Assembly: GCF_001570405.1 (NCBI RefSeq)
Contig: NZ_BBYM01000053.1
Span: 1 to 45,110, forward strand
Direction: 5' to 3'
DNA: 45,110 nt
From: Microtetraspora niveoalba
GTDB taxonomy: Bacteria > Actinomycetota > Actinomycetes > Streptosporangiales > Streptosporangiaceae
Below the pieces are notes generated by a model that did not search any database, was not told where the DNA came from, and saw only the letters and a list, made by a program, of their open reading frames with translations. Numbering within the stretch: the first letter of the stretch is position 1; the number at the start of each line of letters is the position of its first letter. The position numbers were made by a program, and so were the translations under genes. This document shows, in pieces, positions 1 through 45,110 of this stretch.

Positions 1-1311
1 GCGCGCGGCCGGCGCGGTGTCGACGAGTGGGGCGAGCAGGACGACTACGACGACGGCTACTGGACCCGGGTCCGGGCCGACGAGGGCGGGTTCGACGGCG
101 CGGCCGGCGGGCAGCCCGGCGCGTCCCGCCCGGTCGCCGTGCCCGAGCCCGACGCCGTCCCGCAGGCGGCGTCCGCGCAGCACACCGGCTCGCCCGGCCT
201 GGCCGACCTGGTCGAGCCGCTGCGCGCCACCCCCACCTCGGCGCTCGCCGAGCAGAAGACGATGACGTTCTCCGCCTCCGACGCGCTCGGCGCGCTCGGC
301 ACCCCGGTCCCGGCCCCGGCCTCGCGGCCCGACCCGCTGCTCGACCGCGGCGCCCCGATGTCCACCGGCCCGCGGGCGGCCTCGCAGCCGACCGGCCCCT
401 TCTCCGCTCCTCCGGCCGACCCGCTGACCAGCCCGCGCGGCAGCGGCTCCTTCGAGGCCGTACGCGGTGCGACCGGCCCCGGCGCGTCGACCGGTCCCTT
501 CGAGGGCGTGATCCCCGAGACCGGCATGTTCGAGGCGATCCGCGACACCGGCCCCGCCCCCTCCGCCGCCCCGTCCACCGGCCCGTTCGAGAGCGTGATC
601 CCCGAGACCGGCATGTTCGAGGCGATCCGCGACACCGGCCCCGCCCCGTCCACCGGCCCGTTCGAGAGCGCCGTCCCGATGACCGGGATGTTCGAGCGGC
701 CCGCGTCCTACGACGTGCCCCCGGTGGACCCGTACGGCCCGACAGGGCGGTTCACCTCCGACACCGGACCGTCCTACGCGGTGCCCCCGGCGCCCGCTCC
801 GTCCGCTCCGGCAGCCGAGGAACCGGCTTGGGGGCAGACGCCTCCCCCGCCCGCGACACCCGCCTGGTCGGGGGTGCGCGACGTGCTGGACGACCCCGAG
901 CCCCCGCACGGCTACCAGTCCCCCTCGTACGGCGGCTACGACTCCTACTCCTCCCCTACCGGCGGCACGGCCTACCCGTCCACGCCGTCCACGCCGTCCT
1001 CGCCGTCGTACGAGGTGAGCGCCGGCTGGGCGACGATCGACGACTCCGACACGGTGACCGGCTCCACGCCCTCCTCCGCGCCTCCCGTCGGCCCGTCCCA
1101 CGCCTCCCCGGCCACGCCGTACGAGCAGGGCGACCAGTACGGCCGGCAGGGGTACGGGGCCGCGCCCGAGCCCTCCGCGTGGCCGGAGCAGAAGCCCGCG
1201 GCCGGGAGCTGGCCGTCCTACGACGAGCTGTACGGGACCACACCCGAGCCGACCGGGCGGCGCGGCAGCCACCGCACCCCCGAGAGCGACTATCCCGACT
1301 ATTACCGCTGA
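1..1311 (+). CDS. Pro/Gly/Ser-rich repeat protein, C-terminal part (5' end outside window)
   Basis: The reading frame is open from base 1 and ends at TGA 1309-1311, so this is the 3' part of a gene that begins upstream. The visible 436 residues are low complexity, rich in Pro, Gly, Ser, Thr and acidic residues, with many Tyr near the C terminus (it ends DYPDYYR). A motif TGPFE(G/S) followed by IPETGMFEAIRDTGP occurs twice almost identically (about residues 165-222) and a third time in decayed form. I see no membrane segment or enzyme motif. It looks like a disordered cytoplasmic tail or adaptor; no function can be assigned. A start at 139 is possible but unnecessary, because coding-like sequence continues to the window edge. 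Confidence 0.7.
   Translation, partial: ARGRRGVDEWGEQDDYDDGYWTRVRADEGGFDGAAGGQPGASRPVAVPEPDAVPQAASAQHTGSPGLADLVEPLRATPTSALAEQKTMTFSASDALGALGTPVPAPASRPDPLLDRGAPMSTGPRAASQPTGPFSAPPADPLTSPRGSGSFEAVRGATGPGASTGPFEGVIPETGMFEAIRDTGPAPSAAPSTGPFESVIPETGMFEAIRDTGPAPSTGPFESAVPMTGMFERPASYDVPPVDPYGPTGRFTSDTGPSYAVPPAPAPSAPAAEEPAWGQTPPPPATPAWSGVRDVLDDPEPPHGYQSPSYGGYDSYSSPTGGTAYPSTPSTPSSPSYEVSAGWATIDDSDTVTGSTPSSAPPVGPSHASPATPYEQGDQYGRQGYGAAPEPSAWPEQKPAAGSWPSYDELYGTTPEPTGRRGSHRTPESDYPDYYR
493..690 (+). repeat. In-frame imperfect tandem repeat, units about 87 and 75 bp
   Basis: The segment beginning with the codons for TGPFE recurs with offsets of 87 bp (499 to 586) and 75 bp (586 to 661). The first two copies share about 50 identical bases encoding IPETGMFEAIRDTGPAP. 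The third keeps only TGPFES and TGMFE. All copies stay in frame, so the repeat changes protein length without breaking the gene. Confidence 0.85.
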
Positions 1312-1327
1312 CTTTCCCCCCGCTTGC

Positions 1328-1363
1328 CTGACCGGGACGCGACCCCTGTTTTAGGGTCGCGTC
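1328..1363 (+). promoter_or_regulatory. Leaderless-type promoter with 10-bp inverted repeat abutting the SulP start
   Basis: GACGCGACCC (1336-1345) and GGGTCGCGTC (1354-1363) form a perfect inverted repeat with an 8-base spacer that ends at the base before ATG 1364. A -10-like TAGGGT lies at 1352-1357 with a weak -35 (CTGACC, 1328-1333) 18 bases upstream. There is no Shine-Dalgarno sequence. The arrangement fits a leaderless transcript whose promoter is covered by an operator. The alternative, an mRNA hairpin, is less likely if transcription starts near the ATG. Confidence 0.5.
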
Positions 1364-3664
1364 ATGACGGAGAGCGGCTATTCGAGTACGAAGAGTGACT
1401 GGCGGTCGGTGCTCCGGCACGACGTTCCCGCCTCGCTGGTGGTCTTCCTCGTCGCGGTTCCTCTCTCACTCGGGATAGCCGTCGCGTCAGGGGCCCCGAT
1501 CGCCGCAGGACTCGTGGCGGCGGTCGTCGGCGGCATCGTCGCCGGCGCCCTGGGCGGGTCCGCGGTCCAGGTCAGCGGTCCGGCCGCCGGGCTGTCACTG
1601 GTGGTCGCCGACCTCGTCCACACGTACGGCTGGCGCGCCACCTGCATGATCACGGTGATGGCCGGGCTGCTGCAGCTCCTGCTCGGCCTCGTACGGGTGG
1701 CGCGGGCGGCCCTGGCGGTGTCGCCCGCCGTCGTCCACGGCATGCTCGCCGGGGTCGGCGTCGTGATCGCGCTCTCGCAGCTCCACATCGTGCTCGGCGG
1801 CAAGCCGCAGAGCTCCGCGATCGAGAACCTCCTGGAGCTGCCCTCGCAGGTCGTGAACAACCACGGCCACGCCGTCATGGTGGGGGTCATCACCATCGCC
1901 GCCCTGCTGGTGTGGAACCGGCTGCCCCGCCTGCGCGCGGTCCCCGCGCCGCTCGCGGCCCTGCTGATCGGCGCGGTCCCGGCGACGGTGCTGGGCTGGG
2001 ACATCACCCGGGTGGACCTGACCGGCGGGTTCTCCTCCCTGGAGGGACCTGTCCTGCCAGCGGGCGACTGGCACGCCATCGTGTCGTCCGTGCTGCTCGT
2101 CGCGCTGCTGGCCGGGGTCGAGTCGCTGCTCACCTGCGTCGCGTCCGACCGTATGCACGGCGGGCCGCGCGCCGACCTCGACCGGGAGCTGACCGCGCAG
2201 GGCGCGGCGAACGTCATCTCGGGCGCGCTCGGCGGCCTGCCCGTGTCCGGCGTGGTCGTACGGACCACGACCAACGCCCGGGCGGGCGCCCGCAGCCGCT
2301 GGTCGACCGTGCTGCACGGCGCGTGGGTGCTGGTCTTCACCCTGGCCTTCGGCTGGGCGATCACGCTCATCCCCATGGAGGCGCTCGCCGCGCTGCTGCT
2401 CTTCATCGGCGTCCAGATGGTGAACGTCGGCCATGTGCGCAACCTGCGCGGCCACGGCGAGATGCCGGTCTACTTCGTCACCATGGCGGGCGTGGTGCTG
2501 GTCGGGCTCGCCGAGGGCGTCCTGGCCGGGCTCGGCCTGGCCGCGCTGCTCGCGCTCCGGCGGCTCACCTGGCTCTCCGTACAGGCGCGGCCCGACGACG
2601 ACCGCTGGCGCGTCGTCGTGACCGGCTCGCTCACCTTTCTCGGGGTGCCGCGCCTGACCGAGGCACTGCGGGCGGTCCCCGGGGGCGCGGCGGTCGAGCT
2701 CGACCTGCACGTCGACTTCATGGACAACGCCGCCTTCGAGACCCTGCACAACTGGCGGCTGGAGCACGAGCGCGCCGGAGGGACGGTCGACATCGACGAG
2801 CTGCACGACGAGTGGTACTCGGCGGCCGTGCGTGGCACCCGGATGTTCCCCGCCAAGAGCCCGTTCCGGCACGACCGGTGGTGGCTGCCGTGGGCGTACC
2901 GGCGTTCCGGCCCGCACCCCGGGGAGATCGCGCCGATCCCGGCTCCCGCCCTGCCGTCCCCCACATCCGAGGGCAGAGCTTCCGAGAACGGGGCTTCCGG
3001 GGGTGCGGCGCACGCCGTGCCGGACCTGCTGAAGGGGGCGCAGGAGTTCCAGCGGCGGACGGCCCCGCTGGTGCGCCCCCTGCTGACCCGGCTGGCGCGC
3101 GGGCAGGCGCCCTCCCACCTGTTCATCACGTGCGCCGACTCGCGGATCGTGCCGAACATCATCACCGCGAGCGGGCCGGGCGACCTGTTCACGGTGCGCA
3201 ACATCGGTAACCTCGTCCCCCGCCACCGTGCCGCGCCGCACGACGACTCCGTCATGGCCTCGATCGAGTACGCCGTGGGCGTCCTCGGCGTACGGAAGAT
3301 CACGGTCTGCGGGCATTCCGGGTGCGGCGCGATGGTGGCCCTGCTGGGCGAGATCCCGGCCGCGCCGGCCGAGTTCGACAGCGGCTTCCCCGCCCTGCGC
3401 GGCTGGCTTCGTCACGGGCGGCACACGCTGGCCAGGTTCGTGGCGTCGGAGAGCACGGAGGACGACGCGGGCCCGCTCGACCGCCTCTGCCGGGTGAACG
3501 TGATCCAGCAGCTCGAGAACCTGCGTTCCCATCCCCGCCTGGACGCCCTGCTCCGGTCGGGGGAGCTGGAGCTGTCCGGCCTGTACTTCGACATCGGCTC
3601 GGCCAGCGTCCATCTGCTGCAGCAGGAGCGCTTCACGCCCGTGCCCGCGCTGCGCACCGGTTGA
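1364..3664 (+). CDS. SulP-type anion (bicarbonate) transporter fused to beta-carbonic anhydrase
   Basis: This 766-residue inner-membrane protein has three parts. Residues about 15-410 are hydrophobic SulP transporter helices, with the family's early segment (SLGIAVASGAPIAAGLV). Residues about 415-500 resemble a STAS domain. Residues about 540-760 are a beta-class carbonic anhydrase carrying the zinc ligands Cys590 (CADSR), His651 and Cys654 (CGHSGCG) and the Asp592/Arg594 dyad. SulP-carbonic anhydrase fusions are known in actinobacteria and other bacteria and are thought to couple bicarbonate or anion transport to CO2 hydration; transport direction and substrate are inference. The zinc-site residues are all present, so the enzyme part is probably active. 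The ATG at 1364 is preceded by a -10-like box and no ribosome binding site. Confidence 0.93.
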   Translation: MTESGYSSTKSDWRSVLRHDVPASLVVFLVAVPLSLGIAVASGAPIAAGLVAAVVGGIVAGALGGSAVQVSGPAAGLSLVVADLVHTYGWRATCMITVMAGLLQLLLGLVRVARAALAVSPAVVHGMLAGVGVVIALSQLHIVLGGKPQSSAIENLLELPSQVVNNHGHAVMVGVITIAALLVWNRLPRLRAVPAPLAALLIGAVPATVLGWDITRVDLTGGFSSLEGPVLPAGDWHAIVSSVLLVALLAGVESLLTCVASDRMHGGPRADLDRELTAQGAANVISGALGGLPVSGVVVRTTTNARAGARSRWSTVLHGAWVLVFTLAFGWAITLIPMEALAALLLFIGVQMVNVGHVRNLRGHGEMPVYFVTMAGVVLVGLAEGVLAGLGLAALLALRRLTWLSVQARPDDDRWRVVVTGSLTFLGVPRLTEALRAVPGGAAVELDLHVDFMDNAAFETLHNWRLEHERAGGTVDIDELHDEWYSAAVRGTRMFPAKSPFRHDRWWLPWAYRRSGPHPGEIAPIPAPALPSPTSEGRASENGASGGAAHAVPDLLKGAQEFQRRTAPLVRPLLTRLARGQAPSHLFITCADSRIVPNIITASGPGDLFTVRNIGNLVPRHRAAPHDDSVMASIEYAVGVLGVRKITVCGHSGCGAMVALLGEIPAAPAEFDSGFPALRGWLRHGRHTLARFVASESTEDDAGPLDRLCRVNVIQQLENLRSHPRLDALLRSGELELSGLYFDIGSASVHLLQQERFTPVPALRTG

Positions 3665-3749
3665 TCCGGGGCCGTCCGCTCCGGGCGCACTCCGTCCGCC
3701 CATCGTGAAACGGGGAGACAGCCGCGACCCGCGGGCGAAGGATGACGGC

Positions 3750-4766
3750 ATGAGAATCTTGGTCATCGGCGGTTCCGTGTTCCTCGGCCGGGCGATCGTG
3801 GCGGACGCGCTCCGCCAGGGGCACGAGGTCACCACGTTCAACCGCGGCAAGAGCAGGCCGGACATGCCCGGCGTGGAGGCCGTGCACGGGGACCGCGAGG
3901 TGCCCGCCGACCTCGACCGTCTCGTCGAGGGGCGCCGGTGGGACGCCGTCATCGACGTCTGCGGCTACACCCCGCGGGTCGTCCTCGACTCGGTGCGCCG
4001 CCTGTCCGGCCACGCGACGCACTACACGTTCATCTCCAGCATCTCCGCGTTCCCGGACTTCCCGGCCGTGCCGGGCGTGAACGAGGACTCGCCGACGTAC
4101 GAGTGCCCGGCGGACGCGGACGCGGACCACGGCGACTACGGCGTTCTCAAGGCGGGCTGCGAGCGCGCGGTCGAGGAGCACTTCGACGGCGACACGCTGA
4201 TCATCGACCCGGGTCTCATCATCGGGCCGTACGAGAACGTGGGGCGGCTGCCGTGGTGGCTCACCCGCATCGCCAGGGGCGGCCGGGTGCTCGCGCCGGG
4301 TGACCCGTCGCAGGCCATGCAGCTCATCGACGCCCGGGACATCGCGGCGTTCACCGTGGAGCAGGCGGCCAAGGGCACGACCGGCCGGTTCCTCACCTCC
4401 GGCGTTCCGGGCAACACGACGTACGGCGACTGGCTGCGGGACTGCGTCGAGGTCACCGGCTCCGACGCCGAGCTGGTCTGGGTCGACGACTCCTTCCTGC
4501 GGGAGCACGACGTCCAGATGTGGACGGAGCTTCCGTTGTGGATGCCGGAGGGGCCCGAGACCGCCGGGGTGTGGCTGCCGTCCTCGGCCAAGGCCCTCGC
4601 CGCCGGGCTCACCTGCCGTCCCGTCAGCGAGACGGTGCGGGACACCTGGGAGTGGCTGAAGGACATCCCGGAAGACCGGCGCAGCTTCGGGTCCTCCGCG
4701 CTCAGGCACGGCATCGACCCGGAGAAGGAGGCCCGCATCCTCGCCGCCTGGGACGCCCGCTCCTGA
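3750..4766 (+). CDS. NAD-dependent epimerase/reductase-like protein (extended SDR)
   Basis: This is a 338-residue cytoplasmic Rossmann protein. The N terminus MRILVIGGSVFLGRAIV carries the nucleotide-binding GGSxFLG loop, and YGVLK near residue 131 supplies the YxxxK catalytic pair of extended short-chain dehydrogenases. A longer frame opens at 3705, but ATG 3750 begins exactly at the Rossmann strand and has a purine-rich site (GAAGGA) just upstream. The sequence resembles NAD-dependent epimerase/dehydratase proteins found singly in actinomycete genomes, whose substrate is unknown. It stands alone between the SulP fusion and a terminator-like hairpin, so context gives no pathway. Confidence 0.85.
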   Translation: MRILVIGGSVFLGRAIVADALRQGHEVTTFNRGKSRPDMPGVEAVHGDREVPADLDRLVEGRRWDAVIDVCGYTPRVVLDSVRRLSGHATHYTFISSISAFPDFPAVPGVNEDSPTYECPADADADHGDYGVLKAGCERAVEEHFDGDTLIIDPGLIIGPYENVGRLPWWLTRIARGGRVLAPGDPSQAMQLIDARDIAAFTVEQAAKGTTGRFLTSGVPGNTTYGDWLRDCVEVTGSDAELVWVDDSFLREHDVQMWTELPLWMPEGPETAGVWLPSSAKALAAGLTCRPVSETVRDTWEWLKDIPEDRRSFGSSALRHGIDPEKEARILAAWDARS

Positions 4767-4809
4767 CCGGGGCCGCGGTCTCGTCCCCGCGCGTGCCGGG
4801 CGCGTCGAG

Positions 4810-4837
4810 CCGTGCCGGGGCGGCGACCCCGGCACGG
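4810..4837. terminator. 11-bp perfect GC hairpin after the epimerase gene
   Basis: CCGTGCCGGGG (4810-4820) and CCCCGGCACGG (4827-4837) pair perfectly around a 6-base loop, 44 bases after the epimerase stop. There is no U tract, which is common for actinomycete terminators. Confidence 0.6.
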
Positions 4838-4901
4838 TGCCCGCCGCTGAGCGGCCGCCGGGGCGCGCGTCCCCGGTCGGTCTCGTTGTCCACAGGCCGG
4901 C

Positions 4902-4930
4902 TTCGCACGGTTTCCGCGGCGCTCTAGGCT
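4902..4930 (+). promoter_or_regulatory. Leaderless-type promoter of the PemK/MazF-like gene
   Basis: TAGGCT (4925-4930) ends 7 bases before ATG 4938, and TTCGCA (4902-4907) lies 17 bases upstream as a weak -35. No Shine-Dalgarno sequence precedes the ATG, so a leaderless mRNA is likely. Confidence 0.5.
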
Positions 4931-4937
4931 TGCGGCC

Positions 4938-5594
4938 ATGCGGGATCTGCCACAGCTCGTCATTCCGATCATCGTGCTCGGGGCCGTTCTCGTCGCGGCG
5001 CTGACGGCCGCGTCGAGGCGGCGGAGCCGGGACGCGCACCTGCCCTCGACCGGATCGCGCGGTCCTTCACGCGGCGGCGCGCGCGGCTCCGGCGGCGGCT
5101 CGCGCGGGACCGCGTCGGGTGCGCGTGGCGGGCGCGCGGGCGGAGCACCGTCCAGACCGGCCCAGAGGCGCCCTGCGGGCCATGGGAGCGGCGCTCCCGC
5201 CCCCGGCCATCGGACCACCGGCACACCCGCCGGGCAGCGCCGAGGAGAGCCGTCACGCGGGCGGGACGCGGCCGCCGTCCAGCATCCCGGGGAGATCTGG
5301 TGGGCGGACGTGCCGTTCGAGGACGGGCCGGGCTCCAAGGTCCGGCCCTGCGTCGTCCTGCGGACGCACCGGGGCGGGGCCGAGGTGCTCAAGATCACGA
5401 GCCAGGATCAGCGGCATCGCAGCGACCACATCGAGATCCCCACGCGCACGTGGGACCACGACGCCGACCACAACAGCTTCCTCGACCTCAGCGACCCGAT
5501 CCGGGTCACCACGTCGGCGTTCCAGGACCGCGCCGGGGAACTGGACCGCTCGGTCTGGCGTCACGTGTGCTCACTGCACGGGATCACACGTTAG
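4938..5594 (+). CDS. Membrane-anchored PemK/MazF-like toxin-family protein
   Basis: This 218-residue protein starts with one hydrophobic helix (about residues 6-27, LVIPIIVLGAVLVAALTAA). A long Arg/Gly/Ser-rich linker follows (about 28-108), and then a PemK/MazF-fold domain (about 112-218). The domain shows the family's PGEIWWADVPFEDG opening, the VRPCVVL strand and a DLSDPIRVTTSAF segment. Classical MazF/PemK proteins are endoribonucleases of about 110 residues without a membrane anchor. No antitoxin-like gene lies upstream or downstream. Either the antitoxin is elsewhere, or this is a non-toxic actinobacterial relative tethered to the membrane; the N-terminal addition favours a specialised role. 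The endonuclease residues cannot be confirmed by eye. Confidence 0.82.
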   Translation: MRDLPQLVIPIIVLGAVLVAALTAASRRRSRDAHLPSTGSRGPSRGGARGSGGGSRGTASGARGGRAGGAPSRPAQRRPAGHGSGAPAPGHRTTGTPAGQRRGEPSRGRDAAAVQHPGEIWWADVPFEDGPGSKVRPCVVLRTHRGGAEVLKITSQDQRHRSDHIEIPTRTWDHDADHNSFLDLSDPIRVTTSAFQDRAGELDRSVWRHVCSLHGITR

Positions 5595-5654
5595 GGAGGG
5601 TCCGGCAAAGGCCGCGGGCGGCAGGGGCGATGATCTCTCGGAGTCTCCCTAACG
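5589..5654. repeat. 10-bp inverted repeat spanning both stop codons of convergent genes
   Basis: CGTTAGGGAG (5589-5598) and CTCCCTAACG (5645-5654) are perfect reverse complements. The left arm contains the PemK-like stop (TAG 5592-5594), and the right arm contains the stop of the minus-strand gene (5649-5651). The 46 bases between are GC-rich. It may act as a bidirectional terminator with a long loop. Confidence 0.45.
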
Positions 5655-6332
5655 GCCGCGGGGCGCCGACCGGACGGCCGGCGATCGTGGAGGTACGCCG
5701 AGTGACGGGCCTCTGCTCCACCATCGGGTCAGCGCCGTACGCCGGATCAGCAGCGTCGTTCCGACGGCCATGAGGACCGCCGACACCGCCCAGGTGTACC
5801 CGCGCTCGGCGGGCAGCCGCGGCACCGCCCACGCCTGGAGCCCGCCCTCGCCCAGTGTGCCGAAGACGTAGACGAGGACGAGCACCGCCAGCGGCAACGG
5901 CCAGGCCAGCGCCCGGCCCATGAACGCGCCGGAGAGACAGCTCACCCCGATCCACCACATCAGGTTCCGGAGGGCCTCGGGAGCGAGTTCCAGCCCGCCG
6001 CCCGCGAAGAGCGCGGCCAGCAGCCCCGCCGTCGTCGCCAGGGTCAGAACGCCGAGCTGTGCCGCGTCCACCCAGTGCAGCGGGCGCGCCGCGGCCAGCT
6101 CGAAGGAGCCCATCCGGCTGGCCAGGCTGAGCACGATCAGGCAGGCGAGAGGCAGCGCGGCGAGCACGGCGATCGGCTCCGCCTCCGCCGACGAGTCCAG
6201 GAGCCGCGGGGCGTCCGTGGCGGTCTTCCCCCACACGCCGACCGCGGCCAGGATCGCCGCCTGGGCGTACAGGATGTGGGCGAGCCCCCTGGCGCGGAAG
6301 AGCAGCACGAGACCGGAGGCCCTATCGCTCAT
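5649..6332 (-). CDS. Multi-pass membrane protein, third gene of an ABC exporter operon
   Basis: This 227-residue protein has about six hydrophobic segments (for example near residues 19-35, 54-70, 88-112, 124-140, 145-163 and 180-197) and a basic C-terminal tail. Its ATG at 6332 lies inside the end of the preceding permease gene (overlap 6322-6332), so the two are translationally coupled. It has no ATPase motif. The likely role is a second membrane subunit of the ABC system encoded just upstream. I do not recognise a family beyond ABC-2-like membrane protein. Confidence 0.75.
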   Translation of the reverse strand: MSDRASGLVLLFRARGLAHILYAQAAILAAVGVWGKTATDAPRLLDSSAEAEPIAVLAALPLACLIVLSLASRMGSFELAAARPLHWVDAAQLGVLTLATTAGLLAALFAGGGLELAPEALRNLMWWIGVSCLSGAFMGRALAWPLPLAVLVLVYVFGTLGEGGLQAWAVPRLPAERGYTWAVSAVLMAVGTTLLIRRTALTRWWSRGPSLGVPPRSPAVRSAPRGR

Positions 6333-7548
6333 CGCACGACCAGGCCGTTCGCGCCTGCCGCCGCGCCCACTGGCGCTGGGACTGCGCCGGCTGCGCCAGG
6401 ACCCCGTCCACCTCGGCCCGGTCCTGGTCTCTGATCTCCTGCGGGCCGAGCCCCGCGCTCTTCGCCACGTGCAGGGCCCTGCTCTCCAGCCAGGTCTCCA
6501 GCATCACGTTGGCGCGGAAGCGCTCCGTCGTCGCGGGGTCCTCGCAGTCGGCCAGTGGGACCAGCCAGAACGCCATCTCGCCGACCACGCGGCCACGGTC
6601 GCCCGTCGCGGTGAACGTCAGGCAGGAGCCACCGTTCCCGCACGCCAGACCCACGTCGACCACTCGCCGGGGGATGGGGACCGTGCCCATGGACGCCTCC
6701 ACCAGCCTGCCCACGGCCTCCGTCGCCACGGCGAGGTGCGACCGGTTCTCCGGCCACACGCAGACCTCGGGCGCCGGGTCGCTGTCAGGGCGCGCACAGG
6801 CGGCGTGCGAGGGCTGCGCTCTCTCGATCTGCAGCGGCCCGGCCGCCCATACGGCCAGGAGACTCAGGGGGACGGCGACGGCCGCCGTCGCGCGTATCGC
6901 ACGAGCCCGGCCTCCCCCGCGGAGCGACACGGCCAGGACCACGACCAGCAGGGCCATCAGACAACGGGTGGCCAGCGCCGCCGCAGCGACCGTGAGATGA
7001 GGCGGTCCTGACAGAGGGACGAACGAGAATATCTCGCTGAACTCCCGCAACCCCATGAGGACCAGGAAGACGACCGCGACGGCCAGGGCCGTCAGACGCG
7101 ACCGCCACCGCAGTCCCGCGGCGAACCCGAGCCCGGCCGCGACCGTTATCGCGGCCACCGCCGACAGCGGGTAGGCCGGCCAGACGAACCCCGGCGACCC
7201 CCAGGCGACCGCGATGCCGACGAGCAGCGCGAGTGCCAGCGGCACGAGCGCCAGACACCAGAGAGCCGCGAACTGGACCGCCGCCACCTGCCACGCGGGG
7301 CGGGCCGCGGTGAACTGCGCGTCCGTCGCGGATCGGTGTACACGCTGGGCCGACCAGGCGCCGAGCGCCGCCACCACCGGCCATTCCAGATAACCGGCGA
7401 CCATCGCCACTTCGGCGCTCGCCCGCGGCCACACGTCGGCCCAGAGATCCACTCTGCGGAACAGCGCCGCGATCACGGCGAGCGACAACAACGCGATCCA
7501 CAGCAGCAGGGACGAACGCCGGATCTCAAGGAGAAAGATGTTCCTCAT
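6322..7548 (-). CDS. ABC-2-like permease with extracytoplasmic C-terminal domain
   Basis: This 408-residue protein begins MRNIFLLEIRRSS. About six transmembrane segments fall in the first 250 residues (for example LLLWIALLSLAVIAALF and WCLALVPLALALLVGIAV). After a last helix near residue 235 comes a mostly hydrophilic domain with paired cysteines (CARPDSDPAPEVC, GLACGNGGSC), which suggests disulfides outside the membrane. The ATG at 7548 overlaps the ATPase stop as ATGA, fixing the start; the open frame extends to 7698 but would run into the ATPase gene. It is the permease partner of that ATPase. The substrate is unknown. Confidence 0.8.
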   Translation of the reverse strand: MRNIFLLEIRRSSLLLWIALLSLAVIAALFRRVDLWADVWPRASAEVAMVAGYLEWPVVAALGAWSAQRVHRSATDAQFTAARPAWQVAAVQFAALWCLALVPLALALLVGIAVAWGSPGFVWPAYPLSAVAAITVAAGLGFAAGLRWRSRLTALAVAVVFLVLMGLREFSEIFSFVPLSGPPHLTVAAAALATRCLMALLVVVLAVSLRGGGRARAIRATAAVAVPLSLLAVWAAGPLQIERAQPSHAACARPDSDPAPEVCVWPENRSHLAVATEAVGRLVEASMGTVPIPRRVVDVGLACGNGGSCLTFTATGDRGRVVGEMAFWLVPLADCEDPATTERFRANVMLETWLESRALHVAKSAGLGPQEIRDQDRAEVDGVLAQPAQSQRQWARRQARTAWSCDER

Positions 7549-8300
7549 GCCTGGTGGGCCACCTGCTTGAGAACCGTCATGTAGCCGCGTTCCAGGGGGG
7601 TGTCCCCCTTGGCGTCGGGATTCGCCATGTTCTCGAGCGCCTGCGCCCTGCCCGCGAACACGATCTTGCCGTCGGACAACACGAGCAGGTCGCCGCACAC
7701 CGCCGCGACGTCTTCGACCAGGTGGGTGCTGAGCAGAACGGCCGTGTCGTCCTCCACGAGGCTCTTCAGCAGTTCTCTGAAGTCCAGCCGCTGCTCGGGG
7801 TCGAGTCCGACGGTCGGCTCGTCCAGCAGCACGAGGCGCGGTCCCGCCACGATCGCCTGCGCGATGCCCGCCCGTCTGAGCATTCCTCCGGAAAGCGCGC
7901 CCATCTTCGTACGAGCCCGGGAAGAAAGGCCGACCCGCTCCAGCGCCTCGGAAACGGCGGCGGGCCGCACCTTCCGCGGGACCTCGCGAAGCCAGGCGCA
8001 GTAATTCACGAACTCATATGCGGTGAACGAGGCGAAGTAGCCGAAATCTTGCGGCAGAAAGCCTATGTTACGGCGCGCTTTCCTGATTTCACGCTCAGAG
8101 CGCAGTTCCTGTCCCAGGAAAGCCAGACGCCCTCTTCGCGGAGGCGCCACCGTGGCGAGAGTGCGCAGCAGCGTCGTCTTTCCCGCCCCGTTGGGTCCGA
8201 GGAGTCCGGTTATCCCGACGGAGACGGACAGCGTCACCTCCGGAATCACTTCCTTGGCCCCGTATCCCTGCGCCAGACCCTCTGCTTCGACTACCGGCAT
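7545..8300 (-). CDS. ABC transporter ATP-binding protein
   Basis: This is a 251-residue cytoplasmic ATPase. It shows Walker A GPNGAGKTT (residues 35-43), a Q-loop (GFLPQDFG), the signature LSGGMLRR, Walker B LVLLDEPTVGLDP and the switch histidine in LLSTHLVED. The sequence is most like the CcmA/NatA-type exporter ATPases. It is the first gene of a three-gene minus-strand operon with two overlapping membrane-protein genes, so an exporter or membrane-remodelling ABC-2 system is likely. A hairpin (8322-8360) separates it from the upstream secreted-protein gene, so it is either fed by read-through or has its own promoter. Confidence 0.93.
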   Translation of the reverse strand: MPVVEAEGLAQGYGAKEVIPEVTLSVSVGITGLLGPNGAGKTTLLRTLATVAPPRRGRLAFLGQELRSEREIRKARRNIGFLPQDFGYFASFTAYEFVNYCAWLREVPRKVRPAAVSEALERVGLSSRARTKMGALSGGMLRRAGIAQAIVAGPRLVLLDEPTVGLDPEQRLDFRELLKSLVEDDTAVLLSTHLVEDVAAVCGDLLVLSDGKIVFAGRAQALENMANPDAKGDTPLERGYMTVLKQVAHQA

Positions 8301-8321
8301 AGTCCCTCTCAGGACAGAGAA

Positions 8322-8360
8322 GAGGGCGATTGTGGTGACGCTTTCCCCACAATCGCCCTC
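8322..8360 (-). terminator. 14-bp perfect hairpin terminator after the secreted-protein gene
   Basis: GAGGGCGATTGTGG (8322-8335) and CCACAATCGCCCTC (8347-8360) are perfect reverse complements with an 11-base loop. The hairpin sits 4 bases after the stop of the small secreted protein and upstream of the ABC ATPase start. On the minus strand it is followed by a T-containing run (TTCTCTGTCC). It probably terminates most transcripts and lets the secreted protein be made in excess over the ABC genes. Confidence 0.8.
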
Positions 8361-8364
8361 GGCT

Positions 8365-8679
8365 TCAGTTTCCGCGGATCTGGTAGTCTACGCCGAGCAA
8401 CTCGAAAACGCACTCGTTGTAGTAACTTCCAGAGTTCGTGTGCCATCCGGTCCGCGAGGGAACCCAGACGTCGGTCTGCCAGTCGCAGTCGAAAATGGCT
8501 CGCCACTGGCCGGTGCCGGAGCAGGTGGCCGTAGCGGCCAGCCCGTCTCCCTTGTAGTACGTCTTGCAGCTGAGCGCGGCGTTCGCGGTCCCCTGGGTAA
8601 CCGCGAGCGTCCCCATGGCGAGGAGACCCGCGGCCGCGAGGCCACCGATCGTCCTCCGCGCGTAGTGCGCGATCCGCAT
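8365..8679 (-). CDS. Small secreted four-cysteine protein
   Basis: This is a 104-residue precursor. Residues 1-34 are a Sec signal peptide with a basic start (MRIAHYARR), a hydrophobic core (GGLAAAGLLAMGTLAV) and cleavage expected after TANA. The mature part of about 70 residues is polar and aromatic, with Cys at 38, 53, 65 and 90, enough for two disulfides. ATG 8679 has an excellent ribosome binding site (AAGGAG, 6 bases away); the frame extends to 8760 but that start has none. It resembles the many small exported proteins of actinomycetes with no known function. The strong promoter, strong ribosome binding site and terminator suggest abundant expression. A role with the downstream ABC genes is possible but unproven. 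Confidence 0.85.
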   Translation of the reverse strand: MRIAHYARRTIGGLAAAGLLAMGTLAVTQGTANAALSCKTYYKGDGLAATATCSGTGQWRAIFDCDWQTDVWVPSRTGWHTNSGSYYNECVFELLGVDYQIRGN

Positions 8680-8774
8680 GGTGAACTCCTTCACTGAGGG
8701 GGTCGGACATCGCACGGGGCGATTTCCACTGAAAGGGTTCGACCGGATCACAGAGATCATGACTCGGCGGGTTC

Positions 8775-8802
8775 ACAATACTCAAGATCTCCTGTAAATC
8801 AA
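8775..8802 (-). promoter_or_regulatory. Candidate promoter of the secreted-protein gene
   Basis: On the minus strand TTGATT (8797-8802) and TATTGT (8775-8780) are 16 bases apart in an AT-rich patch, about 95 bases upstream of the start codon. Confidence 0.45.
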
Positions 8803-9085
8803 CAGAGAATTGTTGTGTGATCCACGTCACCACGCGCATAAACGGTAGTTTTGGATGACCCCTGCCTTTCGATTTCCCTTCGTCCGGATATCCCATTTCT
8901 GGTTATCCGGACCACGACGGCAGGCCGTTCGACCATCCGGCGGGCAACGCCGGCCCGAGTGCGACTCGCATCGAAGCAGGGTGAATGCACGAGCTCCATG
9001 CGGTGTCAACGAATGGCGGCGTTGCGGCACCGCCGACCGGGCGCCGGCCGCGCCGATTCGGCTGACTTATCGCAGAGTGATGCCG

Positions 9086-9209
9086 AAGGAGCAAATCTCA
9101 TGGAGAGTGTGTACGACGAGGAGCTCGCAGGAGAAGAAGCGGACAGCCCGCGGATTCACATTCCCGCATCGATGAGACGATGGCGACGTGACGATCACCG
9201 GAAAGAGCG
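9086..9209 (+). other. Strong ribosome binding site and ATG opening a frame that is soon lost
   Basis: AAGGAG (9086-9091) lies 8 bases before ATG 9100, which opens MESVYDEELAGEEADSPRIH. That frame stays open to 9501 but from about 9210 is a shadow of the more convincing gene in another frame. It may be a short leader gene translationally linked to 9210, or the 5' part of a gene broken by a frameshift. The rest of 8803-9085 shows only AT-rich sequence near 8803-8890, with no other gene I can support. Confidence 0.3.
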
Positions 9210-9572
9210 ATGCCCCGTAGACGGCCCGGCCACGTCCGTACCGGGCTTGCGCGCCGCTCGCGAACGCAGGACGGGACCAGGATCATTCCTGGTCTGTCCC
9301 GGGCGGCCCTCGCCGAGGTCCGGCGCATCGAGCGTGAGAAGAAGTACCTGTGGCCGGGCTCGGTCGGGTCCTCCTTCATTCGTTGGCGAAGCTTCGTCCA
9401 CGACCCCGGTCGACGCCTGTGGGACGACGAGAGCGACGGTTGCACGGAATGGGCATGTTGCGGCGACCCGTGGCAGGCCCGTGAACAGCTTGAAGCGGTG
9501 ATCTCCGGGATGTCGCGGCGGAAGGCCCGGGAGTTGCGCGGCCTGGTCGAGGCCCTCGATGGACGCTACTGA
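9210..9572 (+). CDS. Hypothetical basic protein
   Basis: This 120-residue protein is Arg-rich at its N terminus and has a Trp/Cys-containing middle (WACCGDPWQAR). Codon third positions are strongly GC, as in its neighbours, which supports coding. A purine-rich site (GGAAAG) lies a few bases before ATG 9210. I recognise no domain. It could be a small nucleic-acid-binding protein from its composition, but nothing in the sequence proves this. See the strong upstream start at 9100 in another frame. Confidence 0.6.
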   Translation: MPRRRPGHVRTGLARRSRTQDGTRIIPGLSRAALAEVRRIEREKKYLWPGSVGSSFIRWRSFVHDPGRRLWDDESDGCTEWACCGDPWQAREQLEAVISGMSRRKARELRGLVEALDGRY

Positions 9573-9667
9573 TTCCGTGCGTCGCCGCCTCGGCTCATCG
9601 CATCGGACGCTTTCACGCCCGGCGGCGCCGGAGCCCGCCGATCGTCGCTCGCCGATCCAGCCGTCTC

Positions 9668-10336
9668 TCACCCAGCGGCGGACGGATACCGGCATGCCGC
9701 GAGGTCTTCGGCGAGGTCCTCCACGGTGAGGTCGGCGTTCAGCGCGGTGACCACCGCCTGTGTCAGCGGGCGAAGGGCATGAACGTGCCGCACCGCGTCG
9801 AGGTCCACGGGAACTTCGTAGTAGTCCTCGGCGAACCGCTGAAACGCCTCCGGAGACGGATCGACGAGCAGAGCGAACAGGTGCGCCGAGCCGTCCGGGT
9901 CGTCCACACCGCCGGGGTACTCGATCTCTCCCACGCGCCAGCAGGCGTCGGCGGCCTCGCGCGATATGCAGGTGGTCACGATCGGCATGCCGTCCTCGTC
10001 ACAGAACGCGGGCTCCTCCACGCAATGGCGGAATGCGGCGGGGACGCCGTCCAGCACTCCCGGCCATGGGCCGTCGTTCCTGTACGGGCTCATCACCGCC
10101 TCGTGATCGAAGCCGCGAACGTACGCGCCTCCGGCCGAGAAGACGATGGAGTATTCGTCTCCCGAGCCGTTCCGCATCGAGGCCATCTCCCCGGCCACGC
10201 TCCAGCTCGGGTCGAAGGAGTGGCAGCGGTCCTCCCAGTCCGGGCTCAGGACCGCCTCCAGCAGGGCCATGGACCGGCACAGGTCACGCAGCACCGGCAC
10301 AGCGGGCAACCGCCGGGCCACATCATGAGCAGTCAT
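9668..10336 (-). CDS. Hypothetical acidic protein
   Basis: This 222-residue soluble acidic protein starts MTAHDVARRLPAVPVLRDLC. The open frame begins 9 bases earlier (MGL). It has many Asp/Glu and aromatic residues and no signal peptide or membrane helix. The composition and segments such as DEYSIVFSAGGAYVRGFDHE resemble small immunity-like or SUKH-like actinomycete proteins, but I cannot assign a family. It is a single gene, with no clear toxin gene beside it. Confidence 0.65.
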   Translation of the reverse strand: MTAHDVARRLPAVPVLRDLCRSMALLEAVLSPDWEDRCHSFDPSWSVAGEMASMRNGSGDEYSIVFSAGGAYVRGFDHEAVMSPYRNDGPWPGVLDGVPAAFRHCVEEPAFCDEDGMPIVTTCISREAADACWRVGEIEYPGGVDDPDGSAHLFALLVDPSPEAFQRFAEDYYEVPVDLDAVRHVHALRPLTQAVVTALNADLTVEDLAEDLAACRYPSAAG

Positions 10337-10500
10337 GAGCCCCATCCCATGCGGAAGCCGAACGGACGAGTCGGCGGGCGTCAGTCGATCTCGATCATGG
10401 AGTCACTGCCAGGACCGCGGCATGGCCGATTTTGAGAAGGCTGAGCTGACATGCGAGTGCTCGTAGGCTGAATCTCGCAGGTGATGGACAGGAGGCTGAG

Positions 10501-11232
10501 GTGGCCGAGACCACGCTGACCGAGACGACGGTGACCGAGACGACGGTGACCGAGACGATGGTGGCCGAGACGATGGTGGCCGAGGTGATGGCCGAGCTGG
10601 CCGGGCTCGAGGACCCGAGGACACGCGAGGTGAACGAGAGACACGGTGACGATCACGGTGTGAACCTCAGCAAGCTGCGCGCGCTCGCGAAGCGGCTGAA
10701 GACGCAGCAGGAACTCGCGTGCCGCCTCTGGGAGACGGATGACACCGCCGCGAGACTGCTGGCGATCCTGATCTGCCGTCCGAAGGCGTTCGAGCGTGAC
10801 GAGTTGGACGTCATGTTGCGCGAGGCGCGCACGCCCAAGGTGCACGACTGGCTCGTGAACTACGTGGTGAAGAAGAACCCGCACTCCGAAGAACTGCGCC
10901 TGGCCTGGTCCGCCGATCCGGATCCAGTGGTCGCGAGTGCCGGTTGGGCGCTGACCACCGAACGCGTGGCGAAGAAGCCCGAAGGTCTCGACCTCGCAGG
11001 ACTGCTCGACGTCATCGAGGCGGAGATGAAAGACGCCCCGCATCGCCTGCAGTGGGCGATGAACCACTGCCTGGCTCAGATCGGGATCGAGCACGCCGAG
11101 CACCGCACCCGTGCGATCGACATCGGTGAGCGCCTGGAAGTGCTCAAGGACTATCCGACTTCCCCGGGCTGCACGTCTCCGTTCGCGCCCATCTGGATCA
11201 CCGAGATGGTGCGCCGACAGCACGACGAGTAG
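10501..11232 (+). CDS. HEAT-like helical protein (DNA alkylation repair-like) with N-terminal pentapeptide repeats
   Basis: This is a 243-residue protein from GTG 10501, with GGAGG 5 bases upstream. Residues 2-30 are six copies of a five-residue unit (AETTL, TETTV, TETTV, TETMV, AETMV, AEVMA). From about residue 50 the protein is helical and charged, with the pattern LRALAKRLKTQQELACRLW and RLLAILICRPKAF. This resembles the HEAT-repeat proteins annotated as DNA alkylation repair (AlkD-like) in actinomycetes. The gene lies alone. AlkD-type base-excision activity is not shown by any residue I can check. The repeat may be a late expansion at the start of an otherwise ordinary gene. Confidence 0.75.
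   Translation: MAETTLTETTVTETTVTETMVAETMVAEVMAELAGLEDPRTREVNERHGDDHGVNLSKLRALAKRLKTQQELACRLWETDDTAARLLAILICRPKAFERDELDVMLREARTPKVHDWLVNYVVKKNPHSEELRLAWSADPDPVVASAGWALTTERVAKKPEGLDLAGLLDVIEAEMKDAPHRLQWAMNHCLAQIGIEHAEHRTRAIDIGERLEVLKDYPTSPGCTSPFAPIWITEMVRRQHDE
10504..10590 (+). repeat. 15-bp tandem repeat immediately after the start codon
   Basis: Units of 15 bp (consensus ACCGAGACGACGGTG) begin at 10504, 10519, 10534, 10549, 10564 and 10579, the last incomplete. All are in frame. Copy-number change would alter the N terminus only. Confidence 0.9.
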
Positions 11233-11304
11233 GAAGGCTCACGATCCTGGGAACAGCCCGGAACAGCGGCAGCCGACCTGAACATAACCCAGGTCAGAAA
11301 AGTA

Positions 11305-11336
11305 GGGGCGGACGAGTCGGCCTGCAGGCCGGGCTC
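11305..11336 (-). repeat. Displaced copy of the 3' end of the RNase P RNA gene
   Basis: The 32 bases match the 3' end of rnpB (12615-12646) with two C/T differences, in the same orientation. The upstream body of rnpB is absent here, so it is not a second gene. It is the kind of direct repeat left when an element integrates at the 3' end of an RNA gene. Confidence 0.75.
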
Positions 11337-11396
11337 TAATTCGGCAAGCTCACGACCTGCACGGAGATAGCCGACTGGCATTGACCTGGAAAACGC

Positions 11397-11454
11397 TCTC
11401 GTCGTTTGACAGTGATTGCCCCCGCTTCTCGGAGCGCTGCGCCCTGGATGTGCC
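11397..11454. repeat. Degenerate repeat copy A, near the rnpB-end copy
   Basis: Shares TCTCGTCGTTT (11397-11407), GCTTCTC and GCCCTGGATGTGCC (11441-11454), in the same order, with copy B at 12151-12198. Spacing differs by 10 bases. Likely remnants of two related element ends. No integrase reading frame survives. Confidence 0.45.
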
Positions 11455-11485
11455 CTGCTGAGAGACCCGTTACCAAGGCGGCAAC

Positions 11486-11920
11486 TCAGCCCGAGCCGTA
11501 TCCCTTGACGAGCCAGCGCCCGCCTTCGTTCTGGACCGTGAACGGGTGGGTCCACGGGTCGCCGTCACCGGTGAACTCGTGGGCACACAGCTTGAAGCTG
11601 ACCGGGACCCGGACACACTGTTCGCCCGGTTCGCAGTCGATGGCCTCGTAGGGTTCACCGACTTCGAGGCCCGAAATGTCGATCCAGTTCTTGAAGGGGC
11701 CCTGTGAATGCTCGAACTCCATCGAGTGGTCCTCGCCGGGGACCATCAGGGCCAGCGCCGTCTCCGAATCCTTGGCGGTCATCGCCTCCAGCCACACCGT
11801 GACGACCTCCTGCGGGGTCGCGTTCGCGGGCGGCATGGCCACTTCGTGCCGGGATGGAACGCACACGCACCCCGCCATCAATGGCAGCGCCAGCAGATAG
11901 CACCAGACCCGGAAAGTCAT
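11486..11920 (-). CDS. Secreted lipoprotein with NTF2/DUF4878-like fold
   Basis: This is a 144-residue precursor. The N terminus MTFRVWCYLLALPLMAGC is a lipoprotein signal with lipobox LMAGC (lipidated Cys18), so the mature protein is anchored outside the cytoplasmic membrane. The mature part has TPQEVVTVWLEAMTAKDSETALALM, the typical opening of NTF2-like/DUF4878 domains, and ends in a GGRWLVKGYG strand. This fold often binds ligands or partners; the partner is unknown. It lies inside the 1.3-kb interval bounded by the rnpB-end repeats, so it may be cargo of a former element or may simply lie between scars. Confidence 0.8.
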   Translation of the reverse strand: MTFRVWCYLLALPLMAGCVCVPSRHEVAMPPANATPQEVVTVWLEAMTAKDSETALALMVPGEDHSMEFEHSQGPFKNWIDISGLEVGEPYEAIDCEPGEQCVRVPVSFKLCAHEFTGDGDPWTHPFTVQNEGGRWLVKGYGSG

Positions 11921-12150
11921 GAATCGACATCGTAGATCGACTCAGGACTCCAGTTCATCGTGAACGAGTTCTCCGTCGGCGTAGTCTCGATGCGCTTCAG
12001 GTCGGCCGGCCCCCTGGGCCGGGACGAACGCCGCGAGCCCAAGGGCACCACGGTCAGGCGTCATGTGTCGTAGATCTGATCCCTTGTAACGGCTGACCCG
12101 CGATCGCCGCCCGGCTCGTACGCCGAGCTGGGCTTTCGGAGTTCGCTGGT

Positions 12151-12198
12151 TCTCGTCGTTTCGCGCGGCTTCTCACAGTCATGTGCCCTGGATGTGCC
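12151..12198. repeat. Degenerate repeat copy B
   Basis: TCTCGTCGTTT (12151-12161) and GCCCTGGATGTGCC (12185-12198) match copy A at 11397-11454. The surrounding stretch 11921-12359 has no supportable gene; it holds only this repeat and short frames without ribosome binding sites. Confidence 0.45.
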
Positions 12199-12359
12199 TC
12201 GACCCAGCCGCGCCTCTTCGGCGAGAACGAGATCTTCACGAACCCGTCGGTCACCACCTGGGCACAGTGGCCGACAACGAATGCCTACTCTTCCTCGCTG
12301 CTCCCTGTCGCCTCCGCCCATGCCTTCTCAGCGCCGTAAGGCCACGCACCCATCGGGGG

Positions 12360-12614
12360 CTACGCCGGAACGGGATCATCGGGCTCCTCCGAGTCGCCAA
12401 CGACGGCGTAAGCGATGTTGGCCGCGCCAAGCAGCTCGATGGCAAGGTCACGCAGAGCCGCCACGGAGTCGAAGCGAACGACGGCCGTTCCGTCAGGGAC
12501 GGTTTCCTTAACCTTGCGCCACATGGCATCGGCGTACCGCCACAGTGCGCTCCGGGCGCGGAGCTGCACCGCGCGCTCGGCCGGAGTCAGCGCGAGAAGC
12601 GCGGCACAGGCTTT
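12360..12614 (-). pseudogene. Gene fragment directly downstream of rnpB
   Basis: The minus-strand frame from just after the rnpB 3' end to the stop at 12360 encodes coding-like sequence, including LLALTPAERAVQLRARSAL and VRFDSVAALRDLAIELLG. The only in-frame ATG upstream (12680) lies inside rnpB, and the first one outside gives a 54-residue peptide with no good ribosome binding site. The fragment begins exactly at the edge of the rnpB-end repeat, as expected if the 5' part of a gene was lost when DNA was inserted or deleted there. No family is recognised. Confidence 0.45.
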
Positions 12615-12616
12615 GG

Positions 12617-13026
12617 GGCGGACGAGTCGGCCTGTAGGCCGGGTTCTGTGGCCGGCTTTCGCCGACCGGCGGCCATCCATCTAGGACCGCCGTTGCCGGC
12701 GGCCTCAAGCGGTCTACCCGCGCGGCTCGGGCGGGCCGCCCTCGAACGTCGCGCGCGGGACGCTCCTCGCGGAGCGTCCCTTCTTGACCTTGCTCCAGGT
12801 GGGGTTTACCGAGCCGCCCACGTCACCGTGGGCGCTGGTGGTCTCTTACACCACCCTTTCACCCTTACCCCCGCGAAGGGGGCGGTCTGCTTTCTGTGGC
12901 ACTGTCCCGCGGGTCGCCCCGGGTCGGCGTTACCGACCACCTCGCCCTGTGGAGCCCGGACCTTCCTCGGCGGGATCCGTGCAGAACACGAGACCCCGAC
13001 GCGGCCGCCCGGCCGGCTCGTCCGCC
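12617..13026 (-). ncRNA. rnpB: RNase P RNA (bacterial type A)
   Basis: The minus strand reads as the catalytic RNA of RNase P, about 410 nt. The conserved pieces appear in order: GAGGAAGGTCCGGGCTCCAC near the 5' side, GGGACAGTGCCACAGAAA, GGGTAAGGGTGAAAGGGTGG, GTGTAAGAGACCACCAGC, GGTAAACCCCACCTGGAGCA, and CCTAGATGGATGGCC near the 3' side. The ends form helix P1: GGCGGACGAG at the 5' end pairs with CTCGTCCGCC at the 3' end. A -10/-35 pair sits just upstream. RNase P matures tRNA 5' ends and is essential. Ends are set from P1 and could be off by a few bases. Confidence 0.97.
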
Positions 13027-13035
13027 GTGCGTCCA

Positions 13036-13064
13036 AGCCTAACGGCCTCCCAAGCACCGTCCAA
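13036..13064 (-). promoter_or_regulatory. rnpB promoter
   Basis: On the minus strand TTGGAC (13059-13064) and TAGGCT (13036-13041) are 17 bases apart, and the -10 ends 9 bases before the inferred RNA 5' end. Between here and 13256 I see no gene. Confidence 0.65.
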
Positions 13065-13256
13065 CTCGGCGGCAAGGGCCAAAGGCCGTCCCACACACGA
13101 TCGCTGACGGCAAGGGGGCCGCCGGGCGCTCGACCGGCGGGGCAGGGGCCGGAGGCCGGGCTCTACGCGACCGATGACGGGGAAGGGCACCACGACCGGT
13201 AGCGGCGGCCCGAGCCCTCCTCGACCTGCGGTGGCGAGTCGGCGCCCGCCTACGGC

Positions 13257-14642
13257 TCAGCCCAGGTGGGCGGTGTCGTTCAGGGCCCGTACGACGGCGG
13301 GGCCATCGGCGTAGTAGTCGATGACCGAGAGGCAGGCCAGGTCGAGATGCATCCGGTACAGGGCCTCGGGCGGCGCCATGAGCGCGAAGCGGAGCAGCAG
13401 CTTGATGGGCGTGACGTGCGAGACGACGAGCACGCTCTTGCCCTCGTGCTCGGCGACGATCCGTTCCCTGGCGAGCTCGACCCGGCGTCCCGCGTCCGCG
13501 AAGCTCTCGCCGCCGGGCGGCGCCACCGAGGGGTCGCCGAGCCAGGCGGCCAGCTCGGCCGGCCAGTCCCGCTGGATCTCGGCGAACGTGTGGCCCTCCC
13601 AGGCGCCGAAGTCGGCCTCGCGCAGGTCCCGCTCGACCAGTACCGGCACGCCGGTACGCGCCGCGACCGCATCGGCGGTCTGCCTCGCCCGCGTCAGCGG
13701 GGAGCTGACGATCACGTCGACCGTGTACGGCTCGCGCGAGAGGCGGAGCGCGGCCGCGTCGGCCTGGGCGAGGCCCGCGGGGGTGAGCGAGGGGTCGCCC
13801 ACGCCGGAGAAGCGCTTCTCGAGCGACAACGGCGTCTCGCCGTGCCGGAGCAGCAGGAACGACGTGGCGACACGGGTGGGGCGGGCCATCCAGCCGGTGC
13901 CCTCGGCCCTGACCCGCTCCCGCTGGACCGGAGCCGCCGGAGCGGTCCCGGCGGCGGGCCTCGACGGCGCGGACGGCGCGGACAGCGAGGCGGCGGGCTC
14001 CGGCACAGTCTCGAGCTCGGGCTCGGGCGCGGCGCGTACGGGCCCCCGGGCGGGCGGCGCGGCTTCCGCGTGAGGCAGAGCCTCAGCAGCGGACTCCGGG
14101 ATGGTCGGCGCGGCTTCCCCCAACGGCAGAGGCTCGGCGAGTACGGACTGCCGGGCGGGCTCCCGCACGGACTCGGGCTCCGGCGCGGCGGCCGGGGGCA
14201 GGGACGCGGCGACTCCGGTGGACTCCCACTTCAGGCCCTTGGCCGCGGCGTCCATGGCCTCGTTGGCGAGGCGGTCGGCGTGGCGGTTCTGCTCGCGCGG
14301 GATCCACTTCCAGGTGACACGGAGCCTCCGGGCGAGTGCCCCGGCTTCGAGAGCGAGCGGCCGCAGCCCCTCGTTCTTGATCTTCCATCGGCCGGCCATC
14401 TGCTCGATGACGAGCTTGGAGTCCATCCGCACCTCTGCGGACGCGCCCTCCCCGCCGAGAGTCAGCACGGACGACAGGCCCGCGATCAGGCCGCGATATT
14501 CGGCGACGTTGTTGGTCGCGGTGCCGATGGCCTCGGCGGCTTCGGCGAGCACCTGGCCGTCGGCGTCCTTCACCACGGCGCCGTATCCCGCCGGGCCCGG
14601 GTTGCCCCGGGATCCGCCGTCGGCCTCGACGAGGAACCTCAC
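13257..14642 (-). CDS. Bifunctional RNase H / histidine-phosphatase fusion (Rv2228c-like)
   Basis: This is a 461-residue protein. Residues 1-145 are type I RNase H: Asp8 in EADGGSRGNPGP, Glu in NNVAEYRGL, Asp in MDSKL and Asp in HADRLANEA form the metal site. Residues about 150-260 are a variable Pro/Ala/Glu-rich linker. Residues 265-461 are a phosphoglycerate-mutase-type phosphatase with LLLRHGET and SSPLTRARQTA, ending in a VVSHVTPIK segment. The Mycobacterium tuberculosis homologue Rv2228c combines RNase H with an acid/alpha-ribazole phosphatase-like domain. GTG 14642 overlaps the preceding stop as GTGA and starts right at the RNase H strand, matching the mycobacterial start, so I prefer it to 14681. 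It is last in a three-gene operon. Confidence 0.95.
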   Translation of the reverse strand: MRFLVEADGGSRGNPGPAGYGAVVKDADGQVLAEAAEAIGTATNNVAEYRGLIAGLSSVLTLGGEGASAEVRMDSKLVIEQMAGRWKIKNEGLRPLALEAGALARRLRVTWKWIPREQNRHADRLANEAMDAAAKGLKWESTGVAASLPPAAAPEPESVREPARQSVLAEPLPLGEAAPTIPESAAEALPHAEAAPPARGPVRAAPEPELETVPEPAASLSAPSAPSRPAAGTAPAAPVQRERVRAEGTGWMARPTRVATSFLLLRHGETPLSLEKRFSGVGDPSLTPAGLAQADAAALRLSREPYTVDVIVSSPLTRARQTADAVAARTGVPVLVERDLREADFGAWEGHTFAEIQRDWPAELAAWLGDPSVAPPGGESFADAGRRVELARERIVAEHEGKSVLVVSHVTPIKLLLRFALMAPPEALYRMHLDLACLSVIDYYADGPAVVRALNDTAHLG

Positions 14643-15379
14643 AGGCCGGACTCCGCGGTGCGAACCAGGATCCGGCGGCACTCCTCGCAGCGGAGCACCT
14701 CGTCGTGGGCGGCCGCGCGGATGCGGTTGAGGTCGGCGATGGACAGGCTGGTCCGGCAGCCCAGGCAGCGCCCGCCGTGCAGCATGGCGGCACCGACCCC
14801 GAACTGCTCCCGCAGCTTGCCGTACAGCGCCAGCAGGTCGTCGGGGATGTCGGCGGTGATCGCGGGACGCCGGTCCTGCAGCTCGGCCGCCTCCTTGTCG
14901 ATCTCGGTGAAGGCGGCGTCGCGCCGCTCCTCGGCGGCCGCCAGGGTCGCGGCGGCCTCGTCGCGCTGCGCCTTCAGGGTCACGACGTGGGCGTCGGCCG
15001 CCTCGCGGCGCTCCATGATCTCCAGCACGACCTCTTCGAGATCGCTCTGGCGGCGGTGCAGCGAGGCGATCTCCGACTGCAGGCTCGACAGGTCCTTCGG
15101 CGAGGTCACCTGGCCGGAGTCGAGGCGCTTCTGGTCGCGGTCGACCCGCGTCCGGACCGCGTCCACGTCGGCCTCGGCCTTCGCCTGCTCTCTCGCGAGG
15201 TCACCGGCCTCGGTCTCGGCGGCGATGGTCTGGGTGGCGGCGCGGGCGAGGCTCTTGGACAGCTCCTCGATCTCGGCGAGCTCGGGCAGCGTGCGGCGGC
15301 GGTGCCGGAGCCGGTCGATGCCCGCGTCGAGCTCCGCCAGGTCGAGCAGACGCTTCTGTGCTTCGGGTGCGGCCTTCAT
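14639..15379 (-). CDS. Coiled-coil protein with C4 zinc ribbon (Rv2229c-like)
   Basis: This is a 246-residue protein. Residues about 10-180 form a long charged helical hairpin, rich in Ala, Glu and Arg (for example LSSLQSEIASLHRRQSDLEE). Residues about 200-240 hold a zinc ribbon with two Cys pairs (CLGC and CEEC). The family is conserved in actinobacteria between a Nif3-like gene and an RNase H gene, as here. A nucleic-acid-linked function has been suggested from its structure and neighbours, but the role is unknown. It overlaps the downstream RNase H gene by the GTGA quartet, so translation is coupled. Confidence 0.93.
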   Translation of the reverse strand: MKAAPEAQKRLLDLAELDAGIDRLRHRRRTLPELAEIEELSKSLARAATQTIAAETEAGDLAREQAKAEADVDAVRTRVDRDQKRLDSGQVTSPKDLSSLQSEIASLHRRQSDLEEVVLEIMERREAADAHVVTLKAQRDEAAATLAAAEERRDAAFTEIDKEAAELQDRRPAITADIPDDLLALYGKLREQFGVGAAMLHGGRCLGCRTSLSIADLNRIRAAAHDEVLRCEECRRILVRTAESGL

Positions 15380-15409
15380 CGCAGATCCTCAAGGTGCTCG
15401 CGGGGGCGA

Positions 15410-16225
15410 TTACGGTGTCGTCGACGTCCACGCGTCGGTGACGATGCGGGAGACGCGCGCCTCAACATTAATGCCCTTCGCCGCCAGGGCGGACGTCAGA
15501 CGCTCGGCGGCGTCGGCCAGCCAGGGCCACTCCGTCGCCCAGTGGGAGGCGTCGATCAGCGCGGGGCCTTCCCCGGCCTCCACGAACTCGCTCGCCGGGT
15601 GGTGACGCAGGTCGGCGGTGAGGAACACGTCGGCGCCCGAGGCGCGGGCGGCGCCGAGGAGGGAGTCTCCCGCTCCCCCGCTGACCGCGACCGTGGCGAC
15701 CTCGCGCCCGGGGTCGCCCGCCACCCGCAGCGGACCCGCCGTACGGGGCAGGCCGGAGGCGGCGCGCTCGGCGAACTCGCGCAGCGGGACCGGGGACGGC
15801 AGAGTCCCGACCCGGCCGAGGCCGCGGCGGGGGTCGTCGGCGGCGGGCAGCAGCGGGCGCAGCTCCCCGGTCAGGCCGACGGCCCTGGCCAGCGCGTCGG
15901 AGACCCCGGGGTCGGCGACGTCGGCGTTGGTGTGCGCGGTGTAGAGCGCGACGTCGTTCCTGATCAGCCGGTGGACCACCCGGCCCTTGAACGTGGTCGC
16001 CGCGACGCTGGTGGTGCCGCGCAGATAGAGGGGGTGGTGGGTGACGAGGAGGTCGGCGCCGTATTCGAGCGCCTCGTCCACGACGGCCGCGACGGGGTCG
16101 ACGGCGAAGAGGATCTTCCGCACGGTCCGCCCGGGGTCGCCGCACACCAGCCCGACGGCGTCCCAGGACTCCGCCCAGGCGGGGTCGTACAGCGTCTCGA
16201 TCTCGGTGACGACGTCGGCAAGCAC
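15410..16225 (-). CDS. Nif3-like dinuclear metal centre protein (Rv2230c-like)
   Basis: This 271-residue protein belongs to the NIF3/GTP cyclohydrolase I type 2 family, which forms hexameric toroids with two metals per subunit. The metal ligands are visible in LLVTHHPLYLRG and in DASHWATEWPW near the C terminus, and the N terminus has the family's ESWDAVGLVCGD. The biochemical role is unsettled in bacteria. GTG 16225 starts the frame. It is the first gene of the Nif3/zinc-ribbon/RNase H operon and is divergent from the dipeptidase operon, with 108 bases between them for both promoters. Confidence 0.93.
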   Translation of the reverse strand: MLADVVTEIETLYDPAWAESWDAVGLVCGDPGRTVRKILFAVDPVAAVVDEALEYGADLLVTHHPLYLRGTTSVAATTFKGRVVHRLIRNDVALYTAHTNADVADPGVSDALARAVGLTGELRPLLPAADDPRRGLGRVGTLPSPVPLREFAERAASGLPRTAGPLRVAGDPGREVATVAVSGGAGDSLLGAARASGADVFLTADLRHHPASEFVEAGEGPALIDASHWATEWPWLADAAERLTSALAAKGINVEARVSRIVTDAWTSTTP

Positions 16226-16333
16226 ACGCGCAGACTACCGCCGGCGGGGGGCGTCCGGAGATCGCTCCGGCACCGGTGGAGCGGGGGCGGTGAGTGTAAC
16301 GTCCGACAGACAACCTCTAGAAGGGACTCCAGG

Positions 16334-17377
16334 ATGCCCTTTCGGGACCTGCACAGGGACGCCGTCGTCGCCGACACCCACAACGACCTGCTCATGGCCG
16401 TCTCGGCCCGGCCGCCGCGCCAGTGGGCCTCGTTCTTCCGCCGGCAGTGGCTGCCGCAACTCGTCGAGGGCGGCGTGGACGTGCAGGTCCTCCCGGTGTT
16501 CATCGACGACGAATTCCGGCCCGAGGGCGCCCTCCGCCAGACCCTGCGCATGATCGAGTGTGCGCACGTGATCGCCGAGGGCAACCCCGAGTCCGTACGG
16601 CTCTGCCTGGACGGCGACCAGATCGACGAGGCGCTCGCGCTCGGCCGGATCGCCCTGGTCCTGGCGATGGAGAGCATGCCCGGCATCGACGCGAGCGTCG
16701 AGCTCATCCCCACGATGCACCGGCTCGGCGTACGGGTCGCCTCGATCGCCCACTGGAGGCGCACGCCGCTGGCCGACGGCAGCGGCGAGGACGCCACCGG
16801 GTCCCGGCTGACCGACGCGGGCGTCGAGGCCGTCGGTGAGATGGAACGGCTCGGCATGATCTTCGACGTGTCGCATCTCGGGGCGTCCGGGGTGGAGCAC
16901 GTCCTGGAGATCGCGACCCGCCCGGTCATGGCCACGCACTCCTCGGCGCGGGCGCTGCGCGACCACCACCGCAACCTCACCGACGCGCAGCTGCGCGGCG
17001 TCGCGGCGACCGGCGGCGTGATCTGCGTCAACTTCCTGGCCGCCTTCCTGCTGGAGGACGCGCGCTCGGCCACCGTGGACCACCTGGTGGACCACATCGA
17101 GCACATCGCGGGCGTCGCCGGGATCGACCACGTGGGGCTCGGCCCGGACTTCGTCCGCGAGGTGTACGCCGACCTCACCCCGCCGTGGTGCTGCGAGGAG
17201 GCCGGCTTCAGCGGGCTCGACACCGGCGCCGCCATCCCGGGCCTGGACGGCCCGCGCGGCATGCCGCTGGTGACCGAGGGGCTGCTCAAGCGCGGCTTCT
17301 CCGAGGACGAGATCGTCAAGATCCTCGGCGGCAACGTGATGCGGCTGTTCCGCTCCGAGCTCGGGCGCGGCCGATGA
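16334..17377 (+). CDS. Membrane-dipeptidase family (M19) zinc dipeptidase
   Basis: This is a 347-residue, probably cytoplasmic metallopeptidase. The N-terminal DTHNDLL gives the first zinc ligands His16 and Asp18. The bridging Glu is in AMESMPGI, and later ligands lie in FDVSHLG and THSSARALRDHHRN. There is no signal peptide. M19 enzymes cleave dipeptides and many bacterial ones accept a D-residue at the C-terminal position. ATG 16334 has AGGGACTCCAGG upstream; the open frame reaches to 14705 antisense to other genes and is not used. It is the first gene of an operon with an amidohydrolase, an acyltransferase and an acylamino-acid racemase, where it could supply free D-amino acids from peptidoglycan-derived or dietary dipeptides. 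Confidence 0.93.
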   Translation: MPFRDLHRDAVVADTHNDLLMAVSARPPRQWASFFRRQWLPQLVEGGVDVQVLPVFIDDEFRPEGALRQTLRMIECAHVIAEGNPESVRLCLDGDQIDEALALGRIALVLAMESMPGIDASVELIPTMHRLGVRVASIAHWRRTPLADGSGEDATGSRLTDAGVEAVGEMERLGMIFDVSHLGASGVEHVLEIATRPVMATHSSARALRDHHRNLTDAQLRGVAATGGVICVNFLAAFLLEDARSATVDHLVDHIEHIAGVAGIDHVGLGPDFVREVYADLTPPWCCEEAGFSGLDTGAAIPGLDGPRGMPLVTEGLLKRGFSEDEIVKILGGNVMRLFRSELGRGR

Positions 17378-18549
17378 ACCCGGAGGCGATGCTGGCCGAC
17401 CTGGAGGAGCTCGTCCTGTGCGAGTCGTACTCCTCCGACCTGGCGGCCGTGGAGCGCAGCGCCGGGGCCGTGGCGGCGCAGGGGGCCCGCCTCCTGGGCG
17501 CGGAGCCCGAGACGATCGTGATCGACGGCGTCACCCATCTGAAGTGGACGTTCGGCACGCCCCGGGTGCTGCTCCTGGGCCACCACGACACCGTGTGGCC
17601 GATCGGCTCGCTGCGGGCGCACCCGTGGTCGGTGGTCGACGGGGTGGCCCGCGGGCCGGGGGCGTTCGACATGAAGGCGGGGCTGGTGCAGCTCTTCCAC
17701 GCCCTGGCCTCGCTCCCCTCGCTCGACGGGGTGTGCGTGCTGGTCGTGGGCGACGAGGAGCTGGGGTCGCCGACCTCCCGTCCGCTCATCGAATCGGTCG
17801 CCGCGGGCCTCGCGGCGACGTTCGTGCTGGAGGCGAGTGCGGACGGCGGCGCCCTCAAGACGGCCCGCAAGGGGGTCTCCCGGTACGAGCTGCTCGTGCA
17901 GGGGAGGGCCGCCCACGCCGGGCTCGAACCCGAGCGCGGCGCCAACGCCGGGGTGGAGCTGGCCCACCAGATCCTGGCGATCACGGAGATCGCGCAGCGG
18001 GTGAACTCCTCGTCGGAGGCGGGCATGGTGTCGGTGACGCCCACCCTGCTCTCGTCGGGGACCAGCACGAACACCGTCCCGGCGGCGGGCAGAGTGGCCA
18101 TCGACGTCCGGGTGCCCGACCTCGCCTCGCAACTGAAGGTGGACGAGCTCATGCGGGCGCTCACGCCCCGGCTCTCCGGCACCCGGCTGGAGCTCCACGG
18201 CGGGCCCAACCGGCCGCCCCTCGACCCCGCGTCGTCGGCCGCCCTGTTCGCCCGCGCCGTACGGCTCGCGGACGATCTCGGGATCGGGCCGCTGGAGGGG
18301 GTGGCCGTCGGGGGCGCCTCCGACGGCAACTTCACGGCGGGCGTGGGCTGCCCCACCCTGGACGGCCTGGGCGCGGTCGGCGGCGGGGCGCACGCCGCGC
18401 ACGAGCACGTGATCGTGGCCGAGATGCCGGTCCGGGCCCGGCTCGTCGCCGCGCTGGTCGGCTCCGTGCTCGCGGACACGGACCCGCGGCCGCGACCCGC
18501 CGCGGGAGCGGTGACCGTCCCGGAACCCGTCCCCGGAGCCACGCCGTGA
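17374..18549 (+). CDS. M20 metallopeptidase / N-acyl-amino-acid deacylase
   Basis: This 391-residue protein belongs to the M20 family, nearest to glutamate carboxypeptidase-type members. Metal-site motifs are LLLGHHDTVW, GAFDMKAG and VVGDEELGSPTS, with a dimerisation-domain segment GRAAHAGLEPERGAN and the late histidine in GGAHAAHEH. The ATG overlaps the dipeptidase stop (ATGA), so the two are co-translated. In the Geobacillus N-succinylamino acid racemase locus an M20 desuccinylase releases the L-amino acid, and the same role is proposed here. The Pro-rich C-terminal tail (from about residue 370) is unusual and abuts the repeat-bearing start of the next gene. Confidence 0.9.
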   Translation: MNPEAMLADLEELVLCESYSSDLAAVERSAGAVAAQGARLLGAEPETIVIDGVTHLKWTFGTPRVLLLGHHDTVWPIGSLRAHPWSVVDGVARGPGAFDMKAGLVQLFHALASLPSLDGVCVLVVGDEELGSPTSRPLIESVAAGLAATFVLEASADGGALKTARKGVSRYELLVQGRAAHAGLEPERGANAGVELAHQILAITEIAQRVNSSSEAGMVSVTPTLLSSGTSTNTVPAAGRVAIDVRVPDLASQLKVDELMRALTPRLSGTRLELHGGPNRPPLDPASSAALFARAVRLADDLGIGPLEGVAVGGASDGNFTAGVGCPTLDGLGAVGGGAHAAHEHVIVAEMPVRARLVAALVGSVLADTDPRPRPAAGAVTVPEPVPGATP

Positions 18550-19523
18550 GCCGGGACGCGGACGCGGACACACGAGCGGACGCGGGCACAGGCGCGGACG
18601 CGGACACACGAGCGGACGCGGGCACAGGCGCGGACGCGGACACAGGAGCGGACGCGGGCACAGGCGCGGACGCGGACACAGGCGCGGACGGGGAGGGCGA
18701 CGACGAGGCGTGGGCCGCCGCCGAGGAGGCGGCGGCGCTCTGCCGCGTCCGCGTACGCGAGCTGCGCGAGATCGCGGACTTCGAGCGCGTGATCCGGGTG
18801 TTCGACGAGATCTGGCACCCGGAGCCCGCCAACCCGCCCATCACGGTGGAGCTGATGCGGGCCCTGTCCCACGCGGGCAACTACGTGGCGGGCGCGTTCG
18901 ACGGCGACACGCTCGTGGGCGCCTCCGCCGGGTTCTTCGCCTCGCCCGCCGGCGAGGCGCTGCACTCGCACGTCACCGGCGCGGTACGGCGCGGCGCGGG
19001 CTTCGCGCTCAAACTGCACCAGCGCGCCTGGGCGCTGCGGCGGGGCCTGACCCGGATCACCTGGACCTTCGACCCGCTCGTACGGCGCAACGCCCACTTC
19101 AACCTGGCCAAGCTCGGCGCGCTGCCGGAGGAGTACCTGCGCGACTTCTACGGGCCGATGGCCGACGCGGTCAACACCGGCGACGAGTCCGACCGCGTGC
19201 TCGCGGTGTGGCGGCTGGACGCGCCGCACGTCGTGCGGGCGTGCCGGCGGGAGCCTTACCTGCCGGAGGTTCCCCCGGGCGCGGTCCGGGGAATCTCGCA
19301 CGAGGGCGGGCGCCCGGCGGTCCACGTCGTGGACGGTGTTCCGGGCGACGGCGAGGTGGTCCTCGTCGCCGTCCCCGAGGACGTCGAGTCGCTCCGCCGC
19401 TCCGATCCCGGCGCGGCGGCGGCCTGGCGGCACGCCGTACGCGAGGTCCTGGGCGGGCTCATGGAGGGCGGCGCGCGGGTGATCGGGTTCGCCCGCGGCC
19501 ACTACGTGGCGCGGACCGGGTGA
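18546..19523 (+). CDS. GNAT-superfamily acyltransferase (COG3375-like) with N-terminal repeat tail
   Basis: This is a 325-residue protein from GTG 18546, which overlaps the previous stop as GTGA. Residues 5-52 are nearly four copies of a 12-residue unit (ADADTRADAGTG), acidic and certainly disordered. The folded part starts near VRVRELREIADFERVIRVF and continues through GAFDGDTLVGASAGFF and the HSHVTGAVRRGAGFALKLH segment, typical of the GNAT proteins that accompany N-acylamino acid racemases. In Geobacillus the linked GNAT enzyme is a D-amino-acid N-succinyltransferase. The acyl donor here is not determinable. Start choice could instead lie after the repeat, but no ATG or good ribosome binding site is seen there. 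Confidence 0.85.
   Translation: MSRDADADTRADAGTGADADTRADAGTGADADTGADAGTGADADTGADGEGDDEAWAAAEEAAALCRVRVRELREIADFERVIRVFDEIWHPEPANPPITVELMRALSHAGNYVAGAFDGDTLVGASAGFFASPAGEALHSHVTGAVRRGAGFALKLHQRAWALRRGLTRITWTFDPLVRRNAHFNLAKLGALPEEYLRDFYGPMADAVNTGDESDRVLAVWRLDAPHVVRACRREPYLPEVPPGAVRGISHEGGRPAVHVVDGVPGDGEVVLVAVPEDVESLRRSDPGAAAAWRHAVREVLGGLMEGGARVIGFARGHYVARTG
18558..18701 (+). repeat. 36-bp in-frame tandem repeat, about 3.8 copies
   Basis: Units begin at 18558, 18594, 18630 and 18666. The first two are identical over 36 bp, the third differs by one base (CGA to GGA codon) and the fourth decays at its end. Each encodes 12 residues of Asp, Ala, Thr and Gly. Confidence 0.93.
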
Positions 19524-19593
19524 GGCGCGGGGCGGGAGACATGCGAGGGCACCCGGGTGGGGACAACGCGACGGGAACGGGCCGGAGGGGCTT

Positions 19594-20697
19594 GTGAAGA
19601 TCACTGGGGTGGAGCTGCGCCGGGTCGCGATGCCGCTGGTCGCGCCGTTCCGCACGTCGTTCGGGGTGGAGCGCACGCGTGACGTGCTGCTGGTGCGGGT
19701 GGTGACGCCGGACGGCGAGGGCTGGGGCGAGTGCGTGGCACCGGCCGAGCCGGCGTATTCCTCCGAGTACGCCGACGGCGCGGCCGACGTGATGCGCCGC
19801 TTCCTGATCCCGGCGCTGACCGCGTTGCCCCAGGTCGACGCGTACGCCGTGGGCCGGACGCTCGAACGGTTCAAGGGGCACAGGATGGCCAAGGCGGCGC
19901 TGGAGGCCGCCGTGCTCGACGCCTGGCTGCGCGCCGCCGAGCAGCCGCTTTCCGGGTTCCTCGGCGCGTCGCGCGAGCGGGTGCCCTGCGGCGTCTCGGT
20001 GGGCATCGCGGACTCGGTCCCCGAACTGCTCGACACGGTCGGCCGCCATCTCGACGAGGGGTACGTCCGGATCAAGCTGAAGATCGAGCCGGGGTGGGAC
20101 GTCGAGCCGGTGCGGGCGGTCCGGGAGCGGTTCGGCGACATCCCGCTACAGGTGGACGCCAACGCCGCGTACACGCCGGCGGACGCGCCGCATCTGGCGC
20201 GGCTTGACGCGTTCGGGCTGCTGCTGATCGAGCAGCCGCTGGCCCACGATGACCTGGTGCGGCACGCGGAGCTGGCCCGGCGGATCTCGACGCCGATCTG
20301 CCTGGACGAGTCGATCGAGTCGGCCGAGCACGCGGCGGCGGCGATCTCGCTCGGGGCCTGCTCGGTGGTGAACATCAAGCCCGGCCGGGTGGGAGGCTAT
20401 CTGGAGGCGCGCCGCGTCCACGACGTGTGCCGCGCGCACGGTGTCGCGGTGTGGTGCGGCGGGATGCTGGAGACCGGCATCGGCCGGGGCGCCAACGTCG
20501 CGCTCGCCGCGCTGCCGGGGTTCACGCTGCCGGGCGACACGTCGGCGTCCCGGCGGTACTTCGCCACCGACCTGACCGCTCCGTTCGAGCTGCGCGACGG
20601 CCATCTCGACGTACCGGCGGGGCCGGGCATCGGGGTGGAGCCGCTGCCGGACGTCCTGGACGAGGTCACCACCGCGGTGGAGTGGATCCCGGCCTGA
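19594..20697 (+). CDS. N-acylamino acid racemase / o-succinylbenzoate synthase-family enolase
   Basis: This 367-residue member of the enolase superfamily is in the NSAR/OSBS group. All key residues are in place: KLK with Lys161 and Lys163, metal ligands Asp188 (VDAN), Glu213 (EQPL) and Asp238 (LDES), and the opposite base Lys262 (NIKPGRVGG). The family catalyses o-succinylbenzoate synthesis, N-acylamino acid racemisation, or both. No menaquinone genes are nearby, while a GNAT acyltransferase, an M20 deacylase and a dipeptidase are, so racemisation of N-acyl amino acids is the better call. GTG 19594 has GGAGGGG about 6 bases upstream; the gap to the GNAT gene is 70 bases. Confidence 0.93.
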   Translation: MKITGVELRRVAMPLVAPFRTSFGVERTRDVLLVRVVTPDGEGWGECVAPAEPAYSSEYADGAADVMRRFLIPALTALPQVDAYAVGRTLERFKGHRMAKAALEAAVLDAWLRAAEQPLSGFLGASRERVPCGVSVGIADSVPELLDTVGRHLDEGYVRIKLKIEPGWDVEPVRAVRERFGDIPLQVDANAAYTPADAPHLARLDAFGLLLIEQPLAHDDLVRHAELARRISTPICLDESIESAEHAAAAISLGACSVVNIKPGRVGGYLEARRVHDVCRAHGVAVWCGGMLETGIGRGANVALAALPGFTLPGDTSASRRYFATDLTAPFELRDGHLDVPAGPGIGVEPLPDVLDEVTTAVEWIPA

Positions 20698-20725
20698 CCC
20701 GGACGCCGACCGGCCTGCGGGCCCC

Positions 20726-20744
20726 CTGCCTGACGTGCAGGCAG
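20726..20744. terminator. 7-bp hairpin after the racemase gene
   Basis: CTGCCTG (20726-20732) and CAGGCAG (20738-20744) pair around a 5-base loop, 29 bases after the racemase stop. The next stretch to 20847 is AT-richer and probably holds the promoter of the histidine kinase. Confidence 0.45.
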
Positions 20745-20847
20745 GAGAAAGGGACCCGGAAGGGACGTTTGCTCACTTTTGACGGCAAATCTCCCTATGT
20801 CCCGCCCACCCTGACCTACTGTGATCATCTGGTCACAGGGGGATCGG

Positions 20848-22209
20848 GTGAGCGTTTGGCACAAGTGGTCGGTCAGGACGCGCCTGACGGCGGTGACGAG
20901 CGCCGTCATGGCGCTGCTCTGCGTCATCGCGTCCGTGTTCATCCTGCTGACCGTCCACGGCAGCGCGACCGACTACCGCGAGGAGCAGCTCGTGGCCGAC
21001 TCCGTACGGGTCGTGCAGCAGTTGCGCCGCAAGGGCGTCCCCGCCACCATCGCCGATCCCGGTGACGCCTCCATCCAGCTCTACAACCCCGTCGGCACGC
21101 TGGTCGCCGCGACCCCGGACGTGCGGGCCGGGCCGCCGCTCGGCGCGTTCGGCACGCCCGACATCGACAACTACGTCATCAGGCACCTGTGCGACATGCC
21201 GTCGTTCCCCGGGCAGTGCAAGATCGTGCTGGCCTTCCCGATCGACCTGGCCAACGGCATCTGGTGGCTCTACGCCGCCAGCCCCCAGGTGCCCTGGTAC
21301 GTCAGCGGGCCCCTGCTGGGCGCGCTCGTCGGGGGCTCGTTCCTGCTCGTCCTGCTGACGGCGCTCGGCGCCTACCGCGTGGTCAGCAAGACACTCGCCC
21401 CGGTGGACGCGATCACCGACAAGCTCGCGCGGATCACCGCGAGCGACCTCAGCCAGCGGGTGCCGGTGCCGCCCTTCCAGGACGAGCTCGAGCGGCTCGC
21501 CGTGACCGCGAACCAGACGCTGGACCGGGCCGAGTCCGCGGTGGACCGGCAGCGCCGCTTCGCCTCGGACGCCTCCCACGACCTGCGCAGCCCGCTGACC
21601 GCGATGCGCGCCGAGGTCGAGGAGGCCCTGCTCCACCCGGACGACACCGACTGGCAGGAGACGGGCAAGGCGCTCCTGGACAGCCTGGAACGCCTCCAGC
21701 ACCTGGTCACCGACCTGCTGCAGATCGCCAGGCTCGACGCCGGCGCCCCCGGACGCAGCGACCCGGTCGACCTGGCGGAGATGGTCGCGGTCGAGCTCGA
21801 CCGGAGGCCGCGCAAGATCACGGTGACCCGGCGGCTCTCCCCCGGCGTCGTGGTGAAAGGAGACCGGCTCCGCCTGGCCCGGCTGCTCACCAACCTCCTC
21901 GACAACGCCGAACGGCACGCCGAGAGCGAGGTGACGGTCCTCGTCGAACGCCGGGGGGACACCGCGGTGCTCGAAGTCGTGGACGACGGCGGGGGCGTCC
22001 CGCCCGAGAAGCGCGAGGTGGTCTTCCAGCGCTTCGCCCGGCTCGACGCGGCCCGCAGCAGGGACGCCGGGGGCACCGGGCTCGGCCTGCCCATCGCCCG
22101 GCAGATCGCCGAGAGCCACTGCGGCACGCTGACGCTGGAGGACTCGCCCAAGGGCGCGCGGTTCGTGCTGCGCATCCCCTGCCCCGTCGAGCCGCCGGGC
22201 GCCGCCTGA
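20848..22209 (+). CDS. Orphan sensor histidine kinase
   Basis: This is a 453-residue membrane kinase. TM1 is about residues 12-36, an extracytoplasmic sensor region covers about 37-145 (with two Cys around MPSFPGQC) and TM2 is about 150-178. HAMP (about 178-232) follows, then a HisKA domain with His244 in DASHDLRSPLTAM. The catalytic domain has the N box (LTNLLDNAERHA), G1 (VVDDGGGVPP), F box and G2 (GGTGLGLPI). GTG 20848 has AGGGGGA upstream; an in-frame GTG at 20821 lacks one. No response regulator adjoins it: the upstream neighbour is the racemase, and downstream a convergent ThDP-enzyme gene starts its stop codon after one base. Its partner must be elsewhere. Confidence 0.93.
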   Translation: MSVWHKWSVRTRLTAVTSAVMALLCVIASVFILLTVHGSATDYREEQLVADSVRVVQQLRRKGVPATIADPGDASIQLYNPVGTLVAATPDVRAGPPLGAFGTPDIDNYVIRHLCDMPSFPGQCKIVLAFPIDLANGIWWLYAASPQVPWYVSGPLLGALVGGSFLLVLLTALGAYRVVSKTLAPVDAITDKLARITASDLSQRVPVPPFQDELERLAVTANQTLDRAESAVDRQRRFASDASHDLRSPLTAMRAEVEEALLHPDDTDWQETGKALLDSLERLQHLVTDLLQIARLDAGAPGRSDPVDLAEMVAVELDRRPRKITVTRRLSPGVVVKGDRLRLARLLTNLLDNAERHAESEVTVLVERRGDTAVLEVVDDGGGVPPEKREVVFQRFARLDAARSRDAGGTGLGLPIARQIAESHCGTLTLEDSPKGARFVLRIPCPVEPPGAA

Positions 22210-22210
22210 G

Positions 22211-23809
22211 TCAGCCGGGCTCCTGGAAGGAGACGACCGTCGGCAGCGGCGTCTTGAGCGCCTCGGCGACCGCGTCGCCCAGCTCCTCCGGGCCGTCGGC
22301 CACCCGCCCGTGCGCGCCGTACGCCGCGGCGAGGGTCATGAGGTCGGGCGCGTGCAGATCGACCCCGACGGGCGGCATGCCGCGCTTGCGCATCCCGTCC
22401 CTGATCTCCCCGAAGCCGCCGTTCACCGCGACCACGATCGGCAGGCTGAGCCGCAGCTCGACGGCGGTCGCCAGCTCCTGGACGCTGAACTGCAGCGCGC
22501 CGTCCCCGGCCAGCACCACGACCGGCCGGTCCGGCCTGCCGACCTTGGCGCCGATCGCGGCGGGCAGCGCGAACCCGAGCGTGCCGTACCCGGCCGGGAA
22601 GAGGAACCGGCCGGGCGGGTCCACCGGCATGCCGACGATCGCTCCGTGGTAGCTCATCATCGAGTTGTCGCCGACCACGACCGTGTCGGCCGGCAGGACC
22701 TCGCGCAGCGCGGCGAGCTGCGGGGCCCACCGCCGGGCGACCTCGCGCAGCTCCGCGTCGCGCTCGCGCTCCACCCGCCCGTCCGGCGCGGGCGCGCCCT
22801 CCTCCGGCTCCGGCACCCGGTCGGCCAGGCCGTCCAGGGCCAGCGCGGCGTCGGCCAGCACCGGAACGCCCGCGACGTGGTCGCCGTACATCTGCGCCGG
22901 GTCGACGTCCACCCGGATCAGCGTGCCGGTCAGGGCGAAGCGGTCCTCCCACAAATCCGCCGGACCCAGCTCGGTGCCGACGGCGAGCACGACGTCGCAC
23001 GAGGCGAGCCAGCGGCGTACGCCGGACAGGTGGAGGGTGGCGCCGAGGCAGAGGGGGTGGCTCTCCGGGACGCAGCCCTTGCCGTTCACCGTGGTGACCA
23101 CGCGCGCCCCGGTGCGCTCGGCCAGCAGCATGGCGAGCCGCCCGGTGACCGGATCGTCGTCGCCGGGCCGCTGCGCGCCTCCGCCGAGGACGATCCCGGG
23201 CCGCCGCGCCCCGCGCAGGAGCCCGGCGGCCCGGTCGAGCGCGGCGGGGTCGGGCACCCGCGGCATCGGCCGGTACGGCGTGGCGAGGTCGGCGCTCCCC
23301 CGGCGGTCGAGCAGGTCGGCGGGCACCTCGACGTGGACGGGGCGGGGCCGGCCCTCGGCGAACGAGATGAACGCGCGGCCGACGGCGGCCGGGATTTCCC
23401 GTATGGAGGTGACCCGGTGACTCCAGGCGCAGAGCGCGTCCAGGGCGCCCGTCTGGTCCTTGCTCTCGTGCAGGTAGCCGCGTCCCAGCCGGGGATGGTC
23501 GCTCGGCACTCCGGGCGACAGCAGCAGGACGGGCGAGGAGTCGGAGTACGCCTGGGCGAGCGCCGCCGCCGCGTTGACCACGCCGGGGCCGGTGGTGGTG
23601 AGCGCGACGCCGGGGCGTCCGGTGACGCGGGCGTACCCGTCGGCGGCGTACCCGGCGCCCTGCTCGTGCCGGGGGGTCACGCAGGCGACGCCGCACCGGG
23701 CGAGCTGCTCGTAGACGGCCAGGTTGTGCGTGCCCGGGATCCCGAAGACCGTGTCCACACCGTGCGCGCGCAACGCGGCGACGAGCACCTCCGCCCCCGT
23801 GGCTTCCAT
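22211..23809 (-). CDS. Thiamine diphosphate-dependent decarboxylase / acetolactate synthase-like enzyme
   Basis: This is a 532-residue ThDP enzyme. The N-terminal pyrimidine-binding domain has the catalytic Glu in RHEQGAGYAADGYAR, a central Rossmann-like domain follows, and the C-terminal domain carries the ThDP motif from GDGALQFSVQEL through VAVNGGFGEIRDG. It is shorter and different from the main acetolactate synthase and resembles the subgroup annotated as 5-guanidino-2-oxopentanoate decarboxylase or undefined 2-oxo acid decarboxylase. The substrate is not predictable here. ATG 23809 starts at the conserved domain; an ORF extends to 23875. A D-2-hydroxyacid dehydrogenase gene precedes it on the same strand with a 130-base gap containing a palindrome, suggesting linked 2-oxo/2-hydroxy acid chemistry. 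Confidence 0.9.
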   Translation of the reverse strand: MEATGAEVLVAALRAHGVDTVFGIPGTHNLAVYEQLARCGVACVTPRHEQGAGYAADGYARVTGRPGVALTTTGPGVVNAAAALAQAYSDSSPVLLLSPGVPSDHPRLGRGYLHESKDQTGALDALCAWSHRVTSIREIPAAVGRAFISFAEGRPRPVHVEVPADLLDRRGSADLATPYRPMPRVPDPAALDRAAGLLRGARRPGIVLGGGAQRPGDDDPVTGRLAMLLAERTGARVVTTVNGKGCVPESHPLCLGATLHLSGVRRWLASCDVVLAVGTELGPADLWEDRFALTGTLIRVDVDPAQMYGDHVAGVPVLADAALALDGLADRVPEPEEGAPAPDGRVERERDAELREVARRWAPQLAALREVLPADTVVVGDNSMMSYHGAIVGMPVDPPGRFLFPAGYGTLGFALPAAIGAKVGRPDRPVVVLAGDGALQFSVQELATAVELRLSLPIVVAVNGGFGEIRDGMRKRGMPPVGVDLHAPDLMTLAAAYGAHGRVADGPEELGDAVAEALKTPLPTVVSFQEPG

Positions 23810-23869
23810 CTCCACCCCCACCCGGAATTCGACGCCAAGGGCTGGTACCTGCGCATCGTATCTTCGGGT

Positions 23870-23884
23870 TGTCACACCGTGACA
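23870..23884. promoter_or_regulatory. Operator-like palindrome TGTCAC-n3-GTGACA
   Basis: A perfect 6+3+6 inverted repeat lies 61 bases upstream of the ThDP-enzyme start, in an AT-richer gap. It suits a dimeric regulator such as a GntR- or Crp-like protein. The regulator is not in the window neighbourhood. Confidence 0.45.
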
Positions 23885-23939
23885 GAGGATCTCAATTCCG
23901 GGCCATCCGGATATAGAGGTATTAGATGGGCTGAATTTC

Positions 23940-24989
23940 TCAACGAATGACGACGTTGGGGTCGGACCGGCCGTTCAGCAGGTTGACGACGGAATCCACG
24001 GCCTGGCGGACCATCCGCTCCATCGACTGTTTCGTGTGCGACGCGATGTGCCCGGTGACGTACATGCGGTCGCCGAAATCGTTCAGCAGGTCCTTGGCGA
24101 CCGTCGAATCCTGGTAATAGCCGTCGAAGACCGCCATGCCGAGCCCGCCGCGGGCGAGCGCGTCGCGCAGCGCCCCGGGATCGACGACGGAGGCCCGCGC
24201 GGTGTTGACCAGGATGGTGCCCGGACGGACCCTCCCCAGGACGCGGCGGTCGATCAGCGCGGCGGTCTCGGCGTTGCCGCCCACCATGACGACGAGGACG
24301 TCGCTCCACTCGGCCAGCTCGGGGAGCTGCCGGAAGCGCACCCCGAGCGTCATCTCCAGGTCCTCCCTGCGGGTCCGGTTGTAGTAGGAGACCCGGCAGC
24401 CGAACCCGAGCCGCAGGATGCCCGCGATGCGGGTGCCGATCTGCCCGAGGCCGACGATGCCGATCTTCTTGCTGACCAGCTCGTCCGGCAGCTCGTCCGC
24501 CCCCGACCAGTGCGGATAGACGGTGCCGAGATGCCGGGGGATGCGCCTGCTCGCGTTGATGATCTGGCCGACGGTGAACTCGGCCACGGCGTCGGGCGTG
24601 CGCTCCGGCGTGTTGGTCACCACGATCCCGCGCCGCCTGACCGCCGCCGCGTCGATGAAGGTCTCGTAGCCGAGGCCCAGGAACGCGATCACCCTGAGGC
24701 CGTCCGCGAGCTCGAGCGCCTCCTCGGTGACGAGCTCCTCGCCCCCGTGCAGGTAGGCGACGGCGCCCGCCAGCTCGTGTCGCAGCGCCTGGGCCGTGGG
24801 CGGCTCCCTCCGGCCGATCGGCACCACCTCGCACCCCAGGCCGTACAGCGGGCCGAGGAGCCGCTCGTCGATGCCCGCGCCGCTCACGACGATCTTCGCC
24901 GACCCGATCTCCACCCCTGTGCGCGTCACCGCGCGATGTGCGACATCCACCGCGGATATGAGATTACTTGTCCGCATTTGAGGCATCAT
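23940..24989 (-). CDS. D-isomer-specific 2-hydroxyacid dehydrogenase
   Basis: This 349-residue cytoplasmic NAD(P)-dependent enzyme shows the nucleotide-binding GLGQIGTRIAGIL, the substrate-binding arginine in LVNTARASVVD and the catalytic histidine in TGHIASHTK. The N-terminal half has the split catalytic domain of the family. The start is uncertain: three in-frame ATG codons lie at 24989, 24986 and 24977, and the frame opens at 25100. I use 24989, which has AAAGA upstream. It precedes the ThDP enzyme on the same strand and is divergent from the SCO2524-like cassette. Substrate is unknown. Confidence 0.88.
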   Translation of the reverse strand: MMPQMRTSNLISAVDVAHRAVTRTGVEIGSAKIVVSGAGIDERLLGPLYGLGCEVVPIGRREPPTAQALRHELAGAVAYLHGGEELVTEEALELADGLRVIAFLGLGYETFIDAAAVRRRGIVVTNTPERTPDAVAEFTVGQIINASRRIPRHLGTVYPHWSGADELPDELVSKKIGIVGLGQIGTRIAGILRLGFGCRVSYYNRTRREDLEMTLGVRFRQLPELAEWSDVLVVMVGGNAETAALIDRRVLGRVRPGTILVNTARASVVDPGALRDALARGGLGMAVFDGYYQDSTVAKDLLNDFGDRMYVTGHIASHTKQSMERMVRQAVDSVVNLLNGRSDPNVVIR

Positions 24990-25171
24990 CAGGTCTTTCG
25001 GCGTAAAAAGGCGGGCATTTCGGATTTTCGGCGCGGCCGTCCTTCCTTGTACAGAACCGCCGGAACGGATCGCGCAGCGTCGGGAAACCCGGAATACCAC
25101 AACGGTGTCGACCTCCCCAAGTGTAGGTCCGGCCGGGGGCGAGGTCCCGCCGGGCGTGGCGGAATCTCACC

Positions 25172-25208
25172 TTGACTTATTGTTGAAACGCCATTCAGCG
25201 GCAACAAT
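25172..25208 (+). promoter_or_regulatory. Candidate promoter/operator upstream of the five-gene cassette
   Basis: TTGACT (25172-25177) is a -35-like hexamer; no strong -10 follows. ATTGTTG (25179-25185) and CAACAAT (25202-25208) form a perfect inverted repeat with a 16-base spacer, about 60 bases before the first gene. Confidence 0.35.
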
Positions 25209-25266
25209 GGCAGCGAATCCGCGCCGACGACGCATCCGGCCGGATCGTCGTGGCGAGGGGGCATCG

Positions 25267-27099
25267 ATGAAACTTCAGCCGCGCCAGCAGCTCCTGGAGC
25301 TCTGGGAGGCCATCGCGCGCACCTCCTATCGGGAGAAGGCGTGGGCCTGGGGCGGTCGCGACAGCTCCAACTCGATCTCGGACGCCGAGCAGCTCCTGTG
25401 CCTGATGTACCCCGCGGCCGAGCTCCCCGGGTTCCGGCTCGACACTCCCGACGAGACCGCGGACGACGTGCTCGAGGCGCTGGAGAACCTGGGCGACAGC
25501 GTCGAGATCCCCCGGCTGTTCCTGCGCCTCTTCTCGCACTACCTGAACACCTACACGCACGACGACGGCCGCCCGGACTTCTCCGGCGGCAGCTACTTCC
25601 GGCCCTCGGCGGAGGGAGACGAGGTCACCGCGGACCAGCGCGGGATCGACATCGTCGACTCCTACTCCATGTCGATCACGCTCATGCTGAGCATGCTCGG
25701 CTTCCTCAAGGTGTTCCGCCAGAGCGTGCGGCGCGAGGGCATCCGCAGGCAGATACGCGAGCTGGAGACCATGGCCGGCGACCGGCTCTCCGCCGCCATG
25801 GTGGGGATGCTGCGCAGTTTCTCGGTCAACGCCTTCGAGCCCTCCTCCCCGGAGGGCGAGGCGCTGCTGCGCACCGCCAACCAGACGGGCGCCCCCAGGC
25901 GGCGCGTCCTGGACGACTTCCAGAAGCGGCTCGAGGAGGTCCGCGCCGGGCTGCGCGACCTGACGATCGGGTCCGGCGTGGTCGACCTCGACAACCCGAA
26001 CCTGCTCTTCGAGTGCGGCTGGTCGTGGGGCGTCGTCAAGGACGCCCCGGCCGTCGAGACGAACCTGCAGGTGGGGCAGCAGCCCAAGGGCATCGCCGCC
26101 GACACGCCCTACCTCTACTTCACCGTGAACGCCCTGGTCGGCCTCGTCGACCTGTGGTCCGAGCGGACCAGAGTCCTCGGCCTGCTCAACGACGACCAGC
26201 AGCGGCTCGCCGCCGCGCTCCAGCTCCGCTGGGACCTCACGCAGGCGTACTGGCGCACCGTCGCGACGTACGGCAAGGGCCGCTGGCCGCTGGAGGACAT
26301 CCCGTGGCGGACCACCGACGGCAAGGAGTCCGACTACTACAGCCTCGGCGTCACCGCCATGGTCGTGCAGTACCTCGCCCGCAGCAGGGCGGGCGACGTG
26401 GACCTCAACCGGGTCGCGGGCATCCTGGAGGAGCTGGCGATGCGGGCGCGCATCACCCGCCGGGCGATCCCGGGCGACCCCCCGGTCGCGCTGCACGAGC
26501 CCGGCGTACGGGTGAACCTCGCCGGGACCGAGGAGCTCGGCCCCCCGCTGATCTGGGTCGTCTCCGACTTCGCCATCACGCTGCTCAAACGGACGATCTG
26601 GGTGGCCAACGTCGCGCAGAGCTCCCGCACGAGAGAGCGGCTGCACAACCTGGCCGACCAGATCTGGCAGCACATCCTGGCGCGCCAGTTCGGCGGCGGC
26701 CTCCACAAGGGCCTCTGGGACCAGCCCGCGAACGCCTTCCCCGACATCGCGACCCGGCACGAGCAGCCCTCCTGGTACTTCACCGAGCGGGTCGTGGAGT
26801 TCCTCGTCTCGCTGGCCCAGGCGTCGGGCGAGCCCCCGCTGCGCAGCACCCAGCTCTTCGAGCTCGCCAGCGAGATGCTGAGCGAGGCCGAGCACCTGCT
26901 CAACCGGGAGCAGGTGCTGCGGCCCACCCGCCCGGGGCAGCACCTGCGCTCCAGTGTCAGCGGCGTCCAGGCCGGGCTGCAGCGCGCCCGCTCCATCATC
27001 GGCGAGCGCCCCGGGAGCGCGATCGCGCTCATCACCGAGGCCCTGCTGGAGCTGGAACGCCAGGCGACCGCCCGGGAGAACGCCTCGGAGGCGATGTAG
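25267..27099 (+). CDS. SCO2524-family protein, first gene of an uncharacterised cassette
   Basis: This 610-residue soluble protein opens MKLQPRQQLLELWEAI, followed by AWGGRDSSNSISDAEQLLC, which I recognise as the start of the actinobacterial SCO2524 family. It is largely helical, with segments that look like an all-alpha toroid or scaffold (for example WVANVAQSSRTRERLHNLAD). It has no signal peptide, membrane helix or catalytic motif that I can identify. ATG 25267 has GAGGGG 6 bases upstream; the frame extends to 25105 without a better start. The next gene begins 2 bases after its stop, so it is the head of a tight operon with SCO2523-, SCO2522- and SCO2521-like genes. Function is unknown. 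The family call is from memory of the protein family and needs a profile search. Confidence 0.85.
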   Translation: MKLQPRQQLLELWEAIARTSYREKAWAWGGRDSSNSISDAEQLLCLMYPAAELPGFRLDTPDETADDVLEALENLGDSVEIPRLFLRLFSHYLNTYTHDDGRPDFSGGSYFRPSAEGDEVTADQRGIDIVDSYSMSITLMLSMLGFLKVFRQSVRREGIRRQIRELETMAGDRLSAAMVGMLRSFSVNAFEPSSPEGEALLRTANQTGAPRRRVLDDFQKRLEEVRAGLRDLTIGSGVVDLDNPNLLFECGWSWGVVKDAPAVETNLQVGQQPKGIAADTPYLYFTVNALVGLVDLWSERTRVLGLLNDDQQRLAAALQLRWDLTQAYWRTVATYGKGRWPLEDIPWRTTDGKESDYYSLGVTAMVVQYLARSRAGDVDLNRVAGILEELAMRARITRRAIPGDPPVALHEPGVRVNLAGTEELGPPLIWVVSDFAITLLKRTIWVANVAQSSRTRERLHNLADQIWQHILARQFGGGLHKGLWDQPANAFPDIATRHEQPSWYFTERVVEFLVSLAQASGEPPLRSTQLFELASEMLSEAEHLLNREQVLRPTRPGQHLRSSVSGVQAGLQRARSIIGERPGSAIALITEALLELERQATARENASEAM

Positions 27100-27101
27100 C
27101 G

Positions 27102-28016
27102 ATGCTCGTGTTCGCGATATCGGACAAGGGCGGCACCGGCCGCTCGGTGACGAGCAGCAACATCGTGTACCGCCGGGCGCTGCAGGGCAGCGACGTGTGC
27201 TACCTCGACTTCGACTTCGGCTCTCCGACGGCCGGCGCCATCTTCAGCGTCAGCTCGGTGGCACGGGGCACCGCCCAGGGCGGGATGCACCGCTACTTCG
27301 AGGGCCGGCTCGCCGATCCGCACCGCATCGACGTCTGGGTCGAGTCCGACCGCGAGGGACTGCGCGGCAAGCCGCCCGGCGCGGGCCAGATGGTGCTCTT
27401 CCCCGGCGACGAGGGCGGCGGCGAGTTCTCCACGGTGAGCGAGGAGATGCTGCGGCGCTGCGTCCGGCTCTTCTCCCGCCTGGAGGAGGAGTTCGACCTG
27501 TGCCTGGTGGACCTCAGCGCCGGCCGCTCGTTCGCCGCGCAGATGGCGCTCGCCGCCACCGCGCGGCTCCCGGGCGTGCCGTTCCGCTGGCTCGTCTTCC
27601 ACCGCTGGACCCGCCAGCACATCATCGCGGCGCACGGTCTCGTCCGGGGCAGGCAGGGCCTGCTCGCGGCGGGGGTGGAGCACGGCCACGACGAGGAGAA
27701 CCTCGCCGACCACATCCGGTTCGTCCGCACAGCCGTGCTCGAGCCCGACGCGGCCGAGCTGGAGGGGCTGCGCGAGACGCAGAAGGCGTGGCTGCACGAG
27801 TGCGACCGCGAGCTGCGCGAGCTGGCCCGCAAGTACGGCGTCGGGCGCACGGCGATGCTCGGCAAGATCCCGCTCGACCCGGTGCTCCAGTGGCGCGAGC
27901 AGCTCATCTCCGACGAGGACGTCCTGTCCAGCCAGATCGCGAACGCCGAGACCGTCGCGGCCTTCGACGACCTGGCGAAGAAGATCGTCGACGACAGCGC
28001 GTGGGAGGCCCTGTGA
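27102..28016 (+). CDS. SCO2523-family variant P-loop protein (MinD/ParA-like fold)
   Basis: This 304-residue protein starts MLVFAISDKGGTGRSVTSSN. This is the position and pattern of the deviant Walker A motif of ParA/MinD proteins (KGGxGKS/T), with signature Lys9 kept but the phosphate-binding Lys replaced by Arg14. The second motif CYLDFDFGSPTAG resembles the switch I region, and a Walker B-like strand occurs in FDLCLVDLSAGRS. Residues 140-230 hold a helical insert. It probably binds nucleotide weakly or without normal hydrolysis; that is inference. It starts 2 bases after the SCO2524-like stop and its own stop overlaps the next GTG start. Confidence 0.88.
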   Translation: MLVFAISDKGGTGRSVTSSNIVYRRALQGSDVCYLDFDFGSPTAGAIFSVSSVARGTAQGGMHRYFEGRLADPHRIDVWVESDREGLRGKPPGAGQMVLFPGDEGGGEFSTVSEEMLRRCVRLFSRLEEEFDLCLVDLSAGRSFAAQMALAATARLPGVPFRWLVFHRWTRQHIIAAHGLVRGRQGLLAAGVEHGHDEENLADHIRFVRTAVLEPDAAELEGLRETQKAWLHECDRELRELARKYGVGRTAMLGKIPLDPVLQWREQLISDEDVLSSQIANAETVAAFDDLAKKIVDDSAWEAL

Positions 28017-28975
28017 CGCCGGCGCAGGCGGTGTTCGGCGAGGTCGAGGCGGAGCGCAGGGTCGCCTCCGCCCCGCTGTCGCACGTGTCCATCGAGCTGG
28101 GACACCTCTACATGGAGGACTTCCAGGCCGGGCCGGACCGGCTCAGGGAGCAGTTCCGGCAGGTGGCCCCGTGGGCCGAGACGATGCGCAGGAGCTGGCA
28201 GGCGCGGGTGCCCGGCGGCCGGGCCAGGGTGAGCACCTGTTTCCTGATCGACGACTACTTCAGCAGGTTCAGCACACCCGCCGAGCTGGTGCCGGCCGTG
28301 CTGGAGGCGGCCGCCGAGTGCGACCTGACCATCGACTACCTCGCCCGGGAGTCCGCCTGCGCCGAGACCGACGGCGTGAAGCTGGCCCGCCTGGTGGAGG
28401 ACCGCCTGGTCACCGACCCGCCCGCCGGCACCAACGGGTCGCGCCCGCCGGTCACCGAGACCGGCTGGCTGTGCAACGGCGCCAGGTCCCCGTACGGCGG
28501 CGCCGTACAGGCGATGGAGTCGGCCCGGGCGTGGGAGCCGCCGGCGCAGAACGCCAAGCGACGGCACTCGATCTTCGTGGACGTCGAGCTGTGGGACTCC
28601 GACAGCCGGGGGCGCACCTGGTCGTGCCCGTTCCTCGCCGCGGTCTGGCAGTTGCTCCGGCTGGGCCTGATCCGCAACGACGGCGAGCTGCCGGTGCGGC
28701 CGGTGCCGGGCGGGCCGCCGTTCCCCTCCGACTGGGAGGAGCTCCCGGCGATCGTCCAGCTCAACCCGGCCGCCGCCCCGTTCAGCGCGTACAGCACCAT
28801 GTCGGTGCTGTCGTCGCGCTTCCTGCCGGTCGAGCTGGCGGTGCGGACGATCCTCAGCCAGGTCTTCGTGGACGCGGAGGTCCTGCGGCAGGTGGCCGGC
28901 CGCAGCGCCGGCGAGGGTGTCCCTCTGCCGGACGAGCTCGTCGACCGCATCTCCTATGTCTTCCTGGGGGCGTGA
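28013..28975 (+). CDS. SCO2522-family protein
   Basis: This is a 320-residue soluble protein from GTG 28013 (GTGA overlap with the P-loop gene). The start of the conserved region, PLSHVSIELGHLYMEDFQ, and a later CFLIDDYFSRFSTPAELVP are recognisable features of this uncharacterised actinobacterial family. ETGWLCNGARSPYGGAVQAM and FVDVELWDSDSRGRTWSCPF are dense in Cys, Trp and charged residues and could form an active or binding site. The protein has no membrane segment. It is translationally coupled to the P-loop gene, which suggests a stoichiometric partner. Function unknown. Confidence 0.85.
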   Translation: MTPAQAVFGEVEAERRVASAPLSHVSIELGHLYMEDFQAGPDRLREQFRQVAPWAETMRRSWQARVPGGRARVSTCFLIDDYFSRFSTPAELVPAVLEAAAECDLTIDYLARESACAETDGVKLARLVEDRLVTDPPAGTNGSRPPVTETGWLCNGARSPYGGAVQAMESARAWEPPAQNAKRRHSIFVDVELWDSDSRGRTWSCPFLAAVWQLLRLGLIRNDGELPVRPVPGGPPFPSDWEELPAIVQLNPAAAPFSAYSTMSVLSSRFLPVELAVRTILSQVFVDAEVLRQVAGRSAGEGVPLPDELVDRISYVFLGA

Positions 28976-29002
28976 ACCGCCGGATCCGCGAACGGAGCGC
29001 AC

Positions 29003-29980
29003 ATGCTGCTGATGGGGGAAGTCCGGACCGGGCTCCTGCAGAACTCGGGGGAGATCCCCGAGTCGCTGTGCCAGGCCGTCCTCGGGCTGCTCTCCGGAGA
29101 GCGGGTGCGGGTCTCGCGCCGCCCCATCATGTACGCGGTGTCGCCCGACCAGCTCACCGGGGTGGACTGCCGGCTGGCGTCGGCCTCGCGGGCCAGGGTC
29201 CGGGGAGTCGGGACGGTGCTGTCACGGGCGTCGGTGACCGGCGGGCGGGTGCTGCAGGGGTCCTCGCACATCCGGGTGGTGCGGGCCGGGTCCGACCACC
29301 GGCTGTCCTGGTCGCACTACCTCGCCCGGCCGGGCGTGGTCGAGGTGTTCGGCAAGGTGCGCGTCCCCGATCTCGTGGAGGGCTTCGCCGAGAGCGGGGC
29401 GTGGAACGACTGCCTGGACCTCGGCAGCGTGAGCGAGCGCTTCATGGACGCCGTCCAGGGGTCCCCGCTCCTGGACAGGAAGGCGCCGTTCAAGAGCGCG
29501 CGGACCCGGCTGCGCTGGGTCGCGGTGAGCGCGGAGCGGGAGCCGGGACACGAACCGGGACACGAACCGGGACACGAACCGGGGCAGGAGGGGCCGGGCA
29601 TCCGGTTCGTCCTCGGCCGCGACCGGGTGCGGACGCTGCGCCTGGTGCTGCCGGGCGGCCTCACCCCCGGCGTCGTCGACTTCTGCGAGGACCTCGCCCT
29701 GCACGACTGGCTGCTGACCACCCTGCAGGTGATCTTCGAACGGGCCGGGGTGGGCACGGCGACGCGGGCGGAGGTCACCGCGAGGCTGGCTCCCGCGGTG
29801 GACCACCTGCTGCACCTGTGGATGCCGGCGGCCCGGCTCGACGACGAGTTCACACCGTTCTGGGAGCGCCTGGAGCGACGTCCGGGCTTCAGCCGCCAGT
29901 GGCTGTCGCTGGTCGCGCGCGTACGCGACCAGATCGCGGTCAACACATTGGCTCTGCTGAGGGAGGCGGGCGGGTGGTAG
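29003..29980 (+). CDS. SCO2521-family protein
   Basis: This 325-residue soluble protein starts MLLMGEVRTGLLQNSGEIP. Its first half holds short beta-rich segments with an SGERVRVSRRPIMYAVSPDQ pattern, and the second half is helical. A charged loop of four Gly-His-Glu-Pro units (residues about 181-196) interrupts it, encoded by a 12-bp tandem repeat, and sits between a beta-rich part and the final domain. No known catalytic motif was found. It starts 27 bases after the SCO2522-like stop and is followed directly by the membrane protein gene. The family call rests on the N-terminal pattern and on the conserved gene order. Confidence 0.85.
   Translation: MLLMGEVRTGLLQNSGEIPESLCQAVLGLLSGERVRVSRRPIMYAVSPDQLTGVDCRLASASRARVRGVGTVLSRASVTGGRVLQGSSHIRVVRAGSDHRLSWSHYLARPGVVEVFGKVRVPDLVEGFAESGAWNDCLDLGSVSERFMDAVQGSPLLDRKAPFKSARTRLRWVAVSAEREPGHEPGHEPGHEPGQEGPGIRFVLGRDRVRTLRLVLPGGLTPGVVDFCEDLALHDWLLTTLQVIFERAGVGTATRAEVTARLAPAVDHLLHLWMPAARLDDEFTPFWERLERRPGFSRQWLSLVARVRDQIAVNTLALLREAGGW
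29543..29590 (+). repeat. 12-bp in-frame tandem repeat, 4 units
   Basis: Units of CCGGGACACGAA begin at 29543, 29555 and 29567; a fourth diverged unit follows at 29579. They encode PGHE repeated inside the SCO2521-like protein. Confidence 0.93.
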
Positions 29981-29986
29981 GTGCCC

Positions 29987-30931
29987 ATGCCAGGTAGGAC
30001 GAGGCTCTCCGCCGAGATCATCCCCCGCACCCTCCGGAAGATCCTCATCACCGCGGCGGTCGGGGTGCCGACGTACTTCCTGACCAACGACAACGGGTCC
30101 GCCTTCAACGGCGAGCACACCGCGTGGGCGCTGCTGCTGACCGTGTTCATCAGCGCCGTCGTCTTCCTGACGCAGTACCTCATCGAGGTCGACAAGCAGC
30201 TCGAGGCGACCCGCCACGAGATGATCACCGGGCTGTCGCGGATCACCAAGGCGACCGAGCTGTTCAACCGGGTGGAGGCGTCGGCGGTGCAGACCGACGT
30301 GATCACGCAGTTGGTGAGCAACGCCACCCGGGTGGACAAGGAGATGCCGGCGCTGGTGCAGGCGTTCGCCCAGTCGGAGATCGCGCGGATCTCAACGCTG
30401 CTCCGGGAGCTGAGCGAGGGCAACGTCATCTACGAGGGCGAGGACCGCGACTGGCTGCTCGGCCTGACCCGGAACACCCAGCGCACCCTCGACGCCCTCA
30501 GTCTCAACGTGGTGGACCAGGGGCCGAGCGAGTTCGACGGCGGGTTCTGGACGACGGACGCGGGCCAGCGCTATCTGGAGGCCCAGCGCGACCGGCTCAG
30601 GTCCGGGGTGCGGATTCGTCGGATCTTCTTCGTGGACCGCGCCGAGCGGGTGGAGTCGGAGATGTTCGGCCGGATCTGCAAGATGCACACCGAGATCGGG
30701 ATCGAGGTGCGCATCCTCACCCCCGAGGACCTGTCCAGCCCGCTGGGGCTGCTCGACTTCATCATCTTCGACGACGACGTGAGCTACGAGATCACGCCGT
30801 CCGCGCCGCAGGTGGGGCAGATCACCACGCACACGTTCGTGCACACCCTGCTGGTGCTGGAACCGCCCCGGGTACGGCAGCGGATCGAGCGGTTCAAGGA
30901 GCTGTGGGAGCTGGCGTCGGAGCCGTCCTGA
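29987..30931 (+). CDS. Two-helix membrane protein with a possible phospholipase-D-like C-terminal domain
   Basis: This 314-residue protein has two predicted membrane helices at about residues 18-36 (KILITAAVGVPTYFLT) and 45-65 (WALLLTVFISAVVFLTQYLI). A charged, probably coiled segment follows (about 70-150), and then a globular part from about 180. The latter contains RSGVRIRRIFFVDR, GIEVRILTPEDL and LLDFIIFDDDVSYE, in the order of the strand pattern seen in phospholipase D-type folds, but the HxK catalytic motifs are absent, so it is probably degenerate. An earlier GTG at 29981 abuts the SCO2521-like stop; ATG 29987 has GGGTGG 9 bases upstream. It is the last gene of the cassette and may anchor the complex to the membrane. 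Confidence 0.8.
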   Translation: MPGRTRLSAEIIPRTLRKILITAAVGVPTYFLTNDNGSAFNGEHTAWALLLTVFISAVVFLTQYLIEVDKQLEATRHEMITGLSRITKATELFNRVEASAVQTDVITQLVSNATRVDKEMPALVQAFAQSEIARISTLLRELSEGNVIYEGEDRDWLLGLTRNTQRTLDALSLNVVDQGPSEFDGGFWTTDAGQRYLEAQRDRLRSGVRIRRIFFVDRAERVESEMFGRICKMHTEIGIEVRILTPEDLSSPLGLLDFIIFDDDVSYEITPSAPQVGQITTHTFVHTLLVLEPPRVRQRIERFKELWELASEPS

Positions 30932-32090
30932 CCGGGGCGAACGTGCGGTCGGGGCGGCAGATCTCCAGCCTCCGCGCGGTCTCCTCGTCGGCGTGGCCGT
31001 CCAGCACGGCCGCGACCAGCTCGGCGGTGGCCGGGGCGAGGGTGATGCCGAGGCCGGCGTGCCCGGTCGCCGCCACCAGCCTGCGGTGGTCGTCGACGTA
31101 CCCGATGATCGGGATGTGGTCGGTGCTCGCCGGGCGGAGCCCGGCCCAGTGGCGCTCGACCGGCCAGTCCGCCACCGCGGGCATGAGGGTGGCCGCCCAC
31201 CTGGAGATCTCGTCCCGCCCGGCGGCGGTCGGGGTGGGGTCCCCGACGCCCTCCTCGTACGTCACGCCGACGGCCAGCCGCCCGTCGTGCCGGGGCACCA
31301 GGTACGGGTAGCCGGTGCGGCCGTCGGAGGTGATCTCGGCGAAGACGTGGTGGCGCAGCGGATAGGTCGTGAAGCCGGGGCGGCGCACGTTGTACGCCTC
31401 CCCCTTGATCGGCAGCATGACGGCGTCGAGGGCGGGCAGCAGCAGCCCGCTGAGGTGCCCCGCGGCGACGACGACCGTGCCCGCGTGGATCTCGTCTCCG
31501 CCGCGCAGCTCGACGCGCGCGCCCTCGGGGCCGGAGGCCACGCCCAGGGCGCGGGCGTCCAGCCGTACCGCGACGCCCGCCCGCTCCATCGTCCGGCGCA
31601 GCGCCTCCATCAGCTCGCGCGGGTCGAGGGCCAGCTCGTCCGGCAGCAGGAAGCCTCCGACCACGGCCTCGCTGAGGAGGGGTTCGAGCGACCGGGCCTC
31701 GGCGGCGGTGAGCTGCTCGACCGCGAACGGCGACGCCTCCCACCGGGGCAGGATCTCCGTCTCCAGGCGGGTCATCTCCTCGTCGTCGAGGGCCACCTGG
31801 ATGTCGCCGCCGTCCAGCACCGGGACCTCGACGCCGGAGACCTCGGCCAGCTCGGCCAGCCAACCGGGGTAGAGGTCGCGGCTGTGCTTGATGACGGGGC
31901 TCAGCCGGCCGAGGCACGAGCTCTCGGTCTGGGTGAGGATGCCGCCCATCGCGGCGTCGGAGGCCCCGAGGCCGAGCTGGGACGCCGCCTCGACGAGGAC
32001 GACGCTCCGGCCCTGCGACCTGATCCTGTGCGCGATCGCGCATCCGATGACTCCGCCGCCGACGATCGCGACATCACAGGTCTCACGCAC
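30894..32090 (-). CDS. Glycine/D-amino-acid oxidase-type FAD oxidoreductase
   Basis: This 398-residue flavoprotein begins CDVAIVGGGVIGCAIAHRI, the FAD-binding dinucleotide fold, and ends with the DAO-family pattern WAGLRPASTDHIPIIGY and ATGHAGLGITLAPATAEL. It resembles glycine oxidase/ThiO and D-amino-acid dehydrogenases, but no thiamine genes are nearby. GTG 32090 has GGGGAG 5 bases upstream. The 3' end overlaps the convergent membrane-protein gene of the cassette by 38 bases, so the two transcripts could interfere. The substrate, an amine or D-amino acid, is unproven. The D-amino acid operon at 16.3-20.7 kb makes a D-amino acid link tempting but indirect. Confidence 0.9.
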   Translation of the reverse strand: MRETCDVAIVGGGVIGCAIAHRIRSQGRSVVLVEAASQLGLGASDAAMGGILTQTESSCLGRLSPVIKHSRDLYPGWLAELAEVSGVEVPVLDGGDIQVALDDEEMTRLETEILPRWEASPFAVEQLTAAEARSLEPLLSEAVVGGFLLPDELALDPRELMEALRRTMERAGVAVRLDARALGVASGPEGARVELRGGDEIHAGTVVVAAGHLSGLLLPALDAVMLPIKGEAYNVRRPGFTTYPLRHHVFAEITSDGRTGYPYLVPRHDGRLAVGVTYEEGVGDPTPTAAGRDEISRWAATLMPAVADWPVERHWAGLRPASTDHIPIIGYVDDHRRLVAATGHAGLGITLAPATAELVAAVLDGHADEETARRLEICRPDRTFAPVRTAPTPAPTAP

Positions 32091-32308
32091 GCAAGCTCCC
32101 CATGCTTCGCCGTTTCCCGGCTTCCACAGTAGGTGAGGTCAGGTCGTTCCAGAAGGTCACACACGCGTGGCCCACGGGAACTTTATCGCGAAAGAATCTT
32201 GAGAGTAGGGCGAACGCACAAGATTGCTGGAGTGCCCTGTTTGCACCGATGCCGGGCGGCTCGTACAACCGAAGAAGGGCCCGCGGGAGCACCGGGAGAG
32301 GGGCGCGC

Positions 32309-33112
32309 ATGAGCAGGACCGCCGTCGTCACGGGCGGAGCCTCCGGGATCGGCCGGGCCGTCGCCCGCGAACTGGTCGCGCGGGGCGTGCGGGTCACGGT
32401 CGCCGACATCCGCGGCGCCGAGGAGGCGGCGGGCGAGCTCGGCTGCGCCCACGCCGTCCTCGACGTGACCGACGCGGACGCGGTGCGCGACCTGCTGACC
32501 GCCGTCCGGGACGAGCACGGGCGGCTCGACTACGTGTTCAACAACGCGGGCATCGCCATCGGCGGGTACGCGGACGAGCTGACGCTCGACCACTGGAACG
32601 CCGCGATCGACGTCAACCTGCGCGGGGTCGTCCACGGGGTCCACGCGGCGTACCCGATCATGGTCCGGCAGGGCTTCGGGCACATCGTGAACACCGCGTC
32701 CCTCGCCGGGCTGACGCCCGCGCCGATGATGGCCCCCTACACCGCGACCAAGCACGCCGTCGTCGGCCTGTCGCTGGCGCTGCGCGCGGAGGCGGCGGCC
32801 AAGGGGGTCCGGGTGAGCGTGGTCTGCCCCGGCTTCGTGGACACGCCGCTGCTCGACCGCGCCAATCCCGGGTTGCCGCCGACGGACGTCGGCGAGCAGG
32901 CCCGGCGGGCGGCGGTGCGGGCGCAGGGGCGCCTCTACCCGGTGGAGTCGATGGCCCGCGACATCCTGCGCGGCGTCGCCCGCGACCAGGCGCTCATCGT
33001 GGCACCCGGCTCGGCCCGGCTCGTCTGGCGGCTGGTACGGCTGTCGCCCGCCCTCGCGACCCGGGTCGCCGGCCTCGCCGTACGGCGGGCGCGGTGGCAG
33101 GGCGGACGGTAG
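32309..33112 (+). CDS. Short-chain dehydrogenase/reductase
   Basis: This 267-residue classical SDR shows the cofactor loop TGGASGIGRAVA, NNAG, the catalytic Ser in NTASLAG and Tyr/Lys in YTATKHA (YxxxK). The C-terminal 50 residues are amphipathic and basic (LVRLSPALATRVAGLAVRRA), as in SDRs that associate with membranes. ATG 32309 has GGGAGAGGGG upstream; the longer frame from 32102 is non-coding leader. It is divergent from the oxidase gene. Substrate unknown. Confidence 0.9.
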   Translation: MSRTAVVTGGASGIGRAVARELVARGVRVTVADIRGAEEAAGELGCAHAVLDVTDADAVRDLLTAVRDEHGRLDYVFNNAGIAIGGYADELTLDHWNAAIDVNLRGVVHGVHAAYPIMVRQGFGHIVNTASLAGLTPAPMMAPYTATKHAVVGLSLALRAEAAAKGVRVSVVCPGFVDTPLLDRANPGLPPTDVGEQARRAAVRAQGRLYPVESMARDILRGVARDQALIVAPGSARLVWRLVRLSPALATRVAGLAVRRARWQGGR

Positions 33113-33133
33113 CCGGACGAGCCGCGGGAGCCG

Positions 33134-34705
33134 TCAGAGGCCGAGGTACTCGAACCAGTCGAACGCGGCGGAGTTCCCGCTCGGATGTCCGTTCGAGCTG
33201 GCGTACATGCCGATGTAGGCGCCGGTGAAGCCGCCCGCGACGGTGGAGGACAGGATCCGGCCGTCGACGGGGCCGCCGAGGTCGCGCCACTCTCCCGGCC
33301 GGACGGCGTACCGCGCGCGATAGTCCTGGCCGCTCGCCTCCACGCCGAGGTGGACGCGTCCCGGGGGGACGTCGGCGCGGGCCAGGAGGCGCTCGGCTCC
33401 GGCCTCGCGCACGCGCAGTTCGAGGCCGCGCGCGGCGAGCACCAGGAGGATGTGGAAGTCCTCGTTCTGCACCAGCGCGAGGCCCGCGCACTCGTCGCCC
33501 TCCGGGGTGAAGTCGAGCGCGGCGTGCGCGGCGAAGTCCCGGTGCTGCTGGCGCCGGGCGACCAGGCTCGGGTTCTCCCGCCCCGCCAGCGTCTCCGGCC
33601 GGGCGCGCAGCAGGAGGCGTCCGCCGGACAGGCTCCAGTACGGCTCGCGCGGCGTGCGCAGGTGGTTCCAGACGGGCGACAGCCGTACGCCGTCGAAGTG
33701 GTCGCAGGCGGGCGCGGCGGGCCACCGGTGCGGGGCGAGGGCGGGAGCGCGCCGGACGGGGGTCACCTCGCCGACGACCGGCCAGCCGTCCTCCCACGTG
33801 ACGGGGGTGAGGAAGGTCTCCCTGCCCAGGTTGGGGAAGTCGCCTCCGTAGGGGCGGGTGGCGAGCAGGACCATCCACCACTCCCCCGCCGGGGTGTCGA
33901 CCAGGTCGGCGTGGCCGGTGCAGGCGATCGGGTGGTCGCGGCCCTTGGCGCGGTGGGTGAGGACCGGGTTGCGCGGGTCGGGCTCGTACGGGCCGGTCAC
34001 GTGCCGGGACCGGGCGATCATGACGGCGTGGTCGCGGGCGGTGCCCCCTTCGGCGGTGAGCAGGTAGTACCAGTCGCCGATCCGGTAGAGGTGCGGCCCT
34101 TCGGACCAGACGGCGCGGCGTTGCACCGCCTCCCAGATGACGTGCTCGTCACCCGCCGGGGTCAGCCCGTCGAGCCGCCGGAGCCAGACCTCGGTCTCGC
34201 CGGGGTAGCGGCCCTCGGACTTCTCGCGGGTGCCGAGCACCCAGGCGGTGCCGTCGTCGTCGAAGAACAGGGACGGGTCGATGCCCCGGGTCTCCGGCAG
34301 CCAGTGGGGGTCGCTCCACGGCCCGGCCGGGTCGGTGGCGGTGACGACGAAGTTGCCTCCGCCGCCCACGAGCGTGGTGATCAGGTAGAAGACACCGTCG
34401 TGGTGCCGGATCGTCGGGGCGTAGACGCCGTCCGAGGAGGCGACGCCGTCCAGGTCGAGCTGCGACGGCCGGTCGAGGACGTGTCCGAGCTGCCGCCAGT
34501 GGACCAGGTCGCGGCTGTGGAAGACCGGTACGCCGGGGAACCAGGCGAAGGTCGAGGTGACGAGGTAGTAGTCCTCGCCGACCCGGCAGATCGAGGGGTC
34601 CGGGTGGCAGCCGGGAAGCACCGGATTACGGAAATGTCCGGATGTCAGGGGGAAGGCCGCGGGGGCCTCCGCGTCCCCCGTCGCCGCGTTCGTCCACTGG
34701 GTCAT
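33134..34705 (-). CDS. Glycoside hydrolase family 43 (beta-xylosidase type)
   Basis: This is a 523-residue enzyme without signal peptide, hence cytoplasmic. The N-terminal five-bladed propeller shows the GH43 base Asp in CHPDPSIC, a second acid in GIDPSLFFDDDG and the catalytic Glu in WSEGPHLYRIG. From about residue 325 there is a beta-sandwich domain (SLSGGRLLLRARPETL, DEDFHIL-like strands) typical of GH43 beta-xylosidases. ATG 34705 is preceded by AGAGGAGA at 9 bases; the frame extends to 34762. It should hydrolyse imported xylo- or arabino-oligosaccharides. It is the last gene of the sugar locus and is separated from GH5 by 429 bases with its own candidate operators. Confidence 0.93.
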   Translation of the reverse strand: MTQWTNAATGDAEAPAAFPLTSGHFRNPVLPGCHPDPSICRVGEDYYLVTSTFAWFPGVPVFHSRDLVHWRQLGHVLDRPSQLDLDGVASSDGVYAPTIRHHDGVFYLITTLVGGGGNFVVTATDPAGPWSDPHWLPETRGIDPSLFFDDDGTAWVLGTREKSEGRYPGETEVWLRRLDGLTPAGDEHVIWEAVQRRAVWSEGPHLYRIGDWYYLLTAEGGTARDHAVMIARSRHVTGPYEPDPRNPVLTHRAKGRDHPIACTGHADLVDTPAGEWWMVLLATRPYGGDFPNLGRETFLTPVTWEDGWPVVGEVTPVRRAPALAPHRWPAAPACDHFDGVRLSPVWNHLRTPREPYWSLSGGRLLLRARPETLAGRENPSLVARRQQHRDFAAHAALDFTPEGDECAGLALVQNEDFHILLVLAARGLELRVREAGAERLLARADVPPGRVHLGVEASGQDYRARYAVRPGEWRDLGGPVDGRILSSTVAGGFTGAYIGMYASSNGHPSGNSAAFDWFEYLGL

Positions 34706-34744
34706 GCGGGCGGTTCTCCTCTCGGGCGGGCGTGCGTGCCCGGC

Positions 34745-34830
34745 GCTGCACAGCTGCCTCACACAGCTGCCTCACACAGCTGGCTCCATACAGCTGGCTC
34801 CATACAGCGGCTCCGCATAGCGGCTCCGCA
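34745..34830. repeat. Degenerate 11-16-bp tandem repeat upstream of the GH43 gene
   Basis: About six imperfect units related to CAGCTGGCTCCATA follow one another; they carry CAGCTG, CAGCGG or GCGGCT cores. The repeat lies in the presumed leader of the GH43 transcript. The rest of 34706-35134 holds no gene. Confidence 0.75.
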
Positions 34831-34993
34831 CCCCCGGCTCCGCGTACCAGGCGAAGGCGGGCGGCGCACCGGGCGCGGGACGGTCGGACCGGCGGGTGAC
34901 GCCGGGGAGATCAGGGGGTCGGAGGGCGGGCGAGCCGCGCCGAGGAGGAAGGCGGCCGGGCCCCGCACGCTGCGGAAGACGAGACCCGGCCGT

Positions 34994-35027
34994 TTCCAAT
35001 TGGAACATGCCGCTCTGTGAAGTTCAC
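34994..35027. promoter_or_regulatory. Two operator-like palindromes upstream of GH43
   Basis: TTCCAATTGGAA (34994-35005) is a perfect 12-bp palindrome. GTGAAGTTCAC (35017-35027) is a perfect 11-bp palindrome similar to TGAAAGTTTCA upstream of the binding-protein gene. They may respond to the LacI regulator. Confidence 0.45.
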
Positions 35028-35134
35028 CGCGGTATCCCGGAATTGATCTGATCCGCCGGGTACGGCCGTTCCGGTGGCCGGTCGAACGACCCCGGACGCG
35101 TGCCCCGCGGCTTCCGGGGTCGGGAGACCGCCGG

Positions 35135-36505
35135 CTAGCGGGACAGGTTGGCGGCGAGGAGCTCGATCAGCGGCTCGCGCCGTACGCACCGGTCGAGCGC
35201 GAACGAGTCGGCGAGGGCCACGAGCTCGTCGTCGGACAGGCCCCGGAACAGCTCCGCGTACTCCGGAAGCAGGGCCTGGGCGACGAGGATGTGGCGCACG
35301 AGGTCGTCGATCTGGTAGCGGGCGCCCCACGGGAACGGGTCCCAGGCCGGGAACTCCCGCTCCATCAGGAGGTGCAGCGACGCGAGGTCGGCCGCCGACT
35401 CCTCCATGGTCGATCCCCACCGGTCGGCGCCGAGCCGGTTCTTCTTGGCGATGAACGGCCCGAACCTGCGCATGTACGCCCCCGCGGCGTGGACGAGGCC
35501 CTGGAGGCCGACGTCCTTGTACGTCCACAACGACCATCCCGCGTCGTGCGCGTCGTAGATCTCCAGTTGGTCGCGCAGGATCTGGTACCGCTGCGCGTCG
35601 ACCTCCGGGTCTCCCGTGTAGACGGGGCCGAACTCGCCGACCCAGACCGGCGTCCCCGTCTCCCGCTGGAAGGCGGTCCGCCGCTCGAAGGTCTCCTCCA
35701 GCTCGGCGCGGTCGCACCACTCGCCGCGCGTGTAGCCGGGGTACGGCCCGCCGTGCGCGAACCCGGCCAGCGCGTAGTCGTGGCAGACGAACACCGTGTT
35801 CTCGTACACCTCGCGGAAGATCGAGAAGTCGGTGGAGTAGCGGTTGCCGTCGAGGAACAGCACGTGCGCGGGGTCCACCGCGCGCAGCGCCTTGACCAGG
35901 CGGTCGTAGAACGGCCCGACCACGCGCCCCTCGACGTCGCCGGGCTCGTTGACGGGGTTGTAGCCCGCGACCCAGGGGTTGTCCCGGTACCGGTCGGCGA
36001 TCGCCTCCCACATGTTGACCGCCCGGTCCTGGAAGTGCCGGTGCAGCCAGAAGGAGGCGACGTGCGTGGGGTTGTCGGAGTGCCAGTGCTGGTTCTGCGC
36101 GCCGGGGAGGGCGTGCATGTCGATCACGGAGTAGATGCCCCGGTCGCCGAGCAGGCCGACGACCCGGTCCAGATGGTGGAAACCGCGTTCGATGATCTCC
36201 ATCGGGCGGTCGTCGGACTCGAAGTGCCGGTAGTTGACCGGGATGCGCACGCAGTTGATCCCGAGATCCGCGAGCAGGTCGGCGTCGGCCGGGCCGAAGA
36301 ACGCGGTCAGCAGCCGGTCGAAGAACAGCTCGTAGCGCTCCTCCCCCAGCACCTCGCGCACGGCGGCCCGCATCGACGACTCGTTGGCCGGGTAGCCGGT
36401 GATGAAGTTCTCCATGTTCATCCAGCCCCCGAGGCCCACTCCGCGCAGCCGCACGGGGGTGCCGTCGGCGGTGACGAGGCGGGATCCGGACACACGCAGG
36501 GTCAT
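35135..36505 (-). CDS. Glycoside hydrolase family 5-type enzyme
   Basis: This is a 456-residue TIM-barrel enzyme with no signal peptide. The N terminus has SRLVTADGTPVRLRGVGLGG, a usual GH5 opening. The acid/base Glu is in AGYNPVNEPGD (the NEP motif) and the nucleophile Glu in VWVGEFGPVYTGD, with the expected SVIDMHALPG before. The C-terminal 80 residues are helical and of unknown role. ATG 36505 is 5 bases downstream of AAGGAG. It lies 67 bases after the second permease gene, so it is likely co-transcribed. It should act on imported beta-linked oligosaccharides. The subfamily cannot be told by eye. Confidence 0.9.
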   Translation of the reverse strand: MTLRVSGSRLVTADGTPVRLRGVGLGGWMNMENFITGYPANESSMRAAVREVLGEERYELFFDRLLTAFFGPADADLLADLGINCVRIPVNYRHFESDDRPMEIIERGFHHLDRVVGLLGDRGIYSVIDMHALPGAQNQHWHSDNPTHVASFWLHRHFQDRAVNMWEAIADRYRDNPWVAGYNPVNEPGDVEGRVVGPFYDRLVKALRAVDPAHVLFLDGNRYSTDFSIFREVYENTVFVCHDYALAGFAHGGPYPGYTRGEWCDRAELEETFERRTAFQRETGTPVWVGEFGPVYTGDPEVDAQRYQILRDQLEIYDAHDAGWSLWTYKDVGLQGLVHAAGAYMRRFGPFIAKKNRLGADRWGSTMEESAADLASLHLLMEREFPAWDPFPWGARYQIDDLVRHILVAQALLPEYAELFRGLSDDELVALADSFALDRCVRREPLIELLAANLSR

Positions 36506-36526
36506 CACAACTCCTTCTCGTACGTG

Positions 36527-36564
36527 CCGGGCCGCGGCCCGGCGGTCATCGTGTTCGGCCGAAC
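36527..36564. promoter_or_regulatory. Palindromes between permease and GH5 genes
   Basis: CCGGGCCGCGGCCCGG (36527-36542) is a perfect 16-bp palindrome and GTTCGGCCGAAC (36553-36564) a perfect 12-bp palindrome. They could be an mRNA hairpin or a LacI-type site. Confidence 0.4.
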
Positions 36565-36572
36565 GCGGGAGG

Positions 36573-37427
36573 TCATCCCTTCGTGGCTCCCGCGGTCAGA
36601 CCGCCGATGAGCTGCCGTTCGGCGACGCTGTAGAAGGCCAGTGCCGGCACCATCGCGAGCACGATGTACGCGAGGACCTTGGCGGTTTCGGATGCGTACT
36701 GGCCGGAGAACTGCTGGACCCCGAGCGGGACGGTCCACCAGTTGGGGTCGGTGAAGATCACCAGTGGCAGGAAGAAGTTGTTCCAGCTCGCGACGATCGC
36801 GAGCACGGACACCGTGGCCAGCGCCGGCCGGGCCATCGGCAGCAGGATCCGCCAGAAGAAGCCGAAGGCGGAGCATCCGTCGATGGTCGCCGCCTCCTCG
36901 ACCTCCCTCGGGATCGTACGGAAGAAGGAGCGCAGGATGATGATCGTCATCGGCAGCCCGAAGGCGGCCTGCGGCAGGATCACCCCGAGCGGGTTGTCCA
37001 GCAGGCCGATGGCCCGCACCAGCACGAACAGCGGCAGGATCGCCACCGTGAACGGGAACATCAGCCCGACCGTGAACAGCGTGTACAGCGCCTCCCGGCC
37101 GCGGAACGCGAACCGGGCGAACACGAAGGCCGCCATGGCCGCCAGGCCCACCACGACGAGCGTCGTGGCCAGCGCGATGAAGACGCTGTTGAGGATCTGC
37201 CGCCAGAACGAGCCCGACGCGAGCACGTCCGTGTAGTTCTCCGGAACCCACGGGGACGGCAGGCCGAACGGGTTGGTGGAGAGCTGGGACGTGTCCTTGA
37301 ACCCGCCCACGAGCGCGAAGAGCAGCGGCACGACGACGAACGCGCCGAGCACCGCGACGAGGGTCTGGAGGGAGACGGACCGCAGGAGGGCGCCCTGTCT
37401 CCGGGCCTGGGTGCGGTGGACGCTCAT
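36573..37427 (-). CDS. Sugar ABC transporter permease, MalG type
   Basis: This 284-residue inner-membrane protein has six transmembrane segments and the permease-ATPase contact motif (EAA loop) in REVEEAATIDGCSAFGFFWR. A TM1 helix follows the basic start (MSVHRTQARRQ). The ATG at 37427 overlaps the stop of the first permease gene as ATGA, which fixes its start although the frame runs further. It pairs with the first permease. No ATPase gene is in the window, so a shared MsiK-like ATPase encoded elsewhere is expected, as is usual in actinomycetes. Confidence 0.93.
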   Translation of the reverse strand: MSVHRTQARRQGALLRSVSLQTLVAVLGAFVVVPLLFALVGGFKDTSQLSTNPFGLPSPWVPENYTDVLASGSFWRQILNSVFIALATTLVVVGLAAMAAFVFARFAFRGREALYTLFTVGLMFPFTVAILPLFVLVRAIGLLDNPLGVILPQAAFGLPMTIIILRSFFRTIPREVEEAATIDGCSAFGFFWRILLPMARPALATVSVLAIVASWNNFFLPLVIFTDPNWWTVPLGVQQFSGQYASETAKVLAYIVLAMVPALAFYSVAERQLIGGLTAGATKG

Positions 37428-38425
37428 CGCTGGTCCCGCATGGTGGTGATGGCTCCTTCTGTGTCGCGGCGCATGACGTAGCGCTGGTAGCCCAGCGCGA
37501 AGACCAGGCTGATCAGGAACATCACGACGCTGATCGCGGTGCCGTATCCGACCTGGGACCGCTTGAAGCCGAACTGGAACATCGTGACGGCCATGGTCTC
37601 GGAGGAGTGGACGGGTCCTCCGGCGGTCAGGACCCACACCAGGTCGAAGAGCTGGATCGCGCCGATGACCGAGAGGAAGACGCTGATGCGGATCGTCGGG
37701 CCGAGCAGCGGCAGGGTGATGTAGCGGAACTGCTCCCACGCGGTCGCCCCGTCGATCGAGGCGGCCTCGCCGAGCTCCTGCGGGATGCCCTGCCGGCCGG
37801 CGAGGTAGAGGATCATGTGGAAGCCGAAGTACTTCCAGGTCATGACGATGAACACCGACATCAGGACGGTGGACGGGTCGCCGAGCCACTCCGACTCCAG
37901 CGCCTCCAGGCCGAGGGCGCCGAGGATCTGGTTCGCCAGCCCCTGGTCCGGCGAGAGGATCATGGTGAACAGGACGCCGGTGATCACCTCGGACAACATG
38001 TACGGGGCGAAGAACAACATCCGGTAGACCGCCCGGCCGCGCATCCTCTGGTTGAGCAGCATCGCGATGCCGAGCGCGAGCGGGAGCTGGATCGCGATCG
38101 ACAGGACGATCAGGACCAGGCCCCGCCACAGGTCGCCGAGGAAGACCTCGTCCCCGAACATCCGGGTGAAGTTGTCCAGCCCGATGAACTCCGTGGGCAG
38201 GCCGCCGAGGCCGTTCCACTTGAACAGGCTGGTGTAGCCGGCGACCGCGATCGGCACCAGGACCAGCAGGCCGAACAGCACCAGCGCCGGGAGCAGGAAC
38301 AGGGTGATCGTCACCAGGCCCCGGAACCGCCGGCGGCGGGCCTCGGGCGGCGCCTGCGCCCGTGGCGTACGGGGGTGTGCCGCGTGCCTCTCCGATCGCT
38401 CACCCGTGAGGGCCGGGGGTGTCAC
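37424..38425 (-). CDS. Sugar ABC transporter permease, MalF type
   Basis: This 333-residue inner-membrane protein has a basic Arg-rich cytoplasmic start (about residues 1-35). Six membrane segments follow, with the EAA-type loop in ELGEAASIDGATAWEQFRY. A GTG start at 38425 is preceded by a weak GCGAAG site and by the binding-protein stop 142 bases upstream, with a hairpin and tandem repeats between. It forms the membrane channel with the MalG-type protein. Confidence 0.92.
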   Translation of the reverse strand: MTPPALTGERSERHAAHPRTPRAQAPPEARRRRFRGLVTITLFLLPALVLFGLLVLVPIAVAGYTSLFKWNGLGGLPTEFIGLDNFTRMFGDEVFLGDLWRGLVLIVLSIAIQLPLALGIAMLLNQRMRGRAVYRMLFFAPYMLSEVITGVLFTMILSPDQGLANQILGALGLEALESEWLGDPSTVLMSVFIVMTWKYFGFHMILYLAGRQGIPQELGEAASIDGATAWEQFRYITLPLLGPTIRISVFLSVIGAIQLFDLVWVLTAGGPVHSSETMAVTMFQFGFKRSQVGYGTAISVVMFLISLVFALGYQRYVMRRDTEGAITTMRDQR

Positions 38426-38461
38426 TTCGCTTCGCTCCGTCCGTCGTCTCGTGAGTCCGTG

Positions 38462-38520
38462 CCGGGTTCCTGGGCCGGGTTCTTGCCCCGGGTTCTTGGC
38501 CCGGGTTCCTGGGCCGGGCG
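38462..38520. repeat. Degenerate 12-14-bp tandem repeat between binding-protein and permease genes
   Basis: Four to five units of the type CCGGGTTCCTGGG (with variants such as CCGGGTTCTTGGC) run in tandem next to the hairpin at 38521-38554. Confidence 0.85.
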
Positions 38521-38554
38521 CGCGGGCCGGGCGGGATCGTGCGCCCGGCCCGCG
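38521..38554 (-). terminator. 13-bp perfect GC hairpin after the sugar-binding-protein gene
   Basis: CGCGGGCCGGGCG (38521-38533) and CGCCCGGCCCGCG (38542-38554) pair perfectly around an 8-base loop, 13 bases after the binding-protein stop. It likely stabilises the upstream mRNA or partly terminates it, keeping the binding protein in excess of the permeases. It has no U tract. Confidence 0.65.
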
Positions 38555-38567
38555 TCGCCGTCCGGAC

Positions 38568-39851
38568 CTATTCGGACTTCGCCGTCTCGGTGATGGCCTG
38601 CGCGACCTGCTCGGGGCTCTTGGAGCCCGCGATGAGCGCCGCCACGCTGTCGTTGACCTCCTGACCGACGGCGGGCGGGTACGCCTGGTCGAGGTAGAGC
38701 TGGAAGCCGCTCGCGGAGGCCAGCGCCTTGGCCACGACCGCGAGGTTCGGGTCCTTGACCGCGTCCTCCTCCCCCTTGAGCACGGGCAGGATCGCGCCGG
38801 ACTCCACGACCTTGCGGTGCTGGGCGGCGTCGTGGAGGTATTTCAGGAAGTCGATCGCCTCGGCCGGGGCGTCCGCGCCCACGGCGAAACCGCCGCCCCC
38901 TCCGAAGGCGTCGGCCGCCGAGCCCTTGCCCCCCTCGACGGCGGGGAAGGGGAAGAAGCCCAGGTCGTCGCCGAGGCCCTTGCCCGCCTCGGCCTGGACG
39001 GACGGCCCCCACTGGCCCATCAGCTCCATCGCGGCCTTGGCGTTGCCCACGGTCGCCGCCTGGCCGTCCGGGGTCGAGTAGCCCGCGCCGAGGAAGCCCT
39101 TCTGGAACGGCTGGAGATCGACGAGCTGCTTGAGGTGCTCACCCGCCGACACGAACTCCGGCTTGGTGAAGTCGTGGTCCACGCCCGCCTGCCTGAGCGC
39201 GTCGAGCCCGGCGATGCGCATGGCGAGGTAGGCCCAGTAGTAGTGCCCCGGCCACTTCTCCTTGCCGGCGAGGGCGATGGGGGTGATGCCCGCGGCCTTG
39301 AGTTTCTTCACGTCGTCGAGGAACTCGCTCCACGTCGCCGGCGGCTGGTCGATGCCCGCCTTGGCGAAGAGCGCCTTGTTGTACCAGAAGCCGACCATGC
39401 CGATGTCGTTCGGGATCGCGTACGTCTTGCCGTCGAACTGGTACGCCTGCAGGGACGCCGGGGTGAAGTTGCCGATCCAGGACGCGACGTCGCCCGAGAT
39501 GTCCTTCACCAGCCCGGCGTCGATCTGCTGCCGGAGGACGCCCCCGCCCCAGGTCGCGTAGATGTCGGGCGCCTTCCCCGACTGGGTGGCTGTCGCGATC
39601 TTGGCCTTGAACGCCTCGTTCTCGATCGGGAGGTTCTTGATGGTGACATTCGGATGAGCGGCCTCGTACGCCTTGGCCTGCTCGGCGAAAAGAGACTTCA
39701 ACGGCTCGGTGGTGCCGATGTTCCACCACTCGACGGTGACCTTCTCGGACGCCGCCTTGTCGGACGTCCCGTCGCCGCCCTGGCTCGAACAGCCGGCCAG
39801 GACGAGCGCGGCCGTCGCGAGCAAGACCACACCTCGTCGCGTCAACGACAT
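38568..39851 (-). CDS. Extracellular sugar-binding lipoprotein of an ABC transporter
   Basis: This is a 427-residue precursor. The signal MSLTRRGVVLLATAALVLAGC has lipobox LAGC (lipidated Cys21). The mature part is an ABC family-1-type solute-binding protein: VTVEWWNIGTTEPLKSL near the start, then KAPDIYATWGGGVLRQ and WYNKALFAKAGIDQPPATW. It is followed by two permease genes and glycosidases, which suggests uptake of oligosaccharides from plant beta-glycans or xylan. The upstream region has a strong candidate promoter and operator sites. The start at 39851 is the natural one for the lipoprotein signal. Confidence 0.95.
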   Translation of the reverse strand: MSLTRRGVVLLATAALVLAGCSSQGGDGTSDKAASEKVTVEWWNIGTTEPLKSLFAEQAKAYEAAHPNVTIKNLPIENEAFKAKIATATQSGKAPDIYATWGGGVLRQQIDAGLVKDISGDVASWIGNFTPASLQAYQFDGKTYAIPNDIGMVGFWYNKALFAKAGIDQPPATWSEFLDDVKKLKAAGITPIALAGKEKWPGHYYWAYLAMRIAGLDALRQAGVDHDFTKPEFVSAGEHLKQLVDLQPFQKGFLGAGYSTPDGQAATVGNAKAAMELMGQWGPSVQAEAGKGLGDDLGFFPFPAVEGGKGSAADAFGGGGGFAVGADAPAEAIDFLKYLHDAAQHRKVVESGAILPVLKGEEDAVKDPNLAVVAKALASASGFQLYLDQAYPPAVGQEVNDSVAALIAGSKSPEQVAQAITETAKSE

Positions 39852-39895
39852 GTCAGTGCTTCCCTTCCTTATCTACGGACCCGCACGGAGCCCCG

Positions 39896-39965
39896 TGAAA
39901 GTTTCAGGTGCACCCCCGAATATTTCGTGACCCGGAGAATAGGTAAACCTCACGTTACGCGTCAA
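39896..39965 (-). promoter_or_regulatory. Promoter and operators of the sugar-transport operon
   Basis: On the minus strand TTGACG (39960-39965) and TATTCT (39936-39941) are 18 bases apart. CGAA-TAT-TTCG (39917-39927) lies at the expected transcription start and TGAAAGTTTCA (39896-39906) is a perfect 11-bp palindrome just downstream. Both resemble the CGAAA-n-TTTCG operators of LacI-family regulators. Confidence 0.6.
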
Positions 39966-40016
39966 TAGTGTTCGTGGGAGCGATCCCATAGCCCGTGGAT
40001 ACGCGGGAGAGCGGAT

Positions 40017-40037
40017 CCGAAAGTTTTCGGCTACGCT
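40017..40037 (+). promoter_or_regulatory. LacI-type operator overlapping the regulator's promoter
   Basis: CCGAAA-GT-TTTCGG (40017-40030) is a perfect 14-bp palindrome. It ends one base before a -10-like TACGCT (40032-40037) that itself ends 7 bases before ATG 40045. This suggests a leaderless autoregulated gene. Confidence 0.6.
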
Positions 40038-40044
40038 GTCCGCC

Positions 40045-41061
40045 ATGCCAGCGAAGAGACGGGTGACGATCGCCCTGATAGCCAAGGAGGCCGGTGTCTC
40101 CGTCCCCACGGTCTCCAAGGTCATCAACGGGCGGCCCGAGGTCGCGTCCGACACCAGGCAGCGGGTCGAGCGCCTCCTCCACAAGCACGGCTACCAGCGC
40201 AGGACCGGCCACGGGGACGGGCCGGTCGGCCTCATCGACCTGGTCTTCGCCGAGGTCGAGAGCCCGTGGGCGATGGAGCTGATCCGCGGCGCCGAGACCG
40301 CGGCCCGCGAGGCGGAGGCGAGCGTCGTCGTCTCCGTGCTGCACACCCACTCCGGCCCCGGCCGCGACTGGATCGACCGCATCGCCGCCCGCCGCACCGA
40401 CGGGGCGATCATCGTCGGATCGCACCTGTCCGCGCGCCAGCAGGGGCAGCTCAACGCCCGCGCCATCCCCTTCGTCGTGGTGGACCCGGACGGCGAGCCC
40501 GCCCCCGGCATGACGTCGGTGGGCGCCACGAACTGGCACGGCGGGCTGGCCGCGACCCGGCACCTGCTCGAACTCGGCCACACCAGGATCGGCATGATCG
40601 GCGGCCCCCCGGACATGTTGTGCAGCCGGGCCCGCATCGACGGGTACCGGGCCGGGCTGGAGACCGCGGGCCTCGACGTCGATCCCGAGCTGATCAGGAA
40701 CGGCGACTTCCTCGTCGGCTCCGGACGGGACCAGGGGCACGCGCTGCTGTCGCTGCCCGAACCGCCGAGCGCGATCTTCGCGGGCAGCGACATGCAGGCC
40801 TTCGGCGTCTTCGAGGCGGCCAGGCGGCGCGGCCTGCGCGTGCCGGAGGATCTGTCCGTGGTCGGCTTCGACGACCTCCCGCTCGCCCGCTCGGCGTGGC
40901 CTCCCCTGACCACGGTCCGCCAGCCGCTCCAGGAGATGGCCGCGCTCGCCGCCCGGATGGTCCTCGCCATCGGACGGGGCGAGGTGCCCGAGCCGCGCCG
41001 GGTCGAGCTGGCCACCGACCTGGTGGTCCGGGAGAGCACCGCGCCTCCGCGCGTCATCTGA
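40045..41061 (+). CDS. LacI-family transcriptional regulator of the sugar locus
   Basis: This 338-residue DNA-binding protein has the HTH VTIALIAKEAGVSVPTVSKV and hinge VERLLHKHGYQRR at residues 8-58, followed by a periplasmic-binding-protein-like sensor domain with GLIDLVFAEVES-type start, DGAIIVGSH, IGMIGGPPDML and VVGFDDLPLARSAWPPLTTV. It is transcribed divergently from the binding protein/permease/glycosidase genes, and its own operator-like site matches sites in front of them, so it probably represses them until a sugar inducer binds. The inducer is not determinable. Confidence 0.93.
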   Translation: MPAKRRVTIALIAKEAGVSVPTVSKVINGRPEVASDTRQRVERLLHKHGYQRRTGHGDGPVGLIDLVFAEVESPWAMELIRGAETAAREAEASVVVSVLHTHSGPGRDWIDRIAARRTDGAIIVGSHLSARQQGQLNARAIPFVVVDPDGEPAPGMTSVGATNWHGGLAATRHLLELGHTRIGMIGGPPDMLCSRARIDGYRAGLETAGLDVDPELIRNGDFLVGSGRDQGHALLSLPEPPSAIFAGSDMQAFGVFEAARRRGLRVPEDLSVVGFDDLPLARSAWPPLTTVRQPLQEMAALAARMVLAIGRGEVPEPRRVELATDLVVRESTAPPRVI

Positions 41062-41243
41062 CCACACCGTCCGACCGCGCGGCCTTCCTCCGGGTCAACC
41101 TGGAGATCCTGGGCAACAGCGACGGGTCACCCGGCAGATGGCGCTCGCCCTCTGCCCGCGGCACGACCCGCTGCGCGAGGCGCCCGACCATGCCGTCCGA
41201 CCGCGCCGCCCGCCTCCACTGGCAGGGGACCCCGGCGGTCCGC

Positions 41244-41335
41244 CCGGCTGTCAGTCCGGCGCTTCGTCCGGCTGTCAGTCCGGCGCTTCGTCCGGCGGTC
41301 CGTGCGGCTGCCCGTCCGGCGCTTCGTCCGGCTTC
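41244..41335. repeat. 24-bp tandem repeat in the intergenic region
   Basis: Two identical 24-bp units (41244-41267 and 41268-41291) are followed by a diverged third (41292-41315) and a half unit. Each unit is built from two similar halves of about 12 bp beginning CCGGC. A frame through it encodes Gly/Ser/Ala repeats but has no start or ribosome binding site that I trust. The interval 41062-41454 has no other gene. Confidence 0.88.
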
Positions 41336-41454
41336 AAGGGACTTAGAGGGGCTTCGAGGGGCTTCCCGCAGCGGGCGCGCTCGCCGGTCGTCGCCGGGCG
41401 TTGACCTGTTCAAGGTCCGTACGGGTCGCCCGGCGCGCTAGGGTTTCTCGCGAT

Positions 41455-43521
41455 ATGTCCGGGTGGGCGAGACGGAGCGGACGGTTGCGGGGTTGGCGTG
41501 GAGCGGCCGTCACGGCGCTCATGGCGGCGATCGTTACGGTTCTCATCGGCGGCCCGAAGGCGGCGTACGCCGCCGGGAGAGCCGCCGGGACCGAGGAACG
41601 ACCGTGCCCGGTCGCGGTTCCCGCAGGCACGACCTGCGGCTATCTGCTCGTCCCCGAGCGCCGGGACGTTCCCGGCAGCAGGACGATCCGGGTGGGCTAC
41701 GCCGTCCACCGGTCGGCCTCGCCCCAGCGCCGGCCCGACCCCGTCGCGTACACCAGCGGCGGCCCGGGGTCGCCCTCGCTGCGGCTCGTCGGCTTCCTCG
41801 CGGACATGTTCCCCGACCGTGACGTGGTCGTCGTCGAGCAGCGTGGGGGCCGCTACTCGGAGCCCTCGCTGGCCTGCCCCGAGGTGGTGCAGGGCCTCGT
41901 CGAGACGCTCGAGACGCCCAAGGCGACGGCGGACGAGACCGGGCCGATCACCAAGGGCGCGCTGGCCTGCCAGAACCGCTACCAGGCCGAGAGGATCGAC
42001 CTGCGCGGGTACCGCACCGAGGAGATCGCCGCCGACGTGGTGGACCTGCGGGCGGCGCTCGGCTACGAGCGGTGGAACCTCATGGGCGTCAGCTACTCCA
42101 CCCGCTCGATGGCGGAGGCCGCCGCCAGGGACCCGCAGGGCACCCGTGCCGTCGTGCTCGACTCGTTCCTGCCCGCCGAGGTCGCCTGGTACGACCAGGC
42201 GGCTCCCGATCTGCGGGCGTCGCTGGCCAAGCTGGGCGCGGCGGACCGCTTCGACGAGCTGCTCGCCCGGTACAACACCCGCCCCGCCGCGTACACGACC
42301 GAGGACCCCGTGACGCGCAAGCGCATCGTCGTGCGGCTCACCGGCGACGACATTGCGACGATCCTCGGGGAGGCCATGCGGGAGACGGAGTTCCTCCCGC
42401 TCGTGCCCGCCCTCGTCGACGCGCTCGCGGACGGCCGGCGGGAGCTGCTCCAGCCGGTCGTCGACGCCGCCGGCGGCGCGCTGACGTCCCACGACTGGGG
42501 CCTGTACTACGCGGTCCAGTGCCAGGACGAGGTGCCGTTCAACGCCTTCTCAGGGCAGGCCGGGCCCCGGCTGTTCACCGGTGTCGCCGACGCCGCCGTA
42601 TGCTCCGCCTGGAACCTGCCCCGCGCCTCAGGCGAGCCGGTGGCCGTCACGGCGCCGACGCTGGTCCTCGGCGGGCAGTACGACCCGACCACGCCGCCGG
42701 AGAGCGCCCGGAAGGCGGCGAGCGCCTTCCCGAACGCCCGGTTCGCGGAGTTCGCGGGAGTCGGGCACGGGGTGTTCCTGGCGAACGAGTGCGGACGCCG
42801 TACGATCTCCGGCTTCCTGGACGACGCCGCCACGACGGCCCCCGACACCACGGCCCCCGACACCACGAGCACCGGTTCGGCGAGCACCGGAACCGAAGGC
42901 GCCGGTTCGGGAGACGCCGGCACTGAGGGCACAGGCGCCGAGGGCACGGGCGCCGGTTCCACTGGCACCGATGCTGAGGGCACCGATTCCGGGAGCTCCG
43001 GTTCGGGAGCTGCCGGTTCGACGGTCTCCGGCCCTGGGACCGCCGGTTCTGGGGCATCGGCCACGTCCGACCCGGCCGGGGCGGCGTGCGCCCCTGGGGC
43101 GGATGCCGCCGCTCTCGTCCGGCCGGGCGACCTGCACCTGACGGCCGCGCCGTACCAGATCTCCCAGTCACCGGCGTTGCTCGCCCCGCTCGCGATCTTC
43201 GTGCTGACGGCGGCGGTGCAGTTCGTGGCCGGGCTCGTCACGCTGGTTCGCCGCCGGGGCGGCGTACCGCGCGTGCTGGCCGGCCTGACCGGGCTCGCCT
43301 TCGCGGCCCTGACCGCGCTGAGCGTCACCGGCGTGCCGGACGACGTCGTGTTCGCCATCGGCCTTCCTCCGGCGATCGTCTGGTACGGCCTGCTCGCGGT
43401 GGCCTCCACCGTGCTGTCGGTCGCGGCCGCCTTCCGGCTGCGCGCCGCCTCGGCCGACATCGTCCCCGTGATGACCGGCCTCGTCTTCGTCACCTGGTTG
43501 TACGGCTGGTTGATCGGCTGA
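41455..43521 (+). CDS. Exported alpha/beta-hydrolase (tripeptidyl-aminopeptidase-like) with C-terminal membrane helices
   Basis: This 688-residue protein has an N-terminal signal or anchor helix at about residues 18-42 (AAVTALMAAIVTVLIGG), and the hydrolase fold extends to about 465. The oxyanion GGPGS lies near residue 104, the nucleophile Ser213 is in LMGVSYSTR, Asp410 is in GGQYDPTTPP and His438 is in GVGHGVF. Residues about 465-545 are a Thr/Gly/Ser/Glu-rich linker with many near-repeats. After residue 560 come four membrane helices. The family includes secreted SlpD/TAP-like peptidases; the membrane tail suggests a tethered enzyme on the outer face. ATG 41455 is 10 bases after a -10-like TAGGGT (41439-41444), so the leader is very short. 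Confidence 0.88.
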   Translation: MSGWARRSGRLRGWRGAAVTALMAAIVTVLIGGPKAAYAAGRAAGTEERPCPVAVPAGTTCGYLLVPERRDVPGSRTIRVGYAVHRSASPQRRPDPVAYTSGGPGSPSLRLVGFLADMFPDRDVVVVEQRGGRYSEPSLACPEVVQGLVETLETPKATADETGPITKGALACQNRYQAERIDLRGYRTEEIAADVVDLRAALGYERWNLMGVSYSTRSMAEAAARDPQGTRAVVLDSFLPAEVAWYDQAAPDLRASLAKLGAADRFDELLARYNTRPAAYTTEDPVTRKRIVVRLTGDDIATILGEAMRETEFLPLVPALVDALADGRRELLQPVVDAAGGALTSHDWGLYYAVQCQDEVPFNAFSGQAGPRLFTGVADAAVCSAWNLPRASGEPVAVTAPTLVLGGQYDPTTPPESARKAASAFPNARFAEFAGVGHGVFLANECGRRTISGFLDDAATTAPDTTAPDTTSTGSASTGTEGAGSGDAGTEGTGAEGTGAGSTGTDAEGTDSGSSGSGAAGSTVSGPGTAGSGASATSDPAGAACAPGADAAALVRPGDLHLTAAPYQISQSPALLAPLAIFVLTAAVQFVAGLVTLVRRRGGVPRVLAGLTGLAFAALTALSVTGVPDDVVFAIGLPPAIVWYGLLAVASTVLSVAAAFRLRAASADIVPVMTGLVFVTWLYGWLIG

Positions 43522-43525
43522 CGCA

Positions 43526-43550
43526 GGGCCCGCCCCACTCGGGCGGGCCC
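43526..43550. terminator. 10-bp perfect hairpin after the hydrolase gene
   Basis: GGGCCCGCCC (43526-43535) and GGGCGGGCCC (43541-43550) pair around a 5-base loop, 4 bases after the hydrolase stop. Confidence 0.8.
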
Positions 43551-43609
43551 GCTCGCGATCCCGGCCCGTGCTTCCAGCCCAGGACCCGTTCCATAAACCG
43601 CCAACTGCT

Positions 43610-43645
43610 TCGCCACGCCTGAAGGCGGGGATTCCAACCCGGAGG
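43610..43645. mobile_element. Possible IS200/IS605-type element end (remnant)
   Basis: CGCCTGAAGGCG (a short hairpin) is followed by GGGATTCCAACCC. A CGCC...GGCGGGGATTCC pattern is frequent at the ends of actinomycete IS605/TnpB-type elements. No transposase gene remains. The surrounding interval 43551-44156 has no gene I can support; its second half (about 43970-44130) is clearly AT-richer. Confidence 0.25.
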
Positions 43646-44030
43646 TTGGCGGTCGGCGCTTCGCGAACCGCCCACCAGCAGGTCTCCCGCCCCGTCAGCA
43701 CGAGCTGTGGCAGGTCCGCTTGGTCATGGCGGACTCCATTGCCGTACGCATGGGCTGACCTCACAGCATCGAGCCGGGGGCTGCGCCTTCGTCAGCGGAG
43801 ATCAGCCCTGAGAGGATCTGGGGATCGGGCGGGCACGAGGCCGCCGTGATCATATCGGCCCCCCCCATCGGCCCCACCCTCACGCCGCTCTCCGAGCCCC
43901 ACGCCGTACGGGGAGCAGGGGCGGGGAACGGCGACGGGCGCGACGGCATCCCTTGCATTTCCGGACGAGAGTGAACTTGAAGGATATTTACCGCTTTCAA
44001 ATAAGCCTTACGGGAGCAAATGGACATATC

Positions 44031-44047
44031 TCGATATTTCATATCGA
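44031..44047. promoter_or_regulatory. 17-bp AT-rich palindrome upstream of the HNH gene
   Basis: TCGATAT (44031-44037) and ATATCGA (44041-44047) are perfect reverse complements with a 3-base spacer, about 110 bases before the HNH-type gene. Confidence 0.4.
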
Positions 44048-44156
44048 AAGAATTTGCCGATCAGGCCCCAATTCTGTTGCGAACACACCTTCGACTATGG
44101 CATTATTCGTATGCGCATTCGAATAGGCAGAGAGGCCAGGAAGGGGGCTGGGTGAA

Positions 44157-45110
44157 ATGCCGAAATTCTTCGGATCCTTCGAGTTCTTCGCACCGGGCGA
44201 GCGCCCTCCCCATCCAGGACCATGCGATTCCGACTGGTGGGAGCAAATCGCCTCAAAGGCGAAAACCTGGAAATCTGACGGCAGTTCCGCCCTTGACTCC
44301 GACCGCGCCTTCGACATCTTTCCCCATGGCGTCCCGGATGCGGTTTCCGGCGATGCGCCCGAAGCAGGCCGGACAGAATCTGCCGATGACACGTCGCCGG
44401 GCGTGGGTGAAAGTCAGCCAGGCGTGGGCGAAGGTCAGCCAGCCGCCGGCCGTGACACTTCCACCGGCCCTGACACTTCCGCCGATCGGGCAACCCCCGA
44501 CCACACCTCCACTGGTGGTGACGCTTCCGTAGGCGCTGGTGGGGTGTCGTGGCCGTTGGTCGCTCAGGTGCGGCAGGCCGCCTCCGCGCTCGCGGTAGCC
44601 GTGGTACCGGAGGAGGCGGGGGTGTGTCTGGCCGAGGCGGAGGACCTGCTGTACGCGCGGGATCGGCTGACCTCGGCGATCGCGGTGCGGGTGGGCCGGG
44701 TGCACGCGGCCGGGGAGGCCAAGGGACACGGTCATGCCTCGACCCGGTCGTGGCTGCGTTCGGCGGCGGGGATGAGTGTTGCGGGTGCGGGGCGGGTGCT
44801 GGCGCTTGCGGTGGAGTTGGCTCGTCTGCCTACGGTGCGGGCGCGGTTTGCGCGGGGGAGTCTGGCCGAGGGGTATGTGACGGCGATCTGTGCGGCTACG
44901 GCCCGGTTGGATGATGCGCAGGCGGCGTTGGCCGAGCCGATCCTGGTGGCGTTGGCGGATCAGGCGACTCCGGCGGAGATCGCGCGGGCGGGGCGGTATC
45001 TGCATGCGGTGTTGAATCCGGATGGGGAGGCCGATGACGCTGAGGCTGACTATCGGGAGCGGTTCGTGCTGGTGCGGGAGAGCGCCACGGGTGGGTTGGA
45101 GGGGGAGTTC
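44157..45110 (+). CDS. DUF222 (13E12-type) HNH endonuclease family protein, 5' part
   Basis: The frame from ATG 44157 is open to the window end (318 codons), so the gene is 3'-truncated here. AGGAAGGGGG lies about 10 bases upstream. Residues 1-120 are a variable, disordered Ser/Gly/Asp-rich region. From about residue 130 a helical DUF222 domain begins (QAASALAVAVVPEE, YARDRLTSAIAVRVGRVHAA, STRSWLRSAAGMSVAGAGRV). In actinobacteria this domain normally precedes a C-terminal HNH nuclease, which would lie outside the window. Members are multicopy in many genomes and often vary within species; the role of the family is not settled. Confidence 0.9.
   Translation, partial: MPKFFGSFEFFAPGERPPHPGPCDSDWWEQIASKAKTWKSDGSSALDSDRAFDIFPHGVPDAVSGDAPEAGRTESADDTSPGVGESQPGVGEGQPAAGRDTSTGPDTSADRATPDHTSTGGDASVGAGGVSWPLVAQVRQAASALAVAVVPEEAGVCLAEAEDLLYARDRLTSAIAVRVGRVHAAGEAKGHGHASTRSWLRSAAGMSVAGAGRVLALAVELARLPTVRARFARGSLAEGYVTAICAATARLDDAQAALAEPILVALADQATPAEIARAGRYLHAVLNPDGEADDAEADYRERFVLVRESATGGLEGEF

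Follow-up and report, generated by a model that had tools for sequence, protein, structure and literature searches.

The locus studied here raises the question of what five closely packed genes, four of them from named families to which no function has been assigned, do together in Microtetraspora niveoalba. The genes form a co-directional run at positions 25267-30931 of a 45,110-nucleotide stretch of DNA (contig NZ_BBYM01000053.1), which we call the window, and are listed in Table 1. An earlier note on this DNA had proposed that they specify a membrane-associated, nucleotide-controlled assembly in which the SCO2524-like protein would be the scaffold. Our own leading answer, which we hold tentatively, is that they represent a six-family actinomycete system in the form that has no methyltransferase, likeliest a two-module membrane-tethered complex for mycelial growth and differentiation.

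Table 1. The five genes of the cassette, with their positions in the window.
Gene product	Length (aa)	Position	Strand	Features
SCO2524-family protein	610	25267..27099	+	Soluble by hydropathy; NF040567, 913.7 bits (cut-off 300)
SCO2523-family variant P-loop protein	304	27102..28016	+	MinD/ParA-like, motif DKGGTGRS; NF040564, 505.5 bits (cut-off 200)
SCO2522-family protein	320	28013..28975	+	GTG start; soluble by hydropathy; NF040566, 466.2 bits (cut-off 200)
SCO2521-family protein	325	29003..29980	+	Soluble by hydropathy; NF040565, 399.3 bits (cut-off 150)
Membrane gene (fifth)	316	29981..30931	+	Start GTG at 29981 or ATG at 29987; hydrophobic N-terminus, DUF6879-like C-terminus

The SCO2524, SCO2523, SCO2522 and SCO2521 proteins exceed the curated cut-offs of the corresponding NCBIfam equivalog models by a wide margin and over nearly their full length, which bears out the family names and the gene order given in the earlier note. 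These four families are already catalogued in NCBIfam, without an assigned function, and their order in the window follows the locus-tag numbers of S. coelicolor running down. The packing is as tight as had been described, with a 2-base gap at the SCO2524/SCO2523 junction, a 4-base GTGA overlap between SCO2523 and SCO2522, a 27-base gap before SCO2521 and a near-zero gap before the fifth gene; this spacing suggests coordinated, perhaps stoichiometric, production of the five proteins. The run is bounded on its 5' side by a divergent gene on the minus strand (start 24914 or 25100) and on its 3' side by a convergent minus-strand gene at 30894-32090, which shares 38 bases with the fifth gene. A simple scan for promoter or terminator patterns found none. 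Pairwise dN/dS against three Microtetraspora loci lies at 0.08-0.30, indicating that each of the five genes is under purifying selection.

In a class-wide draw of 246 genomes, the cassette was present in 23, about a tenth. SCO2524, SCO2522 and SCO2521 occupy an identical set of 23 genomes and never occur apart in the sample, a coincidence with a chance of about 1e-32 if the three families were independent, and SCO2523 stands alongside them in 23 of 23. A set of 95 unique loci was also compiled; the named loci among them are the best 80 of 357 and are, by that choice, biased to kin of the window. The adjacency of the SCO2521-2525 operon families is kept in other genomes of this set, and the 4-base overlap of SCO2523 and SCO2522 recurs in 53 of 80 loci. 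Family matching and synteny had both been fixed beforehand as refuting tests, and neither refuted the proposal, the genes being kept together elsewhere. The order 2524-2522-2523 printed for loci L024, L031 and L098 was ascribed to the coordinate rule and not taken as real; L024 and L031 show the usual order.

Conserved adjacency could in principle reflect no more than shared descent, with unrelated genes standing under one promoter. Many of the named loci are indeed close kin of the window, and the flanking genes are also conserved within the Streptosporangiaceae; however, the 23 cassette-bearing genomes span several taxonomic families between which the flanks differ, and pairs of cassette genes are inverted or relocated jointly, which brings this explanation close to refutation and leaves it highly improbable. 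Inheritance of the cassette appears mostly vertical and chromosomal: the tree of SCO2524 mostly follows families, a search for SCO2523 among plasmids gave no match, and a search for SCO2524 among phages gave none either.

The fifth gene had been described as a membrane gene, and hydropathy agrees, placing a hydrophobic segment at residues 50-68 of the window protein and one or more N-terminal segments in 64 of 65 family members. The window protein has no match in NCBIfam, and its Pfam DUF6879 alignment (residues 195-312, 20.9 bits) falls below the cut-off of 23.9; the domain is found at E<=0.01 in 39 of 42 aligned homologues, the best at 1.6e-11. At a score of at least 150 bits, the gene occurs in 19 of the 23 cassette genomes and in none of the 223 others. 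Among the 95 unique loci, 78 have both this gene and SCO2521, always on the same strand (27 inverted together) and, in 77 of the 78, with no other cassette gene between them; their junction shows a 4-base overlap in 21 of 57 cases. Since in the draw it is confined, at that score, to cassette genomes and is strand-linked to SCO2521, the fifth gene is no bystander. SCO2521 itself lies on the opposite strand in 29 (24+3+2) of the 93 loci that have it. The earlier note had missed that the fifth gene accompanies above all SCO2521 or, off-cassette in five genomes, a methyltransferase gene. Neither partner is obligatory, as 4 of the 23 drawn cassette genomes lack the membrane gene and 10 lack the methyltransferase.

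The MinD/ParA ATPases are defined by a deviant Walker A motif, KGGxxK[ST], with both lysines. SCO2523 departs from this two-lysine form: in 82 of 82 family members R14 replaces the Walker A lysine (KGGTGRS), and K9, D36, D38 and D137 are conserved in the same 82. Ordinary ATPase switching is therefore doubtful, and the change counts against a simple form of the nucleotide control put forward earlier. The likeness to MinD, ParA and Mrp consists of an alignment of SCO2523 profile positions 5-70 with the Mrp-type structures 3kb1 and 2ph1 (E about 1e-4), of the signature lysine, and of DFDFG and VDLSAG-type motifs, which we take to be MinD/ParA/Mrp deviant-Walker motifs. The match is, however, restricted to the N-terminal part, and SCO2523 reached no cut-off among the MinD and ParA models of NCBIfam and Pfam. 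By its model name, NF047398 (KGGVGR-motif variant AAA ATPases) covers the same type of lysine-to-arginine change, but SCO2523 scores 35 bits against its cut-off of 90 and constitutes a separate equivalog family.

The other three catalogued families carry no recognisable domains. The window SCO2524 protein has no Pfam match up to E=1, and searches of Pfam with every member of the SCO2524, SCO2522 and SCO2521 alignments gave scattered weak matches, none significant. Searching the solved structures with profiles of the SCO2522, SCO2524, SCO2521 and membrane-gene families returned nothing significant (best E 0.06). Seven pairs of cassette families, compared profile against profile, gave no sign of a common origin, and the SCO2524 profile compared with itself revealed no repeat.

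A sixth family, absent from the earlier note, is the NNMT/PNMT-type methyltransferase of the SCO2525 family, which is found with the cassette in 48 of the 95 unique loci and was not found in 47. Among the drawn genomes, 13 of the 23 with the cassette and none of the other 223 have a match above its cut-off; the window genome has 0 matches. The three SCO2525-family proteins scanned all pass the gathering score of Pfam PF01234, which is 25 (37.4, 35.1 and 35.1 bits), and a paralogue outside the family cut-off scores 18.9 bits.

This companion bears on a second explanation, in which the cassette would encode an enzyme set that makes or modifies a small molecule: SCO2522 and SCO2521 would be unrecognised enzymes, SCO2524 would bind the substrate, SCO2523 would be an ATP-dependent helper and the membrane protein a localiser, and in relatives the methyltransferase and a D-amino-acid-oxidase (DAO)-type flavoenzyme would finish an amine-derived signal. 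The NNMT/PNMT/TEMT type of the SCO2525 family fits such a scheme, as do polar residues of SCO2522 (H31, D80, D81, D108, E113, H185 and C205 among them) that do not vary in any of the 77 proteins, as would be the case in an active site. Of the 29 loci with inverted SCO2521, moreover, 22 have a DAO-type flavoenzyme no more than 2.5 kb from that gene, by a profile built from such loci themselves; one also stands beside four of the five pairs of membrane gene and methyltransferase gene, some of these flavoenzymes being short. Yet SCO2522 and SCO2521 match no enzyme family, the window form has neither the methyltransferase nor that flavoenzyme subfamily, and although 29 of 64 colinear loci contain a flavoenzyme match, 28 of the 29 score below 100 bits. 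We consider this explanation possible but rather unlikely. The flavoenzyme gene flanking the window cassette on its 3' side was rejected as a part of the system, scoring 55 bits against at least 350 for 21 of the 22 in the inverted loci, where the profile was built.

The membrane gene is absent from the cassette in 17 of the 95 unique loci, and in 11 of these its position, or one close by, is taken by a NACHT gene or a different membrane gene. A DUF4062-NACHT-HEAT gene stands beside or near SCO2521 in six, a NACHT-FGE gene in one, and four encode a 270-aa protein with two hydrophobic segments at its C-terminus. For the seven NACHT cases, Pfam confirms the domain in four (L033, L047, L053 and L090) and weakly in L051, the assignment of L052 and L056 being by similarity; a profile from the seven sequences retrieved just those seven of 1633 proteins and is too narrow to prove other loci NACHT-free. 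An anti-phage or abortive system of biological conflict could be built in this way, with a core that stays constant and a changeable position for an effector or sensor, taken by the membrane protein, a NACHT NTPase or the other membrane protein; actinobacterial conflict systems are reported to contain inactive MinD/ParA-like domains (PMC7159879). Against this, the six NACHT-HEAT cases fall within one clade, NACHT genes are frequent in general (four genomes have 8 to 26 matches each), the PADLOC models match no window protein apart from a weak 15.7-bit P-loop hit for SCO2523, and inheritance is mostly vertical, the plasmid and phage searches given above having returned no match. In addition, 5 of the 16 searched genomes with a membrane-gene-less cassette keep the membrane gene elsewhere, beside a methyltransferase gene, so that there it was not simply replaced. 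A conflict role is thus quite unlikely, and the idea that a NACHT gene fully replaces the membrane gene is weakened by the same five genomes.

We return to the two-module complex as the preferred reading, a membrane-bound assembly of the cassette proteins being plausible. The first module, SCO2524-2523-2522, would be cytosolic. Its MinD/ParA-like subunit, SCO2523, has probably kept nucleotide binding but, having arginine for the Walker lysine, may work as a conformational switch that is stable or slow instead of as a cycling ATPase. The second, a docking unit, would consist of the membrane protein, holding its DUF6879-like domain at the inner side of the membrane, and of SCO2521 as the partner reserved for it. 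The SCO2525 methyltransferase of relatives may make or modify a small amine-like compound for the system, whose likeliest role would lie in the growth and differentiation of mycelial bacteria.

Two observations count against that role. The developmental evidence is about SCO2525, which is absent from the window genome, and Rhodococcus rhodnii (L072), which is not known to sporulate, also carries SCO2524-2521 and the methyltransferase.

A bolder version, which we regard as unlikely, would be a new membrane machine of mycelial bacteria, with an invariant cytosolic core around the arginine-variant MinD-like protein, an exchangeable slot coupled to SCO2521 (DUF6879-like membrane protein, NACHT NTPase or two-segment membrane protein) and a methyltransferase-made small molecule feeding it in many species. 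If true, such a machine would make growth, differentiation or self-sacrifice respond to a metabolite signal. The locus matters in that 23 of the 246 sampled genomes of the class keep as one group three orphan families, a membrane protein and a MinD-like protein whose lysine-to-arginine change is invariant. The methyltransferase gene that joins them in many relatives offers a way in to the function of the unit, and the links of the membrane gene to SCO2521 and to the methyltransferase show which proteins belong together for testing.

Among published systems, the actinobacterial conflict systems of PMC7159879, as far as its sections considered here describe them, resemble the cassette in their inactive MinD-like component and through the NACHT neighbours in seven loci of the present set, and differ from it in that the five window proteins have no MoxR, vWA or peptidase match; locus tags beginning with SCO25 were not found in its main text. 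The nearest known system is the S. coelicolor operon sco2521-sco2526 (NF040564-NF040568), which shares families with four of the five genes of the cassette. The window genome differs in having no SCO2525 methyltransferase, and the fifth window gene in having no NCBIfam model. The passages of PMC11472566 that deal with this operon name it as one unit of the HupS regulon, report that it changes only in hupS mutants, and cite SCO2525 as necessary for normal growth of Streptomyces, a tie that makes the function testable genetically.

Five genes lie close together in the window (see the table), with intergenic gaps of 2, -4 (GTGA), 27, and 0 bases, in this order; the last gap is 6 bases if the fifth gene begins at the ATG at 29987. 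The first four match their respective models with scores far over the cut-off. The coordinates, the gaps, and these matches bear out the five-gene run described in the earlier note. Since a divergent upstream gene and a convergent downstream gene, with a 38-base overlap, enclose the run, 25267-30931 reads as a five-gene operon from its gene layout. A simple scan of 24850-31100, little informative for this organism group, found no sigma-70-like promoter/terminator pattern. The genome carrying the window is 8.47 Mb. In many Streptosporangiaceae, a ThDP enzyme, a D-2-hydroxyacid dehydrogenase, and a ThiO-like flavoenzyme flank the cassette (22211-24914 and 30894-32090 in the window, minus strand).

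Cassette genes of the window, and what lies at compared loci (L numbers) without the fifth gene
Feature	Locus	Position	Strand	NCBIfam match
SCO2524-family gene	window	25267-27099	same as other four	NF040567
SCO2523-family gene	window	27102-28016	same as other four	NF040564
SCO2522-family gene	window	28013-28975	same as other four	NF040566
SCO2521-family gene	window	29003-29980	same as other four	NF040565
Fifth gene	window	29981-30931	same as other four	none
DUF4062-NACHT-HEAT gene	L047, L051, L052, L053, L056, L090	near SCO2521		
NACHT-FGE gene	L033	near SCO2521		
270-aa protein, C-terminal hydrophobic pair	L012, L079, L107	3 to 26 bases from SCO2521		
270-aa protein, C-terminal hydrophobic pair	L085	two genes off SCO2521		
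434-aa frame and pentapeptide-repeat protein	L111	near SCO2521		
HEAT-repeat fragment	L091	near SCO2521		
Locus ends at contig edge	L037			
SCO2522 and SCO2521 also absent	L092			

The genes are kept together in other genomes, so that the cassette withstood the synteny survey which the earlier note had proposed. In a class-wide draw, SCO2524, SCO2522, and SCO2521 each occur in the identical 23 of 246 genomes, a coincidence with a chance of ~1e-32, assuming independence, and SCO2523 stands beside the other families in 23/23 cassette genomes (regions of 22 genomes and the window). With at most nine first-look candidates scored per genome, the fifth gene reaches at least 150 bits in 19/246 genomes, all within the 23, and gives matches of 23 to 34 bits in three more outside them. 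A sixth family, the SCO2525 methyltransferase, is over the cut-off in 13/246, also all within the 23; five weaker paralogues (120-141 bits) occur in cassette-free genomes, and a profile search found no match in the window genome. In a phylum-wide draw, SCO2524 is present in 4/246 genomes and SCO2523 is over the cut-off in the same 4, with weak, below-cut-off matches in 49 further genomes, as expected for a P-loop protein.

For the locus comparison, 357 of 365 candidate stretches from named genomes were confirmed; the best 80 of the 357, the window, and 22 further genome regions gave 103 loci, or 95 after removing 8 duplicates. SCO2524 and SCO2523 are present in all 95, SCO2522 in 94, SCO2521 in 93, the fifth gene in 78, and the methyltransferase in 48, always on the strand of SCO2524 and located before it in 46 loci; in the other 2 it follows SCO2521. 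The 78 loci that hold both SCO2521 and the fifth gene have the two on one strand without exception. Another cassette gene, SCO2522, separates them in L108 and none does in the other 77, and the pair is inverted together in 27 loci. Gene calling in 84 duplicate-free loci showed a 2524/2523 gap of at most 10 bases in 82, and 4-base overlaps at 53/80 junctions of 2523/2522 and 21/57 of 2521/fifth gene. These patterns of strand, adjacency, inversion, and junction indicate that the cassette is composed of two units, (methyltransferase)-2524-2523-2522 and 2521 plus the fifth gene.

The fifth gene is absent from the cassette in 17 of the 95 loci; nothing recognisable lies near SCO2521 in L035 and L086. 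Among the NACHT candidates scanned with Pfam (L033, L047, L051, L053, L090), all are over the cut-off except L051 (24.9 bits vs 26.7); L052 and L056 were assigned by sequence clustering. The L033 protein (L033:14627-17377), a NACHT NTPase with a C-terminal FGE-sulfatase-like domain, is tail to tail with SCO2521 and stands where the fifth gene is found in sister Planotetraspora loci (L026-L028, L030, L039). The ~270-aa family, with no Pfam match, is confined to loci that lack the fifth gene. A genome-wide search in 16 of the 17 genomes (all except that of L085) found the fifth gene elsewhere in 7 and nowhere in 9. In five of the 7, it adjoins an SCO2525-family gene, and two of those five (L086, L091) keep another such gene at the cassette; in the L092 genome it belongs to a second, complete five-gene cassette, and in that of L037 it lies on a different contig. 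Because the gene persists in these 7 genomes, relocation accounts for part of its apparent exchange. Of the five pairs that a fifth-gene homologue forms with an SCO2525-family gene off the cassette (L132-L136), four have a complete or fragmentary DAO-type flavoenzyme in their vicinity. In five cassette-free genomes (L138-L142), SCO2525-like paralogues have a large protein of 1428-1602 aa as neighbour, in some cases overlapping, whose start looks hydrophobic by eye; the one scanned for domains, from L139, is a PAS-GGDEF-EAL protein fused to a class I/II aminotransferase.

By hydropathy only, the fifth protein has a strong hydrophobic segment at residues 50-68 and the other four window proteins have none; at least one N-terminal segment occurs in 64/65 members of its family, one or two in 9/83 SCO2524 proteins, and none in the remaining SCO2524 proteins or the SCO2523, SCO2522, and SCO2521 families. 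The DUF6879 match is sub-threshold in the fifth protein of the window and reaches E<=0.01 in 39/42 aligned homologues. In the SCO2521 gene, a perfect 12-base tandem repeat (29543-29583, 3.4 copies) encodes an EPGH-type repeat insert in the protein of this genome, located where the alignment shows a gap in most relatives.

Pairwise dN/dS against three Microtetraspora loci is 0.23-0.30 for SCO2524, 0.08-0.11 for SCO2523, 0.15-0.26 for SCO2522, 0.25-0.27 for SCO2521, and 0.11-0.26 for the fifth gene. In a quick-method tree of 80 rows, SCO2524 groups mostly by taxonomic family but not throughout: Candidatus Frankia meridionalis, for example, is placed next to Solihabitans. The nearest proteins to that of the window are from Microtetraspora (90% identity). 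SCO2523 has no match among plasmids at 1e-20, nor SCO2524 among phages at 0.01; one named locus, L021, bears the title plasmid.

A literature search on the SCO2519-SCO2527 genes, KGGVGR, and DUF6879 within one collection of papers found the operon named in one paper only, in a passage reporting that sco2521-sco2526 changes only in hupS mutants (PMC11472566), and no reported function for the SCO2521-SCO2524 families. Citing Gehring 2004, a passage of the same paper calls SCO2525 necessary for normal growth, and one in PMC6344877 gives it a morphogenetic role; a third passage, on levels of S-adenosylmethionine, mentions mutagenesis of SCO2525 together with metH (PMC3017869). We tentatively favour the reading that the cassette products would form a complex that is tethered to the membrane and linked to growth and differentiation. 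A small-molecule enzyme set, ranked second, seems unlikely, and a conflict system, ranked third, more unlikely still; the rest of the probability falls to other or unknown explanations.

The putative membrane-associated, nucleotide-controlled assembly of the earlier note remains a reasonable idea and is strengthened by the two-module gene pattern; its nucleotide control is weakened by the P-loop of SCO2523. Five residues do not vary across the 82 SCO2523 proteins compared: K9 and R14, both within KGGTGRS, and the aspartates D36, D38, and D137. MinD-type proteins have a lysine at the position equivalent to R14, whereas SCO2523 has an arginine; this invariant difference makes an ordinary ATPase cycle doubtful, and nucleotide binding would stay compatible with it.
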